NCBI GenBank assembly: GCA_019637615.1
Contig: JAHBVJ010000001.1
Coordinates: 372,001 to 436,000 of the forward strand
Direction: 5' to 3'
Length of the DNA stretch: 64,000 nt
Origin: Anaerolineae bacterium
Lineage (GTDB): Bacteria > Chloroflexota > Anaerolineae > Aggregatilineales > UBA2796
In this document: in pieces, positions 1 to 64,000 of the stretch
How the letters are laid out: every line of letters starts with the position of its first letter
Numbering within the stretch: the first letter of the stretch is position 1
The notes under the pieces: model-generated
Told to the model about the DNA's origin: nothing
Databases searched by the model: none
The model's input: only the letters and a program-made list of their open reading frames with translations
Made by a program: the position numbers and the translations under genes

Positions 1-2
1 AA

Positions 3-140
3 CTACGGATGGCCCCCGACGCGCAAGAAGAAATCCGCGTGTATGCGCAAGCCATCTATACACATTTCTTCCAGCCCGCACTGCCGTGGACGGCGGAAGC
101 CTTCGAAAAGTATGTATTAGCTAAACCAGAAAGCCAGTAA
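3..140 (+). CDS. 3' end of an unidentified CDS (5' truncated)
   Basis: An open frame runs from the window edge to a TAA at 138-140, giving about 45 C-terminal residues with normal coding character (aromatic and acidic, ending in PESQ). The stop lies 3 bases before the amylase ATG, so the two are probably co-transcribed and possibly translationally coupled. The fragment has no recognisable motif. Given the neighbour it may belong to a sugar-related protein, but that is only a contextual guess. Confidence 0.55.
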   Translation, partial: LRMAPDAQEEIRVYAQAIYTHFFQPALPWTAEAFEKYVLAKPESQ

Positions 141-143
141 ATT

Positions 144-1691
144 ATGCGTCGAATATTGATTTTGCTTGTCCTCGTCCTGACGGTCACGCCTTTCGTCACG
201 ACGCGACCAGCCGCCGCGCAAGAGGTGGGCGCGTGGCTGAAATCCGCCACCATGTACAGCGTGTTCGTGCGCAGTTTCCGCGATTCCAACGGCGACGGCA
301 TTGGTGATCTCCAAGGTGTGATCGATGGGCTGGACTACATCCAGAGCCTCGGCGTCGATACGATCTGGCTGCTGCCCGTGTTCAAAGCCAAGTCGTATCA
401 TGGCTACGACACCATCGATTACTACACCGTCCAGCCGGAGTACGGCACCAACGACGATTTGATCCGCTTGGTCAAGGAAGTCCATGCGCGCAAAATGCAT
501 ATTTTGCTAGATTACGTGATCAATCACGCGTCCATCGAGCACCCTTTTTTCAAGGACGCGTTGGGCAACCCGAACAGCCCATATTCAGAATATTTCGAGT
601 GGACGAACGACGCGCACACCGAATTTAGGAGCTTCGCCAACCTAGGCTCGATGGCAACGTGGAATTTTGATAGTCCTAAGGTGCAGCAGATGGCACTCGA
701 CATCGCGCTCTATTGGCTTGACCCCAACAAGGATGGCGATTTCAGTGATGGCATCGACGGTTGGCGCTGCGATGTGGCGCTGGATGTCCCGCACAGTTAT
801 TGGCGGGAACTGCGCAAGCAAATGAACACCCTGAATCCGAACGACATCCTGCTCGGTGAATTGTTCACACAAGATGCACAGGAAATGCGCCGCTTTTTGA
901 TGGGCAACGAAATGAATGCCGCTTTTGATTTTCCGGCGGCGTTCGTGTTGAGCGGCAATTTCGAGACCAACGGCGATGGCCTGCTCAACGGCAAGGGCGA
1001 TACTGGCATCCTCGGCACCTTGATGCGCGCGCAGAAGAATTTGTACTGCCCCGACTGTGTCGTCGTGCGTTTCATCAATAACCACGATACGAACCGCGTT
1101 GCCAGCGATGTGAAAGGCGATCCCGCGCGGCTGCGGATGGCGGCGGTATGGCTGATGACCGCACCCGGTGTACCGATCATCTATTACGGCGAAGAAATCG
1201 GCATGAAGGGCAGCAAAGGCATCGGCCCGATCTACGACGAGTTCCGCCGTGAGCCGTTGGATTGGTACGCGTCGGAAGAAGGCAAAGGCATGACTTCGTG
1301 GTTCAAGCCCGCTGGTCGCTTCAACCAGCCGAATGATGGAGTCAGCGTGGAGGAGGAAGATGGGCAGCTCGATTCTCTGCTGACCTTGTATCGCCAGCTT
1401 GGGGAACTGCGCGGCTTGGACGCCTTCAATTTGGGCAGCAACGATATGCCGAAAATGCCAATGCCGCTGTTCATGTCGCGTCATTGGAACGACAAGGAAC
1501 TGTATATCGCTCTGATCAATTTCACGACCGAGCCGCAAACGTTCGCATTTGATCCGAGTTTGCTGGTGCCGGACAAGCAGTCGTTCAATGTGGCGACGGC
1601 GGAAGTTGCGCTCAGTCAGGGGTTGAGTGAGGATGACACTAACCGAACTTTAGCTCCGGCGGGTTACGTGGTATATCGCATTAAGCCGTAA
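144..1691 (+). CDS. Secreted alpha-amylase family protein (GH13)
   Basis: A 515-residue glycoside hydrolase family 13 enzyme expected to cleave or transfer alpha-1,4-glucosidic bonds outside the membrane. Residues 1-25 form a signal peptide (basic RR, hydrophobic core, cleavage after an AAA stretch). The (beta/alpha)8 barrel shows the conserved GH13 regions: region I DYVINH (123-128), region II GWRCDVALD with the nucleophile Asp210, region III LGELF with acid/base Glu239, and region IV FINNHD with Asp315. The early barrel segment with SFRDSNGDGIGDLQG is typical of the oligo-1,6-glucosidase/neopullulanase-like branch. A small C-terminal beta domain follows from about residue 430. Exact specificity (amylase, alpha-glucosidase or trehalose-type) cannot be decided by eye. 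It follows the truncated upstream gene by 3 bases. Confidence 0.93.
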   Translation: MRRILILLVLVLTVTPFVTTRPAAAQEVGAWLKSATMYSVFVRSFRDSNGDGIGDLQGVIDGLDYIQSLGVDTIWLLPVFKAKSYHGYDTIDYYTVQPEYGTNDDLIRLVKEVHARKMHILLDYVINHASIEHPFFKDALGNPNSPYSEYFEWTNDAHTEFRSFANLGSMATWNFDSPKVQQMALDIALYWLDPNKDGDFSDGIDGWRCDVALDVPHSYWRELRKQMNTLNPNDILLGELFTQDAQEMRRFLMGNEMNAAFDFPAAFVLSGNFETNGDGLLNGKGDTGILGTLMRAQKNLYCPDCVVVRFINNHDTNRVASDVKGDPARLRMAAVWLMTAPGVPIIYYGEEIGMKGSKGIGPIYDEFRREPLDWYASEEGKGMTSWFKPAGRFNQPNDGVSVEEEDGQLDSLLTLYRQLGELRGLDAFNLGSNDMPKMPMPLFMSRHWNDKELYIALINFTTEPQTFAFDPSLLVPDKQSFNVATAEVALSQGLSEDDTNRTLAPAGYVVYRIKP

Positions 1692-1749
1692 CGGATGCTA
1701 CACTAATCGACCTTACAAGTGTGCAATCTCATCTATCTATCATTTTTGA

Positions 1750-1781
1750 AGCGGATGTCTACTGAAGGACGTCCGCTTTTG
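1750..1781 (+). terminator. Rho-independent terminator after the amylase gene
   Basis: A 10-bp stem, AGCGGATGTC (1750-1759) with GACGTCCGCT (1768-1777), with one G-T wobble and an 8-base loop, ends in a short T run at 1777-1780. It lies about 60 bases past the amylase stop. Confidence 0.7.
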
Positions 1782-1870
1782 ATAGTTGGATGAAAGCTTT
1801 TAGGCATATAAGTATGCTTGTAAGGCGCATATCATCCATCTTCAGGATTACGCGAGAAGGAGTGACCTCA

Positions 1871-2047
1871 GTGAAACGCATTACCGGATTGGCGAACATT
1901 TTGACCAACATTCTTATCCTTGTGATTTCGCTACAGGTGATTCCTCCCCTCTCGACAGGCTGGCGCTTGATGGCAGCGATTGGCCTTACGCTGCTGATCG
2001 TGGTGGCAATGCGGCAGGTTGTGGTCAAGCCGTATCGCACCTTGTAG
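1871..2047 (+). CDS. Small membrane protein, 58 residues
   Basis: A short ORF likely starting at GTG 1871, chosen because AGAAGGAG lies at 1855-1862 with 8-base spacing. An in-frame upstream ATG at 1790 has no such site and overlaps the terminator region. The product (VKRITG to PYRTL) has two predicted membrane helices, roughly residues 8-24 and 31-47, separated by a short polar turn, and a basic C-terminus. No family is recognised. It converges on the GT-C gene at 2057-3631, leaving 9 bases between the stops. The strong ribosome site and clear hydrophobic pattern support a real gene, but conservation cannot be judged here. Confidence 0.5.
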   Translation: MKRITGLANILTNILILVISLQVIPPLSTGWRLMAAIGLTLLIVVAMRQVVVKPYRTL

Positions 2048-2056
2048 CCATCCTTG

Positions 2057-3631
2057 CTACGAAGCTGACAGTGTCTGTACTTTATCCCATAACACACGTG
2101 GCGAATCCTTGCGGAAGTAGAACGTCCAACCGCTGATGTTCACTTTGTCGTAGTCCACTAGGTAGGGAGCGGCTCCTTCTTCGAGGAACCACAGCTCTAC
2201 GATCACGTCAGGGTGCAGTTGTCCGATGGAGTAGCTGTAATCCCATTTCAGGTGTCCCGCATACCAGCCCAACCCTTGGCGCATCGGCAAGCTGGCGATG
2301 TATTTGTCACTTTTGCCAAGCATGTCGATAGTCGGGCGGTTGGTGAAGTAAGGCAATAATCCTGCGTGGACTACGGCGAGACTGGCATCAGGCGTCGTGG
2401 TCTGCTCCACGATCATTGACCGTTGCAAGAATTCGATGCTGTCCAGTACGTGCAAGGCAGGCTTCGTCATTGTCCATTCGCCAAGTGCTTTGCCGTTATC
2501 AACCGCGTTCATGTTCACTATCATCAGCGCGATCACAAGTACTGAGCCAAGATTGAGCAGCATCCGTCCCCGGCGCACGTTACCTTTACGTGCAGCAGTG
2601 ACGGCTTGATATAACTTGCCGAGCGTCGTCGCCATCAACACGAAGAACAGCGGCATGGAAACAGAGATAAAGCGGTTTGCGCCGCCCCACCAATCCCACG
2701 CGTCACCGCCCACATAGATGCTGTAGGCGGCTTGCCCCGCATACAACGCCAATAGCAGCATCACCATGCGGTCGCGGCGGAAGATCAAGATGGCAAAAGG
2801 CAGCGAAAAGATCAACCAGTTCATCATGCTGGCTTGCGTGAGGAAGGCTAATAAGCCGTAACCGATGCGCAGCGTCAACGGATAGCCTTCAACCTTCAGA
2901 TGATAGGTATTGGGCACGATGTCGCCATAATAGGCCAGCCGGAATAACGTTTGCGCGGCGATGAATCCGATCAAAATGGGCAAGCCCGCGAGCAAATGAC
3001 GGCGGCGATTTGGTGCATCGTAGAGCGCCATGAACGCGATCACGATGGCGAAGGGTAGCGCGGCGTCTGTGCGGATCAGTGTGCCAACGCCGAGTAGCAC
3101 GTAGGGCAGTGTCGAAAATGTCCCTTGTTTCAGGTTGCGCAGTAGCAGCCATACGACGACTGAGATCAGCAGTGCCAAAATGCTAACTTCCATGCCAAGC
3201 AGCGACCATGTATTCAACGGCAAATAGAAGGCGGTGAAAACTGCCGCCAACAAGCCAACATAAGGTAAATCATCGTTGAGCAATTCCGCGATCTGGCGCA
3301 CAAAGATGAGATTGATCAGCAAGAAGATCGCGCCGCTAAATTGGATGAAGGCACTGATGACGGCGGGATCGATGCGCAGTACGTGAAACAGCGCCATGTA
3401 GACCGTCCACAGCGGATTGGTGTAGCCCTCGACGCGCTCCTCACCGGGGTTCCATACCAAGCCTTGCCCATCCGCCAGATGCCTTGCGTAGCGCATCGAG
3501 ATCATGCCGTCATCGAACAGCATGAAATAGCGCTTGCCATCAACGACGGTGCTCGTGTTAAAAATGAACGCCGTCGCGTAGAGGGCATAGACGATCAGGA
3601 GCAATCTAAACAGCAGATTTTTAATGCGCAT
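2057..3631 (-). CDS. GT-C superfamily membrane glycosyltransferase, copy 1
   Basis: A 524-residue polytopic membrane protein with about 9-11 hydrophobic segments and a C-terminal extracytoplasmic domain from about residue 400. After the first helix comes an acidic pair, Asp40-Asp41, inside a segment with FDDGMISMRYAR and then EGYTNPLW. This arrangement is typical of GT-C enzymes of the AftB-like (GT89-type) group that use polyprenyl-phosphate sugars. By family it should transfer a sugar to an envelope glycan at the outer membrane face; donor and acceptor are unknown. It is a close paralog of the gene at 3650-5215, with the same block order and many identical stretches. The 18-base gap between them indicates tandem duplication and one operon. 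Confidence 0.8.
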   Translation of the reverse strand: MRIKNLLFRLLLIVYALYATAFIFNTSTVVDGKRYFMLFDDGMISMRYARHLADGQGLVWNPGEERVEGYTNPLWTVYMALFHVLRIDPAVISAFIQFSGAIFLLINLIFVRQIAELLNDDLPYVGLLAAVFTAFYLPLNTWSLLGMEVSILALLISVVVWLLLRNLKQGTFSTLPYVLLGVGTLIRTDAALPFAIVIAFMALYDAPNRRRHLLAGLPILIGFIAAQTLFRLAYYGDIVPNTYHLKVEGYPLTLRIGYGLLAFLTQASMMNWLIFSLPFAILIFRRDRMVMLLLALYAGQAAYSIYVGGDAWDWWGGANRFISVSMPLFFVLMATTLGKLYQAVTAARKGNVRRGRMLLNLGSVLVIALMIVNMNAVDNGKALGEWTMTKPALHVLDSIEFLQRSMIVEQTTTPDASLAVVHAGLLPYFTNRPTIDMLGKSDKYIASLPMRQGLGWYAGHLKWDYSYSIGQLHPDVIVELWFLEEGAAPYLVDYDKVNISGWTFYFRKDSPRVLWDKVQTLSAS

Positions 3632-3649
3632 AGCATAACCTTTTGATGC

Positions 3650-5215
3650 CTACTGAAGCGCGTCCCAATTCACGTTGGGCGAATCTTTTCGGAAATACAT
3701 CGTGCGCTCTCCGAATTGGAACGGTTGATAGTCCACCAAGTACGGCGCGGCTTCTTCCTCATGCTTCCACACCTGTACGATCACGTCTGGCTTGAGCTGA
3801 CCAAAGGTGTAAGCATAATCCCATTTCATATGACCGGGCAGCCAGCCGATGTCTTCGTGTGTCGGCAGATGCGCGATGTAGCGATCTCCTTTGCCGAGCG
3901 TGTCATACATCGGGCGATCCAGAAAATAAGAGATGACGCCCGCTTGCACAACGGCTAGAGTCGCGGTTGGCTTGGTGGCTTTTTCCAAAAACAACGACTC
4001 GCGCAGCAGCTTGGTGATCGCGTCCACGTGCGGCGTAACCTTGAGCAGAAGCGCTTGTGCCACACCTTCGCCGTTCAAAGAATTCAGGTTGACCGTGATC
4101 AGCATGATTAGCACAAGTGAAGCGAGGTTAAGCAGCATCCGTCCGCGCCGCACATTGCCCTTTAGCGCGGTAAAAACAGCCTGATACAAATAACGCAACC
4201 CTACCGCCATCAAGATGAAGAATAGCGGCATAGCAACCGAAATGAAGCGGTTCGCACCGCCCCATGTTTCCCACATATCCGCGCCTACATAGGCGCTGTA
4301 AGCCGCTTGTCCCGCATACAGCGCTGTGAGCAGTACCACGATCCGATCACGGCGGAACAGCCAGACGCTAAACGGCAGCAGCCACACCAGCCAATTCATG
4401 CCGATCACGTAGTTGAAGAAATGATAGACGCCGATTCCGATCCGCAGCAGCGTAGGATAGCCTTCCACCTTGAGATAATAGGTATTCGGCAGCACATCGC
4501 CGTAATACGCCAACCGGATCAGCGTTTGCAGGGCGATAAAGCCGACCAACGAGAGCAGCCCCACCATCAGATGACGACGACGATACGCAGGATCGGTGAG
4601 CGCCAACACGAGGATGACCACGCTGCACGCGACAAACGCATCAAGGCGGATCAGGGTGCTCAGGCTGAGGATAAGATAGGGCAGCGGCGAAAACACGCCG
4701 CGCTTGAGATTGGCGATCAGCAGCCACACCGAGACGCTCAACAGCAGCGTGAGAATGCCCGGTTCCAGCCCAAGCCATGCCCAGATATTCAGCGGGAAAT
4801 AGGTGGCGGTCAAGAAAGCCGCCAGTACGCCGACCAACGGCGATTCCGGCATGAGTTCATCCGCGATCCGGCGCACGAAAATCAAGTTGAGCAGCAGAAT
4901 GAGCAAGCCGCTAAGTTGGATGAACACGCTCGTCACGGCATGATCGATGGGCAGCAGATGGAACAGCGCCATGTAGCCCACCCACAGCGGATTGGTGTAG
5001 CCTTCGACGGGCTGCGTACCCGCCATCCAGACCGCGCCGTGCCCCGCCGCCAGATTCTTGGCATACCGCATCGAGATCATCGCATCATCGAACAGCAAGA
5101 AGTAGCGCTTGCCCTCGATCACCGTGCTCGATTGCCAGATGAAGGCCAACCCGTACAGGCTGTAGCCGATCAGCAAGAGGGTGAATAACAGATTGGCGCG
5201 GCGGCGTGTTTTCAT
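3650..5215 (-). CDS. GT-C superfamily membrane glycosyltransferase, copy 2
   Basis: A 521-residue polytopic membrane protein, upstream partner of the paralog at 2057-3631. It keeps the acidic pair (Asp43-Asp44 in LFDDAMISMRYAK) and the following EGYTNPLW motif, the same order of transmembrane segments and a C-terminal domain containing MKWDYAYTFGQLKPDVIV. Known GT-C enzymes use lipid-phosphate-linked sugars. The two copies differ most in the segment between about 380 and 420, which may reflect different acceptors; this is inference. It is divergent from the third membrane transferase (5299-6495), with a short shared upstream region. Confidence 0.8.
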   Translation of the reverse strand: MKTRRRANLLFTLLLIGYSLYGLAFIWQSSTVIEGKRYFLLFDDAMISMRYAKNLAAGHGAVWMAGTQPVEGYTNPLWVGYMALFHLLPIDHAVTSVFIQLSGLLILLLNLIFVRRIADELMPESPLVGVLAAFLTATYFPLNIWAWLGLEPGILTLLLSVSVWLLIANLKRGVFSPLPYLILSLSTLIRLDAFVACSVVILVLALTDPAYRRRHLMVGLLSLVGFIALQTLIRLAYYGDVLPNTYYLKVEGYPTLLRIGIGVYHFFNYVIGMNWLVWLLPFSVWLFRRDRIVVLLTALYAGQAAYSAYVGADMWETWGGANRFISVAMPLFFILMAVGLRYLYQAVFTALKGNVRRGRMLLNLASLVLIMLITVNLNSLNGEGVAQALLLKVTPHVDAITKLLRESLFLEKATKPTATLAVVQAGVISYFLDRPMYDTLGKGDRYIAHLPTHEDIGWLPGHMKWDYAYTFGQLKPDVIVQVWKHEEEAAPYLVDYQPFQFGERTMYFRKDSPNVNWDALQ

Positions 5216-5298
5216 AGGCGTTTGTAATCAGCGAAACGACAGACACGAGTATACTCTTGGGAGTGTATCACCTGCTGCTCAAGACCATTACAAATTTT

Positions 5299-6495
5299 AT
5301 GTTGACTATTCGCCGTCCGCTCTGGCTGCTCATCCTGATCTTGATCCTCGCCTTTGGTGTGCGCATCGCTGGCGCGCCTGCTTATACCGACGCCGCGCTG
5401 CAAGATGATCACAAGGACTATCATGTCATCGCGGGCAATCTGGTGACAGGGCATGATTACGTGCAAGTGGCGGGGTTTGCCTACGGACGCCAACCCGCAT
5501 GGCCTTATCTGCTGGCAAGTGTGTACCTGATCGGCGGCGTGCATACGACTGTCGGTGCATGGCTGCTGGCCTTGCTCGGCACCTTGACCGTCGCCGTAAC
5601 GTGGCAGGTTGGCTACCGGATCGGGACGCTGATCCGCCGCCCGCGCCAGAATCGCTTGCCTGTGGTGATGGGCGTGACTGCTGCTCTCATCGCTGCCCTC
5701 GATCCATTTTTGATCGCGCAGGATCAAGCGCTGCTGGCGGAGTCATTCTATACGCTCGGTCTGATGACCTTCCTATTCCTGCTGCTGCGTTCCGAATCGC
5801 GCCGCACCAGCGCATGGCTCGGCGCACTGCTCGGCCTGTTGACGCTGATCCGCAGCAACGGCATCACGTTTCTGCTCACCTTGATCCTACAACGCCGCCG
5901 TTGGCTGCTGATCGCCATCGCTGTGCTAATCATCGTCCTGATCCCGTGGTCGCTGCGCAATTGGGTGGTGATCGGCTCACCCACGCCGTTAGCGCCGCAG
6001 ATGGGGCAGCTCATCCTCGGCTGCTACAACAGCTTTACCATCAACGAGCCAGAAGCGGCTGGCATGTGGCTGTATCCGCGTGAATTACCAGAAGGCACAC
6101 CGTATAACGGGCTGGATTATCTGGCGCGGGAACAAGCGTGGGCACAAAAAGGGGTCGAGGTTATCCGCGCGAATTTGTCCGCCGTCCCGCGCATGATGGC
6201 GCAGCGAGTAGCGCGCTGGCTGCTGCAACCTGTGTTTATCAGCCGTCCACTGCTCGATCCGCGTTTGTTGGCGCTGCAACCGCCGTTTTACATCTTCTTG
6301 TTGATCGCGAGTCTGGCGGGGACGGTGTTCTTGCTGATGGAACGGCGTTGGCGCATCCTGTGGTTATGCTTCTCCTTGCTGCTCCCTACCGCGATCACGG
6401 TGGCCTTGCTGTACGGCGAGGCGCGGTTCCGCACGCCCTATCACCCGCTGTTGGCATGTCTGGCGGCAGTGGTGATCGGAAAGTTAGTGCGGTGA
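5299..6495 (+). CDS. Glycosyltransferase family 39-like membrane protein
   Basis: A polytopic protein of 398 residues from ATG 5299. In-frame TTG 5257 and GTG 5263 are alternatives and no start has a convincing ribosome site. ATG 5299 is preferred because the first helix follows MLTIRRPLW directly. A short DD-containing segment (LQDDHKDYHVIAGNL) in the first outer loop, followed by a PAWPYLLA segment, fits the PMT/ArnT (GT39/GT83) class, in which the first loop carries the catalytic acid. About eight or more hydrophobic helices follow. It is divergent to two GT-C paralogs and probably acts on the same envelope glycan. Donor and acceptor are unknown. Confidence 0.7.
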   Translation: MLTIRRPLWLLILILILAFGVRIAGAPAYTDAALQDDHKDYHVIAGNLVTGHDYVQVAGFAYGRQPAWPYLLASVYLIGGVHTTVGAWLLALLGTLTVAVTWQVGYRIGTLIRRPRQNRLPVVMGVTAALIAALDPFLIAQDQALLAESFYTLGLMTFLFLLLRSESRRTSAWLGALLGLLTLIRSNGITFLLTLILQRRRWLLIAIAVLIIVLIPWSLRNWVVIGSPTPLAPQMGQLILGCYNSFTINEPEAAGMWLYPRELPEGTPYNGLDYLAREQAWAQKGVEVIRANLSAVPRMMAQRVARWLLQPVFISRPLLDPRLLALQPPFYIFLLIASLAGTVFLLMERRWRILWLCFSLLLPTAITVALLYGEARFRTPYHPLLACLAAVVIGKLVR

Positions 6496-6562
6496 ACTTC
6501 CAAAATTGTGCCTTGTCACCGCACGATAGGTGTGCTACACTTCTACCCGCTTAACAACACCT

Positions 6563-6633
6563 TGCGGGATCATATAATGGCAGTATGCCTGACTCTGGAT
6601 TAGGTCGTCTTGGTTCGAATCCAGGTCCCGCAG
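6563..6633 (+). tRNA. tRNA-Gln (anticodon CTG)
   Basis: A 71-nt cloverleaf. The acceptor stem TGCGGGA (6563-6569) pairs perfectly with TCCCGCA (6626-6632), with discriminator G6633. The anticodon stem CCTGA/TTAGG encloses loop CTCTGGA, giving anticodon CTG for codon CAG. The T stem CTTGG/CCAGG closes loop TTCGAAT. Starting with U1-A72 is characteristic of tRNA-Gln. CCA is not encoded, so it must be added by nucleotidyltransferase. Confidence 0.92.
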
Positions 6634-6658
6634 CACTGTGAGAGCAATCTCAAGCCGA

Positions 6659-6690
6659 CAAAGCCGCGTACAGCGGTTTTGTTGTTTATA
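6659..6690 (+). terminator. Terminator downstream of tRNA-Gln
   Basis: A 9-bp stem, CAAAGCCGC (6659-6667) with GCGGTTTTG (6673-6681) and one G-T pair, with a 5-base loop and followed by TTGTTTATA. It lies 26 bases after the tRNA. Confidence 0.65.
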
Positions 6691-6985
6691 ATCCCGCCCC
6701 GCATTACAGATTTATTGCATTTTCCACACATTTTTCATAACATACGGCACATTGTCCCTCTATTCAGTGATACACTTTGTACACTAAACAAACGCTGCGT
6801 AGGGGTGAGTATGTTCATAACGACAGCGGTGCGCCCAAATCTCATTTAACCTAGCAGTTTGTCAAATTAAGGCCGGATGGTTGCACCCACGATTAAAGCA
6901 CGGCATTGCCGCCATTGAAACGTTTCCGTCCAATCTCTAGGTGAAGCAGCGTTACGCTTGTTGGCTGTCTGCTAGTTAACTGAGC
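6691..6985. other. Gene-free stretch before the kinase
   Basis: No ORF with a ribosome site, no tRNA and no strong hairpin. Two TACACT hexamers (6771-6776 and 6780-6785) resemble -10 boxes, but neither has a matching -35 at proper spacing. The stretch presumably contains the kinase promoter. Confidence 0.4.
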
Positions 6986-8344
6986 ATGACAGGAAACTGC
7001 GTCGCTGTTGGTGATGGTGTATTTCTGATGACTGTTGCTTTGCTACCTGTACCATTAATCGCGAATCGTTATCGCTTGTTTGAAAAGATCGGGCAAGGAG
7101 GGATGGGCGCAGTGTATCGCGCTCAGGATCGCCTACGTGGGACGATGGTTGCTCTCAAGCGTGTCGAACTTCCTTATAATTCGCGGATCTTGAGTGAAAC
7201 GCAGCTAGATAGCGAATTAGCCAGCCGGATGGCACTTGTCAACGAATTCCGTCTGTTAGCGTCGTTGCGGCACCCTAACATCGTCAGCGTTTTGGACTAC
7301 GGCCTCGAATCCGACAACACGCCTTTTTTCACGATGGAGTTGATCGACGCACCACAACCATTTATGCGGGCGATCAGCCAGTACACCTTGGTGGAGAAAG
7401 TAGAGGTGCTGGTACAGTTGTTACAAGCGCTCGTCTATCTCCATCGACACAACATCGTACACCACGATCTCAAGCCGAATAATGTGCTGATCGATAGCAC
7501 CGGGCAAGTCCGCGTGGTGGACTTTGGGTTGGCATTGCGGGCGGAAGATCATACGTCGCAAGCCGGTACGTTGCATTACACAGCGCCGGAACTCATCAAC
7601 GGCGGTATCGCTACCGTCGCTACCGATCTGTACTCGTTTGGCGTGATGTGCTACGAAGCGTTGCTAGGTGAACGTCCCTTCCAGATGCGCAGTATCAGCC
7701 AGCTAAAGCGCGATATACGCAAGAAGGCGGTTGACTTTCGCGACCGCCGCGAATCCTTAGGGCAACCGATCACGGAATTACTGACACGCTTGCTCGCCAA
7801 AGACCCGCAAGAGCGCCCTCCCAACGCGACTGCCGTCAAACGTGCATTGTGTGCCGCCGTGAATTTGCCACTGCCAGTCGAAACGCCGGACATCCGTAAC
7901 AGCTTCTTGCAGACGGCACAATTTGTCGGGCGGGTGAGCCAGCTTGCCCAGCTTGAACAGGCTTTGGATGAGGCTCGCGAAGGATATGGATCGGCGTGGT
8001 TCGTGGTAGGCGAGTCCGGGGTGGGCAAAACGCGCTTGCTGGATGAACTGCGTATTCGTGCCTTGGTCAAAGACATTCATGTGCTGCGCGGACATGCCTT
8101 CGAAAACACGAATTCAACCTTTGAAATGTGGCGCGCGCCCATCGAATCACTGCTATTGACCACGCCTGTCACATCTCTCGAAGCCAGCATTCTCAAGGCG
8201 CTCGTTCCTACGATTGACAATCTCCTTGAACACCCTGTCGAGGAGATTCCACCTAGCGCCCTTAGCCCAGCAAGACCGCTTGATGACGACCATTGTGGAG
8301 TTGTTCGTGCGTCAAACACAGCCGATCTTGCTGCTGCTCGATGA
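6986..8344 (+). CDS. Ser/Thr protein kinase with N-terminal part of AAA/STAND ATPase (5' half of a split gene)
   Basis: 452 residues as read. Residues 28-290 form a Hanks-type kinase: Gly-rich loop GQGGMGAVY (36-44), Lys58, catalytic loop HHDLKPNN (159-166, HHD instead of HRD), DFG (179-181) and APE (200-202). From about 312 a STAND/AAA-type ATPase begins, with Walker A GESGVGKT (342-349). The Walker B and the rest lie in another frame from 8214 on. The last 30 or so codons of this frame look out of phase, so the gene is probably one protein of about 1,110 residues broken by a one-base shift near 8250-8260. ATG 7028 is an alternative start; neither has a clear ribosome site. By family it phosphorylates Ser/Thr and may respond to ligands through the ATPase-TPR part. 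Confidence 0.85.
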   Translation: MTGNCVAVGDGVFLMTVALLPVPLIANRYRLFEKIGQGGMGAVYRAQDRLRGTMVALKRVELPYNSRILSETQLDSELASRMALVNEFRLLASLRHPNIVSVLDYGLESDNTPFFTMELIDAPQPFMRAISQYTLVEKVEVLVQLLQALVYLHRHNIVHHDLKPNNVLIDSTGQVRVVDFGLALRAEDHTSQAGTLHYTAPELINGGIATVATDLYSFGVMCYEALLGERPFQMRSISQLKRDIRKKAVDFRDRRESLGQPITELLTRLLAKDPQERPPNATAVKRALCAAVNLPLPVETPDIRNSFLQTAQFVGRVSQLAQLEQALDEAREGYGSAWFVVGESGVGKTRLLDELRIRALVKDIHVLRGHAFENTNSTFEMWRAPIESLLLTTPVTSLEASILKALVPTIDNLLEHPVEEIPPSALSPARPLDDDHCGVVRASNTADLAAAR

Positions 8345-10319
8345 TCTTCAATTTGCACATGCCGACCTTGATTTGTTCAATCTGCTCACCAAGGCCATTT
8401 CGGTGCTCCCGATCCTGTTAGTGGGCACTTACCGACAAGAAGAAACCCCGCAATGGGCAGATCAATTTTCCACGGCGCGCGCCATCAAGTTAGGACGCCT
8501 ATCCAGCGATGAGATCGAACAGCTTAGTACCGCGATCTTGGGCGAAGTGGGCAGTCGGAAGATGCTGCAAACGCTGCTCTACCGCGAGACTGAGGGTAAT
8601 ACCTTCTTCCTGATTGAAGTGCTGCGCATGTTGGCGGAAGATGCCGGTCAGCTTGCCCAAATCGGTTCACGGGCGCTGCCGGAGCACGTTTTCCCGGTAG
8701 GCGTTGCGAATGTCATCAATCGCCGCTTGAATCGGCTGTCCGATCTGGATCAACAGGTGCTCAAGTTCGCGGCAGTGTGCGGGCGCATCATCGATTTTCG
8801 CCTGATCGCACATTGTTATCCCGACCACCAACTGATTTACTGGGTAACGCATTGCGCCGACGCGGGCATCCTGACGATCAACGATGGCCGTCCTGAATTC
8901 GCGCATGATAAGCTGAGATCGGTCATCATCAACAGCATCGAACCGAGCGTACTCAAGTATTTTCATCTGCAAATTGCCGAGGCTATCGAGCAGTTGTATG
9001 AAAATAAGGCAAGTTATGCATCAATGCTCACGCATCATTTTTATGAGGCGGGCGAACTTGAACGTGCTATTCCTTACCAACTAGTAGAAGCCGAACGCCT
9101 CATCGAACTGGGCGAGATGAACCGCGCACGCGCCATACTCATGAAATTCTTGATCGAGGTCGAACATCGGGAACTTCCGCAACCTGATGACCGCATGATG
9201 CGCTGGTATTTCTTGCTCGGCAAGACGCTGGAATACGGCATCATGATGGTAGGCAACAGCGAAGAGGCGATAGGCTGGTACGAGCGTAGTCTGATGTTAT
9301 CGATGGCGCTCAACGATCAATCAATGATCGCGACGACACTGACGCGAATCGCCTACATTACGCTTCAGCATTACGGGGGTACCGGCATCGTTGAGGATAT
9401 GCTCTCGAAAGCAGAAACGATCTTTCAAGAGACAAGCGATAATCTCGGCTTGGCCTCCATTGCCATTACCCGTGCCGCTGCCCGTGCGCTGGAAACCAAG
9501 TACGCAGAGGCGGCTGCGCTATACCAGCAAGCTATGCCGACGTTTGAACAGACCAACAACTTGTCGCTGCTCGCCCTCGCCCGTGAACGTAACGGCGTCG
9601 CCATCGGACAGATGGGGGATTTGGATGGCAGCAGGCAAGAATTGGAATGTGCGCTCCAGTTGGCTCGCCAAATCGGTGACCGCATTCGGGTCGTGAATAT
9701 CCTGAACGCGCTCAGTGTCAACGCGATCATCGCAGGTGATATAGCAACGGCGGTGCAACACATGGACGAGGCGTATTCACTAGCGATTGCGACGGAACAG
9801 TACCGCACCATGGCCTCGATCTGGATTAACCGCGCCGAGCTGTACTACTTTAATCAGCAGTATGAGCAAGCCAGAGACGCGCTGATGCAAAGCATCAAGA
9901 TTTCCGACAACATCGGCAATCTGCGCGGGGTCGCATGGGCTTACGCCAATCTAGCCGAAAATGAATTGTTCTTGAACAACTTCGACGGCGCACGGGTCGC
10001 GCTGAAACGCTGGCTAGACATCGCGGAGAATATGGAACGTTCTGCACTTCGCGTGGGAACGATCCCGACCATTCGGCTGGCGGTGCTGGAACATCACTAC
10101 CTACTTGCCGCTGAATGGCTTGGTATGATGCATGTGATCTGCACAACCGAACGTGACCTGATGGCACCGCTGCTCGCGCTGCAAGAAACAGTCAAAGCCA
10201 AGCTAGGCGATCAAACGTTTACGCAGCGCTTTGAACGTGGCAAAACGCTGATCATCGAACAAGAAATGCCACGTCTGCGCACCTATATCGAAGAACGTTA
10301 CCCCACGTCTCACGCCTGA
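8214..10319 (+). CDS. ATPase C-terminal part plus TPR region (3' half of the split kinase gene)
   Basis: As an independent frame it would begin at TTG 8214 or ATG 8283, neither with a ribosome site. It starts inside the ATPase fold: Walker B LLLLDDLQF sits around residues 39-46 while the matching Walker A is in the preceding frame. The ATPase and winged-helix-like part continues to about residue 260. A long alpha-helical array with TPR-like periodicity then runs to the end (blocks with AIGWYERSL, AAALYQQAM, AIATAVQHMDEAY, YEQARDALMQS). This is the usual tail of kinase-AAA-TPR regulators of the PknK/AcoK type. It is therefore best read as the C-terminal two thirds of one signalling protein. 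Its stop overlaps that of the convergent phosphatase by 10 bases. Confidence 0.85.
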   Translation: MTISLNTLSRRFHLAPLAQQDRLMTTIVELFVRQTQPILLLLDDLQFAHADLDLFNLLTKAISVLPILLVGTYRQEETPQWADQFSTARAIKLGRLSSDEIEQLSTAILGEVGSRKMLQTLLYRETEGNTFFLIEVLRMLAEDAGQLAQIGSRALPEHVFPVGVANVINRRLNRLSDLDQQVLKFAAVCGRIIDFRLIAHCYPDHQLIYWVTHCADAGILTINDGRPEFAHDKLRSVIINSIEPSVLKYFHLQIAEAIEQLYENKASYASMLTHHFYEAGELERAIPYQLVEAERLIELGEMNRARAILMKFLIEVEHRELPQPDDRMMRWYFLLGKTLEYGIMMVGNSEEAIGWYERSLMLSMALNDQSMIATTLTRIAYITLQHYGGTGIVEDMLSKAETIFQETSDNLGLASIAITRAAARALETKYAEAAALYQQAMPTFEQTNNLSLLALARERNGVAIGQMGDLDGSRQELECALQLARQIGDRIRVVNILNALSVNAIIAGDIATAVQHMDEAYSLAIATEQYRTMASIWINRAELYYFNQQYEQARDALMQSIKISDNIGNLRGVAWAYANLAENELFLNNFDGARVALKRWLDIAENMERSALRVGTIPTIRLAVLEHHYLLAAEWLGMMHVICTTERDLMAPLLALQETVKAKLGDQTFTQRFERGKTLIIEQEMPRLRTYIEERYPTSHA

Positions 10320-10936
10320 GTTTTCGCTTGGCTCTGCGCGGCAAAGGCTTCGATCTGCGCGACCTGAGCGGGCGTCGGGCGGATGAACGGGCGCACACGC
10401 CGAATGGTGTTCCATGCGTCGTGCGGAGGCATTCCATTCTGCACAAGATAGGCCGCCGCCATGGTCGGCGCACGCCCTACGCCCGCCGCGCAGTGGATAT
10501 ACACTTTGCCGCCCGCGTCAATCTCCTTGCCGATGAAATCTGCGCCCTTTTTTAACTGTTCCATCGTTGGTGGCGTATTGTCGATGATCGGCAAGTACAA
10601 ATACGTTTTGGGTGCGATGCCAGCAGCGCGATCATCATATTCATCGCGCAGATTGACGACCGCCGTAACGCCTTCTTCCTGCAAACGCCGCCAGCCGCGC
10701 TTGCCATACTGTCCGGAGACGAGCAAGCGATCAGTCACGCGGCTGAAGCGGGCGATGGGCGCACCGCGTAACGTGCGCGCCAAGAAATCCAAGAGACCTA
10801 ATGTCGCCGTTCTTGGGTCACGTGCGATGATGCCGTACAACAGACTCTTGAACTGCTTCCACAGGTCAAGGATGGGATTTTTTCGTTCGAGATGCTTTTC
10901 TGGTGCGATGATTTGCTTATTATCGTTAGTTGTCAT
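10310..10936 (-). CDS. Dual-specificity protein phosphatase family protein
   Basis: A 208-residue protein whose domain (about 65-200) carries the Cys-based phosphatase signature HCAAGVGRAP: Cys149 is the nucleophile and Arg155 closes the HCX5R loop. Asp119 in PIIDNTPP is the likely general acid. The N-terminal 60 residues are polar and mildly amphipathic with no known domain. By family it removes phosphate from Tyr and/or Ser/Thr. It ends tail-to-tail with the kinase gene, stops overlapping by 10 bases, which suggests (without proof) an opposing kinase/phosphatase pair. It follows the lipid kinase gene by 13 bases, so the two minus-strand genes may share a transcript. Confidence 0.88.
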   Translation of the reverse strand: MTTNDNKQIIAPEKHLERKNPILDLWKQFKSLLYGIIARDPRTATLGLLDFLARTLRGAPIARFSRVTDRLLVSGQYGKRGWRRLQEEGVTAVVNLRDEYDDRAAGIAPKTYLYLPIIDNTPPTMEQLKKGADFIGKEIDAGGKVYIHCAAGVGRAPTMAAAYLVQNGMPPHDAWNTIRRVRPFIRPTPAQVAQIEAFAAQSQAKTQA

Positions 10937-10949
10937 TACTGCCTATTTC

Positions 10950-11873
10950 TCACTGTTGAGCGGGCACGAGGACACGCAGCACATGTGGCATAATGCTTGC
11001 TGTGACGCGGTCGGCTTCCAGTAACTCGCCGTCTAGTGAGATGCTTTGATGGGGTTCGGCGCTTACGGTAATCGTTTGCCCTTGCTTATGGAATATCTGC
11101 GGCGCGGCGGTGGCATCCGCCTGTGTGATGACCGACATCGATAAATTGAGGATGGTGGACAGGTTAGCGTCGGTGAATACTACGACGTCCAACTTGCCAT
11201 CCGCGATGTCGATCTTGTTGGAAAGCTGCAAGCCGCCAATCGCCACATTGCCAGAATTCGCGATCATGCAACTGATGCCATCGACTTCGGAGGGCTGTCC
11301 ATCGACCTCGATCTTATAGTGGGAAGGTTTGAGCGTGCGCAAGGTGTTGACCGCCGAAAATGCATAAGCCAGCAAACCGAAGCGATTCTTCACCTCTTGA
11401 TCGGCGTTTTTCATCATGTCGGCTTCGAACCCGATCCCGACGCGCAGCAGAAATGGAAGGTCATTGGCGGTTGCCATATCCATATCCAGTGCGCTGCATG
11501 TCCGCTTGGCGACCATGCTGATGCAAGTCGGCAAATCCGCCGAAACGCCCAATTCGGAGGCCATCACATTCGCCGTACCACCGGGGAAGATCGCCAGCGG
11601 CACAGACGTCCCTTGCAGCCCGTTGGCAACCTCCATCACCGTACCATCACCGCCATGCGCGGCAACCACTTCATAGCCGTCTGCCACCGCTTGTCTGGCT
11701 AACGCCTGTGCGTCGCCCGCCGCGTGTGTCAGCCGAACATCCCACTTGATGCCCGTGTCTTTGAATTGTGAATTGAGCAACCCCAGAATAGGACGATCAA
11801 TACCAGCGGCGGGATTGATGATGACCATTACGCTTTTGTACTCGGCAGCAGGAACAGTATTACCTGCGATCAT
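10950..11873 (-). CDS. Diacylglycerol kinase-family lipid kinase (YegS/BmrU-like)
   Basis: 307 residues, the usual length of the bacterial DagK/YegS/sphingosine-kinase-like family. The N-terminal catalytic domain begins at VMVIINPAAG (about 15-24) and contains the diagnostic GGDGT nucleotide-binding motif (74-78) and a PGGTANVMA segment (about 97-105). The C-terminal half is the expected beta-sandwich with a LDGE motif near the end. It phosphorylates a lipid substrate such as diacylglycerol at the inner membrane face; the specific lipid is not known. An internal ATG at residue 16 would also fit the family start. It precedes the phosphatase by 13 bases. Confidence 0.87.
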   Translation of the reverse strand: MIAGNTVPAAEYKSVMVIINPAAGIDRPILGLLNSQFKDTGIKWDVRLTHAAGDAQALARQAVADGYEVVAAHGGDGTVMEVANGLQGTSVPLAIFPGGTANVMASELGVSADLPTCISMVAKRTCSALDMDMATANDLPFLLRVGIGFEADMMKNADQEVKNRFGLLAYAFSAVNTLRTLKPSHYKIEVDGQPSEVDGISCMIANSGNVAIGGLQLSNKIDIADGKLDVVVFTDANLSTILNLSMSVITQADATAAPQIFHKQGQTITVSAEPHQSISLDGELLEADRVTASIMPHVLRVLVPAQQ

Positions 11874-11908
11874 GTTTGAATCACCTTAATGCAGTTAAAT
11901 CCTAACCA

Positions 11909-13822
11909 TCAGGGTGATGATCCAGTTCCGCGCCGTGCAAACTGACGTTTGGCAGTCGCCAACTTCGGGAGTTGCAAACGGCGATGGTAGACCCACCACT
12001 CTACGATCAAGATTAGCAGAGCCACCAACGCGATCCAAGGCCAGAATTCGCGCTGCCCCACTTCTTCCTGTGCTGCTACGGTCAGTTTTGTGGAACCGAA
12101 GGTCGGCGTGCGGACGGCGATGTTGCTCTCGTCCTGATCGAACAGGTTGACGGCGAAGGCTTCTTGCTGCACGATTTGTGAGCCACGATAAATATCGACG
12201 GTGTATATGCCGGAGAGTGGCGTATCGGCGTACACAATCAACGGCTGATTGACAGTAAAAGTGGTCGTTGCGCCATCAGGACGATTCACACGCACGGTGG
12301 TCGAGTCTGGGATCGGCTGGATCGAGATAGCTTGTCCCGGCTGGACGTTGCCATCAAGGCTGATCGCACGTGGTTGCTTGTACCACGAAGTCAGATTGGC
12401 GAGCAAAATGGGCCACGCGATCTTGAGCGGCAGATCGGAGTCGCGCAGGGCGAAGGTAATGAGCGCCACCCGCCGCGTATCTACCGTCCCCGCGAGGATC
12501 AGCGGGCCACCTTCGGCGCTGACCAACGGTTGCGCCCAATTGCCCGCACTGATGGTCTTGAATTCGCGGATATTGACATCATTGAACTTCAGATAGCGTG
12601 TGCGCGGATCATCCGCCAACACAGACGTGATCTTGGTCTTGTCGGTTTTGGCTCCAACCTGAAACAGCGGTGTATCGCTCGGTGGATCGATGATTAGCAG
12701 GTTAGCGTCTGGCAGATTGCTCGGCAGCCATCCGTCGAACACGTAGAGATCAAACGGATCAGTCGGGATGCCCGTATCCAAACTACCGCGCGAGACTTTC
12801 CAATCGGGGAAACTGTTGAGTCCTTGTTCAAGGAAGCGGTTGCCGCTGGAAAAGATGATCGCCCGCTGCGCTGCGACAGGGTTGTACGTCGCCCACGCCG
12901 TATCATCCAAATCTAAGTAATCCGGAATGTTGGAAGTGCTCGGACGGCTGATCTGCGCTTCGACGCGGTGAAATTCGGCGGGAATATCCGAGATCACAAT
13001 ATCGGTCGAACTAGTGGCAGGCACCGTGTACGGCAGCGCTTTCGCCAACTGACCATCGAGATTCAGCGTGAAGATCACATCGGCAGGCTGCGTACCGTAA
13101 TTGGTCAGCCGCGCATAAACCTGAGCGCCCTTGATCGGATCGTCCGCTGGAGCCAAGGCCGTGATCGCGACGTTTGAAGCCGAACTCCCCACCGGAATGA
13201 ACTTTACGTCGCCATAACTAGCAGCTAGATCGTTGGGCAAGCCACCATCGCTGATCAAAATGATGGTGAACTTATCCGCGCCGACTGCGCCCGCCGCCGC
13301 CAAAGTCAGCGCGGCATTCCAATCGGCGGTGCTCTTGCTGGGTTGCAAGCCGTTGATGACTTCGCGCAATTTCACCCAATCATTGGTGTAATTCTCGACC
13401 ATTTCTGGCGCGGTACCGACGCGGATCACCGCCAACGTATCGCCCGGAGTCAGCGAGTCGATGATGTTGACGGCCTGCTGTTTGGCGGCTTCAAAGCGTG
13501 TGACGCCAAGATCGGTGGCGTTCATGCTGGCGGAAGCGTCAAGGAGCAGCGCAATACGCCCCGTAGTCACCGTCGGTACTTCGATGTACGGACGCGCCAA
13601 CGAAAACACCAGCGCCAGTAGGATGATCAATTGCAGGAGCAGCAGGAGATTCCGCCGCAGTTTTTGCCAAGGCGCGTTGGCTTCCCGATCCCGCAGGATT
13701 TGCTGCCACAGGAACGTGCTGGATACTTGCACCTCGCGGCGACGCAGTCGGAGCATGTACAGCAAGATGACCGGGATGCTTAAGGCACTCAAGAACAGGG
13801 CAAGCGGTGCTAAAAATGACAT
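11909..13822 (-). CDS. BatA-type membrane protein with von Willebrand factor A domain
   Basis: 637 residues. Two N-terminal membrane helices (about 4-22 and 58-76) frame a BatA-like segment with an RLRRREVQVSSTFLW stretch. A VWA domain follows (about 88-230) with the metal-site motif DASAS (95-99). The middle region is beta-rich and a final membrane helix lies near the C-terminus (about residues 595-617). AAGGAG precedes ATG 13822 by 8 bases. Proteins of this type sit with MoxR AAA ATPases and DUF58 proteins and are thought to help assemble or protect envelope complexes. Both partners lie upstream in the same minus-strand run, with a GT39-like gene between. The precise target is unknown. Confidence 0.85.
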   Translation of the reverse strand: MSFLAPLALFLSALSIPVILLYMLRLRRREVQVSSTFLWQQILRDREANAPWQKLRRNLLLLLQLIILLALVFSLARPYIEVPTVTTGRIALLLDASASMNATDLGVTRFEAAKQQAVNIIDSLTPGDTLAVIRVGTAPEMVENYTNDWVKLREVINGLQPSKSTADWNAALTLAAAGAVGADKFTIILISDGGLPNDLAASYGDVKFIPVGSSASNVAITALAPADDPIKGAQVYARLTNYGTQPADVIFTLNLDGQLAKALPYTVPATSSTDIVISDIPAEFHRVEAQISRPSTSNIPDYLDLDDTAWATYNPVAAQRAIIFSSGNRFLEQGLNSFPDWKVSRGSLDTGIPTDPFDLYVFDGWLPSNLPDANLLIIDPPSDTPLFQVGAKTDKTKITSVLADDPRTRYLKFNDVNIREFKTISAGNWAQPLVSAEGGPLILAGTVDTRRVALITFALRDSDLPLKIAWPILLANLTSWYKQPRAISLDGNVQPGQAISIQPIPDSTTVRVNRPDGATTTFTVNQPLIVYADTPLSGIYTVDIYRGSQIVQQEAFAVNLFDQDESNIAVRTPTFGSTKLTVAAQEEVGQREFWPWIALVALLILIVEWWVYHRRLQLPKLATAKRQFARRGTGSSP

Positions 13823-13847
13823 ACGCGAACTCCTTCGCCTTCCCCCA

Positions 13848-16532
13848 TTACTTTACTGAGATCACCAGTGGCAGTACGATTCGGTCACCGCCATCTGCCA
13901 ACTTCACACGTTCTCCCGTCATCGGATCATATAATCCGACCGCCAACCGCACCTCGCCCGTGAAAGTCGGCTGATTATAGGTCAGCGTGTGTTTATCGAG
14001 GATATACTCGCCCGCCACCCAGCCATAGGTTGGGCGTTCTCCGCCGACGGGTTCGGCGTCACTCTGCGCGATCACTTGCTCATTGGCGTCGATCAAATGC
14101 ACGAATACCTTGTATCCGCTTGTGGCTGTTCCTAACGCTTGCCACATCAAGGTTACGTCGGGCGGTGTTCCCGTACTCAACGTATCACTGATACTCGCGC
14201 CGATCAGCGCTCCGATCTGCGGAAAGTCCACGTCAGCAGTCGTCCGCGTCGAAAACACAAAGGCGGGTTCGCTGAATACCCGCGCAATTTCGCCTAATTC
14301 ATACGCCGTCAGCCCTACGGTACGACTGCCATCCAAGATCGCCAACTCAGCCTTACCGTGAGCGGTCGGCGGCACTGTGATCTCGCACCAGTTTAACATT
14401 TTCCCTGTTTCCGTCGCCGCTAATGCCGCCACACAATCGCCTTTACTTGGTCGCGCTTCCCAATCAGTGCCATTCAACACGACTTCAGCCGCGCGGCTGA
14501 CTGCCTCCGCCGTCCGCCACCACTCGAAGCTCACCCGCATCCGTTGTCCCTGCGTCAGCCGTTCGGGTAGTTGCATACGATGCAGATAGAGGCCATCTCG
14601 CACCATGAAATCCTGATCGTCGCTAAGCTTGCCTACTGGTTCTAAGGCAGTTTGCTTGCGAATCGCCTCCGCCGAGATCGCGGCTTCCCGCCCAAGCCCC
14701 TGATCCGCGTCCAAGCCCTGTGGATGAGCTTCATCATAAACGCTGATCGTCGCCGTGTAAGCCTCGTTCGGCAGGCCAGCGGGCAGCGAAATATAGCTAA
14801 ACTGCGTGCTGATCAAATCCGGCTTCCAATAAGAGGTTGGCAACTGTGCATCATTGAGCAGCAGTTGGTCGCTCTGCCCGATTAGCCAACCAAGATCGTT
14901 ATACAGGCGCAGCACCAACCGCCACTGATCCGAGGTGGGCGCGTTCATCTGCCACTTCGACAGCGCGCACATCCCCGATTTTCCCCAATAGAATGCAGCG
15001 TCCTCTGCCCCGCCGACCAACTGCGCATCGCCAAACCGCAGTGACCGCGCCTCCACGCTCGTGATTCGTGTTGCCGACACGTCCACATACTCGTCCGTAC
15101 GCATCCCGCTGGTCGTCAGCGTGTTGTCGGTTTGCGTCGCGATGGCGTTCAGCACGCACGGGAACGCGCCGCGCACATCGGCGGGCAGTTGGAACCACGT
15201 CAGCACCTCGACACGGTTGACGCCCTGTAATTCGTTCGTCAGCCGCTTCACCACAGTTTCCGCGCTGCTATGCAATGGAATCTCGATGAACTTGGCCTTG
15301 AAGTCCATGTGATGGCTGTAATAATCGAGTGACGGCTCCCACCCATACGGGATGATGATCGCGTCGTTTTCGCCCAACTTCGCGTAATGTTCGGCAATAC
15401 TGCGGAAATCGTCATGCTGATAGATCGGGCTGCTGTACATCAGCGTGACCATCCGCGCCGTGATCGCGACTGCCAGCAGTGCCACACTCGCCGCCGCCAG
15501 CGCAAATGGCAGTCGAAGGCCAGCCTGCCGTGCTTTAGACGCGCCCGTCACGCCCCACGCGATCAACATCAGCGTGGCGGGCACGGACACGATGAAATAG
15601 CGCGGATGGAAATCGATATGCGCCGCCCAGATGATGCCCAGTTCGAAGATCGGCACGAGCACCACCTGCGACATGACCAGCATCACGCGCACATCCCGTT
15701 GCCGTCTGAACCTTACCAGCACCGCGACGACTCCAACCACGCCCATCGCCGCGATCAGCCCCATCAGCAGCAGATCAGCGTTGAGCATGGCTTTGATGCC
15801 CGTGAACATCGACTGCCAGATGCCCCACAGCAGATCGAGGTTGAGCGTTGGGGGCGTGTTCAACACCGTTCCCGTCGGACGTTGAGTCAGCAGCCACGGC
15901 AGATATGAGATGAACAGCGCGATCTGCACCGCCAACCAGATCACGATCCGCCGCCACGCCTGCCGCAGCAGCAATATGATCATCACCGTGACGTTCAACC
16001 ATGCCACGATCGGCACGCTCAAGTTCTGCGAGTACAGCGCCAAGAATTCCACGACAGCGAGGGATAGCAGAACGCCCCATGCTGCTTTCCGCAGCCACCG
16101 TTCGCTCAAGCCGAGCAGCAGCATCGCCGCCAACGGCATCACGACATAGGCGCGGATTTCCTGCGAGAACACCCACAGGATCGGATTGATGGCGACCAGC
16201 AGCCCCGCCAAGATAGCGGCATGATCACCGAAGAAATCGCGCGTCACGCGGATCGCCACCGCTACCGTGATCACGCCGAGCAGCAGCGACCAGTAGCGCA
16301 TCGCCCACACGCTGTCACCCACCACGCGCAGCCATCCGCCGAGCGACGCATAATACGCCCACGGCGCATTCAGATCCGCGCCACGAATGCCCATCGGGGC
16401 GAAGGGATTGTACGCGCTAAAGACTGACCAGCCTTCATCGTGCCATAGGCTTTGCGTGCCAAGCTGCCACAAGCGGAATGAAAACGCGATCATCAGGATG
16501 AGGATGAACAGGATGGTGCGGCGACGGTTCAT
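13848..16532 (-). CDS. GT39/ArnT-like membrane glycosyltransferase with large C-terminal domain
   Basis: 894 residues. The N-terminal half has about ten membrane helices. The first outer loop carries WHDEGWSVFSAY (Asp/Glu pair near residues 33-34), the hallmark of PMT/ArnT-type GT-C enzymes. The second half, from about residue 380, is soluble and beta-rich, including a region (about 750-880) with a MWQALGTA.TSGYKVFVHL pattern common in Chloroflexota glycosyltransferases. It probably moves sugar from a polyprenyl-phosphate donor to an extracytoplasmic acceptor. It is inserted between the DUF58 and VWA genes of the MoxR cluster on the same strand, with 25- and 43-base gaps, so co-transcription is likely. 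Confidence 0.8.
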   Translation of the reverse strand: MNRRRTILFILILMIAFSFRLWQLGTQSLWHDEGWSVFSAYNPFAPMGIRGADLNAPWAYYASLGGWLRVVGDSVWAMRYWSLLLGVITVAVAIRVTRDFFGDHAAILAGLLVAINPILWVFSQEIRAYVVMPLAAMLLLGLSERWLRKAAWGVLLSLAVVEFLALYSQNLSVPIVAWLNVTVMIILLLRQAWRRIVIWLAVQIALFISYLPWLLTQRPTGTVLNTPPTLNLDLLWGIWQSMFTGIKAMLNADLLLMGLIAAMGVVGVVAVLVRFRRQRDVRVMLVMSQVVLVPIFELGIIWAAHIDFHPRYFIVSVPATLMLIAWGVTGASKARQAGLRLPFALAAASVALLAVAITARMVTLMYSSPIYQHDDFRSIAEHYAKLGENDAIIIPYGWEPSLDYYSHHMDFKAKFIEIPLHSSAETVVKRLTNELQGVNRVEVLTWFQLPADVRGAFPCVLNAIATQTDNTLTTSGMRTDEYVDVSATRITSVEARSLRFGDAQLVGGAEDAAFYWGKSGMCALSKWQMNAPTSDQWRLVLRLYNDLGWLIGQSDQLLLNDAQLPTSYWKPDLISTQFSYISLPAGLPNEAYTATISVYDEAHPQGLDADQGLGREAAISAEAIRKQTALEPVGKLSDDQDFMVRDGLYLHRMQLPERLTQGQRMRVSFEWWRTAEAVSRAAEVVLNGTDWEARPSKGDCVAALAATETGKMLNWCEITVPPTAHGKAELAILDGSRTVGLTAYELGEIARVFSEPAFVFSTRTTADVDFPQIGALIGASISDTLSTGTPPDVTLMWQALGTATSGYKVFVHLIDANEQVIAQSDAEPVGGERPTYGWVAGEYILDKHTLTYNQPTFTGEVRLAVGLYDPMTGERVKLADGGDRIVLPLVISVK

Positions 16533-16575
16533 GCGGTTCGGGCGAACTCCGCGTAGGTGAGGCCAAAAGTACGCA

Positions 16576-17475
16576 CTATTTTACAACGCCCAAGCGCCGC
16601 AGTTCGAACAGGATCAGCTCGTCCCATGCCGTGCTCGTCTCGATGGTGGCGTAGTGGATGCCGCGCTTGGTGCAAAAGCCGCTGATCTCGTCGCGCCATG
16701 TGAGGAGCCGCTTGACGTACAGCTCGCGCATCCCCTCATCCACCGAGACATCTTGCGTGGCATTGGTTTCGATGTCGAGCAGTTGCAAATCGCCCGTCAA
16801 GGCTGGTGTCACCTCGTCTGGCGACAGCACGTGGATCAGCGTGACTTCGTGCCCGCGTGCTTGCAACGCCGATAAGCCATCCTGATACCCTGTAGCTGAC
16901 ATCAGATCGCTAACGATGATGCACAGGCCGGGGCGCGTCGTGCGCATGGCAAAATCGCGCATACTCGTATTGAGGTCAACCACGCTGTCCGCTTCAAGAC
17001 CGCCGATGAAGTCCAACATGCCGAGCGTATAGCCGCGCCCGCGCAGTGGCCCCCACATGGCGTTCCGGCGTTTGCCGCCGAGCGACGCCACGAACAGCCG
17101 ATCCCCCGATCCGAGCGAGATATACGCTAGACCAGCGATCACGCGCTGTGCGAAAGTGAATTTGTGCTCGTCGGGGTTGCCTTCGCGGGGCCAATCCATG
17201 CTGGCAGAAGCGTCCAGTAGCAAATAAACGGCGAGGTCTTCTTCTTCCTCGAACAATTTGATGAAAGGCCGATCCAAGCGGGCGTAGACGTTCCAATCCA
17301 AGCGCCGCAGATCGTCACCGCGTGCATAGTTGCGGTAATCGGCAAACTCGATGCTGGTGCCACGCCGCACGGAACGGCGTTCGCCCTTCATCTGCCCTGC
17401 CCGCACATGTTTGGCGACGATTTGCAGTTTATTCAGCTTGCGGAGCGTTTTTTCATCAAAAATACGTTCAGCCAT
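16576..17475 (-). CDS. DUF58 domain protein (MoxR-associated)
   Basis: 299 residues. The N-terminal part has the DUF58 signature: EFADYRNYARGDDLRRLDWN followed by VYARLDRPFIKLFEEEED (about 44-82). A VWA-like fold follows with LLLDASASMDWP (about 86-97), a probable MIDAS. DUF58 proteins act with MoxR ATPases as putative metal-dependent adaptors for assembly or maturation of envelope proteins. The gene lies 18 bases downstream of the MoxR gene, the standard arrangement. It lacks the N-terminal membrane helices of longer DUF58 proteins, so this is the short cytoplasmic form. Confidence 0.9.
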   Translation of the reverse strand: MAERIFDEKTLRKLNKLQIVAKHVRAGQMKGERRSVRRGTSIEFADYRNYARGDDLRRLDWNVYARLDRPFIKLFEEEEDLAVYLLLDASASMDWPREGNPDEHKFTFAQRVIAGLAYISLGSGDRLFVASLGGKRRNAMWGPLRGRGYTLGMLDFIGGLEADSVVDLNTSMRDFAMRTTRPGLCIIVSDLMSATGYQDGLSALQARGHEVTLIHVLSPDEVTPALTGDLQLLDIETNATQDVSVDEGMRELYVKRLLTWRDEISGFCTKRGIHYATIETSTAWDELILFELRRLGVVK

Positions 17476-17493
17476 ACATCAACTTTCAGCAGG

Positions 17494-18501
17494 TTACGCC
17501 CGCGCCAGATCGGGTACGGCGTCCAGCAATTCTGCGATCACGGTGTCGGTGGAAATGCCTTCCGCTTGCCCCTCGAAATTGAGCAGCAGCCGATGGCGCA
17601 GCGCGAATGAGGCCACCGTGCGCACATCATCGAAGGCCACGTTGAAGCGCCCCGCCATCAGCGCGTGAATCTTCGCCGCCAAAATCAACGATTGCGCGCC
17701 GCGTGGACTCGATCCGTAGCGTACATATTGTTTAACTTTGGGCGAGGCCAGCGGTTGGTCGGGATGCGAGGCCAGCGTCAAACGCGCCACATATTCGCTA
17801 ACGTGCGTGGGGATCGGCACTTTGCGCGCCAGCGCGCCCATCGCGATGATGCGCTCACCATCTGCCGCTGGATTCACGGTATCCGTGTCGCCGCCTGTGG
17901 TGCGGCTCAAGATCGAGATCAGTTCGGTTTCGGTTGGGAAGCGCACATCGATCTTGAATAGGAAGCGGTCAAGTTGGGCTTCCGGCAAGACGTATGTACC
18001 TTCCATTTCCAGCGGATTTTGCGTGGCGAGGACGAAAAACGGCGGGTTCAATTTGTACGTCTGGTTGGCAATCGTGACCGTTTTTTCCTGCATCGCTTCC
18101 AGCAGCGCGGATTGCGTCTTCGGCGTGGCGCGGTTGATTTCGTCTGCCAGCACCAGATTCGCGAAGATTGGCCCCGGTTGGAAGCGGAACGCGCGTCGCC
18201 CTTCTTCCGTTTCTTCCATGATGTTGGTGCCCGTCACGTCGGAGGGCATCAGGTCGGGCGTGAACTGAATGCGCGAGAAGTTCAGGTTCAGGGAATTCGC
18301 CAGCGTGCGGATCAGCGTGGTTTTGCCGAGACCGGGTACGCCTTCCAAGAGCGCATGACCGCCCGCGATCACGCAGATCAAGACACTGCGTACCACATCG
18401 TCTTGCCCGACGATGACTTTGCTGACTTCCTGTAAAATAGCGGCGGTGGTTTTCTGAAATTCCTCGACGGTGATCTCTGGGATGCTCGCTTGGTTTGTCA
18501 T
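17494..18501 (-). CDS. MoxR-family AAA+ ATPase
   Basis: 335 residues, typical MoxR length. Walker A GVPGLGKT (54-61), Walker B VLADEINRA (117-125), sensor-1 region FFVLATQNPLEMEGTY (about 154-169) and a C-terminal lid with the conserved YGSSPRGAQSL segment. GAGGA lies just before ATG 18501. MoxR ATPases work as chaperone-like factors with VWA/DUF58 partners, which are encoded immediately downstream here. The substrate complex is not evident. Candidates in the same strand run are the Gly-Gln-repeat membrane protein upstream and the GT39-type transferase downstream. Confidence 0.93.
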   Translation of the reverse strand: MTNQASIPEITVEEFQKTTAAILQEVSKVIVGQDDVVRSVLICVIAGGHALLEGVPGLGKTTLIRTLANSLNLNFSRIQFTPDLMPSDVTGTNIMEETEEGRRAFRFQPGPIFANLVLADEINRATPKTQSALLEAMQEKTVTIANQTYKLNPPFFVLATQNPLEMEGTYVLPEAQLDRFLFKIDVRFPTETELISILSRTTGGDTDTVNPAADGERIIAMGALARKVPIPTHVSEYVARLTLASHPDQPLASPKVKQYVRYGSSPRGAQSLILAAKIHALMAGRFNVAFDDVRTVASFALRHRLLLNFEGQAEGISTDTVIAELLDAVPDLARA

Positions 18502-18585
18502 GAATCCTCAACGCACTCTATGTGTTACCATCGACGCCAAACTGCCCGCTTGACGCCGATTTTATCCTCAACTACGCTCTAATAG

Positions 18586-18629
18586 ACTTAGCACTTAGCA
18601 CTTAGCACTTAGCACTTAGCACTTAGCAC
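18586..18629. repeat. Six-copy 7-bp tandem repeat (ACTTAGC)
   Basis: The heptamer ACTTAGC is repeated six times without error from 18586, ending in a partial AC. It lies between the MoxR start (18501) and the end of the repeat-rich membrane protein gene (18632). The tract abuts the stop codon of that gene. It could vary in copy number by slippage; any function is unknown. Confidence 0.95.
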
Positions 18630-18631
18630 GC

Positions 18632-20713
18632 TTACTGCTGCAATCCGCTGAAATAATTGCGGATGATGCCGCGCAGCGCACCGGGGACGCGGTCATTGTC
18701 CATCGCCCGATCTGCCTGTGAGGCCGCTTGCCCTGCCACATCACCGATGGGCACCATCGAGTTACCCGTCGGGTTATTCGTGAACTCGCCGGTCTGTGTC
18801 GGGTCGTTCGGGTTGATTGGGTTATCGCTCTGCGGGTTGATAGCCTTGCCGCCCTCACCACCCACGAAGGATGGCGCGTAGACGAAATCGTTGCTACCTG
18901 TGCTGCCGTTATTGCCACTGCCATTTTGGGAGTCACCCGGCCCGGACTGGTTGGTCGGCACACCGGACGTTACATCATCACCCGCGCCGCCGGAACCTTG
19001 ACCTGCACCTGCCCCGCCGCCCGTACCATCCGCACGGGTGCTGCTGTCACCTTGTCCGGTAGATTGATCCGACGCACCCGCACCTTGCGCAGCCTGTCCA
19101 TCCGAGCTGCCAGCTTGATCGCCCTGACCACCCTGACCTTGGCCTTGCTGTCCGGATTGGCCTTGTTGCCCTTGTCCCTGTCCCTGTTGGCCTTGCTGTC
19201 CTTGCTGACCCTCTTGTCCCTGTTGACCAGATTGTCCGCTTTGCCCCTGCTGACCTTGCTGTCCAGATTGGCCTTGCTGTCCGGACTGTCCACTTTGTCC
19301 CTGCTGACCAGATTGACCGGACTGTCCGCTTTGCCCCTGTTGGCCTTGCTGCCCCTGTTGACCGGATTGGCCTTGCTGTCCGGACTGTCCACTTTGTCCC
19401 TGCTGGCCTTGTTGACCCTGTTGACCAGATTGACCGGATTGGCCTTGTTGCCCTTGCTGACCGTTCTGCCCTTGTTGTCCGGCTTGCGAATTCGCCTGTT
19501 GTCCTTGTTGACCCTGTTGTCCTTGCTGGCCTTGTTGTCCGGCTTGCGCAACCTGTTGGCTGGCCTGATTAAGTTGATTCGCCGCGTTGTTCGCCGCCTG
19601 ACTTTGCGCGGTTTGCGAGTTCTGCTCCTGCTGTTGCCGCAAGGCGTCGGCAGCTTCCTTGAGCGCTTGCTGTGCCGCCGCCATATCGCCACGCTCCAGC
19701 GCATCCGCTGCCCGGTTGAGCGCATCCGCCGCCGCCGGATTCGTGCTGGCGAGTGCATCCGCCGCTTGGCGCAGTGCCGCCGCGAGGTCTTGCCGCTGCT
19801 CTGGCGTCAGTTGATTTTCGCCCGCGCGTTTTGCCAGCGAATCGAGTGCATTGGCGGCCTCGCCAAGTTGCCCATTTTGCAACGCCTGACCTGCATCCTG
19901 AGAAACGGGACTGCCCGTCATCGCGCGCCCCGCCTGATTCAAGGCTTGCTGCTGCGCATCCGTCAGTTGGTTCGCGGCGTTCTCAAGGTTTTGCTCGGCC
20001 TCGGACAGCGCGGCGACGGCTTCGGGTTGGGTGACGTTGGGCTGCTTTAATTTATCTTGCGCTTGCTGGACGATCTGTTTGAGTTCGGCCTTTTCCGCTT
20101 CGGAGAGATCATCGCGTTTTTCGATGTCCTTCTTGATCTCTTCCAGCTTATCGACTTGCTGCTGAATCGCGCTCTGGATTGCTTGCTGCTGTGCGACAGC
20201 TTCCGACTGCGGATTTGCCAGCATCAACAGCAGCGCCAAGACGAAGATCAAAGTGACGACGCCGAACAGCTCTTTGCGCCGCCATTGCAGCGGGAGCGAT
20301 CTTCCGGCGTTGACTTGTTTGGCATAGGCGACGGAGTCGGTAGCTTGTAACGCGAGGATGTCTTCGGGAGCCTTAATTGCTCCATCGCGCAATTCCAGCG
20401 CCGTACTGACGCGCTCTTGTAGCCCGAAGCGCTTATCGAATAGCCGCGCCGCTTGGATCGCGCTGCGAGGCCACATCCATACCACGAACGCCGCTACCAC
20501 GATCCCAAGGATCGATGCGCCGATGGCAAAGATCAGCAGTTGAGAGGTGAGCAGCCACGGACGCAACCGTGAGAGGAGCGCGACGACAATCGCGAGGAGC
20601 AAGCCCGCGGCCAGACCGCGCGGGAGCCACAGCGTCGATTGTGTCAACCGCAGCCGTCGATCCCACTGAGCGATGTATTTCAACAACTGTTGAATGGTGC
20701 TCGACCCGTCCAT
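18632..20713 (-). CDS. Membrane protein with coiled-coil segment and long Gly-Gln repeat tract
   Basis: 693 residues from ATG 20713, chosen because TGGGAG lies about 8 bases upstream; an in-frame GTG at 20743 is less favoured. Order of features: two N-terminal helices (about 30-80), a cytoplasmic or periplasmic segment with FDKRFGLQERVSTALELRDG, a third helix (about 150-168), a Gln/Glu/Lys-rich coiled-coil region (about 175-395), then a Gly-Gln-Gln-rich low-complexity tract (about 400-560) and a Gly/Ser/Asn-rich tail. It resembles DUF4175-type proteins that accompany MoxR/VWA genes; that identification is tentative. It heads the MoxR-DUF58-GT39-VWA run and could be a scaffold or substrate of the complex. 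Confidence 0.75.
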   Translation of the reverse strand: MDGSSTIQQLLKYIAQWDRRLRLTQSTLWLPRGLAAGLLLAIVVALLSRLRPWLLTSQLLIFAIGASILGIVVAAFVVWMWPRSAIQAARLFDKRFGLQERVSTALELRDGAIKAPEDILALQATDSVAYAKQVNAGRSLPLQWRRKELFGVVTLIFVLALLLMLANPQSEAVAQQQAIQSAIQQQVDKLEEIKKDIEKRDDLSEAEKAELKQIVQQAQDKLKQPNVTQPEAVAALSEAEQNLENAANQLTDAQQQALNQAGRAMTGSPVSQDAGQALQNGQLGEAANALDSLAKRAGENQLTPEQRQDLAAALRQAADALASTNPAAADALNRAADALERGDMAAAQQALKEAADALRQQQEQNSQTAQSQAANNAANQLNQASQQVAQAGQQGQQGQQGQQGQQANSQAGQQGQNGQQGQQGQSGQSGQQGQQGQQGQSGQSGQQGQSGQQGQQGQQGQSGQSGQSGQQGQSGQSGQQGQSGQQGQQGQSGQSGQQGQEGQQGQQGQQGQGQGQQGQSGQQGQGQGGQGDQAGSSDGQAAQGAGASDQSTGQGDSSTRADGTGGGAGAGQGSGGAGDDVTSGVPTNQSGPGDSQNGSGNNGSTGSNDFVYAPSFVGGEGGKAINPQSDNPINPNDPTQTGEFTNNPTGNSMVPIGDVAGQAASQADRAMDNDRVPGALRGIIRNYFSGLQQ
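19120..19552 (-). repeat. Gly-Gln-Gln codon repeat tract inside the membrane protein gene
   Basis: About 430 bases of imperfect 9-base periodicity encoding GQQ, GQS and SGQ units, with synonymous codon variation between units. The reverse frame is also open here, giving a long Leu/Thr-rich antisense ORF that is not a gene. Confidence 0.9.
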
Positions 20714-20847
20714 ACTCTTGCTCCCATTTTCAGCGTACCTCACTTGCGAGGCGCGCTTATTACAATACTCGTCTTTACTGCCAGCCGCTCACCCATTTGG
20801 GTGGTTTATCTTCACGACGAGATTCCCACGCCAAATGTTCCCGAAAT

Positions 20848-21798
20848 CTACGGATCGATCCGCTTGATTCGTCTCACAGTCAAAATTAACAGGATCAGCG
20901 ACAAAATTAGGTAGATCACCGTGAAGATAATCCACGGCGACACCAGCGTCAGCGTATGCGTGCCCGATGTCGTCACGAGCTGCTGTGTGAAAACGCCCGC
21001 CGCCTGATTGTTGATCAGGAATTGCTGCGTTTGGAAGGCGGTCATCAGCGGGTTGGTGCTGTAAATCAACAGCGTCAGGTACGTGCCTGCCGCCTGCAAG
21101 GGGACGGGCAAAGAAGAGTAACCATTCGAGTTCAGCCACGGCGAAAGGATGAACGACACCACCCACGCGATCAACGGCACGCCGATGGTCACGAACAGCG
21201 CTACGCCGTACGTCATCACATTGGCGGTCAGGGTACGTGGAGTCCGTGCGGAAAAATACAATCCCACCGAGCCGAGCGCGATGGCAGTCACCGCCAAAAT
21301 GATGAACGACAGCACGACTTCGGCTTCCGTCACGCCACCGAACAGGAACGCGATACTTTGCAGCGGAATAGCCGCGATCAACAGCAGCATGATATACGCC
21401 AGCGCCGAGATCATCTTGCCGATCACCAACGAACGGGCAGGCAGCAGCGTCGTGCGCAGCAAATCGTACGTTTGCCGTTCGCGCTCCCCGCTGATCGCCC
21501 CCGCCGTGAAAGCCGGTGCGATGAAGGTGACGAGGAACAGCTCGATGCCCACGATGCCCGCGAACAAGACGCGCCCGATCACGCCGCTGGACGTGATCCC
21601 GTAAATATCGCGCGAGGCCGCATTGATCACATATAACAGGGTGGTGAAGCCGCTCATCAGGGCAAGGTAAACGGAGATTACGACGAAGGCACGTGCGCCA
21701 CGCATCCGCCCGCGCAATTCTTTCAGCACGACGGGGTTATTAAATAAGCGGATGTTAAAACGCGTTCGATTAGGTTGCTCTACCGGAACAGTCGTCAT
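20848..21798 (-). CDS. ABC-2 type transporter permease
   Basis: 316 residues with six hydrophobic helices. The segment ISGERERQTYDLLRTT (about 104-119) between the second and third helices is a classic ABC-2 membrane protein signature. The N-terminus with NPVVLKELRGRMRG is also typical of this family. It should form the membrane channel of an ATP-driven exporter, but no ATPase gene is adjacent in the window, so its partner must be encoded elsewhere. The gap to the next minus-strand gene (20713) is about 135 bases, so co-transcription with the MoxR cluster is possible but not certain. Confidence 0.83.
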   Translation of the reverse strand: MTTVPVEQPNRTRFNIRLFNNPVVLKELRGRMRGARAFVVISVYLALMSGFTTLLYVINAASRDIYGITSSGVIGRVLFAGIVGIELFLVTFIAPAFTAGAISGERERQTYDLLRTTLLPARSLVIGKMISALAYIMLLLIAAIPLQSIAFLFGGVTEAEVVLSFIILAVTAIALGSVGLYFSARTPRTLTANVMTYGVALFVTIGVPLIAWVVSFILSPWLNSNGYSSLPVPLQAAGTYLTLLIYSTNPLMTAFQTQQFLINNQAAGVFTQQLVTTSGTHTLTLVSPWIIFTVIYLILSLILLILTVRRIKRIDP

Positions 21799-21863
21799 CC
21801 TTCAAGCCTCGGGCACGTAGGTACACGGCTTAGATTTGATTCACAACGATAGCTGAATTTCCT

Positions 21864-21891
21864 CACTTTGCAAATTAGCGTTTACAAAGTG
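21864..21891. promoter_or_regulatory. Inverted repeat in a divergent intergenic region
   Basis: CACTTTG (21864-21870) and CAAAGTG (21885-21891) form a 7-bp dyad with a 14-base spacer between the divergent permease and beta-propeller genes. It could be an operator or a small hairpin; only the symmetry supports this. Confidence 0.3.
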
Positions 21892-22072
21892 TAGGGTACG
21901 CGGGCGAACCGCTGGTCAGACGCCACCGACTCGTCTGGATAATGTCACGATAAACCACAATGAATGACGTAGAATCAAGATGTCGGGAGATCATGACAAA
22001 TTCCGACAAACTCTTGCGACTAAACGGATACCCGCCATACTATGCGTGGCGGTTTCAACAACAGGAGATCAA

Positions 22073-24013
22073 ATGAAACGTTCGATACGCCTAATCGCGC
22101 TCGTGCTGCTCTCCACGGCACTACTCATACCAGCCTTGGCGACAGCGCAACTTGAACCAACTGCTATCATTGATGCCGTTTTTCAAGATTTGACCAACAA
22201 ATTAGGCAAACCTATTAGCCGTGTTACAGCGAACTGGACGTGGGAACAGCAAAACTTCCCCGACTCTAGCCTTGGTTGTCCACAGCCCAATGTTGCCTAT
22301 ACCCAAGTCGTGACCAAAGGCTACATCATCAATGTCGAGCCGTTGGACTTGAGTGGCAAATATGATTATCGTGCCAACTTGGATGGCAGTGTGCTGTTTT
22401 TGTGCAGCGCTGTCCCACCCATCGATGTTAGTAAAGGCGGCACGCCCGCCGCGACAGTCGCCGCCCCCAACGCAGGGTCTCCAACAGCCCAACAGCCCGT
22501 TACCTTTGCGTCGCCCGTGGTCGCTTACATCGGCGCGGATGGTAATGTGCTCGTGACCAGCATCAAGGGTGGCAACAGCGGCTTACCCGTCGCGCTAACG
22601 GGTGACGCCAACCGCCGCTATCCTAACATCACGTATCCACAGGAAGATCATTCCTACGGCAGTTTGCAGTGGTCGCCGGACGGTACCCGCCTATTGTTTG
22701 CTGACGCGTTCTCATCTTCAATCTATGTCGTGGCGTCGGGACAAGCGCCGCAGTTGCTCAGCAGTGGTCAGCCGACCCTAATGCCTGCCGGGTTCTCGCC
22801 CGATAGTCGTGAGATTGCTTATGCCATCTCCACCGGTCAGTTTGAACCAAATACGACGAATCAGATCATGCAGCTTCAAGCCGTAACAGGTGTCGGCGCA
22901 GCCCCGCGCGCGGTGGGGACGATCCGCTTCGGCACGGGCTGCGGTGGCGGTGGCTATCCACCGTCGGTAGTGCAGTACTTCCGCGATTCGGGGTATTCCG
23001 GCAATCCGCTCCTCCTGCGCTGGACGGCACAGGGCTTCCTTCACTCGTTAAACTGCCTCGGCATCGGTCTGCGGCTAGTGGACTTCAACGGCAATACGTT
23101 GTGGGAACAAACCAACCTCAAACGCGCCGTAGTTTCGCCCGATGGCACGCGCATACTCGCCATCTCGCAAGGCAACATGCAAGGGGATCCCAGCGTCGGC
23201 GGCAATGCGGTGGTCTTGATCGATCTGGCGTCAGGCGCAACCACAACGTTGTTCACAGGCACGCCGGAAAGCATCGAGCGCGTCGGGTGGACGCCAGATG
23301 GTTCACAGGCGTTGTTCAGCACCAAGCGTGTCGCGCGAACGGTTACGGGCAATGCTGGTGTGCAACTCGGTTCGCAGGTCTTCATCGACTGGCCTCATAC
23401 CGCGACCACCTACACACTGGAACTGTACCGTACTGCGCTGTTCGAAAACAGCACGCCAACGCTGATTTCTTCATTTGAAGGTTACGGCGTTAGCAGCATC
23501 GCCACCGCTGCCAACAGTTTGTTCAGCACAGTGGGCGTCACCAGTTCAGATGTCCCCGTCGTGGAGAAACTGAACGCGGGCGGCACGCTGAATGATCTCG
23601 CCGCAGTACGCGCTAAGGTTTCGATCTATGCAGTCGCGGTAGGTGGCAGCTCGCAGTTGACCATCCCCGAAGGCGCTGCGCCCGTTTTCAGTGCTGCCCT
23701 TCAATTCGTCGCCGTGCCTGCCAACGGACAGAGTGCCGCGCCGTTAGCCCCGCCAACGTTAGTGGTTGGTGGTCAAGCGGTCGTCAATGTCAAGGCTGGC
23801 GATGCCATCAATATCCGTCAGTCGCCCTCCCGTTCCGCCAACGTGATCAAGACGCTGCCACGTGGCGCGGTCGTGACTATCATGGGCGCAGCAGTCGAGG
23901 CGGAGGGCTTACGCTGGTGGCCTGTGCGCGTGGAACCTACGGGGGAAATGGGCTGGGCTGTCGATCAGGTAACTGAAAACGGCGTGACCGAGTTCACGCT
24001 CGTGGCTAAGTAA
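22073..24013 (+). CDS. Secreted WD40/TolB-like repeat protein with C-terminal SH3b domain
   Basis: 646 residues from ATG 22073, chosen because AGGAG (22063-22067) precedes it and a signal peptide starts there (KRSIR, hydrophobic stretch, cleavage near ALATA-Q). The middle region (about 130-520) has repeated beta-strand blocks with SPDG, SPDSREIAY and WTPDGSQ motifs, as in TolB/WD40-like propellers. The final 80 residues match a bacterial SH3 (SH3b) domain, with INIRQSPSRSANVIKTL followed by a GWAV segment. SH3b domains often bind cell-wall peptides, so an envelope-associated extracellular protein is likely. No enzymatic motif is visible. Confidence 0.78.
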   Translation: MKRSIRLIALVLLSTALLIPALATAQLEPTAIIDAVFQDLTNKLGKPISRVTANWTWEQQNFPDSSLGCPQPNVAYTQVVTKGYIINVEPLDLSGKYDYRANLDGSVLFLCSAVPPIDVSKGGTPAATVAAPNAGSPTAQQPVTFASPVVAYIGADGNVLVTSIKGGNSGLPVALTGDANRRYPNITYPQEDHSYGSLQWSPDGTRLLFADAFSSSIYVVASGQAPQLLSSGQPTLMPAGFSPDSREIAYAISTGQFEPNTTNQIMQLQAVTGVGAAPRAVGTIRFGTGCGGGGYPPSVVQYFRDSGYSGNPLLLRWTAQGFLHSLNCLGIGLRLVDFNGNTLWEQTNLKRAVVSPDGTRILAISQGNMQGDPSVGGNAVVLIDLASGATTTLFTGTPESIERVGWTPDGSQALFSTKRVARTVTGNAGVQLGSQVFIDWPHTATTYTLELYRTALFENSTPTLISSFEGYGVSSIATAANSLFSTVGVTSSDVPVVEKLNAGGTLNDLAAVRAKVSIYAVAVGGSSQLTIPEGAAPVFSAALQFVAVPANGQSAAPLAPPTLVVGGQAVVNVKAGDAINIRQSPSRSANVIKTLPRGAVVTIMGAAVEAEGLRWWPVRVEPTGEMGWAVDQVTENGVTEFTLVAK

Positions 24014-24021
24014 ATCGCTGT

Positions 24022-24051
24022 TAGTGGGGCGCGACACGGCACGCCCCACTA
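24022..24051. terminator. Bidirectional terminator between convergent genes
   Basis: A perfect 10-bp stem, TAGTGGGGCG (24022-24031) with CGCCCCACTA (24042-24051), and a 10-base loop. It separates the propeller gene from the CapA gene and overlaps the last codon of the latter. Confidence 0.7.
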
Positions 24052-25650
24052 TTCGATCTGTCTCTGGTCGTTCAGCGTCTTCGTCATCGAGTTCATACCT
24101 TCCAAGATCAGATGTGTCTCGATCTTGTTGGCAGGGATCGGGCGACCACTCAACGTCACGCGGTAGGGTTCCCACGCATACGCCCGCACGCCGCCCGCCG
24201 CTACCCACAGCCGCAAAAATGCTTGCCCATTATCGTTAGCTTCGAACACGAAATTCCCCAAGCTGTAGGCGATCACGCCCGGCAGTTCTTGATCGGTGTA
24301 CTCGATGCCCTGCATCACATGGGGATGTGCCCCGATCACGGCGACCGCGCCCGCCTCGATAGCCGCCTTCGCCAGCGCCCGTTGCATATCATTCGGCTCG
24401 ATCCGCCACTCTAAGCCGCTGTGCAGCATCACAACGACGAGATCGGCTTGTGCCTTTGCCGCCCGCACATCCGCTGCGATCATGTCCGGTTCGCCCCATG
24501 CGACGCCCGCCGAGTCAGCCGTTGCGCGTGTCGTGCTCGGATCAAACCCGTAGCGCTCGCGCGGCGTGTTGGCGTACCCCAAAAACGCGATCCGCAGTCC
24601 ATTACGCTCAAGAATCACGGGTGAACGCGCCTGAGCCTCATTTTTTCCCGCGCCCACCGTCGGAATACCCGCCGCGTTCAGGCGTTCCCGCGTATCGAGC
24701 ATGGCCGCTGGCCCGAAGTCCAGTGCATGGTTATTGCCCATCGTAAGCAGATCGAAGTTGGCATTTTTCAACGCCTCGATGCCCCAATAGCCGACGCGGA
24801 ACGCATACGCTTTGTACTGCGCTGTGCCAAGCTCGGAGATTACGCATTCGAGGTTGCCGATGCGCAGATCGGCGGAAGCCAGCAGCGGCGCGATCTTTTC
24901 AAATGGGTAATCAGGGTTGTTGTTGTTCACCGCCAGCGTATCAATCGTGCGTCCGAGCATGATGTCGCCCGTCGCCGCGATTTGGATCGGGGCAGCGCTC
25001 CACGCTTCTAACGCTGCGCACAACCGTTGCGTATCCTCATCACTGGTGACGCGCGCAATCATGACCGAAGCGAATTCTTGCACAGACTCGGTTTCGCCGG
25101 GGAACGCACCATTCAGCCGCAGCGGACGGATGCCATGAGGCCATACGCCGCCCGTTTGCCAGCGCACCACGCCAATCTTGGTCTTGTCCGCCAACACCGC
25201 CTGTAATACCTCATCGTGTGTCATAGTGACGGCGCTGGCGTTGGGTACCGCATTTGGCGCAAGTGCCTGAACCTCATCACTCACCAAACTGGCTTCCGCG
25301 AACCCGTCGGATACGTCCGCGATGTCAGAATCGACGGCGACCACTGCCGCAGGGATCACGTAACGGAAGCGGCACCCATTCGCCGCTGCACTCATACCGG
25401 CGCGAATCACATAATTGGGTTGTCCAGTCGCCTCATCCAGCGGCTGAATCTGCCATGCGGTGCTGTCCGTCGCCAACTGCGCCAGCACGGGCTGCAAATA
25501 CGGTTGCCATGTGGCGGGCATCTGCACCGTCAAAATGCGCGCCGAGGCGTGTACCTTGACAGTTGAAGCGATCAAACCGACCAATAACACGAACGTCATC
25601 AACCGCCATAACCGTCGCGATATTCCACGTTGTTTCGTCCGAATCGTCAT
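24049..25650 (-). CDS. CapA-family protein (metallophosphatase-like fold) with N-terminal extra domain
   Basis: 533 residues from ATG 25650, chosen for the GGAAGAG site about 6 bases upstream. An N-terminal signal anchor lies near residues 15-35. Residues 40-220 resemble a substrate-binding-like domain and lack a clear family. The C-terminal CapA (PGA_cap) domain starts at GDIMLGR (228-234) and keeps the expected metal-site blocks: IGNLECVIS, GNNHALDFG and the late GAHPHVMQG. CapA proteins belong to poly-gamma-glutamate or related surface polymer pathways, but no capB/capC genes are nearby, so the polymer link is unproven. Confidence 0.83.
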   Translation of the reverse strand: MTIRTKQRGISRRLWRLMTFVLLVGLIASTVKVHASARILTVQMPATWQPYLQPVLAQLATDSTAWQIQPLDEATGQPNYVIRAGMSAAANGCRFRYVIPAAVVAVDSDIADVSDGFAEASLVSDEVQALAPNAVPNASAVTMTHDEVLQAVLADKTKIGVVRWQTGGVWPHGIRPLRLNGAFPGETESVQEFASVMIARVTSDEDTQRLCAALEAWSAAPIQIAATGDIMLGRTIDTLAVNNNNPDYPFEKIAPLLASADLRIGNLECVISELGTAQYKAYAFRVGYWGIEALKNANFDLLTMGNNHALDFGPAAMLDTRERLNAAGIPTVGAGKNEAQARSPVILERNGLRIAFLGYANTPRERYGFDPSTTRATADSAGVAWGEPDMIAADVRAAKAQADLVVVMLHSGLEWRIEPNDMQRALAKAAIEAGAVAVIGAHPHVMQGIEYTDQELPGVIAYSLGNFVFEANDNGQAFLRLWVAAGGVRAYAWEPYRVTLSGRPIPANKIETHLILEGMNSMTKTLNDQRQIE

Positions 25651-25837
25651 CGTCACTCTTCCGACATCTACCAACACCACATACGCCGCATGGAAAACCG
25701 ACCTTAGTCTAGCACACCCTGTGCCTTCACTCTATTCCTGCTACATGTAACTGTATCGATGTGACAGGTGTCGCTTATTTTTTGCAACGTTCCCCTCTAT
25801 ACTAAAACTAATTGAGATAGACTTTGAAGGTGGAACA

Positions 25838-26239
25838 ATGACTAATTACGTCGAGACCAATGCCCAACTGCGAATTCGGTTAGGTGAACTTGGTGAAGAA
25901 TTGACTGGTACCTTTGCCAGCTTTGCACGGCTGAATCGGCTGGCAATGGAATCAGGCGCGCTCACCAACAAGACGAAAGAATTGATGGCCTTGGCGATTA
26001 GTATTTCGCTGCGCTGTGATGGCTGCATCGCCTACTACGTGCATGATGCTGTGGAAGCGGGCGCGACTCGTCAAGAACTGCTGGAAACGCTCGGCGTGGC
26101 GGTCATGATGGGTGGCGGGCCAGCGACGGTGTACGCGGCCGAAGCAATGGAAGCTATCGACCAGTTTTCGCCGGAAAAAGAGCTTGCGCAAGCCGTGGTT
26201 GAGGAAGACTTCGACCCGTATGATGTCAACGCCGACTAG
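25838..26239 (+). CDS. Carboxymuconolactone decarboxylase/AhpD-like protein
   Basis: 133 residues, ATG 25838 after AAGGTGG. The all-helical CMD fold carries the AhpD-type redox motif Cys60-x-x-Cys63 with His69 following (RCDGCIAYYVH) and the glycine-rich MMGGGPATVYA helix. Such proteins act as thiol peroxidase/reductase partners or remain uncharacterised; the CxxC and His suggest a redox role rather than ring decarboxylation. The gene stands alone, with a terminator after it. Confidence 0.88.
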   Translation: MTNYVETNAQLRIRLGELGEELTGTFASFARLNRLAMESGALTNKTKELMALAISISLRCDGCIAYYVHDAVEAGATRQELLETLGVAVMMGGGPATVYAAEAMEAIDQFSPEKELAQAVVEEDFDPYDVNAD

Positions 26240-26305
26240 CTGATAAAGATCAGCAAATGCCTTCGCGCTGATCATCGACCTTACGTACATGACCCATGAA
26301 CCTTT

Positions 26306-26336
26306 CGCCCGACGAGGAAGCTCATCGGGCGTTTAA
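26306..26336 (+). terminator. Terminator after the AhpD-like gene
   Basis: A 7-bp stem, CGCCCGA (26306-26312) with TCGGGCG (26325-26331), with a 12-base loop and TTT following. Confidence 0.75.
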
Positions 26337-26378
26337 TTTGCGCGATCCTCGCAATATAGCTACTTCTCATTACTTGCT

Positions 26379-26387
26379 TGCTATAAT
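26379..26387 (+). promoter_or_regulatory. Extended -10 promoter for the phosphotransferase gene
   Basis: TGCTATAAT at 26379-26387 is a perfect extended -10 element (TG-N-TATAAT). No good -35 is seen, as is usual for this class. The start codon is about 40 bases downstream. Confidence 0.5.
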
Positions 26388-26428
26388 TGTTGGGTTATCC
26401 GGCACCCATAACCACATAGGCCAAGCAA

Positions 26429-27628
26429 ATGTCTACTGATAACCAGTTGCACTATATTCAACAGCTTCAATTTACCGACCGCCCCGCTGCGGAGGAATTG
26501 ACACTGGCCTTTGTGCGTGCCACCTTCCTCGATCTGGACGTGACACAGGTGCAATTACGCCCGCTAGCCGTTTCGCTTAATTCCTTCAACGGCCTTTTGA
26601 CGCTCCGTGACGGGCGGCAGTTATTTTTCAAGACGCATGTTGAACCGGGCAGCATCGTCCAAGAGTACTACAATTCCACGCTACTTGCCGAGGCGGGCTA
26701 TCCGATCATCAAGCCGCTGTATGCTTCGACCGAGTATGGCAAGCAGTTCTTAATCTACGAAATGATCGAGTCGCTGTCAGTATTCGATGTCGCCCATGCC
26801 TTGGAACGCGGTGAGCGTCACGATCTCGATGCGCTGACTTCGGCGCAACAAACGACGGACGATCTTCTGTGGGATATTTACGCATCGACGCTCCAACCGC
26901 AGTCAGCCGAAGCAGCAGGGCAAGCGCCTGTCCATCAATTATTCTATCATCGCCTTGGCACGCGTTATGAGCAGTTCTACGGTGCCCAATCTTTCATGTT
27001 GCCCAGTGCCAACTTGGCGTGGGATGATTTGCTCTCGCGTCGATGGATCATCAATGGTGTTGCCTTTGAAGGGACGTTAGCGAGTGCTCTCGATAATGCG
27101 CGCAAAGTGCTGTGCCCGGAGCGTGCTGGAGCATCGATCATCGGGCACGGCGATGCGCACAATGGCAATGTTTTCTTCACGCCGACGGGCTTGTTGTATT
27201 TCGATCCGGCCTTTGGCGGGCGGCATCATCCGCTGCTTGATCTGACCAAGCCACTATTTCATAACGTGTTCGCGACATGGATGTATCATCCGCTCGATGT
27301 GATGAACACCTTGGTGCTCACGTGGCATGACGATGGCACCACGATCCATGTTGAGCACAATTATCAACCCTCCTCGGTGCGCCACATGTTTTTTGAGAGC
27401 AAAGTGCAGCGCGTCCTCGCGCCGTTGGTAGCGCATACAACGATCCCCGCATGGCGTGACTATCTGAAGGCGAGTTTACTGTGCTGTCCACTGCTCACCA
27501 TGAATCTCTCCGACCGCAAACGCTTCCCCGCTGAAATCGCCTTGTTGGGGTTGTGTTACGCCATCGAGATGGGACTGCCGAGTCTCGGATCGCGCACGAT
27601 CTTGGATAACGCCCTCGCCAATCTCTGA
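26429..27628 (+). CDS. Aminoglycoside phosphotransferase-fold kinase
   Basis: 399 residues with a eukaryotic-kinase-like APH fold: an N-lobe Lys68 in LFFKTH, the catalytic loop HGDAHNGN (240-247) with Asp242 as base, and the metal-binding Asp259 in LYFDPAFGG. The family phosphorylates small hydroxyl substrates (antibiotics, choline, sugars, homoserine and others). The neighbours give no hint of the substrate, and the sequence does not match a known resistance subclass closely enough to claim resistance. Confidence 0.8.
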   Translation: MSTDNQLHYIQQLQFTDRPAAEELTLAFVRATFLDLDVTQVQLRPLAVSLNSFNGLLTLRDGRQLFFKTHVEPGSIVQEYYNSTLLAEAGYPIIKPLYASTEYGKQFLIYEMIESLSVFDVAHALERGERHDLDALTSAQQTTDDLLWDIYASTLQPQSAEAAGQAPVHQLFYHRLGTRYEQFYGAQSFMLPSANLAWDDLLSRRWIINGVAFEGTLASALDNARKVLCPERAGASIIGHGDAHNGNVFFTPTGLLYFDPAFGGRHHPLLDLTKPLFHNVFATWMYHPLDVMNTLVLTWHDDGTTIHVEHNYQPSSVRHMFFESKVQRVLAPLVAHTTIPAWRDYLKASLLCCPLLTMNLSDRKRFPAEIALLGLCYAIEMGLPSLGSRTILDNALANL

Positions 27629-27729
27629 TCATTCGCTTACTTCGCCACCCTAACCCGCCTTATGGAAATTGTGCGTTCCGTCCAAACTCGCTAGACTAGC
27701 CGTTAGTCATGTCCTATAAGGGTATTGTG

Positions 27730-28401
27730 ATGTCCGAAAACGACCAGATCGATCAAGATGAACTGATCCAGCGTGTTGTGGCGGAGACGGCGGGCGACCA
27801 GCCAGAAGAGATCAGCCCGGAGATGGACGATCAAGATGCCGATGCCGATATTGCACGTCCCTCGCGGGTGATGCAGTATCGCGTCCAGCGTCGTGCCCAA
27901 TTCAGTATGACCCTGCCCGCGCTGCTGTTGATCGCCATCGGCGGTGCCTATGTGGTGAGCTTGCTTGCGCCGGATACCCTCCAGATCACGCCGTTGATGG
28001 CACTGGCAGCCGCACTCGGCGCGACGGCCTTGGGCTTGCTGGCACGTTTTTTGATCAATGGGCGGAAAGAAACGGGCGTCCTGTTTATTAGTCTTGTACT
28101 GGTGCTCTGGATCGCGCTCGGAGCCTTAGCGGTAACGGGGATCATCGATCTGATGGTGAATTGGCCGATGGCGATCAGCGCGGTGGGCGTCGCGATCATC
28201 ATCATGATGGTGTTCATTCCAGAGCGTGGCTTGCTGCTGCCCGGATTAGCGCTGATTGTGGCAGGCGTCACGTTGCTGATGTTCACCACGGGCACCGTCG
28301 ATGTCGCTTCCGTGACGACCATCGCGCAGTACTGGCCTGTCCTGCTGATTCTCGTCGGGCTGGTGTTCCTGCCTAGCGCCTTCCGCAACCGGACACGATA
28401 A
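27730..28401 (+). CDS. Polytopic membrane protein of unknown function
   Basis: 223 residues from ATG 27730, chosen because AAGGG lies 7 bases upstream; ATG 27709 is an in-frame alternative. An acidic N-terminus of about 45 residues rich in Asp/Glu precedes an RRAQ boundary and about six hydrophobic helices with short loops. No catalytic or transport motif is recognised. It precedes the GT4 glycosyltransferase by 49 bases and could be part of the same transcript. Confidence 0.65.
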   Translation: MSENDQIDQDELIQRVVAETAGDQPEEISPEMDDQDADADIARPSRVMQYRVQRRAQFSMTLPALLLIAIGGAYVVSLLAPDTLQITPLMALAAALGATALGLLARFLINGRKETGVLFISLVLVLWIALGALAVTGIIDLMVNWPMAISAVGVAIIIMMVFIPERGLLLPGLALIVAGVTLLMFTTGTVDVASVTTIAQYWPVLLILVGLVFLPSAFRNRTR

Positions 28402-28450
28402 AAGGCGTACAGGATGGTAAATACACAATCATTCGTTCACAAAACACACT

Positions 28451-29554
28451 ATGCACATCGCTATTGATGCCAGCCGAACCACCATCGCTGCCCGCACCGG
28501 CACTGAAAATTACGCGCTGCAAATCATCCGCGCGCTGATCGACCTACGTCCGACGCACCGCATCACGCTGTACTTTCGAGATCGACCGCCGCCCAACCTG
28601 TTCAAGGTCTATCCCAACGTGCAACATCGCATCATCACCACGCCGCGCCTATGGACGCATTGGGGCTTTGCCGGGGAAATCTGGCGCACGCGTCCCGACG
28701 TGACTTTTGTGCCCGCGCATACGCTGCCGATCTTCTTTCCGGGCAAGGCAGTCGTCACCGTCCACGATCTCGGTTATCGCTTCTTCCCCGCAGCGCATCC
28801 GCGCCCGCAGCGTGCCTATCTGGATCGCAGCACGCGCTACAGTGCCCGCCGCGCCACCCGTGTGATCGCGGATTCGGTCGCCACCAAGCGTGATCTGATG
28901 TCCGAATATGGCACCGCCGACGCCAAGATCGACGTGGTCTATCCCGGTGTGGAAGCCTTGCACCGCGCCACCGAGGTGCGGATCGCCTCCGTGCGCCGCA
29001 AATACAGACTGCCGGAGAAGTATCTGCTATTTCTCGGCACCTTGCAGCCTCGCAAAAATATCGTCCGTCTCGCGGATGCCTTCGCGCACTATCTAAATAA
29101 TGGCGGCGACCAATCGCTGCATCTCGTCTTGGCGGGCAAGCGCGGTTGGCTGATCGATGATGTCTTGGCGAAACTGCCGGAAAGCGCCCGTCCGCGCATC
29201 CACTTCACGGGCTACGTTGATGATGATGACGTAGAAGGGCTGTACAGCGGAGCGCTGGCCTTCACTTTCCCTTCCTTGTACGAAGGCTTCGGCTTCCCCG
29301 TCTTGGAAGCGCTGCGCTGCGCTACGCCTGTCCTGTGCTCCAATACCTCGTCGTTACCCGAATTGGCAGGTGACGCGGCGATCTTGGTCGATCCGACCAA
29401 TGTGGAGGCGATTGCGGCGGGCATCAGCAAATTGATGAGCGATCCCAAACTGCGCGATACACTTGTGCAGCGCGGTAACGAGCAGGTGAAAAAGTTCACG
29501 TGGCAGCGTGCCGCCGCGTTAACCCTGCAAACCTTGGAGAAGGCCGCGAAGTGA
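28451..29554 (+). CDS. Glycosyltransferase family 4 (GT-B fold)
   Basis: 367 residues. The C-terminal half has the GT4 donor-site signature: LFLGTLQPRKNI (about 193-204), then FPSLYEGFGFPVLEAL (about 273-288) with the two conserved Glu residues, and the SNTSSLPEL segment. The N-terminal domain starts with the family-typical IAIDASRTT. It is a retaining GT-B glycosyltransferase, likely adding a sugar from a nucleotide donor in cell-surface polysaccharide assembly. It overlaps the next gene by 4 bases (GTGA), so the two are translationally coupled. Confidence 0.9.
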   Translation: MHIAIDASRTTIAARTGTENYALQIIRALIDLRPTHRITLYFRDRPPPNLFKVYPNVQHRIITTPRLWTHWGFAGEIWRTRPDVTFVPAHTLPIFFPGKAVVTVHDLGYRFFPAAHPRPQRAYLDRSTRYSARRATRVIADSVATKRDLMSEYGTADAKIDVVYPGVEALHRATEVRIASVRRKYRLPEKYLLFLGTLQPRKNIVRLADAFAHYLNNGGDQSLHLVLAGKRGWLIDDVLAKLPESARPRIHFTGYVDDDDVEGLYSGALAFTFPSLYEGFGFPVLEALRCATPVLCSNTSSLPELAGDAAILVDPTNVEAIAAGISKLMSDPKLRDTLVQRGNEQVKKFTWQRAAALTLQTLEKAAK

Positions 29555-31410
29555 GCAGTCCGCCGAACAACCTCCGTCGCATCCTGTGCATCCAACTCGC
29601 GGATATTGGCGACCTCGTGGTGACCACACCAGCGCTCAACGCCCTGCGCGAGACATTTCCTTACGCCCAAATCGACATCCTGACCACACCGCACGCCGCG
29701 CCCATCCTCAACCACACAGGCTTAGTTAACACTATCTACACCGCGCCACGCAACCTGATCCGCCTGAAGCATCTGCGTTCCGACGTGCCAAACTTGCTGC
29801 GTCTCCTCGGCAAGCTGATGACCGCCCGCTACGACGCCGTATTGCTGTTCCACCACCTGACTACATGGATCGGCGCGGCAAAATACATCCTGCTTACATT
29901 TATTTCCGGCGCACGCATCCGCGCTGGCTTGGATAACGGGCGCGGCGGGTTTCTCACCCACAAAACCGCCGATCTAGGCTGGGGGGGTAAACATCAAGCC
30001 GATTACTATCTCTCTGTAGCCGAACTCATCGGCGCGACGACAACGGATAAGCGCTTGAAAGTCGGCATCAGCGACGAGGATCGCCAGTGGGCGCGCGCAC
30101 AACTCAACGTGCATGACGCCAATGTTGTCATTATTCATCCCGGCAGCGGCGGGTTCAGCTTGGCGCGGCGTTGGGAGCCAGAAAAATTCGCCTCACTAGC
30201 AAATGCACTTCTCGAACACGCCCCAGATCGCCACATCGTCCTCGTCGGCGGCAAAGATGATGATGCCGAATCTGTGCTTCAACACATGCAGCATCAACCG
30301 CTCAATCTCGTCGCAAAAACCACGCTCAACCAATTAGCCGCCGTCCTTGAGCGCGCGGAGCAATACTACAGCACGGACTCCGGTGTCATGCACATCGCCA
30401 CCGCCGCCCTTCCACAAGACAAGCTCCTCAACGTCTTGTACGGGCCGAGCAATCACCTCGCGTGGGGGCCGTACCGCGATCAGCCCGCCAACATCTATCG
30501 TAGCGGCGTGCGGTGCAGTCCATGCAGCTATGTCGGGCATACGCTCGGCTTGCGCAACGGCTGCGAAGCGCGCACCTGCATGAAAATCCTCACCGCGCAG
30601 CAGGTGCTTTCGCGTGAAACGACTATTCCCAACGACGCACAACCGTTACCGCCGACACTTCGCGTGCTCGGCGTTCCAATCCACGCCATGACCTTCGCGG
30701 GCTTCCTCGATCAGCTCGGTGCGTGGATCAAGCAAGAGAGTCCTTCCCCTCGCCAGCTCTGCACCGTCAACCCCGAATACATCATGCTCGCGCAGCAAGA
30801 CGTGCTGATGTACAACATCCTCAAGCGTGCCGATCTGTGCGTGGCGGATGGTGTCGGCGTCTTATGGGCAGCCAAACGGCTAGGCCATACTTTGCCCGAA
30901 CGTGTCACCGGCTCCGATGGCACGCTCAAGATCGCGGAACGCGCTGCGCGTGACGGTTGGCGGCTGTTTCTGCTTGGCGCAGCCGATGGCATCGCAGCCA
31001 AAACCGCTGAAATTCTCCAAAACCGCTTCCCCGGCCTTCAGATCGCGGGCACATTCGCGGGCGATCCGTCCGGCGCATCTGAAGACGCTATTGCAGCTTA
31101 CGTCGCCGCCAGCCATGCCGATGTGCTGCTCGTGGCGTTCGGGCAGGGCAAACAAGATCACTGGATCGCGCGGAATTTGCCGCGCCTTAACGTCAAAGTC
31201 GCGCTTGGGGTTGGCGGTGCATTTGACTTCATCGCTGGCGTTGCCGAACGCGCACCCGTGTGGATGCAGCATTTAGGGTTGGAATGGCTGCATCGCTTGA
31301 TTAAGCAGCCATGGCGCTGGCGGCGGATGCTGCGACTGCCGCTGTTTGTGTTCCTCGTCTTGTGGCGTGGCGAACATGGCCCGTGGGCGTTTGAAGGCGG
31401 CAAGCCCTAA
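29551..31410 (+). CDS. Fused GT9 heptosyltransferase-like and GT26 (WecG/TagA-like) glycosyltransferase
   Basis: 619 residues from GTG 29551, which overlaps the GT4 stop (GTGA) and follows GGAGAAGG. Residues about 8-345 form a GT9 domain (LADIGDLVVTTPAL, HPGSGGFSLARRW, STDSGVMHIATA). After a short linker, about 360-605 is a GT26 domain of the WecG/TagA/CpsF type (TVNPEYIMLAQQD, VADGVGVLWAAKRLG, ERVTGSD, GVGGAFDFIAG). Alone, GT26 enzymes add N-acetylmannosamine or a related sugar to undecaprenyl-PP-GlcNAc, and GT9 enzymes add heptose or similar sugars. Both domains look intact, so the protein may add two consecutive sugars to one lipid-linked glycan. This fusion is uncommon. Confidence 0.88.
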   Translation: MSSPPNNLRRILCIQLADIGDLVVTTPALNALRETFPYAQIDILTTPHAAPILNHTGLVNTIYTAPRNLIRLKHLRSDVPNLLRLLGKLMTARYDAVLLFHHLTTWIGAAKYILLTFISGARIRAGLDNGRGGFLTHKTADLGWGGKHQADYYLSVAELIGATTTDKRLKVGISDEDRQWARAQLNVHDANVVIIHPGSGGFSLARRWEPEKFASLANALLEHAPDRHIVLVGGKDDDAESVLQHMQHQPLNLVAKTTLNQLAAVLERAEQYYSTDSGVMHIATAALPQDKLLNVLYGPSNHLAWGPYRDQPANIYRSGVRCSPCSYVGHTLGLRNGCEARTCMKILTAQQVLSRETTIPNDAQPLPPTLRVLGVPIHAMTFAGFLDQLGAWIKQESPSPRQLCTVNPEYIMLAQQDVLMYNILKRADLCVADGVGVLWAAKRLGHTLPERVTGSDGTLKIAERAARDGWRLFLLGAADGIAAKTAEILQNRFPGLQIAGTFAGDPSGASEDAIAAYVAASHADVLLVAFGQGKQDHWIARNLPRLNVKVALGVGGAFDFIAGVAERAPVWMQHLGLEWLHRLIKQPWRWRRMLRLPLFVFLVLWRGEHGPWAFEGGKP

Positions 31411-31436
31411 CTGCGCTTTCTTTACTTGAGTCTTTT

Positions 31437-31464
31437 TTGCATCCGCGCCTAAGCCACATATAAT
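31437..31464 (+). promoter_or_regulatory. Sigma70-type promoter of ydcS
   Basis: TTGCAT (31437-31442), 16-base spacer, TATAAT (31459-31464). The transcript would start near 31471. AGAGAGG precedes the ATG at 31505. Confidence 0.6.
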
Positions 31465-31504
31465 TGCCGTACCTCACACCTATTTTCAACAAAGAGAGGT
31501 TGTT

Positions 31505-32674
31505 ATGCAGAAAAAACTATTGCTTACCGTTGCCCTTGCGGCAGCCTTGACCATACCCGCGATTGTCACGCCTGTACGTAGTCAAGCTGGCGAAGGTCAG
31601 GTCGATATTATCGCGTGGGCGGGCTACATCGAGCGCGGTGAAACCGATAAAGCCTATGACTGGGTAACCGATTTCGAGAAAGAAACGGGTTGCAAAGTCA
31701 ACGTACAGGTCGCCAACAGCTCCGACGAGATGGTGACGCTGATGACCGAGGGTAAGTATGACCTCGTGACAGCCTCTGGGGATGCGTCGCTGCGTCTGGT
31801 GGCGGGTGGACGTGTCCAGCCTGTCGATCTCTCCAAGATTCCGAGCTACGAAACAGTCGATGAGCGCTTGAAGGGTGCGCCTTGGTACGCCGTCGATGGT
31901 AAGTCCTACGGTGTCCCTTACCAGTGGGGCGCAAACGTGTTGATGTACAACAAAGCGGCCTTTGCGGATGCGCCCACCAGTTGGAGCGTCGTTTTCGAAG
32001 AGACCACGCTCTCCGATGGCAAGTCCAACAAGGGACGCGTGCAGGCCTACTACGGCCCCATCGCGATGGCGGATGCGGCGCTCTATCTCTCGGTCAAGAA
32101 CCCCGATCTCGGCATCAAAGACCCGTATGAACTGGATCAGAAGCAGTATGACGCGGTAGTAGCGTTGCTTCAGCAGCAGCGGGGCTTGGTCGCCCGCTAT
32201 TGGACGGATGCCACCAGCCAGATCGATGACTTCACCAACGAAGACATCGTAGCGTCGGCCTCGTGGCCTTATCAGGTCAATACCTTGGCCTATGCACATT
32301 CAACAGATGCCACCAAGCCTGATATTGCCAGCGTCGTCCCTGCCGAAGGTGCGACGGGTTGGGCAGACACGACCATGCTCGGCGTGGAAGCGCCGCACCC
32401 CAATTGCGCCTACCTGTGGCTGGAACACTCGCTGCAACCCAAGGTGCAGGGTGATGTCGCCGCGTGGTTCGGTTCCGTGCCAGTCGTGCCCGCTGCCTGC
32501 AAAGGCAACGAACTGCTGACCGATGAAGGCTGCAAGATCAACGGCTTCGACAGCTTTGAACAGATCAAATTCTGGAAGACGCCGAGCAAGGCTTGCGGTG
32601 ATGATCGCGGTGATGTCTGCATTCCCTATAGCGAATGGGTCAAGTCCTACATCGCCATCCGCAGCGGCAGCTAA
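31505..32674 (+). CDS. ydcS: YdcS-like polyamine-type ABC transporter substrate-binding protein
   Basis: 389 residues with an N-terminal signal peptide (cleavage near VRSQA-GEG). Several blocks are near-identical to the E. coli YdcS family: GYIERGETDKAYDWVTDFEK, DLVTASGDASLRL, GVPYQWGANVLMYN, DGKSNKGRVQAYYGP, and KVQGDVAAWFGSVPVVP. YdcS is the periplasmic-type binding protein of the YdcSTUV importer, associated with putrescine or related amines. Here it heads the locus whose other parts are patD (32773) and ydcT-U-V (36583-39394). A promoter (31437-31464) lies upstream and a terminator-like hairpin (32705-32732) follows, which would raise its level relative to the membrane parts. Confidence 0.92.
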   Translation: MQKKLLLTVALAAALTIPAIVTPVRSQAGEGQVDIIAWAGYIERGETDKAYDWVTDFEKETGCKVNVQVANSSDEMVTLMTEGKYDLVTASGDASLRLVAGGRVQPVDLSKIPSYETVDERLKGAPWYAVDGKSYGVPYQWGANVLMYNKAAFADAPTSWSVVFEETTLSDGKSNKGRVQAYYGPIAMADAALYLSVKNPDLGIKDPYELDQKQYDAVVALLQQQRGLVARYWTDATSQIDDFTNEDIVASASWPYQVNTLAYAHSTDATKPDIASVVPAEGATGWADTTMLGVEAPHPNCAYLWLEHSLQPKVQGDVAAWFGSVPVVPAACKGNELLTDEGCKINGFDSFEQIKFWKTPSKACGDDRGDVCIPYSEWVKSYIAIRSGS

Positions 32675-32704
32675 CCATCTGTTGATCTCTGTATAGTCTA
32701 TATC

Positions 32705-32732
32705 GAGCCGGGGGCAACTCCGGCTCTTTGTT
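32705..32732 (+). terminator. Terminator/attenuator between ydcS and patD
   Basis: A 7-bp GC-rich stem, GAGCCGG (32705-32711) with CCGGCTC (32720-32726), then TTTGTT. Partial read-through into patD is plausible, as binding protein genes are often followed by such a hairpin. Confidence 0.65.
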
Positions 32733-32772
32733 ACACAGTGCGCATTGAATTTTCTGCTGATGAGGCTATCTC

Positions 32773-34212
32773 ATGGAAAAATTTAAGCTCTGGATCGATG
32801 GCAAATGGGCTGCCAGCAAGGGCGGCGGCAAAATGGCGATTGAGAACCCCGCTACGGGCAAACCAATCGCGGAAGTGGTAGACGCCAGCCGCGAAGACGT
32901 GGATCGCGCGGTGAAGGCCGCCCACACCGCCTTTTATGATGGACGTTGGTCGCGCCTAACGCCCGCCGAACGCTCATTGGCGATCTGGCGGTTGGGGGAT
33001 TTGCTGGAAAAACGTGCCGAAGACTTCGCCAAAGCCGAGGCCGAGAACACGGGCAAGCCCTACAAATTCGTCGCCTTGGGTGCGGATTTGCCCTTCATGA
33101 TCGACAATCTGCGCTTCTTCTCAGCGGCGGCACGCGATACGCATGGCAACGCCACTGGTGAGTATGCCAAAGGCTTCACCTCGATGTACCGCCGTGAACC
33201 TGTCGGCGTCGTCGGGCAGATCGCGCCGTGGAATTACCCGCTGATGATGGCGATCTGGAAGATCGGCCCTGCGCTGGCGGCAGGCTGCACCATCGTGCTC
33301 AAGCCTGCGCCCACGACGCCGATCACCTCCCTGATGCTGGCGGAACTCATCAAAGAAGCGGGCATCCCCGATGGCGTCGTGAACGTCATTTCCGGCGGCA
33401 ACGAAACAGGGCAAGCGCTGGTCGAGCATCCGCTGATCCGCATGGTCAGCCTGACGGGTTCGACGGGTACGGGCAAAAAGATCATGAAAACGGCGGCGGA
33501 TACGCTTAAACGTGTCCATCTGGAACTCGGCGGCAAAGCGCCCTTTATCGTTTTCGATGATGCCGATGTCGAAGTCGTCGCCGCCGCCGCTACCCTCGCC
33601 TCTACCTTCAATACGGGGCAAGATTGCACCGCCGCCACCCGCATCTACGTGCAAAAGGCGCAGGAGAAAAAGGTGCGCGAGGCCATTGTCGAGTCGATGA
33701 AAGCTGTCAAAATTGGCGATCCCTTTGCCGACGATGTGGTGATGGGGCCGCTGATCTCCGGCGTGCAGCGTGACCGCGTACAGGGCTTCATCGACCGTGC
33801 CAGAGCGGGTGGAGCCAAGATTCTCACGGGCGGTAAAGCCATTCAGGGCGCGGGCTACTACTTCGAGCCGACAGTAATTTCCGGCATCAAGCAAACGGAC
33901 GAGGTGATCCAGAGTGAAATCTTCGGCCCTGTGCTGACGGTCAGCACGTTCAAGGACACCGCCGAAGCCATCCAACTTGGCAACGATGTGCAGTACGGCC
34001 TCGCCGCCTCGCTCTGGACGCGCGACATCGGACGTGCCATGCAGGTCGCCCGCGAACTCGAATTCGGCACTGTCTGGATCAACGATCACATCCCGTTAGC
34101 CTCCGAGACTCCGCATGGCGGCTTCAAGCAGTCAGGCTTTGGCAAAGACCTCTCTGCCGAAGCCGTCTCAGACTACCGCGTCACCAAGCACGTCATGGTC
34201 AAAAATACGTAA
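32773..34212 (+). CDS. patD: Gamma-aminobutyraldehyde dehydrogenase (PatD/YdcW-like)
   Basis: 479 residues, full-length NAD(P)-dependent aldehyde dehydrogenase. Catalytic elements: Asn154 in APWNYP, Glu251 in LELGGKAPF, nucleophile Cys285 in FNTGQDCTAATRIY, and a cofactor-site GSTGTGKK. The GQDCTAATRIY context and its position next to ydcS match PatD, which oxidises 4-aminobutyraldehyde from putrescine breakdown to GABA. A betaine-aldehyde specificity cannot be excluded from motifs alone. A decayed copy of its last 24 or so codons is present at 35879-35953. Confidence 0.88.
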   Translation: MEKFKLWIDGKWAASKGGGKMAIENPATGKPIAEVVDASREDVDRAVKAAHTAFYDGRWSRLTPAERSLAIWRLGDLLEKRAEDFAKAEAENTGKPYKFVALGADLPFMIDNLRFFSAAARDTHGNATGEYAKGFTSMYRREPVGVVGQIAPWNYPLMMAIWKIGPALAAGCTIVLKPAPTTPITSLMLAELIKEAGIPDGVVNVISGGNETGQALVEHPLIRMVSLTGSTGTGKKIMKTAADTLKRVHLELGGKAPFIVFDDADVEVVAAAATLASTFNTGQDCTAATRIYVQKAQEKKVREAIVESMKAVKIGDPFADDVVMGPLISGVQRDRVQGFIDRARAGGAKILTGGKAIQGAGYYFEPTVISGIKQTDEVIQSEIFGPVLTVSTFKDTAEAIQLGNDVQYGLAASLWTRDIGRAMQVARELEFGTVWINDHIPLASETPHGGFKQSGFGKDLSAEAVSDYRVTKHVMVKNT

Positions 34213-34230
34213 CCGAGTGAACGAAAACAC

Positions 34231-34263
34231 GGCTGATCTCAACAGTATCCTGAGGGATCAGCC
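34231..34263 (+). terminator. Hairpin between patD and the FGE-like gene
   Basis: An 8-bp stem, GGCTGATC (34231-34238) with GATCAGCC (34256-34263), and a 17-base loop, without a T run. It may be a weak terminator or an RNA stability element. Confidence 0.4.
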
Positions 34264-34280
34264 ATGATCGGAGGTTTTGG

Positions 34281-35144
34281 ATGACCAATAACGATCTCCC
34301 GTCCGCGCCCAAACTTGGCGACACTCGCATCGATCCTAAAGGCGTCCCACAGGTCTACGTTCCCGCCGGACGCTTCTTGATGGGTAGTACCCGCGCTCAG
34401 CTAGAAGACTCGTTGCAACAAGCCAACCAATACAACAAGGATGTGACCATCGACTGGTTCATCGATCAAGCACCGCAGCACGAAGTCCGCATCACGCGCG
34501 GCTTCTGGCTAGATCAATTTCCCGTCACCAATGCCTATTTCCAGAGCTTCATGGATGACGGCGGCTATCAGGAAGATCGCTGGTGGTCAAAGGGTGGTCT
34601 GCAATGGCGGCGCGAGAATAACGTGCTTGTGCCTGAAGACTATGTGTTGTATATCGAAGACCCCAACCAGCCTCGCGTCGGGATCAACTGGTACGAGGCC
34701 GAAGCCTATGCCAACTGGCGCGGCGGACACTTGCCCACGGAGGCCGAATGGGAATACGCGGCACGTGGCGAGCAATCCCTCATCTATCCGTGGGGCAATG
34801 AGTATGAGTCGACGCGCTTGAATGCGGAAAATCAACGTAAAAAAACTTCTCCCGTGGATATGTATCCCGACGGCAAGAGTTGGTGCGGTGCGTTCGATCT
34901 CGCTGGTAACGTCTGGGAATGGTGTGCTGACTGGTTTGCGGCGGATTTCTACGCGCAATGTGTGAGCAACAATTGGATCGATGATCCATTTTGCGGCGAA
35001 TCCCAAACTGATTCCGTGCTGCGTGGCGGTTCGTTTGGCAGCGATCCTTTCTATTGCCGTTCCGCCTACCGCGTGAACACACGTATCTTTCGTGACGACG
35101 ATAGGGGCTGTCGGGTAGTTTCTGCTGTCGTTTCTGTTGCTTAA
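34281..35144 (+). CDS. Formylglycine-generating-enzyme-like (SUMF1 domain) protein lacking one active-site Cys
   Basis: 287 residues, GGAGG 6 bases before ATG. The FGE/SUMF1 fold is clear: FLMGS (32-36), FPVTNAYFQSF (80-90), GGHLPTEAEWEYAARG (148-163), FDLAGNVWEWCADW (205-218) and LRGGSF (247-252). True FGEs use two cysteines spaced C-x4-C near the end. Here the first position is Ser254 and only Cys259 remains (SDPFYC), so classical sulfatase maturation is unlikely. Related domains occur in iron oxygenases (EgtB-like) and in proteins of unknown role. No sulfatase gene is nearby. Its insertion inside the ydc locus suggests a link to amine metabolism, which is speculative. Confidence 0.82.
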   Translation: MTNNDLPSAPKLGDTRIDPKGVPQVYVPAGRFLMGSTRAQLEDSLQQANQYNKDVTIDWFIDQAPQHEVRITRGFWLDQFPVTNAYFQSFMDDGGYQEDRWWSKGGLQWRRENNVLVPEDYVLYIEDPNQPRVGINWYEAEAYANWRGGHLPTEAEWEYAARGEQSLIYPWGNEYESTRLNAENQRKKTSPVDMYPDGKSWCGAFDLAGNVWEWCADWFAADFYAQCVSNNWIDDPFCGESQTDSVLRGGSFGSDPFYCRSAYRVNTRIFRDDDRGCRVVSAVVSVA

Positions 35145-35215
35145 CTTCAACAATCGGCGTCATTAGTTCTCAGAACGCGTTCGCTGATTCTTACACAACT
35201 CTAACAGTCTGTTTG

Positions 35216-35243
35216 TTGACAATCCGAAAATATGTCTTATAAT
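35216..35243 (+). promoter_or_regulatory. Near-consensus sigma70 promoter
   Basis: TTGACA (35216-35221), 16-base spacer, TATAAT (35238-35243). Both hexamers are perfect. The start site would be near 35250. No full-length gene follows for over 1.3 kb, only repeats, hairpins, a 13-codon ORF and a gene remnant. Confidence 0.75.
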
Positions 35244-35340
35244 ACTCACTATCGACAAATGTCCCTAATCGGCGTTTGCAACCAATGACTAACGCCGCTG
35301 CCCGTCTCCCGAATGAGTTCCCGTCATGTACAAGTCGCCA

Positions 35341-35463
35341 TTTGCCTGATCTTTGCCTGTTATCGCCTGATCTTTGCCTGATCCACTCGGTTCAGGATGG
35401 TTCATTGAGCAGAGAATGTCGTCTGTTAAATTTTTTGCCTGTTTATCAGGCAGATCAGGCAAA
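35341..35463 (+). repeat. TTTGCCTG repeat cluster with alternative hairpins
   Basis: TTTGCCTG occurs at 35341, 35352, 35373 and 35434 and its inverse at 35456-35463. The last pair can form an 8-bp hairpin (35434-35441/35456-35463) that excludes an inner one, GCCTG (35437-35441) with CAGGC (35447-35451). The arrangement lies about 90 bases into the transcript expected from the 35216 promoter. Confidence 0.7.
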
Positions 35464-35541
35464 TGAGTGTGATGCAGATTGGCTGTGTCTTTACTTAGCA
35501 CTAAGGACTAAGCACTCAGCACTTTCCCTAGCCCGTTATTT

Positions 35542-35556
35542 CCCTGTTAAACAGGG
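35542..35556. repeat. Short inverted repeat CCCTGTT-A-AACAGGG
   Basis: A perfect 7-bp dyad around a single base, followed by two more AGGG/CAGGG-type half copies up to 35577. It could be a protein-binding dyad rather than a hairpin because the loop is too short. Confidence 0.6.
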
Positions 35557-35602
35557 TTATCAGGGCTTAACAGGGTTCATCATAATGGAGGTAATCACCG
35601 AA

Positions 35603-35644
35603 ATGTCGTCAGGCTTCATCCAGTATCCAACACGGTTCCGTTAG
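35603..35644 (+). CDS. 13-codon ORF with strong ribosome site (possible leader peptide)
   Basis: ATG 35603 follows TGGAGGT (35586-35592) with 10-base spacing and runs 13 codons (MSSGFIQYPTRFR) to TAG. It sits downstream of the 35216 promoter and the repeat hairpins. It may be a leader peptide or just the preserved start of a degraded gene. Too short to identify. Confidence 0.3.
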   Translation: MSSGFIQYPTRFR

Positions 35645-35878
35645 CCAAGAGGCACAACACTCGCATGGACTCGTTGCTCAACCCACCCCACTTGAGGTCA
35701 TCTCTGCCCAACATCGCCGCAACCAACCCGATCCATCGCACTTGGACGCACCATAACCACCCTGATCTCACCACGCCAATGATCCCGATCACCGCAGCCA
35801 ACGGGATCATTTCAGGGATCATTCCACCATCGTGCGGGTTCGGCTTGAGGAACATGGCGCGTACAGGAGATGCTAACG

Positions 35879-35953
35879 TTCAAGCAGGTCGGCTTCGGGA
35901 AAGCTGTCTTGGACTATCGCGTAATGAGGAGTCGCGTGGTCAAATACGTGTAG
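35879..35953 (+). pseudogene. Remnant of an aldehyde dehydrogenase 3' end
   Basis: In one frame the bases read FKQVGFGK then AVLDYRV and end VVKYV-stop. The intact patD gene ends FKQSGFGK, five extra residues, AVSDYRV and a similar short tail. Identity includes FKQ, GFGK, AV, DYRV and the stop position, and the nucleotides match in the same blocks. The rest of the gene is not recognisable, so this is a decayed duplicate or a recombination scar. Confidence 0.6.
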
Positions 35954-35965
35954 CGGAAAATGAAA

Positions 35966-35985
35966 GGGCGAGTTACGCCTCGCCC
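35966..35985. terminator. GC-rich hairpin after the dehydrogenase remnant
   Basis: GGGCGAG (35966-35972) with CTCGCCC (35979-35985), 6-base loop. No T run. It may be the old terminator of the lost gene. Confidence 0.4.
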
Positions 35986-36042
35986 ACGTCTGCGGTCATC
36001 GCCGCTAATGGTTGCCATCGGCATGGGGTAGGCAGTCAATGT

Positions 36043-36309
36043 TTACCGCCAATCCCGCAGCGACTGCGATTGAAACTGCTCGGTACGGTTGGCTTGCCAC
36101 TCAACTTCCGCAATGCCCTGACGTTCCGCCAACGCCTTGTACCACTCACGGCGCTGAATGCGCGCTTCACGTTCCTCTGCGGGCAGTCCAGCGAGGCTCG
36201 CCAAGAATATCGCGTCGGCGTCTTCTGCCTTGGGCATGGTCTGCGTGCTCCTCGCGGTCACCGGCGCATGATTGCGGTGGAGAATGCTGCGTATGGATAA
36301 GATAGCCAT
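36043..36309 (-). CDS. Hypothetical protein, 88 residues
   Basis: The start at ATG 36309 is supported by AGAGGAG about 9 bases upstream; the longer open frame to 36378 lacks this. The product is soluble with a basic N-terminus and a charged helical C-terminal half (EEREARIQRREWYKALAERQ), no Cys and no membrane segment. No family is recognised. It is the only convincing gene in the gene-poor stretch and is on the opposite strand to the ydc genes, so it may have been acquired or inserted separately. Confidence 0.5.
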   Translation of the reverse strand: MAILSIRSILHRNHAPVTARSTQTMPKAEDADAIFLASLAGLPAEEREARIQRREWYKALAERQGIAEVEWQANRTEQFQSQSLRDWR

Positions 36310-36582
36310 GATAGGTTGCTCCTCTGATTGGCCTTTACATCTTTTATGACGCCGCATCTCCGAGAAAAGTTTCCCCATATGCGCATTATTTTCAGAGATT
36401 TATGCAGTTTTTTAGAATGTGTGGGTAATAGGCTGAATGTGGGCTTCGTGCAAGCTGGCAAATGAGTAGTGCTGTAAAGCGCGCAAAATGTGGCACAATA
36501 ATGCGCATCAATGCTCAGGGATCGCGGGTCAGCGCACTATATTCACACGGCACTCGTGCCCTTACGGAAAGTTTACTTAGTT

Positions 36583-37635
36583 ATGAGCGTTCCAGAAGCC
36601 ACCTCCAGAGCCGTCGCCGTCCGTTTTTCAAAAGTCTCGCGTCATTTCGGGGAAGTCCGCGCCGTCGATCAGGTCGATCTCGATATTTACGACGGCGAAT
36701 TCTTCTCCATGCTCGGCCCGTCCGGTTCAGGCAAAACGACGTGTCTGCGCCTGATCGCGGGCTTCGAGCAGCCGACATCGGGCAGCATCCAGCTCTACAG
36801 TCAGGAAATGGTCGGCGTCCCGCCCTTCCTGCGCGATGTCAACACCGTCTTTCAAGATTACGCGCTGTTCCCGCACATGACCATCGGGGACAACATCGGT
36901 TACGGTCTGATGGTCAAAGGGGTAGCCAAAGGCGAACGCGATAAGCGTGTCAAGGAGATGCTAGAACTGGTGCAGTTGCCGAATATCGAGAAGCGCAAGC
37001 CGTCGCAACTTTCCGGCGGGCAGCGTCAGCGCGTAGCCTTAGCCCGTGCGTTGATCAACCATCCGCGCGTGCTCTTGCTGGACGAACCGCTTGGCGCGCT
37101 CGATCTCAAACTGCGCCAGCAGATGCAGATCGAACTCAAGCAGATTCAGCACCGCGTCGGGATCACCTTCATCTTCGTCACGCACGATCAAGAAGAAGCA
37201 CTGACCATGAGCGACCGCATCGCCGTCTTCAACAAAGGCAAGATCGAGCAGATTGGCAACCCGTCGCAGATTTACGAGCGCCCCGAAACGCCCTTCGTGG
37301 CGGGTTTCGTCGGCATCTCCAATATGATCACGGCGGAGGCGGCGAACCGGCTGTTTGGCAAAGCAGGGCTATACGCGGTGCGTCCGGAGAAAATTCATCT
37401 CGCCGCGCCGGACACACCCGTTCCCGCCGACAGCTACAGTGCTGATGGCACCATTGACGAGGTGATTTATCTGGGGATCAACACACGTTACCTCGTTAAT
37501 CTCGATGTGGGCGGCGAATTGACGGTGGTCGAGCAAAACTTGAAGGTCACTTCAATGGATGCACAGGCACAGCATGGGCGCCGCGTCCGGCTGATCTGGC
37601 AAAAAGACCTAACCCGCGAACTGCACGAGGTATAA
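36583..37635 (+). CDS. ydcT: YdcT/PotA-like ABC transporter ATP-binding protein
   Basis: 350 residues from ATG 36583; the open frame extends upstream to 36511 but that part is not family-like. The ATPase domain has Walker [10 protein letters not shown]-loop [12 protein letters not shown], signature [15 protein letters not shown], Walker [12 protein letters not shown] and switch His in [11 protein letters not shown]-terminal TOBE-like regulatory domain follows from about 260. It drives import for the YdcS binding protein. The first permease starts 3 bases after its stop, so the three genes form one operon. The separation from ydcS/patD by the inserted region means it probably has its own promoter. 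Confidence 0.9.
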
Positions 37636-37638
37636 GTC

Positions 37639-38589
37639 ATGACATCCATAACGCCGCCCTCGCCGCCAGCGCTGTCGCTGCCCAAACGCCTGTCACGCTA
37701 CTTTTTTCAACATCCACGGGTCATGCTGCTGCTGCTGTTGGCACTGCCGCTCGGTTGGCTGCTGATCTTCTACCTCGGTTCGTTGTTAGCGCTGCTGGCA
37801 CAGAGCTTCCAGTATTGGCGCATCGATGACAATACGGGCGCGATCATCAAAGAGACCTCGCTGGCAACCTACAGCGATCTGCTCACACCGTCGAATTTGA
37901 GCATCATCGGGCGCACCGTGCTGATGGCGGCTTCGGTCACCGTCGCTTCTGCCTTGATTGGCTTTCCGTTGGCCTATTTCATGGCGCGCTATGCCTCGCC
38001 CCGTATGCGCAGTCTGTTGTATCTGGGTGTGCTGCTGCCGCTGTGGTCAAACTATCTGGTGCGCGTCAATTCGTGGAAGCTGATCCTTGCTGACGAAGGC
38101 GTCTTGAATTGGCTATTTAGGTCGGTCGGCTTGGGCGGCGTCATCGATTGGCTGCTCAGTCTGCCCGTGATCGGCGGGTCATCGCTATCGTTCTCGTTTC
38201 TCGGCATGTTCCTTGTCTTCGTCTACATCTGGATTCCATACATGATCCTGCCCATCAACGCGGCGTTGGAACGTGTGCCCCGTTCGCTGATTGAGGCGTC
38301 CAGTGATCTCGGCGCGCGACCGGGCTACACCTTCCGCAAGATCATCTTGCCGCTGGCCTTCCCCGGTGTGGTCGCAGGCTCGATCTTCACCTTCTCCTTG
38401 ACCTTGGGCGATTTCATCATCCCCAACATCATCGGCAACGGCGGTTTTTTCATCGGCTCGACGGTGCTAACGCTGCAAGGCACCACGGGCAACATCCCGT
38501 TAGCTGCTGCCTTCGCTATTGTGCCGATTGTGATCATGGGTGTCTACCTGTTGATCGCGAGACGATTGGGGGCTTTCGATGCGCTCTAA
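37639..38589 (+). CDS. ydcU: YdcU/PotB-like ABC transporter permease
   Basis: 316 residues, six main membrane helices plus an extra N-terminal one. The cytoplasmic EAA loop is present: EASSDLGARPGYTFRKIILPLAFPG begins near residue 217, with the EAA-x3-G-x9-I-x-LP pattern. N-terminal Pro/Leu-rich lead is normal for the family. Its last 11 bases overlap the next gene, giving translational coupling. It forms the pore together with the 38579 product. Confidence 0.9.
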   Translation: MTSITPPSPPALSLPKRLSRYFFQHPRVMLLLLLALPLGWLLIFYLGSLLALLAQSFQYWRIDDNTGAIIKETSLATYSDLLTPSNLSIIGRTVLMAASVTVASALIGFPLAYFMARYASPRMRSLLYLGVLLPLWSNYLVRVNSWKLILADEGVLNWLFRSVGLGGVIDWLLSLPVIGGSSLSFSFLGMFLVFVYIWIPYMILPINAALERVPRSLIEASSDLGARPGYTFRKIILPLAFPGVVAGSIFTFSLTLGDFIIPNIIGNGGFFIGSTVLTLQGTTGNIPLAAAFAIVPIVIMGVYLLIARRLGAFDAL

Positions 38590-39394
38590 TGCCGCTACGA
38601 CGAGTGAGCGAGCCTCGTGGGGCTTGAAATCTGCCGCGCTCGGTGCGATCCTGTTCCTGCATACGCCGCTGCTCGTGGTCATCCTCTACGCCTTCACCAC
38701 GGATCGCAAGACCGCCGCCTTCCCGCCCCCCGGCCTGACGTTGGAATGGTTCGGCAGAATCCTCGAACGTCAGGACTTCTGGTATTCGTTGGGATTGTCG
38801 CTGCAAGTCGCCGTGGTCGCCACCTCGATCGCGATTGTGCTCGGCACGCTGTGCGCGGCGGCGATGTACCGCGCCAACTTCTTCGGCAAAGAGGTGATCA
38901 GTCTGTTCGTCCTGCTGCCTATCGCCTTACCCGGCATCGTCACTGGCATCGCGCTGCGCTCAGGGATGCGAATCCTCGGCATCGACTTCAGCTTCTGGAC
39001 AATCGTGATCGGGCACGCCACCTTTTGCATCGTCACCGTCTATAACAATGTCGTCGCGCGGATGCGTCGCGGTTCCTATTCGCAGATCGAAGCATCGATG
39101 GATTTGGGCGCGACCTCGTTTCAGACTCTCCGCTATATCGTCCTCCCCAACATCGGCACGGCGTTGCTGGCAGGCGCGATGTTGGCCTTCGCGCTGTCGA
39201 TGGATGAAGTGATCGTGACCACTTTTACCAGCGATCCCAAAGTCTCCTCGACATTGCCCATCTGGATTCTCAGCCAGCTCACCCGTCCACGTGATCGTCC
39301 TGTGACCAACGTCGCGTCCATCGTCGTGATCCTGATCACGCTGATCCCGATTCTGGTTGCCTATCGCTACACGCAGGAACAGGGCGAAACCTAG
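38579..39394 (+). CDS. ydcV: YdcV/PotC-like ABC transporter permease
   Basis: 271 residues with six membrane helices. The EAA loop reads EASMDLGATSFQTLRYIVLP (about 165-184), ideal for polyamine-type permeases. Overlaps the ydcU end by 11 bases. A bidirectional terminator follows at 39405-39433. Completes the importer whose binding protein is encoded at 31505. Confidence 0.9.
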   Translation: MRSNAATTSERASWGLKSAALGAILFLHTPLLVVILYAFTTDRKTAAFPPPGLTLEWFGRILERQDFWYSLGLSLQVAVVATSIAIVLGTLCAAAMYRANFFGKEVISLFVLLPIALPGIVTGIALRSGMRILGIDFSFWTIVIGHATFCIVTVYNNVVARMRRGSYSQIEASMDLGATSFQTLRYIVLPNIGTALLAGAMLAFALSMDEVIVTTFTSDPKVSSTLPIWILSQLTRPRDRPVTNVASIVVILITLIPILVAYRYTQEQGET

Positions 39395-39404
39395 CACGAA
39401 TCAA

Positions 39405-39433
39405 AAGAGGCACTGAGCATAGAAGTGCCTCTT
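39405..39433. terminator. Bidirectional terminator after ydcV
   Basis: A perfect 10-bp stem, AAGAGGCACT (39405-39414) with AGTGCCTCTT (39424-39433), with a 9-base loop, an A run before and T-rich bases after. Serves the convergent VOC gene as well. Confidence 0.85.
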
Positions 39434-39463
39434 CTAGAATCTCACGTAATGGTCGCGTATAGC

Positions 39464-39862
39464 TCAATTACTGCGCTGATATTTCATGTAATCGTCAACA
39501 ATCTGCGTAAATTCGATGATGTTCTTGAACGGATCGCGGCAGAAAAAACGGGGTCTTCCCTGAATGGAATCCGGCAGCCAAGTCTCATACCCGCCCTCGC
39601 TGATCGCCTTCCGCATGGCCTCTACGTCGCTCACGTTCAAGCAGAAATGCTGTCCGGTGGTGGGGAAAGGTTCGGTCTCAGCGAATACATGCAGCTCCGT
39701 CTCCTCCCCGATCTTGAACCACACCAGATCGGCGTGGACGATGGTGCTCGGAATCGGCTTTTCCGTTAACCCTACCAAGCCGCCATAAAACCGCCGCGCG
39801 ATCTGGGCGCTTTCTTCCCCCGGTGGGCGCGGAATACTGACATGCTGCAACATGATAGCCAT
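39464..39862 (-). CDS. VOC-superfamily (glyoxalase/dioxygenase-like) protein
   Basis: 132 residues with two beta-alpha-beta-beta-beta halves. It starts MLQHVSIPRP (metal His at residue 7) and ends with RPRFFCRDPFKNIIEF, where the Arg-Asp-Pro-x-x-Asn-x-x-Glu block is the usual second metal site. GQHFCLNVSD supplies the middle His. It is a metal-dependent VOC protein, function not assignable (glyoxalase, bleomycin-resistance-like or dioxygenase). Monocistronic by spacing. Confidence 0.82.
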   Translation of the reverse strand: MAIMLQHVSIPRPPGEESAQIARRFYGGLVGLTEKPIPSTIVHADLVWFKIGEETELHVFAETEPFPTTGQHFCLNVSDVEAMRKAISEGGYETWLPDSIQGRPRFFCRDPFKNIIEFTQIVDDYMKYQRSN

Positions 39863-39925
39863 AACAAAAGTCCCTAATTAAGATTTCTTGGAGAAATGGA
39901 TTATAGTCTTTCACGGGCGTCACTG

Positions 39926-40840
39926 CTATTGAGCGCCGTGTGCCACCAGCGGCGCAACGTACCGATCCACCTCGTCATCGTGGTTCAGTGTGGGCACGTC
40001 TTTCGCCAGCGTCCAGCGTTCGCGATATTCAGCGCTTCCCGACGGCGCGATGCTGACCAACGGGCCAAGTGTCTCCAATTCGATCATTTCCGGGCTGGCG
40101 AACACTTCCACCGTGCTGCGCAAATCGGGGTAGTTCGCGCCCTGTACGTGGGCAAACTGCTTGATGAACACATGCCCGTCATTCGCGTAAGCCGCCCATC
40201 CGCTAGATACTGCTGCCCCGATTTTCTGCGGCGTAGTCGCATTCGTATCCTGCGAAACATACACGTACTTGCGCCCGAATCGGAAACGCGGGTCAGACAG
40301 ATCGGTGTAAGGCCATAGCGTGAGCGTCGCCGCCGGCAGCAAATCTTTCGGGTGCGTCCCACGCGGCGGCAGCGGGATGATCGCGGTGCCGCCCAGTTGC
40401 ATTACCGAGATCGCCCACAGGGCGAGTTGCACATCCCAGATATTGCGGTTATGTATCCGATGAACGACCTCAACTGAGGCAGCATCGGCCTCAAACCGAA
40501 TATCGATCTCTTTGACCACATTCGTCACGGCTTCTTTGGGTTGGATCAAGCGCACCACGTCACCATGCTCCTCCACCGTGATCGGCTGATTATCGGGGAT
40601 AGTCGTGCGGCCTTCCATCTCCGGCGCAAGCCACAGCCGATGCCCGCCGTAGAGCTGCCATACACCGCGATCCGCTGGTACTTCGAGCGGGTCGGTGACG
40701 AAGAATTCATTGCGTTCGCCTACAAAACCGAAGTGAAGGATTCGCAGCCCCACCTCCGCCGGTATGATCAGTTCAATCACGCCATTAGAAAGGCGGTAGC
40801 AGTGCGTTAGCTTGCCGTAACTCAGCCGTTCAACCTGCAT
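39926..40840 (-). CDS. DUF4380-like carbohydrate-associated protein
   Basis: 304 residues, all-beta. It resembles DUF4380/aldose-epimerase-like sandwiches: GVIELIIPAEVGLRILHF near the start, then GGHRLWLAPE (about 66-75), and a series of strands. In epimerases the GGHRLW-like block lies near the sugar site. It lies just after the GH94 phosphorylase on the same strand, but a T-tailed terminator separates them, so it probably has separate or read-through expression. It may process or bind sugars; that is inferred from fold and neighbour only. Confidence 0.65.
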   Translation of the reverse strand: MQVERLSYGKLTHCYRLSNGVIELIIPAEVGLRILHFGFVGERNEFFVTDPLEVPADRGVWQLYGGHRLWLAPEMEGRTTIPDNQPITVEEHGDVVRLIQPKEAVTNVVKEIDIRFEADAASVEVVHRIHNRNIWDVQLALWAISVMQLGGTAIIPLPPRGTHPKDLLPAATLTLWPYTDLSDPRFRFGRKYVYVSQDTNATTPQKIGAAVSSGWAAYANDGHVFIKQFAHVQGANYPDLRSTVEVFASPEMIELETLGPLVSIAPSGSAEYRERWTLAKDVPTLNHDDEVDRYVAPLVAHGAQ

Positions 40841-40914
40841 CTAAATTTTCTCGCTCTTTACTGTGAAGGGTGTTTCGCCCGCGCTCACCGACCAACCCCG
40901 ATCGGCGTACTGAT

Positions 40915-40945
40915 GATCAAAAGGGGACGACAAGCTATCGTCCCC
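40915..40945 (-). terminator. Rho-independent terminator after the GH94 gene
   Basis: On the minus strand an 8-bp stem, GGGGACGA with TCGTCCCC (40938-40945 and 40923-40930), with a 7-base loop, is followed by TTTT. Confidence 0.85.
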
Positions 40946-40958
40946 ACGAATGTTGCGT

Positions 40959-43394
40959 TTAGCGCAGCGTAACTTCCACTTGGCAAGTAGTATCGGCGGC
41001 TTGCAATGGCACGACGGAGCCTTCAATCGGCTTGCCATCCACGCTGATTGCCACCGTGTTGCCCTTGCCCGCGCGATTGACATGGATGCTGTAGGTAGCG
41101 CCGCGATATTGGCGGGTAGCGCGGAATTCTTGCCATGTGGTCGGCACCACGGGCGCGATCTCCAAGCCATTCAGCGTCGGACGGATGCCCAGAATCCACT
41201 GAGTGATCGCCGCATAATTCCATGCAGCGGTGCCTGTCAGCCATGAATTCTTAGCTTCACCGTGTGTCGCAGCGTCCTTGCCCGCGATCATTTGCGCGTA
41301 GACATATGGTTCGCAGCGGTGCAGTTCGCTGATGTGTTCACGAGCAGATGGATTGATGCGCATGTAATAATCGTAGGCATTGTCGCCAGCACCGACCACC
41401 GCCTCCGCGATCATGATCCAAGGATTAGTGTGGCAGAAGATGCCTGCGTTCTCCTTATACCCCGGCGGGTACGACGAAATTTCGCCTAATTCGATGTGAT
41501 AATCTGAGTAGGCGGGCTGTTGCAGCATAATGCCGTGTGGCGTAGCAAGGTGTTCGCGCACGGCATTGAGCGCTTTAGTCGCCCGCCCGTCATCAACGCC
41601 CATGCCCGCCATAATGCAGATGCCCTGTGGTTCTATGAAGATTCGACCTTCCGCGCATTCCTTCGAGCCAACCTTCTCGCCAAAGTGGTTATAGGCGCGT
41701 AGGAACCAGTTGCCATCCCAGCCTTGTTCTTTCACCACCGCGTCCATCTTCACGGCATTTTCGCGATACTGCGTGGCCTCGTCCGCCAGACCACGCGCCT
41801 CTGCCATATCTGCCATATCAGCGGCGGCGAGGTTGAACAGGCCAGCGATGAACACCGACTCCGCTACTTTGCCATCCTTATTGGTGGTCGTTTGGAAGGA
41901 TTCACCCGGTTCGCTGGAGAATGTGTTCAGATTCAGGCAGTCGTTCCAGTCCGCACGCCCGATCAGCGGCAGACCGTGCGGGCCAAGCCGATCTAGCGTG
42001 TATTGCATACTGCGCCGTAGATGTTCATAGAGCGGTTGCTCCGATCCCGGCTCATTGTCAAACGTCACTGGCTGATCGAGGATTGCCCAGTCGCCGCTTT
42101 CCTTGATATACGCTGCTACGCCCAGCACCAGCCACAGCGGATCATCGTTGAAATTGCTGCCAACGGCGTTATTCCCGCGTTTGGTTAGTGGCTGATATTG
42201 GTGATACGCGCCGCCATTGGCGAATTGCGTAGCGGCGATGTCGATGATGCGTTCCCGCGCACGTTCCGGGATCATGTGGACGAAGCCGAGCAGATCTTGA
42301 TTCGAGTCGCGGAAACCCATGCCGCGCCCGATGCCGGATTCGTAGCCGGACGCTGACCGCGACATATTGAAAGTGACCATATTTTGATAGGCGTTCCATA
42401 CATTGACCATACGGTTCGTATGTATATCGGGGGTCTCCACCTGCAAAATGCCGAGCAATCCATCCCAATACTGGCGCAGCGCCTCGAAAGCCTGATTGAT
42501 ATTAGCTGTTTGCAAATAATGCTCGATGATCGGCCTGACCGTCTTTTTGTTGACCACACTCGGCGCTTCCCACTTATCGTCGCGCGGGTTTTCGTGATAA
42601 CCGAGCACGAAGTTGATCTCGCGCGTCTCGCCCGGAGCTAATACCAGTTTGACGTGATGCGAACCAACTGGTGCCCACCCGTGCGCGATGGAATTCTTCG
42701 ACTGCCCTTGTTCAACCACCTTCGGCCTATCAGCGCCGTTGTACACACCCAAAAATTCATCGCGGGAAGTGTCGAATCCTACCAGCGGCGCGGAACAGGC
42801 AAAATAAGCGAAGTGGTCACGGCGTTCGCGATATTCCGTCTTGTGGTAAATCACGCCATTTTCGATCTCAACTTCTCCGATACTGAAATTGCGCTGGAAG
42901 TTGGTCATGTCGTCGTTGGCGTCCCACAAACAAAACTCGATGAATGAGAACAACGACAGATCGGCAGTGGTATCGCGCTTATTGGTGACGTTAACTTGCC
43001 ACACTTCCAAATTCGCGCCCTGTGGCACGAAATACCGCACCTGCGCGGTCACCTTGCTGAAGGTGGACTGAATCGTCGTGTAGCCCATCCCATGACGGCA
43101 TGTGTAATCCTCAAGATCGTTGAACGTCGGTTGCCATGTGGGCGACCAGTAAGCGCCGTTCGCATTATCGCGCAAATACAGGTAGCGCCCGCCAATATCA
43201 CGCGGGGCATTGTTGTACCGATAACGTGTCAGGCGGCGTAAGCGTGCATCCCGATAGAAGGAATAGCCGCCAGCCGTGTTGGAGATAATGCCAAAGTAGC
43301 CCTCGTTACCAAGATAATTTTGCCAAGGCATAGGTGTGTCGGGGCGGGTAATCACATATTCGCGTTGTTCATCATCAAAATAACCAAAACTCAT
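40959..43394 (-). CDS. GH94 cellobiose phosphorylase-like enzyme
   Basis: 811 residues from ATG 43394; an in-frame upstream ATG (43427) is rejected because the family begins with the FGYFDD block (SFGYFDDEQREYVITRP). It is a GH94 phosphorylase: N-terminal beta-sandwich, then an (alpha/alpha)6 barrel with SRSASGYESGIGRGMGFRDSNQD and the catalytic Asp in GRADWNDCLNL (about residue 485), and a small C-terminal beta domain. The length and these blocks fit cellobiose phosphorylase, which converts cellobiose and phosphate to glucose 1-phosphate and glucose. Other beta-glucan disaccharide phosphorylases remain possible. A CelR-like operator lies 37 bases upstream (43431-43444). Confidence 0.9.
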   Translation of the reverse strand: MSFGYFDDEQREYVITRPDTPMPWQNYLGNEGYFGIISNTAGGYSFYRDARLRRLTRYRYNNAPRDIGGRYLYLRDNANGAYWSPTWQPTFNDLEDYTCRHGMGYTTIQSTFSKVTAQVRYFVPQGANLEVWQVNVTNKRDTTADLSLFSFIEFCLWDANDDMTNFQRNFSIGEVEIENGVIYHKTEYRERRDHFAYFACSAPLVGFDTSRDEFLGVYNGADRPKVVEQGQSKNSIAHGWAPVGSHHVKLVLAPGETREINFVLGYHENPRDDKWEAPSVVNKKTVRPIIEHYLQTANINQAFEALRQYWDGLLGILQVETPDIHTNRMVNVWNAYQNMVTFNMSRSASGYESGIGRGMGFRDSNQDLLGFVHMIPERARERIIDIAATQFANGGAYHQYQPLTKRGNNAVGSNFNDDPLWLVLGVAAYIKESGDWAILDQPVTFDNEPGSEQPLYEHLRRSMQYTLDRLGPHGLPLIGRADWNDCLNLNTFSSEPGESFQTTTNKDGKVAESVFIAGLFNLAAADMADMAEARGLADEATQYRENAVKMDAVVKEQGWDGNWFLRAYNHFGEKVGSKECAEGRIFIEPQGICIMAGMGVDDGRATKALNAVREHLATPHGIMLQQPAYSDYHIELGEISSYPPGYKENAGIFCHTNPWIMIAEAVVGAGDNAYDYYMRINPSAREHISELHRCEPYVYAQMIAGKDAATHGEAKNSWLTGTAAWNYAAITQWILGIRPTLNGLEIAPVVPTTWQEFRATRQYRGATYSIHVNRAGKGNTVAISVDGKPIEGSVVPLQAADTTCQVEVTLR

Positions 43395-43430
43395 TGGTAA
43401 AAGTCCTTGTTGACGGCTGTGCAGCATGTC

Positions 43431-43444
43431 TGGGAACGCTCCCA
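43431..43444 (-). promoter_or_regulatory. CelR/LacI-type operator upstream of the GH94 gene
   Basis: On the minus strand the site reads TGGGAGCGTTCCCA, one base off the 14-bp palindrome TGGGAGCGCTCCCA known for actinobacterial CelR, a cellobiose-responsive LacI-family repressor. It overlaps the expected transcription start, a normal place for repression. Confidence 0.65.
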
Positions 43445-43451
43445 GAACTCA

Positions 43452-43481
43452 ATAATGGCTCTTAAGAAGGCCGATTGTCAA
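43452..43481 (-). promoter_or_regulatory. Promoter of the GH94 gene
   Basis: On the minus strand TTGACA (43481-43476), 18-base spacer, CATTAT (43457-43452), placing the start site within or next to the operator at 43431-43444. Confidence 0.55.
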
Positions 43482-43594
43482 GCAGTTGGATGTCTCACCG
43501 AGGGGGCTGTAATGACCTTGTGCGACGCGCGTCGATAAACCCTTAAAGAATGAGTGTGATTTCACCCGTCTCGCTTACTGAGGTTTTGGGAAGG

Positions 43595-44398
43595 CTAGTT
43601 TTTGCCTAACCCGTTGGTCATGAATGAACCGATGCTAGTGATGGCCTGCTGCCGTGACATCAGTTTCAACTGCAAAAACATGAACAGCTTATTGAGGCGA
43701 CCGGGGATAACCATATGGCGTTTGCCAAGAGTTGCCAGCACTTCGGTGACGACAGGATCGGTCTCCGAAATCATCATCTTCGGATATTTTGAGAGTGCGT
43801 CACCTTGTGTATTCATCAAGCCCGCCACCACGACCAGCACGTCCACGCCTGTACCTTTCAGTTCGTACCACAGCGTTTCACCCAGTGCGATCTGAAACGC
43901 TTTGTTAGCTGAATATGCGCCCGTGTAAGGGGCTGGCACCAAACCTGCTCCCGACGCGACAATGACGATCCCGCCTCGGTGGCGGGCACGCATCATGTTG
44001 CCGAAAGTGTGGATCAGCGTGGTATAGGCGCGGGCATTGATGTCTATCATGCGGTGATGCGTCGCCAGATCCATATCAAGAATCTTCGGCGTGTCGGCTG
44101 GTGTATACATATGATTACACACCAGCAGGCCGACCTCGATATGCTGTGTTTCCTGAACGAGAACAGACATGAAATCGCTGAAAGCTAGGTCAGCTGTGAT
44201 CGGTCGAACCTCAACGCCATACTGCTGGCGTAGTTCATCGGCGCGTTGGTTCAACTCGACCTGCAATATATCCACTAACACCAGATTCATGCCCTGTGCT
44301 GCCAGATGGCGTGCAAAAGTGTACCCCAACCCAGAGGCGCGTGCGGCTCCAGTGATCAGCGCCCAAGTTCCATATCGCTCTGTGAATGAGGTAGCCAT
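43595..44398 (-). CDS. Short-chain dehydrogenase/reductase
   Basis: 267 residues with a Rossmann fold: TGAARASGLG (16-25) cofactor loop, Asn121, Ser149 in VASGAG, and the catalytic pair Tyr162-x3-Lys166 (YSANK). An NAD(P)-dependent oxidoreductase acting on an alcohol, ketone or related group. It lies 10 bases downstream of the cytochrome P450 gene, so the two are co-transcribed and the SDR may oxidise the P450 product. The hydrophobic C-terminal region (LFMFLQLKLM) suggests lipid-like substrates; inference. Confidence 0.87.
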   Translation of the reverse strand: MATSFTERYGTWALITGAARASGLGYTFARHLAAQGMNLVLVDILQVELNQRADELRQQYGVEVRPITADLAFSDFMSVLVQETQHIEVGLLVCNHMYTPADTPKILDMDLATHHRMIDINARAYTTLIHTFGNMMRARHRGGIVIVASGAGLVPAPYTGAYSANKAFQIALGETLWYELKGTGVDVLVVVAGLMNTQGDALSKYPKMMISETDPVVTEVLATLGKRHMVIPGRLNKLFMFLQLKLMSRQQAITSIGSFMTNGLGKN

Positions 44399-44408
44399 TT
44401 GCCTTATC

Positions 44409-45815
44409 CTATTGTGGTGTCATGTGCTGGCGGATATGTGGGCAGCCAGCGGCGGCAGCTTCGCGAATAGTAGCCGCATCCGTCAGCTCCGTCAACGGCT
44501 TACGTTTGTATCGCACGCGCACCTCTGATGGGTGATTCGCGCCGTTCCCCGTCACCACATGAATGTCCTTGCTGATCAACTCCATGTCAAACTGCTGGAA
44601 CAACAGGGAGGTGATGACCGCCATCTCGTTTTTGGCGAAGTTCATGCCTGTGCATTTATGCACACCGCCGCCGAATCCGATGATCGAAAATGGATTTTTA
44701 CCCTCGCCACGTTCGGGTGAATAACGCAGCGGATCAAACTGTTCAGGATTGCTGTACACGTCCGGCATAAAGTGCGAAGTCGCGCCGCTGACCATCAATC
44801 GCCAGCCACTTGGGATTTCGTATTCGCCGATCTTGACGGGCGAAGTAACCGTGCGAAGTTGGGTATCTGCCGATGGTCGTATCCGCGTCGTTTCGTCAAT
44901 GGCCCAATAGATGTACTCAAGCTTGCTCAACACGGCAGCATCAATGGGTTGTCCATAGGCGACAGTTTGCTTGATCTCTTCTCTCACGAGCTTTTGATAA
45001 TCGGGATGCTGTAGCAACAGCGCGATCAACCATGCCGCTTGTCCGGCGGTAGTTTCGTGCCCCGCAAAGATCAGCCCCATAAAAATCGTAACAATGGTAT
45101 CGTCAGGCAGCGTGGTGCCGTCTTTGAGCGGCGTCGTCAGCAGCGTACTGATCAAGTCGTTGTAGCGCTCAGGATGATCACGACGGGCTTGGATCAGCGG
45201 CTTGAGTGTGGCGGTGATCTTCTTCTTGGCTTGGTCGCGCCGCCAGAATTTCGGCAGTGGCAGCGTCGGCGGCAGCACTGGATCGAGTGACGCACTGATC
45301 GCACTGTAGTCTTTCCAGAAATCCGCGCCGAGTTCTTGTTCATAGTCCGGCCCGATCAAGGCCCGCCCCGCTACATATTGCGTGAGGCGCAGCATTGCCT
45401 GCGTGATGTCCATTTCGCCCGCTTGCCCGAGTGAGTCGAGCCAGCGCTGAATCTCGGTATTCATGGCCTGAACGTAGCCAACCATCCGCTCGCGTTTGAA
45501 CACTTCTTGCAACACCGGACGCTGGTTATAGTAGTCTTCGGTACTAGCGGTAAACAGCACCCTGCCGATTGCCTCGCGCAAGAAGCCGTACCCGTCTTGC
45601 ATGTTCAGCGTTTTGTCGGTTTCCATATAGAAAATGCGGTTATATTCTGCGCCGGTGATCACTAGCACAGGTTGTGGCCCCAGTTTCATCGCGAACAAAT
45701 CGCCTTTTTCCGCGTGGCCTCTTTTGAATAAGCTTTCACGGTCGCGCAGCATTTCGACAACATGACCAAGGACGGGCAAGCCGCCTGAAATCATCGGGGG
45801 AAGTTGTGACTCCAT
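44409..45815 (-). CDS. Cytochrome P450
   Basis: 468 residues from ATG 45815, chosen because GAGGG lies about 6 bases upstream; an in-frame TTG extends to 45878 across the operator. P450 hallmarks: I-helix GLIFAGHETTAG, ExxR in DETTRIRPSADTQLR, and heme loop FGGGVHKCTGMNFA with Cys388 as thiolate ligand. The overall pattern recalls the CYP51-like group, but substrate cannot be assigned. It needs ferredoxin and reductase partners, not encoded here. Flanked by SDR (downstream) and a TetR regulator (upstream, same strand). Together with the divergent epoxide hydrolase it suggests oxidation of a hydrophobic compound. Confidence 0.92.
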   Translation of the reverse strand: MESQLPPMISGGLPVLGHVVEMLRDRESLFKRGHAEKGDLFAMKLGPQPVLVITGAEYNRIFYMETDKTLNMQDGYGFLREAIGRVLFTASTEDYYNQRPVLQEVFKRERMVGYVQAMNTEIQRWLDSLGQAGEMDITQAMLRLTQYVAGRALIGPDYEQELGADFWKDYSAISASLDPVLPPTLPLPKFWRRDQAKKKITATLKPLIQARRDHPERYNDLISTLLTTPLKDGTTLPDDTIVTIFMGLIFAGHETTAGQAAWLIALLLQHPDYQKLVREEIKQTVAYGQPIDAAVLSKLEYIYWAIDETTRIRPSADTQLRTVTSPVKIGEYEIPSGWRLMVSGATSHFMPDVYSNPEQFDPLRYSPERGEGKNPFSIIGFGGGVHKCTGMNFAKNEMAVITSLLFQQFDMELISKDIHVVTGNGANHPSEVRVRYKRKPLTELTDAATIREAAAAGCPHIRQHMTPQ

Positions 45816-45861
45816 TGTGAACCCTCTACCATTTCCCAGATCGTCAATGTTTACATTATTC

Positions 45862-45877
45862 TGAAACGAGCGTTTCA
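45862..45877. promoter_or_regulatory. TetR-type operator upstream of the P450 gene
   Basis: TGAAACG (45862-45868), 2-base centre, CGTTTCA (45871-45877): a perfect 7-bp-arm palindrome typical in size of TetR-family operators. It is 47 bases before the P450 ATG, between it and the tetR gene. Confidence 0.6.
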
Positions 45878-45936
45878 AAACCTCTCAGATTGTATCATGT
45901 TACGTGCTAACCAGCGTTAGACGTTTCTTAGAATCA

Positions 45937-46530
45937 TCACAGTTTGAGCAGTTTGACGATGAGCTGAGTAATCGCGTGGACGTAGGGGAAATCGGGCTTG
46001 ACGCCTTTCACAGTGGCTAGTCCCTGTAGCGTGCTGAGGATTGTGAAAGCAAGGTTTTCGGGCGACTCTTGGCTCGTGATCATGCCATCAGCTTGCCCTT
46101 GTTTCATCACAGCCGCAATGATCTCCGCAATCCCGAAGTAGTGGGCGAGCAGTAGTGTCGTGATGTCGGTGTCTTGCGTGCCGAACTCTACCATTGCGTT
46201 GAAGGCCATCGAGCCTTGTGTACGTGAATCGGGCAGTGCTACCAATTCGACGGACGCAAAAAGCTGCTCAAGAAATGCTTGCGGTGTGGGAACCATGTCC
46301 GCCATCTGCGCGACTTTGGCACGTTCCAATGTACAAAAATACGCCAGTGCCGCGAGAAACAAAGCCCGCTTGTCACCAAATACCTCATACATACTGCTGC
46401 TGCTGATTCCGGTGGCCTTCTGCAAGTCACGCATAGACGTTGCCTCGTAGCCTTGCTGCCAGAACAGAAGCATCGCACGCTCGATCACTTGCTGTTTATC
46501 AAATTCTCGCTGTCGTGCCATTCCCCTCAC
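45937..46530 (-). CDS. TetR/AcrR-family transcriptional regulator
   Basis: 197 residues. The N-terminal helix-turn-helix covers about 11-58, with AMLLFWQQGYEATSMRDLQKATGISSSSMYEVFGDKRALF, the classic TetR pattern (quoted in pieces: WQQGYEATSMRDL and SSSMYEVFGDK). The remaining all-helical part is the ligand and dimer domain. GTG 46530 and ATG 46521 are both possible starts. It lies 59 bases upstream of the operator before the P450 gene and is divergent from the epoxide hydrolase gene, so it probably controls both units in response to a hydrophobic ligand. Confidence 0.88.
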   Translation of the reverse strand: MRGMARQREFDKQQVIERAMLLFWQQGYEATSMRDLQKATGISSSSMYEVFGDKRALFLAALAYFCTLERAKVAQMADMVPTPQAFLEQLFASVELVALPDSRTQGSMAFNAMVEFGTQDTDITTLLLAHYFGIAEIIAAVMKQGQADGMITSQESPENLAFTILSTLQGLATVKGVKPDFPYVHAITQLIVKLLKL

Positions 46531-46575
46531 TCGATCTCGTCATCAACAACAAGTTCAATCACGGCGCGGAACCTT

Positions 46576-46589
46576 AAAATCATGATTTT
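46576..46589. promoter_or_regulatory. Perfect 14-bp palindrome in the tetR/epoxide hydrolase intergenic region
   Basis: AAAATCATGATTTT is fully symmetric and lies 46 bases upstream of the tetR start. It differs from the site before the P450 gene, so it may bind another regulator. Confidence 0.4.
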
Positions 46590-46631
46590 GCACACAAATA
46601 AGCATTTTGCATAGGACATTAAGGGCTTCAA

Positions 46632-46668
46632 GATTAGGGCGAAATCTGTCCTAATCCTCTCTTATAGT
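46632..46668 (+). promoter_or_regulatory. Dyad and -10 box upstream of the epoxide hydrolase gene
   Basis: GATTAGG (46632-46638) and CCTAATC (46650-46656) form a dyad with an 11-base spacer, followed by TATAGT (46663-46668), a fair -10. No strong -35 is seen. The dyad would overlap the polymerase site. Confidence 0.4.
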
Positions 46669-46730
46669 GATAGTTGTAGGGTTGAGTAGCAGCCCTATGC
46701 CGATCTCCACTTAGCAATTGAGGTTTTCCC

Positions 46731-47906
46731 GTGGAAATTCAACCATTTCGCATCCGCATTCCCCAAACCGCGCTCGATGATCTGCACAACCGATTAGCCC
46801 ATACCAATTGGCCTTCACAGTTACCGGTAACAGATGATAAAGACTGGCAGCGTGGCGTTCCGGTAGCTTACCTTAACACCCTCAGCGACTACTGGCGCAC
46901 CGGCTTTGATTGGCGCGCTCAAGAAGCGGAACTGAACAAGTTTCCGCAGTTCATGACCGAAATCGACGGACAATCTATCCACTTCTTGCACGTTCGCTCG
47001 TCCGAACCGAACGCGTTGCCACTGCTGATCCTGCATGGTTATCCAAGCTCGTTTGTCGAATTCACCAAGATTATCGGCCCACTGGCTGATCCGCGCGCAT
47101 ATGGTGCTGATCCTAGTCAAGCCTTCCACGTGATCGTGCCGTCTCTGCCCGGTTACGGGTTTTCCACACCACTGGCGGAATCCGGTTGGGAACTCAGCCG
47201 CACCAGCCGTGCCTTAGCTGCGCTGATGTATGGTCTCGGCTACGAGCGCTATCTCGCGCTGGGCAGTGACATCGGTGCTGGCATTGTCGGGATGCTAGGC
47301 AGCACGGATGGGGATCACCTGATTGCCGCCCACGTCAGCACCGACCCCACCGCGCTTGCTCTGCTCGGTGCGCCTATCGCCTATCCTGCTGGCGATTCCG
47401 TTCTCAGTCAAGCCCAAATCCAACGCTTACAGGGCTTGCGCGAACTGCAAAATGAAGGCAAAGGCTATCTTCAGATTCAATCGACCAAACCCCAAACGCT
47501 GGCCTATGCTCTTGCCGATTCGCCCGTCGCCCAATTAGCATGGATCGTGGAGAAGTTCGAGGCTTGGACAAACATCGATAAACTCCTCCCGGAAGATGCC
47601 GTTGATCGCGATCAATTACTGACAAATGTGTCCCTGTACTGGTTCACTGGGACGGGCGCGACGGCTGCCAACTTCATCTATGAGGCGACCCATTCGACAG
47701 CGCCTTGGGCTGCTGCGTCAACGACGCCCACAGGTTTTGCCGCTTTCAATATCAGGCACATCGAAAATGCGATGCGGGCGATGGTCGATCCAGAGCATAA
47801 GCTGCCGCATTGGTCAGCGTTCGAGCAGGGTGGGCACTTTCCGGCGATGGAAGCGCCAGACCTCCTGATGAACGATGCGCGCGAGTTTTTCCGGCAGTTT
47901 CGTTAA
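46731..47906 (+). CDS. Epoxide hydrolase (alpha/beta hydrolase with EHN domain)
   Basis: 391 residues from GTG 46731 preceded by GAGG at 8 bases. Residues 2-110 are the epoxide hydrolase N-terminal domain (IQPFRIRIPQTALDDL). The alpha/beta hydrolase core has the oxyanion motif HGYP (102-105), nucleophile Asp180 in LGSDIGA and the terminal catalytic His369 in GGHFPAMEAP. The length equals the microsomal-type bacterial epoxide hydrolases. It opens epoxides to diols, which fits the neighbouring P450 that could form epoxides. A terminator follows at 47921-47950. Confidence 0.9.
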   Translation: MEIQPFRIRIPQTALDDLHNRLAHTNWPSQLPVTDDKDWQRGVPVAYLNTLSDYWRTGFDWRAQEAELNKFPQFMTEIDGQSIHFLHVRSSEPNALPLLILHGYPSSFVEFTKIIGPLADPRAYGADPSQAFHVIVPSLPGYGFSTPLAESGWELSRTSRALAALMYGLGYERYLALGSDIGAGIVGMLGSTDGDHLIAAHVSTDPTALALLGAPIAYPAGDSVLSQAQIQRLQGLRELQNEGKGYLQIQSTKPQTLAYALADSPVAQLAWIVEKFEAWTNIDKLLPEDAVDRDQLLTNVSLYWFTGTGATAANFIYEATHSTAPWAAASTTPTGFAAFNIRHIENAMRAMVDPEHKLPHWSAFEQGGHFPAMEAPDLLMNDAREFFRQFR

Positions 47907-47920
47907 TCGAGCTTGAAACA

Positions 47921-47950
47921 CGGGTGGGGAGGGAGATTCTGCCCCACCCG
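47921..47950. terminator. Terminator between epoxide hydrolase and MMPL genes
   Basis: A perfect 9-bp stem, CGGGTGGGG (47921-47929) with CCCCACCCG (47942-47950), with a 12-base loop. GC-rich, no T run, serves two convergent genes. Confidence 0.65.
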
Positions 47951-47959
47951 TAGTGGCAT

Positions 47960-50548
47960 CTATGCTGATTTTGAGGGCATCATCGCCGCTGGTTTCTGCG
48001 GAACGTGGCTAGGCCACCACGTCCAACGCCCGAACAGCGTCGCCAGCGCCGGAACGAGGATCGTGCGGACGATAAAGGTGTCGATCAACACGCCCACCGC
48101 CACCGCGAAGCCAACTTCTTGCAGCCCTTTGATTTCCCCCGCAACGAGTGCCGCGAATGTCCCCGCGAGGATCATGCCCGCCGACGTGATGATCGAGCCA
48201 GTGCGAGCTACCGCCACATGGACGCCGTCGCGCATTCCGTGGTTAGCAACTTCTTCCTTGATCCGTCCAAACACGAAGATGCTGTAGTCCATGCCAAGCG
48301 CGACGAGGAACACGAACATGAAGAACGGCACGTACCACGTCAGCCCTTCGACATGCCACACTTCCTTGAACACGAAATTGGTGATCCCCAATGTGCAGGT
48401 AAAGCTGAGTAAAACCGTCGCGATCAAATACAACGGTGCAACAAGGCTGCGCAGCAGCAGCAGCAGCACGACGAAGATGCCGAGCAAGACAAGTCCTATC
48501 GTGCGCAGCATATCGCGGTCAATCGTGTCGCGGATGTCCGTGACCAATGCCGTGCCGCCACTCGCCACGCCGTCACCATCCGCGCTGGAATACCGTTGCA
48601 GTAGCGCACGGATATTTTTCAGGGTATCCATCGCTTCATAACTGATTGGTGATCCAGCGAACACCACGTCGAGTTTATACGCTGTGCCCGCTTCGGTCAG
48701 ATACGAGGACAACATTTGCATCATCATTTGCTTGGTATAGGTATCGGGCAGTGCTGCCAGCACCTTACGCAGCGCACTCGGTGCTAGATAAGGATCAGGG
48801 ATCGGCTCGGATGCTGTTGGGCTAAAACGTGCCGCCAATCCGTTGACTGCCTTGATGAAATTATCGCGCCCTAATAGCAAACTGAGCGGGTTATCCAGCG
48901 CATTCTGGATGCTAACCAGATTCGGATCACTAGCGACTTGTGGGAACTGCTGCGCGATCTGCGCGAAATAGTCCTTCAAGCCTGTGATCAATGGTTGCGC
49001 GTCTTGCAGCGAAATCTGTGCATCACCCGTATTCCCATCGAGCAGCGATAGCGCCAGTGTCAATTGGCTGTCCACGCGCAGCAAATCCTTCAGCGTCGTG
49101 CTGTGCTGTCCCAACGGGCTGTTCAGGCTGCGCACGTCTGCCACACCGTGCATCCCTGCCAATTCTGCCGTCAGATCCGTGATCTCGGCTGCTACTTTGA
49201 TTGGGTCGCGTCCCGTGATGACCACGGACAATGGCAACATATTCCCCGATCCCAGACTCTCGCTGAGGAGGTTATAGCCATTCACAGCGGACGTATTCGT
49301 AGGCAAATCCGACAACATGCTGTAATTTACGGATTGTTGTAAGCCATACACCGAGAACGGCAGCAGCAGTCCGACGATCACGATGATCGTGATCAACGGT
49401 TGCGCGCTAACCCACTTGGAGGTCATTTCGTAGAATCGTCCGCCATCCCGATGTTTTGCGTGGCTAGGCCAGAAGGCGCGTTCACCGAGGACAGCTAACA
49501 GCGCGGGCGTAAACGTCAATCCCGCCAGCAGACCGATCACGATCCCGATTGCCAGTGCGGGGCCAGAACTGCTGAAGATGCCCATTTCCGAAAAGGCCAT
49601 CGCCACGAAGCCCACGAAGATCGTCCCCGCGCTACTCGTGATCGTCTCGCCCACCAGTTGCACGGTATTTTTCGTCGCCACTTGGACGCCCTGCTGATCC
49701 GCCATTTCTTCTCGGAAACGGCTGATCAAAAATAAGCAATAATCGGTTCCCGCCCCGTACAGCACCACCACCAGCAGCACATTCGTGTACGAGGTGATCG
49801 TCAGATAATGCGCGCCGATGTAAGCCACGATCCCGCGCGTGATGAAATACGCGACTGTCACCGCCAGCAGCGGGATGATCGGGCTAACGGGCGAACGGTA
49901 CACCAGTAGTAACATCACGATGACGAGCACAATCGTCACCCAGATTGTGCGGTCAACGCTGATCTGTATCGATTCGACCGTGTTGTTGATGATCGGGGAT
50001 TCGCCAGTTTGATACGTTTTCACACGTTCTGGAGCGTGCTTCACCAACCATTCATCAATCGTCTGCAAAGTCGTTTGTGTGACGGCTTCAGTGCCGGATG
50101 TGGTCAGGCTCACGCGCACAATCGCCACTTGGTGATCCGCCGATACCAGCAGCGGCACTGCCATATCCGACGAAGTCGGCGCTACCACCGTGCTCACATT
50201 GGCGGGCTTATCTGCGCTGTTTAACCAATCTTCAAAATCCTTGATCAGCTTACCAGCGGGCGATGTGATATCCACGCTGCCGCTGGCAGTCAGTGGCAAT
50301 CCACCGCTCTCACGCATATCGATGACGACGACGGAACTACCCGGCGCAAAACTCTCTGGAAACGCTTGTTTATAAACATCGTTAGCATGGACGAAAGGCG
50401 CATTAGCAGGCAAAAAATCCGCCTGATCAGAACTGGCGACATCGTTAATATTCGGCGCGATCAAAGTGACGATCACGGCGAGGGCAATCCACGCCGCAAG
50501 GATGGGGATGCGATAGTGCGTGGCGAAACGACCCAAAACTTCAAACAT
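47960..50548 (-). CDS. MMPL/RND-superfamily transporter
   Basis: 862 residues with two similar halves, each one helix followed by a large outer domain and five more helices. The MMPL motif GTDYCLFLISRFREE (after helix 5 of the first half) and GMDYSIFVFGRIKEE (second half) carry the Asp-Tyr pairs of the proton relay. MMPL proteins export lipids or hydrophobic molecules. Its place after the P450/epoxide hydrolase genes suggests efflux of related compounds; this is contextual. A GGAGG lies about 12 bases before ATG. Confidence 0.9.
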   Translation of the reverse strand: MFEVLGRFATHYRIPILAAWIALAVIVTLIAPNINDVASSDQADFLPANAPFVHANDVYKQAFPESFAPGSSVVVIDMRESGGLPLTASGSVDITSPAGKLIKDFEDWLNSADKPANVSTVVAPTSSDMAVPLLVSADHQVAIVRVSLTTSGTEAVTQTTLQTIDEWLVKHAPERVKTYQTGESPIINNTVESIQISVDRTIWVTIVLVIVMLLLVYRSPVSPIIPLLAVTVAYFITRGIVAYIGAHYLTITSYTNVLLVVVLYGAGTDYCLFLISRFREEMADQQGVQVATKNTVQLVGETITSSAGTIFVGFVAMAFSEMGIFSSSGPALAIGIVIGLLAGLTFTPALLAVLGERAFWPSHAKHRDGGRFYEMTSKWVSAQPLITIIVIVGLLLPFSVYGLQQSVNYSMLSDLPTNTSAVNGYNLLSESLGSGNMLPLSVVITGRDPIKVAAEITDLTAELAGMHGVADVRSLNSPLGQHSTTLKDLLRVDSQLTLALSLLDGNTGDAQISLQDAQPLITGLKDYFAQIAQQFPQVASDPNLVSIQNALDNPLSLLLGRDNFIKAVNGLAARFSPTASEPIPDPYLAPSALRKVLAALPDTYTKQMMMQMLSSYLTEAGTAYKLDVVFAGSPISYEAMDTLKNIRALLQRYSSADGDGVASGGTALVTDIRDTIDRDMLRTIGLVLLGIFVVLLLLLRSLVAPLYLIATVLLSFTCTLGITNFVFKEVWHVEGLTWYVPFFMFVFLVALGMDYSIFVFGRIKEEVANHGMRDGVHVAVARTGSIITSAGMILAGTFAALVAGEIKGLQEVGFAVAVGVLIDTFIVRTILVPALATLFGRWTWWPSHVPQKPAAMMPSKSA

Positions 50549-50884
50549 AGTATGTCTTACCTCCGTGGCATAGGACTAACAGCAGCAACTGTCAGCAGGA
50601 GTTGATGGTGAGGAAATCTGCAATCACAATGCGAAGCCCATAAACAGACGCGCAAACAGATCCATCGTATGTTCATGCGAGAATAGAATCAAGAATGAGC
50701 TTTCCTCGCGCGTAACATAATTGACATATGTATCGAAATGCATAGGCATATTGTAATGAGGTCGCACGGGCGACATACCATAACCCGTGCGGGGATGTTG
50801 ATGGAGAATTGTTAATTCTCAAATATACTAGACTATGGTATACTACAAGAACTCGTATATCATATTCCATCGAAAGTCTTGTTC
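50549..50884. other. Gene-free intergenic region with two hairpins
   Basis: Between divergent genes. Contains GCACGGG/CCCGTGC (50764-50770/50784-50790) and GAGAATT/AATTCTC (50804-50810/50814-50820), then two TATACT boxes (50824 and 50839). Spacing to possible -35 boxes is poor. Promoter function is likely but not precisely placed. Confidence 0.4.
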
Positions 50885-51346
50885 ATGTCATCGCAGCTAC
50901 CATCGAAAACCGACATCGGCGCTTACCCCATTGCTTCTGGCCTCTCCCTTGAATGGCTATATAACGGTCGTGTACTCATATTCACGTGGACGAGCATCAA
51001 CCGCGAGACCATTGACGCCTTTGCCGAAGCCTATCGCACACTTCTCAGCACATGGGATGCCAGCGAACCATTCCACCAGCTTAATGATCTCCGTTTCGAA
51101 GGCTTCAATTTCACGCCTTATCTACGGCATGCTGTCCAACAGGTCATTAGCGAGTCGTTGCAACGCGGCGTCCACGGTTGTGTGGCAAATGTCGTGCAGC
51201 CCGGTTTGAGTATGCGTGTAGTTCAGTTCTTCCTTCACGCGCTATCGTTCATGCCCAATAACAAGGCAGAACTTTTCACGGATTACGACAAAGCTGTTGC
51301 ATGGTTAGTTTCCCAACTGGAAGATGAACCACAGTCTCAGCGTTAG
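50885..51346 (+). CDS. Conserved-looking hypothetical protein, STAS/SEC14-like fold suspected
   Basis: 153 residues from ATG 50885; a TTG two codons earlier is also open. No strong ribosome site. The pattern (LEWLYNGRVLIFTWTSI, LNDLRFEGFNFTPYLRHAVQ, GCVANVVQPGLSMRVVQFFL, TDYDKAVAWLVSQL) alternates strands and helices and ends in an AxxWL helix as in STAS/SpoIIAA-like proteins of environmental bacteria. No phosphorylated Ser motif is identifiable. A large terminator follows. Function unknown. Confidence 0.55.
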   Translation: MSSQLPSKTDIGAYPIASGLSLEWLYNGRVLIFTWTSINRETIDAFAEAYRTLLSTWDASEPFHQLNDLRFEGFNFTPYLRHAVQQVISESLQRGVHGCVANVVQPGLSMRVVQFFLHALSFMPNNKAELFTDYDKAVAWLVSQLEDEPQSQR

Positions 51347-51394
51347 CTTCGGCATACGAATTACTGTACCCACAGCGCGCTTCTTGTAAATAAA

Positions 51395-51439
51395 CGAAAT
51401 GACGCATGAGCACACATACAGGCATCATGCGCCATTTCG
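51395..51439. terminator. Long hairpin terminator
   Basis: A 15-bp stem with one mismatch, 51395-51409 with 51425-51439 (arms start CGAAATG and end CATTTCG), and a 15-base loop. No strong T run. Confidence 0.6.
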
Positions 51440-51516
51440 GATCGTCTTACGCCTCCATCTCCTCCAGTCGAATTTACGTTGAACGCCTCTATATTTGGGG
51501 GCCTTGCTCGCTAAGG

Positions 51517-51537
51517 TCAGCAGTACAGTGCTGCTGA
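51517..51537. repeat. Small inverted repeat TCAGCAG/CTGCTGA
   Basis: 7-bp arms (51517-51523 and 51531-51537), 7-base centre, in the 268-base gap before the 278-residue protein gene. Could be an operator or hairpin. Confidence 0.35.
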
Positions 51538-51613
51538 TGTGTATATTGCACCTTGAAATGCACATATCATGATCGCTTCACATAGTTAGCAATATTTCTG
51601 GGTTACACAATCT

Positions 51614-52450
51614 ATGGACAATGGTTTTAATGATGTGCTGAGCTTGATCGTCGGAGGATTCTTAGCCCTGAGTTATTTTCTGTTAGCGATAGGTGGCACC
51701 TTAGGGCTGCTCAAACATATCCTGCGTAGTTTTGGCTTATTACCCGCCGTATCACCACACGAGCCGAAATCCAAGCTAGTCGTTGCAGAACGTCCAAACC
51801 CGCACGCCACAGACGATAGCGACTACAAATTCGCGCAAGCACATCCCGATCTATTCAAACAGGGAAGTGTGCGCCGCACACAACAACCATCATCCGCATC
51901 ACTAGAACGCGCGAATCGAGCCGTCGAAGAAGCTGGCTTCAAAGCTATGCCGGCTCAACCCACCACGCTGCACATCTATGACATTGGCTTGATGGCAGCC
52001 ACGCTCAGAGACACTGGCAGCAGCTTAAGCGTCGGCTTGCTGCCCTACATCGTCGCCAAATCGGCTTCGAACTACCAGCGCATCCAATTCACGCTGTTCG
52101 ATCATCTCGCCCACACGCGCGGACAGTGGGATCAGCTCTATCGCTTAAACGATCCCTTCAACCTCGCTACTCCGCCTTTCCCGATCCCCATTCCCGTACA
52201 GGACATCGATGATCGCTGGACGCTGGACATGCGCTTGGATGGCCTCTTGTTTGCGGTCTACCATGTCAATCCCGCCGAGATCGTGGATGGCATCACCGAC
52301 GTTGGCAAAATCACAACGCATCTGGGGGCAGATGGCGAGATCGATGAATGGGCGCGGTTAGCCACTGCCAAGTCACCGGAAAATCTCTCGCTCGATGATC
52401 TATTGGACGCGCCAGTTACCGTTACCCGCAAGAAAAAGCGCAACTCTTAA
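51614..52450 (+). CDS. Hypothetical protein with one N-terminal membrane helix
   Basis: 278 residues. A hydrophobic helix at about 10-34 is followed by a polar linker (to about 110) and a soluble domain (about 115-270) with DIGLMAATLRDTG, PFPIPIPVQDIDDRW and a basic tail RKKKRNS. No family is recognised. It lies 318 bases upstream of the E2/JAB/E1 operon on the same strand but is separated by a hairpin (52491-52507), so any functional link is only positional. Confidence 0.65.
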   Translation: MDNGFNDVLSLIVGGFLALSYFLLAIGGTLGLLKHILRSFGLLPAVSPHEPKSKLVVAERPNPHATDDSDYKFAQAHPDLFKQGSVRRTQQPSSASLERANRAVEEAGFKAMPAQPTTLHIYDIGLMAATLRDTGSSLSVGLLPYIVAKSASNYQRIQFTLFDHLAHTRGQWDQLYRLNDPFNLATPPFPIPIPVQDIDDRWTLDMRLDGLLFAVYHVNPAEIVDGITDVGKITTHLGADGEIDEWARLATAKSPENLSLDDLLDAPVTVTRKKKRNS

Positions 52451-52768
52451 GCGTCGATCACGTACTAATTCACGATGGGATCAACGCCATCCCCTAACAC
52501 TTAGGGGGCACACCGTCCCTAGCCAATTCTACAATGTACGAGGCTTATGAATCGCTGTATAGTTACTAGTATTGGGTTTTTCACCCTTAAAAGCAGTGTC
52601 AATCAAGGTTGGCAGCGCTTAGCCTGCCTTGGTACTATCGCATTTTATTGTGATCGTACAGGTATGGCACGGCCAAAGTGAGCATAGGTCGCTATTGAGC
52701 GTCGAATCAGGTTCTCGACGTTTACGCAATAAATGAATGTATTTGGTAGGACGGTACGGAGAAATTCC
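52451..52768. other. Gene-free region upstream of the E2/JAB/E1 operon
   Basis: Holds a hairpin, CCCCTAA/TTAGGGG (52491-52497/52501-52507, 3-base loop), probably ending the upstream gene, and a possible promoter. No ORF of note. Confidence 0.4.
52609..52638 (+). promoter_or_regulatory. Candidate promoter for the E2/JAB/E1 operon
   Basis: TTGGCA (52609-52614), 18-base spacer, TACTAT (52633-52638). Moderate match; leader of about 125 bases. Confidence 0.35.
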
Positions 52769-53218
52769 ATGAGTGAATGGTGGGGAACACGGCAGCAGGT
52801 TGCGCCACGGTTACGCGTAGAAGTAGAAGCAATGCGGGCAGCGTTTCAAGATACCTTCAAGCTGGTCGTGCCACAGCTTGGCGGGCCGATCTACTGGTTG
52901 GGCACCATTGAGATCAACTTGGTTTCGGCCTACATGAAACAGCGCGACCATATCCTGAAGATTCTGTATCCCGACGATTTCCCGAATCGCCCGCCGGAAG
53001 CTTATGTCGTGCGTCCCAAGGTCTACAGTGAAAAGCATCAGTTTGAAGATGGTCAGTTGTGCCTGTTCAACCCCAAAGATGGCACGAGCTATGGGTGGAA
53101 TCCGACTAAAGGTACGGCGGTCACTGTCGCGGCATGGGGTATCCAGTGGATCTATGCCCATTACACATGGAAAGCAACCGGCGTGTGGCCCGGTGAAGAA
53201 GAACGTATCGCCCGATAG
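52769..53218 (+). CDS. E2-like (ubiquitin-conjugating fold) protein
   Basis: 149 residues from ATG 52769 (GGAG 9 bases upstream; ATG 52733 lacks one). It shows the E2 order of elements: N-terminal helix, strands to ILKILYPDDFPNRPPEAYVV (the YP-x-x-FP-x-x-PP turn, 67-80), then EKHQFEDGQLCLFNP with Cys98 as candidate catalytic cysteine and His90 at the place of the E2 HPN-like residue, and a helix with GTAVTVAAWGIQWIYAHYTW. Short, with no C-terminal extension. Eukaryotic-type E2s carry an activated modifier on Cys. The JAB and E1-like genes follow at 9 and 11 bases, so a conjugation or deconjugation pathway is strongly suggested. Confidence 0.85.
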   Translation: MSEWWGTRQQVAPRLRVEVEAMRAAFQDTFKLVVPQLGGPIYWLGTIEINLVSAYMKQRDHILKILYPDDFPNRPPEAYVVRPKVYSEKHQFEDGQLCLFNPKDGTSYGWNPTKGTAVTVAAWGIQWIYAHYTWKATGVWPGEEERIAR

Positions 53219-53227
53219 GAGCGTGGC

Positions 53228-54340
53228 ATGAACAAATACTACAACCTTGCCCTCAATCGCGCTCAATTGCCCCGTCTGACGCTTTCGCAGCGCGTGATCG
53301 ACAAAATCGTCGCCAACGCGCTGACCTATCCCACTGAAACGGGCGAAAATTTGGTGGGGTTAGCCGTCAACATACCGGGGCGCATCGAGCCGGATATGTA
53401 TGTCCTTGACACCATCGCGCCTGATGACAGTGCTGTGCGGCGCGGTGCCTATTTCGAGCAAGGCGACGATGTGCAAGGCGAGATTTTTAACTGGTATGCC
53501 GATAACTGGGAAGAATTCCGCGAACGCCGCCGTCATTCCTACGGCAATGCCATCGGCGCGAAGTGGGATGTGCCGCTCGCGAACGTGGGCGACTGGCATA
53601 AGCATCCCGGCACCCTGACGCATCCCTCCGGCGGCGATTTCGAGACGGCCTATCAGCATGTCTTTGACGACAAGGAAGGCGAACCGCAGATTCTCGTCAT
53701 CCTCGCTACCGTCTGGGATCGTGCCTACGCCAACGCCGACGAAAGTGTCGATCCTGAAACGCTAATCGGCATCACTGAGCATACCAAAGAGATCGACAAG
53801 CCGCGCCCGCTGAAGATTCCAATCACCGATGACACCTTGGTGCGCATCGATTTCTGGTACATGAGCCGCAAGACGCGCCGCTTTGTCCGTCTCGCGCCCA
53901 TCGTCACCGAAGATTCGCTGCTGCCCAATTTGCCGCCTGTGAGTTGGCATGTCACCAATCAGGATCGCTTACGCAAAGAATTAGAGTCGTTGACTGAAGA
54001 TGGCTACAAAGTGCTGCGTCTGCAAGGCTTCAACGCCGATAATGTGCCGCCGCTGGAAATCTGCCTACAAGTGTTGCGCATGACGGGCAAGTACGTTTAC
54101 ACCATCGTGACCAAGGCCACCTATCCTGCCGAGCGCCCCGTGATTCGCTATGCGCCTATCGAGAGCATTCCGGATAACACGCCGCACATCTTCGCGCCGA
54201 TCTGGGCACAATCGCAGCCCGTGCCGGAAGATTGCTATCCGACCGATCCGTGGCAACCGGACAGCTTGATGGTCGATTTATTGCGTATGGTTGAAGTAAA
54301 ATTGAAACAAAAATTAGTGGAAAAAGCGCCCGCCAAATAA
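53228..54340 (+). CDS. JAMM/JAB metallopeptidase with C-terminal E2-fold-like region
   Basis: 370 residues. The N-terminal JAB domain (about 18-180) has the JAMM zinc site: Glu40 (TETGENLVG), His124 and His126 with Asp137 (HKHPGTLTHPSGGD). JAMM proteins remove ubiquitin-like tags or trim modifier precursors. Residues about 235-365 have no metal motif but resemble an E2/RWD fold: a YTIVTKATYPAERPVIRY turn-strand pattern like the E2 YP-x-x-x-P region, Cys336 in PEDCYP and a final helix after WQPDSLMVDLL. So it may be a JAB-E2-like fusion; this second domain is my inference. It lies between the E2 and E1 genes. Confidence 0.86.
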   Translation: MNKYYNLALNRAQLPRLTLSQRVIDKIVANALTYPTETGENLVGLAVNIPGRIEPDMYVLDTIAPDDSAVRRGAYFEQGDDVQGEIFNWYADNWEEFRERRRHSYGNAIGAKWDVPLANVGDWHKHPGTLTHPSGGDFETAYQHVFDDKEGEPQILVILATVWDRAYANADESVDPETLIGITEHTKEIDKPRPLKIPITDDTLVRIDFWYMSRKTRRFVRLAPIVTEDSLLPNLPPVSWHVTNQDRLRKELESLTEDGYKVLRLQGFNADNVPPLEICLQVLRMTGKYVYTIVTKATYPAERPVIRYAPIESIPDNTPHIFAPIWAQSQPVPEDCYPTDPWQPDSLMVDLLRMVEVKLKQKLVEKAPAK

Positions 54341-54351
54341 CTGGAGCAATT

Positions 54352-55266
54352 ATGACGGATTCACACTGGGATCGTGTTGAGCGCTATTTAGGACATGATG
54401 CGCTGACCCAGCTTTCCAAGAAGAAAGTCGCGATCATCGGGCTAGGCTCTGGTGGTGGGTTTGTGGCGCAATCGCTGGCGATGAGCGGCGTCGGGTCATT
54501 CGTTTTGATTGACAGCGACGAATTGGAACACGCCAACGTGGTACGTCACGTCGCGGATATACGCTATGTCGGCAAACCCAAGGTCGAGGCCGTTGCCGAA
54601 CTCATCCACTACCGTAACCCGAACGCACAGGTCGAAGCAGTCAATGGTCGGATCGAGCAGCACGGCGACAAATTAACAGGTGCCGATCTGGTGATTGCTG
54701 GTGTCGATGGTGAACAATCCAAGTACGTCATCAACGGTCTCTGTCGCGCCAAAAATCTGACGGCGATTTATGCGGGTGTCTACGAACGCGGTGAAGGCGG
54801 CGATGTCGTGGTCATCTATCCATCAGGCAGCGGCCCATGCTATGCTTGTTGGGCGGATCAACTGCGCGAGGACATCAACGAGGCCAATCCCGGCGAGACC
54901 CAACTGGATTATGGGATGATCGGGCCGGATGGTACCATTGCGGCGGAACCCGGTTTGTGGCTGCATGTGGCGCGCGTCGCATCCGTACAAGCGGATTTGG
55001 CGCTCAACGAATTGTTGAAGGGGCAGCCAGTCCATCGCGACTATCCAGCGAACACGGTAATCTTAGCCAATGTCGCGCTCGAAGTGATGGAAGGCTTGAT
55101 CTTGCCGCCGTACAGTGCCCAATGGATCAACGTTCCACGCAACCCGCATTGCATGGTCTGTGGGACGGGCGAGGAGGCTGCCAAAGCGCTCTCGCTCGAT
55201 GAACTGGTTAGCGACTTGGCGGCGAGTGATGAAGACCGCCAACAGATGGAAGACTCTCAAGCTTAA
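54352..55266 (+). CDS. ThiF/E1-like adenylating enzyme
   Basis: 304 residues. Rossmann nucleotide site GLGSGG (30-35), Asp54 in LIDSDELE, Asn62 and Arg65 in ANVVRHV, Lys75 and Asp119 in AGVDGEQ: all E1/ThiF/MoeB ATP-site residues. Two CxxC pairs, Cys163/Cys166 (CYAC) and Cys267/Cys270 (CMVC), form the structural zinc site. The remaining Cys131 is not at the usual catalytic position, so thioester formation by this protein is uncertain. E1-like enzymes adenylate the C-terminus of ubiquitin-like proteins. It is 11 bases after the JAB gene and 13 before the small orphan. Confidence 0.92.
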   Translation: MTDSHWDRVERYLGHDALTQLSKKKVAIIGLGSGGGFVAQSLAMSGVGSFVLIDSDELEHANVVRHVADIRYVGKPKVEAVAELIHYRNPNAQVEAVNGRIEQHGDKLTGADLVIAGVDGEQSKYVINGLCRAKNLTAIYAGVYERGEGGDVVVIYPSGSGPCYACWADQLREDINEANPGETQLDYGMIGPDGTIAAEPGLWLHVARVASVQADLALNELLKGQPVHRDYPANTVILANVALEVMEGLILPPYSAQWINVPRNPHCMVCGTGEEAAKALSLDELVSDLAASDEDRQQMEDSQA

Positions 55267-55279
55267 CTAGAGGTATCTG

Positions 55280-55528
55280 ATGACTGACAATACAAATACG
55301 CCCCCCGATGTGCCGGATGACAACAACGCCGCGCCACCTGATGGGCAGATGAACGACCGCATTGATCGGTTAGCTGGTGAGCCAGCCCCCGACATCACGC
55401 CGGAGGAATTTTCTCGCTTGCAAAAGCTCGGTTCGCTCAATCTCGATTCGCGCGGACGCATCATGCTCCACCGTGAAGACGGCTCCGATCCCGGTGTTTC
55501 AGTGCGTAAGCGTCGTGCATGGTATTAA
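55280..55528 (+). CDS. Small orphan protein (82 residues) of the E2/JAB/E1 operon
   Basis: An acidic, Pro/Asp/Asn-rich and probably disordered N-terminal third (MTDNTNTPPDVPDDNN), then a helix (PEEFSRLQKL) and a short strand segment (LNLDSRGRIMLHRED), ending KRRAWY. No Cys, no beta-grasp pattern and no terminal Gly-Gly, so it is not an obvious ubiquitin-like modifier and not Pup-like (no GGE/GGQ end). AGAGGT lies before ATG. It sits tightly between E1 and NUDIX genes (13 and 3 bases), so it is likely co-expressed and could be a modifier, substrate or adaptor. Confidence 0.7.
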   Translation: MTDNTNTPPDVPDDNNAAPPDGQMNDRIDRLAGEPAPDITPEEFSRLQKLGSLNLDSRGRIMLHREDGSDPGVSVRKRRAWY

Positions 55529-55531
55529 TTC

Positions 55532-56179
55532 ATGCTCCCGATCTCCGTTGACGATGTACGCCGTGCGCTAAACCTGCCAGACTTTGATCCCCACGCAGCT
55601 CAACTGCGCATGGCTCCTCGTCCGCGTCCTATCCGTCGTCCTGATCGCCCCGGACAACCTCGCCTCGGCGGTGTCTTGATCCTGCTTTACCCGCGTGATG
55701 GTGAACTTTACTTCGTGTTGACGCAGCGTCCCGAATATAATGGCGTCCACAGCGGGCAGATCAGTTTGCCGGGTGGCAAGCATGAAGGCGACGAAACCAT
55801 GATCGACACCGCGCTGCGGGAAACGTGCGAAGAGGTCGGCGTGTGTGAAGGCATTGAGGTGCTAGGCACATTGGCGGAGTTGTACATCCCGCCGAGCGAT
55901 TTTGAAGTGCATCCCGTCGTTGGCTACATTCCACAGCGTCCCACGTGGCACCCTGACGCGCTCGAAGTCGCTGGTATTATCGAGACACCGCTGCGACTTT
56001 TGTTCGATGACTCCATCAAAGGCAATGAGGCTGTTTTCCGTGCCGATGTCAATATGACGCTCAACATCTATTTCTATCTCATCGAAGGCCGTAAGGTGTG
56101 GGGAGCCACTGCTGCCATCCTATCCGAGTTCGAAGGGCGACTCCGTGCCGCCTTGAACCTCCCCTTCACCGCTGTGTGA
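55532..56179 (+). CDS. NUDIX hydrolase, CoA diphosphatase-like
   Basis: 215 residues. The Nudix box (82-104) reads GKHEGDE then REtcEEVGV, close to GX5EX7REUXEEXGU. Just before it is VLTQRPEYNGVHSGQISLPGG, matching the NuCoA motif of CoA pyrophosphatases (NudL/YeaB-like). It would hydrolyse CoA or related diphosphates to 3',5'-ADP and phosphopantetheine. It begins 3 bases after the orphan gene, last in the operon. Whether it serves the E2/JAB/E1 pathway or only hitch-hikes is unknown. Confidence 0.88.
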   Translation: MLPISVDDVRRALNLPDFDPHAAQLRMAPRPRPIRRPDRPGQPRLGGVLILLYPRDGELYFVLTQRPEYNGVHSGQISLPGGKHEGDETMIDTALRETCEEVGVCEGIEVLGTLAELYIPPSDFEVHPVVGYIPQRPTWHPDALEVAGIIETPLRLLFDDSIKGNEAVFRADVNMTLNIYFYLIEGRKVWGATAAILSEFEGRLRAALNLPFTAV

Positions 56180-56208
56180 TCTAGTTTTCCAAATGCGGAA
56201 ACTTACCC

Positions 56209-56237
56209 TTGACTCAATTCAAATGTTCGGATATACT
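56209..56237 (+). promoter_or_regulatory. Sigma70-type promoter for the DUF3048 gene
   Basis: TTGACT (56209-56214), 17-base spacer, TATACT (56232-56237). The transcript would have a leader of about 260 bases containing the repeat array. Confidence 0.65.
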
Positions 56238-56290
56238 TGTTCGCATGAATGCACTTGGAGTACATCATCAACCACCTTTCCAACCAGCAA

Positions 56291-56452
56291 ATGATCTGAA
56301 TCCGAATTTCTCTCGGAATCGTAGCAGAAATGATCTGAATTAAGCAGTCAAATCAGATCATTTTCAGATCATTTGACCCTTCCTGACCCAATCTAAATGA
56401 TCTGAATCCCACACTCAAATGCTAGATTCGATCATTCGCAATGATCTGAATC
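56291..56452. repeat. Dispersed ATGATCTGAAT array
   Basis: Direct copies of ATGATCTGAAT(C/T) at 56291, 56330, 56397 and 56441, and two inverted near-copies at 56351-56361 and 56363-56372. Unequal spacing (39, 67, 44) and lack of conserved spacers rule out CRISPR. It lies in the leader of the DUF3048 gene. Confidence 0.9.
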
Positions 56453-56506
56453 GGCATCCCGCCAAATTGCTAAAATAGGGATCGTAGTCTCAACAGGGAA
56501 TGCACC

Positions 56507-57628
56507 ATGTGGATATGGCGAAGACAATATGTCAGGCGGGGCTTTGTCCTCTTTATCGGCCTGCTATTGGTTGGTTTTGGCCTATTCCTGTGGCGACCGT
56601 CACTCCAAGTTGGCAGTCAATCCGCCACGTCCGCCCCCGCGCCCACCTTTGCACCCGATGTCAATCCGCTGACCGGGCTGCGTGTCGATGATCCCACTGT
56701 CTTGCAGCGCCGCCCCCTTGCCGTCAAGATCAGCAACGGGCCAGCCATCGTCCGTCCGCAAGCGGGCATTGCCGACGCCGATCTCGTTTTCGAGCACATT
56801 ACCGAGGGTCGCATCACGCGCTTCACCGCCGTCTATTGGACACATACGCCACCGCGTGTCGGTTCGATCCGCAGCGCTCGCCTCATCGATCTGGAGATCG
56901 CGGTCATGTATAAGGCGCTGTTTGCCTTTGCTGGTGCGAGTGAAGGCGTGCGTAATAAGGTCTTTGCTTCCAGCTTCGGGGAGCGCGCCTTCGAGGGTGT
57001 AAGCGTCGGCGCGCCCACCTTCTACCGTGATGACTCTATCGAGCCGCCGCATAACCTGTTCGCTGATCCATCGGCGCTGTGGGCATTAGCCGATAAGCGC
57101 GGTGTCGATCAGCCCGAACCGGTGGCTGGGATGCAGTTCAGTGACACCATCCCGTCAAGTCTCGACCCGCTCACTCAGTCCGCCAATATCATCAGCATCG
57201 ACTACGGTCCCACTACAGCGGAATGGCGCTACGATTCCGGCACGGGTCGGTATATGCGCTGGACGGATGATGGTACCGATACCCTTGTGCCACATGTGGA
57301 TGCCAACACCAGCCAACAGGTCAGTGCCGCCAACGTCGTCATCTTGCGGGCGTGGCATCAAGAAGACGTGACCATCGTGGAAAGTGAATGGCAGGGCGTC
57401 AAATCCTATTCCGTCGAGATTCAGCTATGGACACTTGGCCCCGCATTAGTTTGTCGGGACGGGCGCTGTATTCGTGGTCAATGGAACCGTTGGGACAAAG
57501 CCGATATGCTCACCTTCTGGACAGAAGCCGACCATCAGCCCATCTACTTGAAGCCGGGGAATACATGGTTTCAGGTCGTCAATCTCCCCGACGCACCCAA
57601 AATGCAGCAGACCATCAACATTCGGTGA
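56507..57628 (+). CDS. DUF3048 (YerB-like) membrane-anchored extracellular protein
   Basis: 373 residues, ATG 56507 after CAGGGAA. Residues 14-30 form an N-terminal membrane anchor (signal-anchor; no lipobox Cys). DUF3048 blocks follow: NPLTGLRVDD, RRPLAVKISNGPAIVRPQAG, DLVFEHITEGRITRFTAVYW and GSIRSARLIDLEIA, then FRDDS-like and NLFAD segments, and a C-terminal domain with ADHQPIYLKPGNTWFQVV. YerB-type proteins are outside the membrane, role unclear. Unusual upstream region: a promoter plus a repeat array. Confidence 0.88.
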   Translation: MWIWRRQYVRRGFVLFIGLLLVGFGLFLWRPSLQVGSQSATSAPAPTFAPDVNPLTGLRVDDPTVLQRRPLAVKISNGPAIVRPQAGIADADLVFEHITEGRITRFTAVYWTHTPPRVGSIRSARLIDLEIAVMYKALFAFAGASEGVRNKVFASSFGERAFEGVSVGAPTFYRDDSIEPPHNLFADPSALWALADKRGVDQPEPVAGMQFSDTIPSSLDPLTQSANIISIDYGPTTAEWRYDSGTGRYMRWTDDGTDTLVPHVDANTSQQVSAANVVILRAWHQEDVTIVESEWQGVKSYSVEIQLWTLGPALVCRDGRCIRGQWNRWDKADMLTFWTEADHQPIYLKPGNTWFQVVNLPDAPKMQQTINIR

Positions 57629-57658
57629 GTTACTTTAAATTAGAGTGTGAATGGACGC

Positions 57659-58073
57659 CTATCGCGTGTTGGACGGTCGCTCGTTGCCGATGATGTTCTT
57701 ATGCTCATCGACTTTCAACAATCCCTTGGTGGCATCCAGCATCACAAACTGGTTGCCCCAAGGGTCAGCTACGACTGCCGCGCGTCCGATCTGAATATCG
57801 AAAGGTGGCACGATGACTTTTCCGCCAACTTGTTCATGCTTCAACGCAGTTTCCACCCAGTTCGACCATCAGATCGACGTTAAGGCCGTGCCGTTCGGTC
57901 TGCAAGACGATTTCGGCGTCAGAGTCAGGCAGTCCCAATCCGGCGGCTGTCTTGCTGCGCCACTTCAACTCCTGACCAAGTTGAGCGCAGTAAAACGCGA
58001 TGCCTGCCTCTAAATCGGGCACAAAGAATTCAATGCAATCCACTTTTCGCAGTAAAGGAATTGGAGACGACAT
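57659..58073 (-). pseudogene. VOC/glyoxalase-like gene broken by a one-base frameshift
   Basis: ATG 58073 with AGAGGAG 8-10 bases upstream opens a 79-codon frame (MSSPIPLLRKVDCIEFFVPDL) that stops at 57834. The VOC fold continues in another frame to 57659 (VETALKHEQVGGKVIV, then AVVADPWGNQFVMLD). An extra G in the GGG at 57856-57858 accounts for the shift: removing it rejoins VEL to VETAL. The corrected protein would be about 138 residues. Real mutation or sequencing error cannot be told apart. Confidence 0.8.
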
Positions 58074-58129
58074 AGGGATTCTCCTCTAAACTTGGCTTGC
58101 TTTATGCGTCATCGGCACCCACGTCGTAA

Positions 58130-59620
58130 CTACTGCTTGGGAAGGCTGTGCGCGAATGCTTTGCCCAAGCGGATTACCTCGCGCACGAGCAGGTCAAAGT
58201 CTTCGCGCAAGGTGCGATGATTGGTGATCGAAACGCGCAGGGCATATTTCCCATTAAGTTTCGTGCCGGACGGTACGGCGATCCCTTGCTCCTGAATCTG
58301 GAGCAAGATTTCCTCATTGAGCGCGTTCAAGGCAGCGTCGTCCATGCCCGACGGCGCGTAACGGAAGCACACGATATTCAGCGCGACGGGCGCTAAGAGT
58401 TCGAGATCGGGTGCAGCTTCGACCAGCGCTTTAAGATACTGCGCCTGATCGATGTTTTGCTGGATCGAGCGCCCAAGTTTGCGGATGCCGTGCTCTTTGA
58501 GCGACATCCAAACTTTGAGCGCCAGAAACCCGCGCGAAAGTTGAATCCCGTAATCGCTAGGCCACAGATCACCACCGGCTGTCCCGCGTGTGCTGTGTAC
58601 CAGATAGGGCGGCGTGAGCGTGAAAGTGTTGTAATGCTGCTCACGAGAGCGAATAAGGATGCAGCCCGCTTCAAAAGGGATGTGCAGCCATTTGTGCATA
58701 TCGAAGGCCAATGAATCGGCGCGTTCCATGCCATGTAGCCGTGGGAGCGTAGCGGGGGAAAGGGCAGCCACCGCGCCAATTGCACCATCGACGTGATACC
58801 AGAGATGTTCACGTTCGCAGAGATCGGCTAGAGCATTCAGATCATCGATGGAACCGGTGTTGGTCGTGCCCGCCGAACCAATCACGCAGAAGGGAAGCGA
58901 CCCGGCATCCCGATCGACGTTGATGGCGGCTTGGAGGGCGGCTAGATCGATGCGGAATTCAGAATCGACTGGAATAGTGTGGATGGACTCACTGCCCATG
59001 CCGAGAACTTCGGCGGCACGCTGCACCGAACTGTGCGTCTCACTAGAGCAGTATAGCCGTAGCCGTGGCGCGGCGGTCAGCCCGTGCGTACGAACATCGA
59101 TCCCCGCTTCTAGCAATTTGACATTCCGTGCCACGTTCAATCCGGTCAGGTTCGCCATCGATCCGCCATTGACGAGCAACCCGCTCGCTTCGGCGGGATA
59201 GCCGAGCATCTCTTTGCACCATTCGATGACCAGCTTTTCGACCTGATTCGCCATGTGGTCGCCGCCGCCGACGTTGGGATTCAGGCCAGCCGCTAACATT
59301 TCGTACAGGGCAGCGCTCGGCGTGCCTGTTCCGATCACCCATGCCCAGAAACGTGGATGAATGTTGCCCATCGGGTAACTCAAGACATCGTTGTTGTAGT
59401 CTTCGTAGACTTGATCGATATCTTGTGGTTCGAGGGGTAAGGGGGAGGCGTTGAATGCTGCTTTGTGTTCGGATGGGATTGGTCTCCATGCTGGGCGGTC
59501 GCGCACGGATTGCAAATAGGTCAGCATATCGTCCACCATCCGGTGCGCGGTTTTACGCAGCGCGTCCCAATCGGCGGGGTCAAGGTTTTCTTCGGTAATA
59601 CGTGGCTCGATGGCAGTCAT
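58130..59620 (-). CDS. Group II PLP-dependent amino acid decarboxylase (AADC-like)
   Basis: 496 residues from ATG 59620 (AGGAG about 10 bases upstream; an in-frame start at 59638 is less likely). Key residues: PLP Lys310 in DMHKWLHIPFEAG, Asp278 and Ala280 in YHVDGAIGA, His196 in SSETHSSVQ that stacks on the ring, and NPNVGGGDHMANQVEKLVIEW near the start. This is the aromatic-L-amino-acid/tyrosine/glutamate decarboxylase fold type I group II; the N-terminal HPRFWAWV segment favours aromatic substrates. Could yield an amine such as tyramine or tryptamine; exact substrate not assignable. Confidence 0.9.
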   Translation of the reverse strand: MTAIEPRITEENLDPADWDALRKTAHRMVDDMLTYLQSVRDRPAWRPIPSEHKAAFNASPLPLEPQDIDQVYEDYNNDVLSYPMGNIHPRFWAWVIGTGTPSAALYEMLAAGLNPNVGGGDHMANQVEKLVIEWCKEMLGYPAEASGLLVNGGSMANLTGLNVARNVKLLEAGIDVRTHGLTAAPRLRLYCSSETHSSVQRAAEVLGMGSESIHTIPVDSEFRIDLAALQAAINVDRDAGSLPFCVIGSAGTTNTGSIDDLNALADLCEREHLWYHVDGAIGAVAALSPATLPRLHGMERADSLAFDMHKWLHIPFEAGCILIRSREQHYNTFTLTPPYLVHSTRGTAGGDLWPSDYGIQLSRGFLALKVWMSLKEHGIRKLGRSIQQNIDQAQYLKALVEAAPDLELLAPVALNIVCFRYAPSGMDDAALNALNEEILLQIQEQGIAVPSGTKLNGKYALRVSITNHRTLREDFDLLVREVIRLGKAFAHSLPKQ

Positions 59621-59743
59621 GAGGGAATGCTCCTGCACACTGAATACGATAAAGAGTCATCATTGTATGCAGATATTATGGCAGCGCAATACGAGGCTGG
59701 ATACCTCCAACAGGATGAAGTTGGTAGGGGTGCGGGCACACCT

Positions 59744-60001
59744 TCAGCGTTGCGAGTCGCGCTTCCAGTTGCGGAACACAGTCAGCAGCTCATCTTGCAT
59801 CGATGGCGTCAAGTCCGATTCAGTGAGCTTGCCCACCAACTTGATCGTCGTACGCATCTGGGCGACATAATTCTGGCAGCCTGTGCAGTCAGAAAGGTGC
59901 TCCTCAAAACGTTGGCGGGCGGTAGGATCAAGTGAGCCTTCGAGATAGTCGGTCACCAGTTCCACCAGTTGTTGACACGTCATGCTTATTTCATCAACCA
60001 T
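59744..60001 (-). CDS. Zinc-finger (zf-HC2) anti-sigma factor
   Basis: 85 residues from ATG 60001, preceded by GGAGAAG. The zf-HC2 zinc site is complete: Cys9, His35, Cys39 and Cys42 (EEHLSDCTGCQNYV). No membrane helix follows, so it is a soluble anti-sigma. It lies 34 bases after the sigma factor gene on the same strand and probably binds and inhibits it, possibly releasing it on a redox or zinc signal (general property of this family). Confidence 0.9.
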   Translation of the reverse strand: MVDEISMTCQQLVELVTDYLEGSLDPTARQRFEEHLSDCTGCQNYVAQMRTTIKLVGKLTESDLTPSMQDELLTVFRNWKRDSQR

Positions 60002-60035
60002 GTGGCTACTTCTCCATGTCTATCAGTCTCGCCAT

Positions 60036-60728
60036 TTACGAGTTTGTTACAAGCTGCCGATCTCGCTCGTCCAGATAACGCTCAACGGCTTGTCGCACGG
60101 CTGCCCGCGCGCGGTGTAACAACACACGCTGATTACTATCCGTGATCCCAAGCATGGCACAAGTCTGTTCGGCGTCAAGGTCTTCTATATCGCGCAGGGT
60201 GATCACCTGCCGCTGCATGGCGGGGAGAGTGCTAATTGCCATCTGGATAATGCGACGCACTTCGTCGGAAAGCAACTGGTCTTCGGGCACTTGCTCCCAG
60301 TTGTTCGGATAGGTGATCCAGTAGCCCGGATCGGGTGCGCCGGCTCCCCAGAAGCGCGAGGGATCAACCGTGGGCGAGTCTGAGTCAGCGTCGTCATCGG
60401 AAATCAGATCACCAGCGGTGACATAGCGATCTTCGCGCTGCGCGTGCGTCTTGGCGCGGTTGATCAAAATACTGAAAATCCACGTTTTGAGGGAAGATCG
60501 TCCCTCAAAGTTGTGTAAGCCGCGCAGGACGCCGATCCATGTGTCTTGCACGACTTCTTCGGCTAGGGTGCGTTCCTGCACGTAAACCGCTGCGACACGC
60601 AGCATCGAGGCTTGGTACCGCTCGACTAACAGCATAAAAGCGGTTTCGTCACCTTGCTTCAGCCGCGTCAGAAGCGACGCATCCTCACCGGAAGGATCGC
60701 TTAACGGGAATTCAGGTTGCTGCGACAT
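60036..60728 (-). CDS. ECF-type RNA polymerase sigma factor
   Basis: 230 residues. Region 2 (about 20-90) with FMLLVERYQASMLRVA and EEVVQDTWIGVLRGL; region 4 (about 165-215) with LPAMQRQVITLRDIEDLDAEQTCAMLGI and the HRARAAVRQ helix. The linker between (about 100-155) is long and acidic (ISDDDADSDSP), longer than usual. Partner gene is the zf-HC2 anti-sigma (34-base gap). It likely drives a small stress regulon; no candidate promoter was identified in the window. Confidence 0.92.
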   Translation of the reverse strand: MSQQPEFPLSDPSGEDASLLTRLKQGDETAFMLLVERYQASMLRVAAVYVQERTLAEEVVQDTWIGVLRGLHNFEGRSSLKTWIFSILINRAKTHAQREDRYVTAGDLISDDDADSDSPTVDPSRFWGAGAPDPGYWITYPNNWEQVPEDQLLSDEVRRIIQMAISTLPAMQRQVITLRDIEDLDAEQTCAMLGITDSNQRVLLHRARAAVRQAVERYLDERDRQLVTNS

Positions 60729-60912
60729 GCGTTTGCCCCTATCCTGTGCGCTCTCAGATGTGAAGCGCTGGAGGATTCCTCAGCACCGTAGAATTCGTAC
60801 TAGCATAGCCGCTTGTACGCGATCCGACAATTGGATCACGCAGCGGGCATCTAGCAACGATGTGATTGCGGTACACTCTACTATCTGAGTAAGAATAAAC
60901 GGCAAGAAGTTC

Positions 60913-61896
60913 ATGCTGACCACGATTTCCCCCGGTTTTCACCGGATCGCACTGCCGACACCGTTCGCTGTTGGTGATGTCAACGCCTATTTGATAGAAA
61001 CCGAGCCGCTGACTGTGATTGACTGCGGCGTGCGCACCCCGCAAGCGCGGCAAACTTTGGCTGATGATTTGACTCAGCTTGGCTATACCGTGCGGGATAT
61101 TCGGCGGTTATTCATCACGCACCATCATGTCGATCATGTCGGGTTGGCGGAAGACATCGTGCGCGAGTCTGGTGCGCAAGTGTGGACGCATCCATTCAAC
61201 TGCCCGTGGCTGGAAGCGCCGGATCAAACACGGGCGATGTCCTCCACATTCACGGAGAAATTTTTCCGCGCGAACGGCGTCCCTGATGAGGCGCTACGTT
61301 TGTTGGATACGTCCAACCGATTTTTAACCAAACTGGCGGGTACGGTCAAGGTGGACGTGACCGTCGAAGAAGGTGACAGCCTCGATCTGCTCGGACGCAC
61401 TTGGCAGGTGTATCATACGCCCGGTCACGCGGGCGGGATGGTGTGTTTATATCAGCCGGACACCTGCATGATGCTATCTTCCGATCATCTACTGCGCGAC
61501 GTTAGTTCAAACGCGCTGATCGAGCCGCCCATGCCGCCGGAAACCGAGCGCCCGCGCCGCTTGCTGGATTACATCCGCGAGATCGAGCGCATGGCGAAGC
61601 TAGAGATCGAGGTAGCGCACACGGGGCACGGCGAACCGATCTACGATGTACGCTCACGGGTGACAGCACGCTTCGTTTTCTATCAGCAGCGGGCGGATAA
61701 GCTATACGGGTTGTTCGGTGGACAGCCACAGCAGTTGTATACGCTAACGCAGCACTTATTTCCGAAAATCGCCAGTTCTGAGCTGTATCTCACACTGTCC
61801 GAAACGTTGGGACATCTCGATCTGCTGGAACGCGATGGGCGCGTAAAACAAGAAGTACACAATGAGATGACCTATTGGCTGCCTAGCGACACATAG
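60913..61896 (+). CDS. Metallo-beta-lactamase-fold hydrolase
   Basis: 327 residues. The metal motif is His70-x-His72-x-Asp74-His75 in FITHHHVDHVG, followed by a HTPGHAGGMVCLYQ block with the next His and the late SSDHLLRD Asp. C-terminal region (about 240-325) is helical, with a winged-helix-like segment ending GHLDLLERDGRV, as in RNase Z/LACTB2-type or SoxH-like enzymes. A hydrolase acting on thioester, ester or phosphodiester; substrate unknown. Divergent from the sigma factor gene, 184-base gap. Confidence 0.85.
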   Translation: MLTTISPGFHRIALPTPFAVGDVNAYLIETEPLTVIDCGVRTPQARQTLADDLTQLGYTVRDIRRLFITHHHVDHVGLAEDIVRESGAQVWTHPFNCPWLEAPDQTRAMSSTFTEKFFRANGVPDEALRLLDTSNRFLTKLAGTVKVDVTVEEGDSLDLLGRTWQVYHTPGHAGGMVCLYQPDTCMMLSSDHLLRDVSSNALIEPPMPPETERPRRLLDYIREIERMAKLEIEVAHTGHGEPIYDVRSRVTARFVFYQQRADKLYGLFGGQPQQLYTLTQHLFPKIASSELYLTLSETLGHLDLLERDGRVKQEVHNEMTYWLPSDT

Positions 61897-61932
61897 ACAG
61901 ATGCTAGGACAGGCAGCAGACGGCAATCGCGT

Positions 61933-61961
61933 TTGACAGTGTTCCTAGTCTGCGCCAAAAT
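61933..61961 (+). promoter_or_regulatory. Promoter of frr-uppS
   Basis: TTGACA (61933-61938), 17-base spacer, CAAAAT (61956-61961). Leader of about 70 bases. Confidence 0.5.
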
Positions 61962-62037
61962 TGCCTCATTAAGGCACAACTCACAACTTGGTGCTAAATA
62001 AAATTTTGGATTTCCACATCGCTGAATTGAGGACTCC

Positions 62038-62604
62038 ATGAGCGACGAGACCAATGAGATATTGAAGGACGCTGAAGGACGCATGAAAAGCGCGATCACG
62101 GCGTTAGAAGAACATCTAGCCGGGGTGCGGACGGGACGCGCTAGTCCTGCACTGGTTGAAAAGCTGATGGTCGAATATTACGGTACGCCGACCCCGTTGT
62201 ATCAGATGGCCTCGATTTCGGTTCCCGAAGCGCTCTTGATCACCATCAAGCCGTTCGACAAGAGTTCGCTGCGAGACATCGAAAAGGCTATTTTGAACTC
62301 TGACCTGCATCTGACGCCGGGTAATGATGGCACGATCATCCGACTGCCGTTACCGCCACTGACAGGTGACCGTCGCAAGGAACTGGTCAAGCTCGTCAAC
62401 CATCGGCTGGAGGAAGCGCGGGTGGCCGTCCGCAACGTGCGCCGCCATTCGATTGAAGAAATCCGCGAGTACGAAAAGGAAAGCCTGATCTCCGAAGACG
62501 ACTCCCAAGATGGTCAAGAGAAAATGCAAAAACTGACGGATAAATACGTCGAAACGGTTGATGCCATCGGCAAGCGCAAAGAACAGGAGATCATGGCGGT
62601 ATAG
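62038..62604 (+). CDS. frr: Ribosome recycling factor
   Basis: 188 residues, the expected size. Family blocks: KSAITALEEHLAGVRTGRASP near residue 18, VEYYGTPTPLYQMASI (about 44-59), NDGTIIRLPLPPLTGDRRKEL (about 95-115) and RNVRRHSIEEIREYEKE helix. It splits post-termination ribosomes with EF-G. GAGGA lies 5 bases before ATG. Followed 7 bases later by uppS, a common bacterial arrangement; pyrH and tsf are not upstream here. Confidence 0.97.
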   Translation: MSDETNEILKDAEGRMKSAITALEEHLAGVRTGRASPALVEKLMVEYYGTPTPLYQMASISVPEALLITIKPFDKSSLRDIEKAILNSDLHLTPGNDGTIIRLPLPPLTGDRRKELVKLVNHRLEEARVAVRNVRRHSIEEIREYEKESLISEDDSQDGQEKMQKLTDKYVETVDAIGKRKEQEIMAV

Positions 62605-62611
62605 CCAGCCC

Positions 62612-63361
62612 ATGACGAACGCAACGCCCATCGTTACCGAGACTGCCGCGACGCTGCCCGCCAGAGTGCCTTACCATCTAGCGATCATTATGGATGGTAA
62701 CGGGCGCTGGGCGACGGAGCGCGGATTGCCACGCCAAGCCGGACATCGTGCCGGAGTCGAAAATCTGCGTCGTGTCATCCGCGCTTGCTCGGAATTCGGC
62801 GTACAAATCCTGACGATCTACGCCTTTTCCACCGAGAATTGGCGGCGTCCGGGGCCGGAGGTACGCGGGCTGTTGACCATCCTAGAGATGATGCTTGACC
62901 GTGAACTGGACAATCTGGATGACAACGGCGTGCAACTACGGCATCTGGGGCGTTTGGATGGCTTGACGCCCAATTTGCAGCAAAAAGTATTGAACGCGGT
63001 AGAACGCACGCGGAACAATGACCGCCTGACGCTGAATGTTGCGTTCAATTATGGCGGGCGCGACGAGATTTTGCGGGCGGTCAAGCAGATTGTGTCGGAA
63101 GGGATTCCGCCGGAACAGATCGATGAGGTGTTGTTCAATCATTATCTCGATACGGCGGGCGAACCCGACGTTGACCTGCTGGTGCGGACGGCGGGCGAGA
63201 TGCGGGTCAGCAATTTCTTGATCTGGCAAGCGTACTACGCCGAATACTACGCGACCCCTGTATATTGGCCTGACTTCGATAAGGAAGAACTGCGCAAAGC
63301 CTTCGCGCAGTTCACCGGGCGCGATCGGAAGTATGGCGGCCTGTCAAAAGGATCGCAATAA
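62612..63361 (+). CDS. uppS: Undecaprenyl diphosphate synthase-type cis-isoprenyl transferase
   Basis: 249 residues from ATG 62612, 7 bases past frr; the open frame extends upstream into frr but that part is not family-like. Motif MDGNGRW (27-33) with catalytic Asp28, then GHRAGVENLRRVIRACSEFGV, FSTENWRRP, and the C-terminal DLLVRTAGEMRVSNFLIWQAYYAEYY region. It builds the C55 lipid carrier for peptidoglycan and glycan synthesis, on which the many membrane glycosyltransferases in this window depend. One change from the common RTSGE to RTAGE is visible. Weak ribosome site, likely coupled to frr. Confidence 0.96.
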   Translation: MTNATPIVTETAATLPARVPYHLAIIMDGNGRWATERGLPRQAGHRAGVENLRRVIRACSEFGVQILTIYAFSTENWRRPGPEVRGLLTILEMMLDRELDNLDDNGVQLRHLGRLDGLTPNLQQKVLNAVERTRNNDRLTLNVAFNYGGRDEILRAVKQIVSEGIPPEQIDEVLFNHYLDTAGEPDVDLLVRTAGEMRVSNFLIWQAYYAEYYATPVYWPDFDKEELRKAFAQFTGRDRKYGGLSKGSQ

Positions 63362-63417
63362 CAAAGTACCCATTGCGTTCCTTACCCTGTAATCGATAGC
63401 CCTCACATGTACATGAG

Positions 63418-63450
63418 ATGATCCCATTATGGTCTAACTGATGGGATCAT
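63418..63450 (+). terminator. Terminator after uppS
   Basis: A perfect 10-bp stem, ATGATCCCAT (63418-63427) with ATGGGATCAT (63441-63450), and a 13-base loop, followed by TATCACTCTGCATTTT. Confidence 0.7.
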
Positions 63451-63490
63451 TATCACTCTGCATTTTCCTCATTTTTTGTATAAATTACTT

Positions 63491-63520
63491 TTGCGTTTCC
63501 GTTAAAAATTCAGCTACAAT
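63491..63520 (+). promoter_or_regulatory. Candidate promoter of the terminal kinase gene
   Basis: TTGCGT (63491-63496), 18-base spacer, TACAAT (63515-63520), giving a leader of about 100 bases. Confidence 0.45.
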
Positions 63521-63629
63521 GAGCATTATGGCTACCGATGAAATAAGATAGTACTCGCAAACCACCTGTCTTATGTCGGGGCTTGGGACGTCCTCTGCGT
63601 ACCGCGCTCTAAGATCGGATGATGCACAC

Positions 63630-64000
63630 ATGACAGACTTGATTGGTCAAACGCTTGGTCAATATCAGATTACGGCTGTGCTAGGCAAAGGCGGTATGGC
63701 GACTGTTTATCGCGCTCGCCAGTTGTCTATTAAGCGGGATGTGGCGATCAAAGTGATCGAGTCTGGCCTTGCGAGTAATCCGGAATTTGTAAAGCGATTT
63801 GTGCGTGAGGCCGAGACAGTTGCCAGCTTGGATCACCCGCATATCCTCAAGATGTTCGACTATGGACAGCAGGGGGATTTACTCTATCTGGTGATGGAAC
63901 TCAAGACGGGTGGGGCGCTGACCAAATTGATCGTCAATCAGCCGCTGTCGCTCGATCTGACTGTTGTGCTGCTCACACAGATTGCGTCGGCGTTGGATTA
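63630..64000 (+). CDS. Ser/Thr protein kinase (3' truncated by window end)
   Basis: Starts ATG 63630; 123 codons are visible. Gly-rich loop GKGGMATVYRA, Lys in VAIKVI, Glu in the following helix (REAETVASL), then HPHILKMFDYGQQGDLLYLVMEL and the start of the catalytic lobe. The catalytic loop is beyond the window. A Hanks-type PknB-like kinase, with no domain before the kinase. It differs from the kinase at 6986 in having none of its extra N-terminal residues. What its C-terminal part carries is unknown. Confidence 0.93.
   Translation, partial: MTDLIGQTLGQYQITAVLGKGGMATVYRARQLSIKRDVAIKVIESGLASNPEFVKRFVREAETVASLDHPHILKMFDYGQQGDLLYLVMELKTGGALTKLIVNQPLSLDLTVVLLTQIASALD

Follow-up and report, generated by a model that had tools for sequence, protein, structure and literature searches.

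A vertically inherited E2-JAB-E1 operon of Aggregatilineales and its rigidly conserved small protein, a candidate modifier without the ubiquitin fold

The bacterial E1-E2-JAB systems in the literature that were compared here are sporadic or linked to defence. In type II CBASS, an E1-E2 fusion (Cap2) and a JAB protein (Cap3) act on the CD-NTase (PMC10097602, PMC11153139), so E1/E2 conjugation of a protein that is not of the beta-grasp fold has a precedent; Cap2 requires its substrate to end in Gly or Ala and does not accept Trp or other large residues there (PMC10097602). The Bil systems (BilABCD; PMC11354881) carry separate E1, E2 and JAB genes. Operon types 6a-6e of Iyer et al. (2006), which also bring E1-like, E2-like and JAB genes together, are sporadic and have the JAB or E2 fused to the E1, or a small beta-grasp protein with a C-terminal Gly; type 6e contains inactive RWD/E2-like domains (PMC1779556). 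Bub, for which a brief description was used, is a further E1-E2-type bacterial conjugation operon, scattered over diverse bacteria and often placed beside CapW, CapH+CapP or CapK+CapS regulators (PMC13373217).

The locus analyzed here lies in a stretch of 64,000 nucleotides from an Anaerolineae bacterium (contig JAHBVJ010000001.1, positions 372,001 to 436,000), referred to as the window, and all coordinates below are on its + strand. Five genes follow each other in the order E2, JAB, E1, orphan and NUDIX, separated by gaps of 9, 11, 13 and 3 bases. When the coordinates were re-read in the window, the same-strand arrangement and the 3-13 base gaps were found exactly as a first-pass annotation had placed them. 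That annotation had also proposed a variant layout with no E1-E2 fusion, no CD-NTase, no recognizable beta-grasp protein within the operon and no match to the Bil gene order, and all these points held. An E2 with an active-site Cys, a JAB protein in the operon and an adenylation-type E1 were all found at the level of sequence or model, and the operon is a variant of the bacterial E1-E2-JAB systems. It shares the E1, E2 and JAB functions with type II CBASS but does not fit it: the E1 and E2 are separate genes, the E1 is without the catalytic Cys used by Cap2, there is no CD-NTase or effector, the JAB protein has an extra domain, and the distribution is vertical rather than mobile. Compared with Bil, the operon has no counterpart of BilA with its two ubiquitin-like domains; its E1 is a single domain that lacks both the inactive half and the Cys domain, the gene order differs, and the distribution is not sporadic. 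Unlike types 6a-6e, all three enzymes are separate, the JAB protein carries a fused, probably RWD-like domain, and the small protein lacks the beta-grasp fold.

The E2-like conjugating enzyme (52769..53218) has its putative catalytic residue, Cys98, in the motif DGQLCLFNP. A longer start at 52733 exists, but 52769 was preferred because the E2 homologues begin near the WWG motif. The protein matched the PADLOC E2 profile at 7.8e-13 and Pfam Prok-E2_B at only 0.15, and UBE2L3 aligned with the profile of the relatives' E2 proteins through the catalytic Cys. Cys98 was invariant among 27 aligned E2 homologues, and a DGQLCLF-type motif occurred in 92/92 loci (91 by pattern and the last by eye), as expected from the initial reading of this gene as an E2 with Cys98.

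In the case of the JAB/JAMM protein (53228..54340), the JAB domain covers approximately residues 14-200. The Prok-JAB match (9e-5) fell just under the curated cut-off; the predicted structure (pLDDT 87) aligned to BRCC36 (Z 15.2), Rpn11 (Z 14.5) and Cap3 (Z 13.2), and together with the profile match and conservation this sustained the JAB family assignment. The JAMM set Glu40, His124, His126 and Asp137, noted earlier, is complete in the window; among 30 homologues, E40, H124, S134 and D137 were invariant and H126 was not. Outside the family to which the window belongs, most relatives have Gln at this second JAMM histidine. The C-terminal domain (residues 234-368; 53927..54331) is probably E2/RWD-like without a cysteine, and in this respect resembles the inactive domains of type 6e. 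This assignment rests on a predicted order of one helix, four strands and two helices, and on a profile match of modest strength to the E2 family (hhalign E 1e-4, probability 56%), because the JAB domain took up the whole match list of a fold search with the full-length model; for this C-terminal domain, a Pfam search gave no match and a PDB sequence search nothing significant.

The stand-alone E1/ThiF-like enzyme (54352..55266) is 304 aa long with one ThiF domain (3e-32) and has a C-terminal SLDEL motif. As first noted, it has GLGSGG and two CxxC pairs, and in an alignment of 25 these were kept together with the adenylation residues. Judged from this fold and these residues, the enzyme should be able to adenylate. 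A crossover cysteine was found in 0/78 sequences, and its place was taken by LDYG in 76/78. The closest solved structure was MccB (6e-19), followed by UBA5 (2e-17) and MoeB among the matches. MccB acts on the C-terminus of a short peptide.

The order E2-JAB-E1 was found in 84/92 distinct loci of relatives, a recurrence far beyond chance; in the remaining 8/92 the E1 was undetected, and at least some of these loci stop at a contig end. The JAB gene adjoined the E2 gene in the conserved loci. Among 101 relatives, the E2 was present in 86 and the JAB in 87, and both were present in 66 of the 69 good genomes. The operon was nearly universal in 5/8 sampled families of Aggregatilineales (Chloroflexota), and the gene tree follows the taxonomic families. 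It is vertically inherited in most of the order, as an inherited chromosomal part and not a mobile defence island, and its role is probably housekeeping. The likeness to defence systems suggested earlier thus stands for the enzyme classes and is weakened by this near-universal, vertical occurrence; the sporadic, mobile distribution expected of an anti-phage island was not seen among the sampled families. As the enzyme set is inherited through most of the order, a standing cellular role is suggested.

The earlier view that these five genes form one unit was correct for E2, JAB and E1 and had to be changed at both ends. The NUDIX hydrolase (55532..56179; NUDIX 4.8e-12) was downstream in 41/92 loci and is a frequent but dispensable neighbour; its proposed CoA type agrees with a CoA-pyrophosphatase-like match (PRK10707-like, 5e-23) that is below the curated cut-off. 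Upstream, a gene that had been left out (51614..52450) encodes a membrane protein with one predicted TM segment and the C-terminal end SLDDLL. It is a divergent member of a family in which the C-terminal SLxxLL motif was invariant (alignment of 25 members). This family occurred in 85/101 relatives, was absent from families without the E2, and adjoined the E2 gene in families f1, f93, f97 and others; beyond the window there is a closer pair in tandem (G000:C1:479866-481529).

The 82-aa orphan (55280..55528) is no accessory: it is the operon's most rigidly conserved element and may be the missing modifier, or else an adaptor or acceptor. It has a disordered N-terminus and a conserved C-terminal core of 50 residues ending in KRRAWY (residues 77-82; 55508..55525), which was present in 76/76 distinct orphan homologues and includes K77, the only invariant lysine. 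Searches for its family gave no Pfam match, no NCBIfam match and one chance-level PADLOC match. The low-confidence model shows two helices and no beta-grasp fold, and points to a small protein that is largely disordered. The operon's remaining genes fall into families that are neither BilA-like nor CD-NTases. As a DNA pattern, KRRAWY found essentially the orphan only, approximately once per genome, and the idea of a C-terminal tag shared by many proteins was rejected; an RHS match in genome G475 was judged to be chance once the reading frames were inspected. The orphan was present in 84/101 relatives and followed E1 directly in 59/92 loci, and it was also kept where it had moved to another genomic place. 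Its presence was nearly identical to that of the JAB (83 both, 13 neither, 5 discordant); the discordant genomes were four with a JAB and no detected orphan, among them a genome that is just 69% complete, and a single one with an orphan and no JAB. Since presence follows a clade boundary, few independent events lie behind this co-occurrence.

Conservation does not extend to the orphan's last residue. After KRRAWY, a short variable tail of 0-6 residues was found in 72/75 orphans, and its first residue was small in 38/46 tails of at least 2 residues (raw counts, uncorrected for relatedness). A small residue after an invariant end resembles the precursors of ubiquitin-type modifiers. Ala or Gly after AWY was considered as the conjugated residue and set aside, since in 26/75 the stop region overlaps a possible downstream start, which accounts for part of the pattern; the excess of small residues persisted in longer tails, likewise uncorrected for relatedness.

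From these results we infer, with a probability of roughly 0.4, a conjugation pathway that is chromosomal and vertically inherited in Aggregatilineales, serves ordinary physiology rather than mobile defence, and most likely activates the orphan. The E1 would adenylate a protein C-terminus and, having no cysteine at the usual place, would load Cys98 of the E2 with the acyl group directly; the E2 would then pass this group on to a target, perhaps at the membrane. The E1 and the membrane proteins that co-occur with it have similar SLxxL tails, through which they may dock to a common partner. The JAB protein would bind the conjugate and remove it where the JAMM site is intact, as in the window. 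The activated protein would most likely be the non-beta-grasp orphan, with the mature end ...KRRAWY. The E2 active-site Cys in all loci, the retained adenylation residues of the E1 and the tracking of the JAB by the orphan were counted in favour. A Tyr end would be unusual because Cap2 rejects large C-terminal residues. The JAB as trimmer of the orphan tail fits poorly because most relatives' JAB has Gln for the second zinc histidine and the orphan tails persist. The most specific form, a ubiquitin-type pathway with a housekeeping role that is fixed across most of the order, has the disordered orphan as modifier and relies on an E1 with no catalytic cysteine to load the E2 directly, is doubtful. 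An E1 without a catalytic cysteine beside a dedicated, non-ubiquitin-like partner makes a ubiquitin-type cascade without the ubiquitin fold directly testable.

A somewhat less probable alternative is that an unlinked beta-grasp protein, MoaD/ThiS-like or undescribed, is conjugated and that the orphan serves as adaptor or acceptor, for instance by being modified on K77 or by holding E1, E2 and target together. Archaeal MoaD-type modifiers are shared with cofactor synthesis (PMC4443979), MoaD/ThiS proteins occur in nearly every genome of the order, and an internal motif that never varies, followed by a variable tail, would suit a docking or acceptor motif as well. However, MoaD/ThiS proteins were equally frequent in families without the operon and, among those inspected, were mostly MoaD-MoaE fusions, while YukD was sporadic (15/101 above the cut-off); ThiS/MoaD was rejected as a linked modifier, YukD was rejected too, and none of the beta-grasp families searched, these among them, tracked the operon.

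A reading in which no protein is conjugated is improbable; here the E1 would, like MccB, TcdA or MoeB, form an acyl-adenylate that serves peptide tailoring or sulfur transfer, and the orphan would be the peptide substrate. The E1 is closest to MccB, UBA5, TcdA and MoeB, it misses the crossover Cys, and the small orphan has a rigid end; yet the E2 cysteine and its surrounding motif are kept everywhere, the JAB always adjoins the E2, and no constant biosynthetic genes accompany the operon beyond optional genes of the NUDIX and methyltransferase-like types. Anti-phage or stress defence by a variant of Bil, CBASS or Bub is likewise improbable: the enzyme classes are the same, PADLOC profiles of these systems match the E2 and E1, and a cousin type in another class of Chloroflexota is sporadic (two clear and one weak match in 60 genomes), but the operon is near-universal and vertical in five families and without a beta-grasp modifier, SMODS CD-NTases had zero matches in its own genome (85% complete) and occurred in 6/61 relatives, and the only plasmid match was distant (27% identity).

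Two loci of this cousin type, L011 and L012, have an E2 with the same DGxLCL motif, a JAB with an RWD-like region and a separate E1 without the crossover Cys, as in the window. They differ in gene order, in their sporadic occurrence and in having additional membrane proteins, SPFH and TPR, that contain RWD-like regions. Just before the E2, both carry an ORF of 65-66 aa ending in LKPQRWFA. These small ORFs were not found by the orphan HMM search; in an hhalign comparison resting on nine C-terminal columns only, the orphan and the cousin ORF scored above all 150 shuffles.

A compact five-gene operon on the + strand of the window (G000:C1:372001–436000) was found at 52769–56179, as the first-pass annotation had claimed. 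Many PADLOC E2 profiles matched the E2 (52769–53218), the best at 7.8e-13, and the alignment of its relatives' profile with UBE2L3 ran through the active-site cysteine, which agrees with the initial assignment. It is followed by genes for JAB (53228–54340), E1 (54352–55266), an 82-residue orphan (55280–55528) and NUDIX (55532–56179). A neighbourhood survey of relatives bore out the conservation of gene order, with E2-JAB-E1 intact in 84 of 92 distinct loci; E1 was undetected in the other eight, at least some of which are accounted for by a contig end. The orphan came next in 59 of the 92 loci, followed by NUDIX in 41 of these. A protein-L-isoaspartate methyltransferase-like gene was located between or beside the orphan and NUDIX in many loci of families f2 and f94 (L059, L064–L068, L074–L076, L081, L084).

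Among 101 relatives, E2, JAB and the orphan were present in 86, 87 and 84, respectively; for families f92, f95 and f96, the genomes sampled had none of the three. Across 84,980 species scanned, there were 133 encoded E2 relatives, and the best 80 of these comprised 79 with titles of Chloroflexota type (two naming Aggregatilineales) and one titled Bacteroidetes. In the E2+JAB+E1 tree, the window's family (f1), f93, f94 and f97 formed clades, and one branch divided them from f2. Because of this distribution and tree, it was concluded that the operon is inherited vertically, whereas the first-described E1-E2-JAB types were reported as sporadic (PMC1779556). Since presence tracks a clade boundary, few independent events lie behind the co-occurrence; linkage is better supported by genes being neighbours in separate families and by retention of the orphan after its relocation (e.g., in genomes G401, G240, G492, G468, G445 and G479).

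A defence role was considered less likely than housekeeping because the SMODS search of the own genome detected no CD-NTase, in line with the original claim for the locus, only 6 of 61 relatives had one, and the plasmid search gave one distant E2 (27% identity). The locus encodes a putative E1-E2-JAB pathway of Chloroflexota and is vertically inherited. No description of the layout was found in the literature compared; primary Bub papers and later E1/E2 family surveys lie outside that comparison, and no priority is claimed.

The E1 consists of one ThiF domain, and the solved structures nearest to it are those of MccB, UBA5, TcdA and MoeB; both its CxxC pairs and its adenylation residues are conserved. 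Between CYAC and EPGL, none of 78 sequences had a cysteine and 76 had LDYG, at the position of PSCAEGG in the own genome's MoeB. Cap2 and BilD, in contrast, rely on a cysteine (PMC10097602, PMC11153139, PMC11354881). In the operon, the acyl group may pass from the acyl-adenylate directly to the E2 cysteine. Apart from this E1, the one ThiF-family protein detected in the own genome was a fusion of MoeB and rhodanese (G000:C10:51863–52570), whose crossover cysteine is normal.

The JAB sequence match was weak (Prok-JAB, 9e-5). The fold anticipated for it was recovered by structure prediction, as the AlphaFold model (mean pLDDT 87) aligned with BRCC36 at Z 15.2 (rmsd 2.9 over 150 residues), with Rpn11 at Z 14.5 (rmsd 3.0 over 151 residues) and with Cap3 at Z 13.2 (rmsd 2.6 over 141 residues). 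All 30 aligned relatives had E40, H124, S134 and D137. In HxH, the second histidine was kept in only 12–13 loci, namely those of f1, one deep f2 branch (L082) and one locus without a family assignment, and was Gln in 76–78. His to Gln is a usual inactivating change in JAMM enzymes, and PDB entry 5cw5 carries the name of a QSQ mutant. The C-terminal domain (234–368), with a predicted helix, four strands and two helices, matched the operon E2 profile (E 1e-4, probability 56%) and is probably E2/RWD-like without the cysteine.

The protein at 51614–52450 belongs to a family in which the SLxxLL tail is invariant and one or two TM segments are apparent. Of the 101 relatives, 85 carried such proteins, mostly in two copies; they adjoin E2 in several families and lie elsewhere in f2. 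The E1 tail bears a similar SLxxL motif, and our guess from these motifs is that E1 and the membrane proteins might share a partner. A tandem SLxxLL pair outside the window (G000:C1:479866–481529) is nearer to this family than the window copy is.

The 76 distinct orphan sequences have in common a core of 50–52 residues that opens with GExAP and closes with KRRAWY, which is invariant; 0–6 residues come after it in 72 of 75. Of 46 tails of at least two residues, 38 began with a small residue (A, G, V, S, T or C), a count that ignores relatedness. The fixed end and dispensable tail resemble precursors of ubiquitin-type modifiers and would also suit a C-terminal docking motif; the low-confidence model (pLDDT 66) had two short helices and no beta-grasp. 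In G402, an RHS-type polymorphic-toxin-like ORF bears a segment resembling the orphan, VDEAGRIRVGRGDQPDFGASLRRRRAWY, with SDAEF after it (L116:4579–4671, + strand; E 7.8e-7). The segment sits where the C-terminal region starts, and its AWY end possibly falls at a domain boundary.

In the cousin loci L011 and L012, from another Chloroflexota class, a 65–66 aa ORF immediately 5' of E2 has ALKPQRWFA or VLKPQRWFA at its end, before a short tail; it resembles the orphan by eye and position, the HMM comparison being non-significant. These loci (L012:3789–11999, L011:4680–11673) encode E2, JAB, E1, an SPFH/band-7-like protein and several membrane proteins (TM, TPR) with repeated RWD/E2-like regions, assigned by reading rather than by profile. 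In several other Chloroflexota, a stand-alone E2-like gene, with no E1 or JAB seen next to it, directly adjoins a nucleotidyltransferase-like gene (L013:7894–9395, L014:7564–9065, L015:7537–9193, L246 and L247).

Follow-up and report, generated by a model that had tools for sequence, protein, structure and literature searches.

A genome-specific family of dispersed intergenic repeats with its own promoter, probably transcribed into RNA

The array of short direct and inverted words that precedes a DUF3048 gene in the analysed window (the whole stretch of 64,000 nucleotides) probably represents one copy of a lineage-specific, dispersed and non-autonomous family of non-coding repeats that is transcribed into structured RNA (probability roughly 0.7). 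We consider this family, designated family A, to be a repeat family probably making RNA and not a switch of the neighbouring gene, because its 34 copies are scattered and nearly all of them have a promoter of their own.

The window contains exact direct copies of the motif at positions 56291, 56330, 56397 and 56441 (n = 4) and inverted copies with one mismatch each at positions 56351 and 56362. With up to one mismatch allowed, the motif has eight matches in the window compared to a mean of 1.4 in shuffled sequences, and none of 100 shuffles reached eight. The four direct and two inverted copies had been recorded in the initial annotation together with a promoter ahead of them and a gene for a DUF3048 protein behind, all of which were confirmed (the promoter scores 10 of 12). 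Its proposal that direct and inverted copies can pair in RNA is supported as a possibility, and its view that the array is not CRISPR holds, given the unequal spacing and both orientations; the same unequal spacing recurs in other copies. The start codon of the DUF3048 gene is located 54 nt downstream of the element (Table 1). A terminator-like site was looked for in the region 56100-57800 and none was found, and a scan of the window with Rfam 15 at the gathering score produced a tRNA as the sole match.

Table 1. Coordinates of the family A copy, its neighbouring gene and a family E element in the window.
Feature	Position	Strand	Remarks
Sigma-70-type promoter TTGACT-17-TATACT	56209..56237	+	Conserved spacer box TTCAAATGTTCG, common to other family A copies and family B
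Putative transcribed 5' segment	56243..56287	+	Sequence unrelated among 17 short promoter-bearing copies
Conserved core, family A short form	56288..56452	+	From alignments of 34 copies
Direct word 1, AATGATCTGAAT	56290..56301	+	
Direct word 2	56329..56340	+	
Loop tag TTAAGCAG (family form TTRAGCAG)	56340..56347	+	Separates word 2 from inverted word 1
Inverted word 1	56350..56361	-	Pairing partner of direct word 2
Inverted word 2	56362..56373	-	Able to pair with direct word 1
Conserved C-rich stretch GACCCTTCCTGACCC	56375..56389	+	GACCCYTCCTGACC in most copies
Direct word 3	56396..56407	+	
Degenerate inverted word or half, GATTCGATCATT	56425..56436	-	Forms a hairpin with word 4
Direct word 4	56440..56452	+	
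DUF3048 gene	56507..57628	+	Neighbour outside the element
Family E element	35216..35475	+	Promoter 35216-35243; TTTGCCTG words and inverted copies 35341-35475; tag TTGAGCAG near 35404

The genome holding the window comprises 8.21 Mb in 76 contigs (85% complete, 6.9% contamination). The 11-mer ATGATCTGAAT occurs in it 100 times, with about two occurrences expected from base composition and none found for the reversed control. Retrieval of the motif gave 45 places, 34 of which align over the core, while the remaining 11 represent single exact matches that could not be aligned to the element. The elements of this one internal layout hold 89 of the 100 exact matches, and all 34 core-aligned copies keep the same internal spacings (39, 67 and 44-45 nt). 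A longer pattern spanning the loop, ATGATCTGAATTRAGCAG, was found with at most one mismatch in 34 places on 20 contigs. Many similar non-coding intergenic copies in one genome are what generally defines a small interspersed bacterial repeat, and family A has them.

Beyond this genome, the pattern ATGATCTGAATTRAGCAG had no match among 60 relatives. A sequence profile of the family (R1, from 33 of its 34 copies) found nothing in 120 relatives and, under strict filters, nothing in 399 other genomes of the phylum, a set that overlaps the 120 relatives. Nothing similar to family A was detected in plasmids, phages and viral contigs. As far as could be looked, family A appears confined to one species within the range of genomes searched. 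An exact 18-mer gave four single matches across genome contigs, three of them without a second copy nearby and the fourth (L146) with a one-mismatch copy 43 nt away; all four were taken as chance. In the sister species no empty insertion site could be read: the downstream neighbour of the NUDIX gene differs, judged by DNA similarity, and the best DUF3048 match lies elsewhere.

The initial annotation had also placed the array in the leader of the DUF3048 gene and proposed a genome search for motif clusters, where many would argue for a repeat family and one for an operator array. The search returned many (34), located beside unrelated genes. Although the array is genuine and exceeds chance expectation by far, it is no DUF3048 operator. 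According to flanking ORFs from a simple ORF heuristic, 14 copies have divergent genes on either side, 11 have genes co-directional with the element, four have genes that run against it and five have converging genes. The location of the array between promoter and start codon would suit an operator or leader dedicated to this gene, as would the co-directional downstream gene found in 25 of the 34 copies; however, 14 of these 25 are situated between divergent genes, where either orientation yields co-direction. In nine of the 34 copies the downstream gene is read opposite to the element, and therefore these cannot serve as a leader of the next downstream gene. Of the 33 right-hand ORFs other than the DUF3048 gene, 30 were scanned; 23 of these have a Pfam family, and the families are largely unrelated, including FtsZ, CTP synthase, a UvrB-interaction/helicase protein, GH4 and lactate permease. 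Functionally related downstream genes, as they would follow a riboswitch or operator leader, were not found across these 30 of the 33 other right-hand ORFs. Because the downstream neighbours are unrelated, both a regulon and a dedicated operator are disfavoured. With 34 copies of the same layout in the genome, five of them between converging genes, and with unrelated genes downstream, a single-gene operator array was rejected, and we rate it as highly improbable.

A sigma-70-type promoter is present 73-95 nt upstream of the core in 31 of the 34 copies versus 2 of 68 control windows (cut-off score at least 10, counted as matches of 12 with one added for a perfect TTGAC). Judged by sequence, family A thus has the own promoter of a transcribed non-coding RNA gene. 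Most of these promoters resemble TTGACTCAACTCAAATGTTCG. Five copies (L033, L044, L062, L067 and L075) have quite different promoter sequences that nevertheless fit the consensus, suggesting that it is promoter function that has been retained. A LexA/SOS box was considered for the spacer of the promoter, where GTTC precedes the -10 box, and was dropped, as the right half-site alone fits most of family A; the lexA gene of the sister genome carries TTGAC-N11-GTTCG, and the L062 promoter has the full GAACTAGAGTTC.

Family A occurs in a short and a long form, and the copy in the window is short. The core begins with the direct words AATGATCTGAAT, followed by the loop TTRAGCAG, the inverted words, the C-rich GACCCYTCCTGACC and a second word module. 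Among 17 short promoter-bearing copies, the window copy included, the promoters have a mean pairwise identity of 0.70 and the following 39-62 nt one of 0.49 (0.47 when shuffled). The opening 103 nt of the core reach 0.88, and the loosely conserved 17-nt core loop reaches 0.70 (shuffled 0.48). The corresponding values for 14 long copies are 0.84, 0.67, 0.85 and 0.64. The 5' segment shows a mean folding z of -0.71 versus -0.08 in controls and falls below -1.5 in 9 of 34 copies versus 3 of 34. In 15 long copies its hairpin has 68.3% paired cells compared to 64.9% in shuffled alignments (3/500) and 15 double-change cells compared to 9.6 (22/500), with a pair-type count no better than shuffled (348/500); these values are no more than suggestive of a fold. 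Apart from other family A copies, a search for targets of the 5' segments over 676 kb (about 8% of the genome) produced a single match, a weak one of 17 nt (E 0.32).

That the copies are small ORFs with a leaderless start codon by the -10 box seems scarcely credible. A few of them (L068 and L045), read by eye, are open from GTG to ATGATCTGA. However, the near-identical L045 and L066 differ by one nucleotide in the distance from promoter to core, which shifts the frame, and a coding role of the element was rejected on this upstream-segment difference.

The family A core folds below dinucleotide shuffles, with a z-score under -2 in 32 of 34 copies and a mean z of -4.0 for the sense strand. Antisense cores have a mean z of -3.35 and fall below -2 in 30 of 34. 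Raw energies are more favourable for the antisense strand in 33 of 34 copies, whereas the composition-corrected z gives a slight lead to the sense strand (23 of 34, p = 0.014). The stems are nearly invariant and RNAalifold reveals no compensatory change, so that RNA structure of family A is not proven by covariation. In many copies word 1 reads CCGAAT with the partner unchanged. Rfam 15 covariance models had no match at E <= 0.5 in eight loci of families A, B and E.

The promoter box pattern has 49 matches in the genome, and the 30 loci examined comprise 14 of family A, 15 of a second family (B) and one of neither. Family B has the same promoter box with a word of its own, ATGATCGG, and the two families appear to be linked through this shared 21-nt box. 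In all 15 family B copies the partner of a 23-nt arm matches at 21-23 positions, and 14 of 15 carry the tag CTGAGCA. Terminal inverted repeats of 16 bp, ACTCACCTTACGCAGT, are present on at least one end in 14 of 15 copies and on both ends in 9 of 15, giving family B the terminal repeats of a MITE; it was not found among 60 relatives. One promoterless family A copy (L070, G000:C45:127400-128500) comes after the body of a family B element, and its homology to family A starts near the expected transcription start. A short element (family D: L216, L217, L218 and L225) has the same termini as family B and the classical MITE layout, with a length of about 125 bp, ends ACTCACCTTACGCAG...GTTGCGTAAGGTCAGT and a CCCCCTCTCCGCTTCGC hairpin.

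Family E uses the words TTTGCCTG or CCCTGTT, which are direct before and inverted after the centre CGGTTCAGGAYGGCTCATYTGAGC. Its pattern was found in 22 places in the genome plus one in the window (35326-35486, behind the promoter TTGACA-16-TATAAT), and none was found among 80 relatives. The proportion of C-type words in the left part correlates at 0.84 with the proportion of G-type words in the right part (0/20,000 permutations). RNAalifold yields a three-helix structure with 92.9% paired cells (84.6% shuffled, 0/500), 26 double-change cells (11.1 shuffled, 0/500) and a covariation score of 0.179 (0.068 shuffled, 0/500); measures that count pairs and pair types are weaker (40/500 and 46/500). 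These covariation counts lean towards structure but are not independent, because the structure itself came from this alignment and tandem duplicates are included among the copies. Tandem copies lie about 285-290 bp apart in L274, L283 and L284 (G000:C12:70740-71336) and in L280 and L272 (G000:C5:190803-191116). Thus, RNA structure is well supported for family E and a possibility for family A. We infer the tie of family E to A and B from the common plan and tag only.

Several other repeats were seen along the way. Runs of a recurring (T)AGCACT unit (TTAGCACTAAGCACT) occur in L049, L072 and alongside several family E copies. At 19100-19542 of the window there are degenerate ccttgctgtccggattg-type repeats, probably a coding low-complexity stretch. 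An array scan covering 365 kb of the sister genome picked up four places; all of them are built on different words, and we interpret them as palindromes or tandem repeats of an ordinary kind.

Families A, B and E are best read as a lineage-specific superfamily of non-autonomous repeats whose members would be transcribed into structured RNA; we infer the transcription, the mobilising enzyme and any function. At the copy in the window RNA polymerase would start near 56243, and each copy would produce from its own promoter an RNA of about 200-250 nt. The transcript would consist of a copy-specific segment and a core of nested hairpins, in which direct and inverted words pair around the loop. The family would multiply as a non-autonomous element by means of an enzyme encoded elsewhere. 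Any effect on the DUF3048 gene would be incidental, although the element may supply or shield a leader there. It is also conceivable, albeit very improbable, that A, B and E form one superfamily of RNA genes built on a shared order of promoter, copy-specific 5' segment, direct words, TTGAGCAG-like loop and inverted words. Each family would have a word of its own, altered jointly at every site, and the unique 5' segment of each short copy on a constant scaffold would represent a guide or target-recognition layout. The word would then allow a partner protein, or the RNAs themselves, to distinguish the families.

Mobility of family A was analysed at the element ends. The repeat pattern of family B detected terminal inverted repeats in 0 of 14 copies, inverted matches of the two ends have much the same length within and between copies (6.16 same-copy, 6.12 cross-copy), and direct end matches in 31 copies are 5.77 same-copy versus 5.85 cross-copy, with element ends that are not sharply defined. 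Since terminal repeats and target duplications were not detected, family A is not to be filed as a MITE. A transposase tied to family A was sought in the genome and none was found. A locus of family B and E sequences (L213, G000:C12:202700-204200) has inverted family B-like ends about 980 bp apart, with a family E array and a CCCTGTT array between them. When an autonomous partner was sought in this 85% complete genome, the 980-bp interior had no transposase-like ORF. The single Y1 (RAYT-like) transposase gene detected (L290, G000:C11:126035-126376) is flanked by inverted copies of CCCGGTGATAAATCACCGGGCTGAAGGTAG, and its palindrome, CCCGGTGATAAATCACCGGG, differs from the A, B and E words. Because the only detected Y1 gene adjoins another palindrome, a REP/RAYT system does not fit these words.

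We consider two other readings of the repeats unlikely. The words may be DNA sites that were dispersed as a repeat and are bound by a protein such as a transposase, a regulator or a nucleoid protein, with the hairpins a by-product of sites in two orientations. In favour of this, the family A words are nearly invariant with stems free of compensatory change, and the direct words are uniform in any one element although they are unable to pair among themselves. In family E, a second word position varies between A and T with an inconsistent partner match, and the promoters could have belonged to a former transposase gene and persist as relics. However, 31 of 34 promoters were kept while the segment behind them diverged, and family E has compensatory changes. 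Alternatively, and rather doubtfully, the copies may be plain decaying filler of MITE-like or REP-like type, in which the promoter is merely the relic of a transposon end. The 16-bp terminal inverted repeats of the sister family B and the short family D with the same termini agree with this. However, family A is without such terminal repeats, and a relic should hardly have retained promoters that differ in sequence and yet stay close to the consensus.

Several hairpin repeat families populate this genome; they keep promoter and scaffold and leave the intervening segment free to change, and they were not found in the closest of the relatives searched. If they are transcribed, nature would have set up a test of whether interspersed repeats in bacteria exist as RNA genes or as passive DNA. 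Since the word differs from one family to the next, it offers a route to the protein or pairing partner that may read it.

Bacterial small interspersed repeats with strong hairpins are already known (PMC2229807, PMC3049150, PMC2267715, PMC3733652). Open-licence PMC papers gave no description of families A, B and E, as far as a repeat without a name can be searched for, and we have not seen described a plan of kept inward promoter, free segment and word-coded core that is common to several families of one genome. BOX, RUP and SPRITE of Streptococcus pneumoniae are small, interspersed, modular and intergenic repeats, structured when transcribed and nearly limited to one species and its closest relative (PMC3049150). 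Family A is likewise a small interspersed, modular, intergenic and near-single-species repeat, and it would also be structured once transcribed. In contrast, BOX and RUP are described there with terminal inverted repeats and target duplications, neither of which was detected in family A; unlike them, it has an inward promoter of its own, and it has short direct and inverted words around a loop where BOX has tandem boxB units (PMC3049150). Correia/NEMIS, ERIC and other bacterial MITEs are presented as non-autonomous elements of about 100-200 bp with strong hairpins and, in some cases, putative promoters (PMC2229807). Family A would share with them the non-autonomous nature, and it shares size, strong hairpins and a promoter, but terminal inverted repeats and target duplications were not detected in it and its one promoter reads inward, with an unrelated segment behind. 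REP sequences with a RAYT transposase are high-copy intergenic palindromes (PMC3733652), as are the family A repeats. A systematic survey covering 40 genomes chosen by 2008 reports stem-loop families with shared secondary structure that are mostly intergenic and thought to act as RNA, and family A, compared by description, resembles them (PMC2267715).
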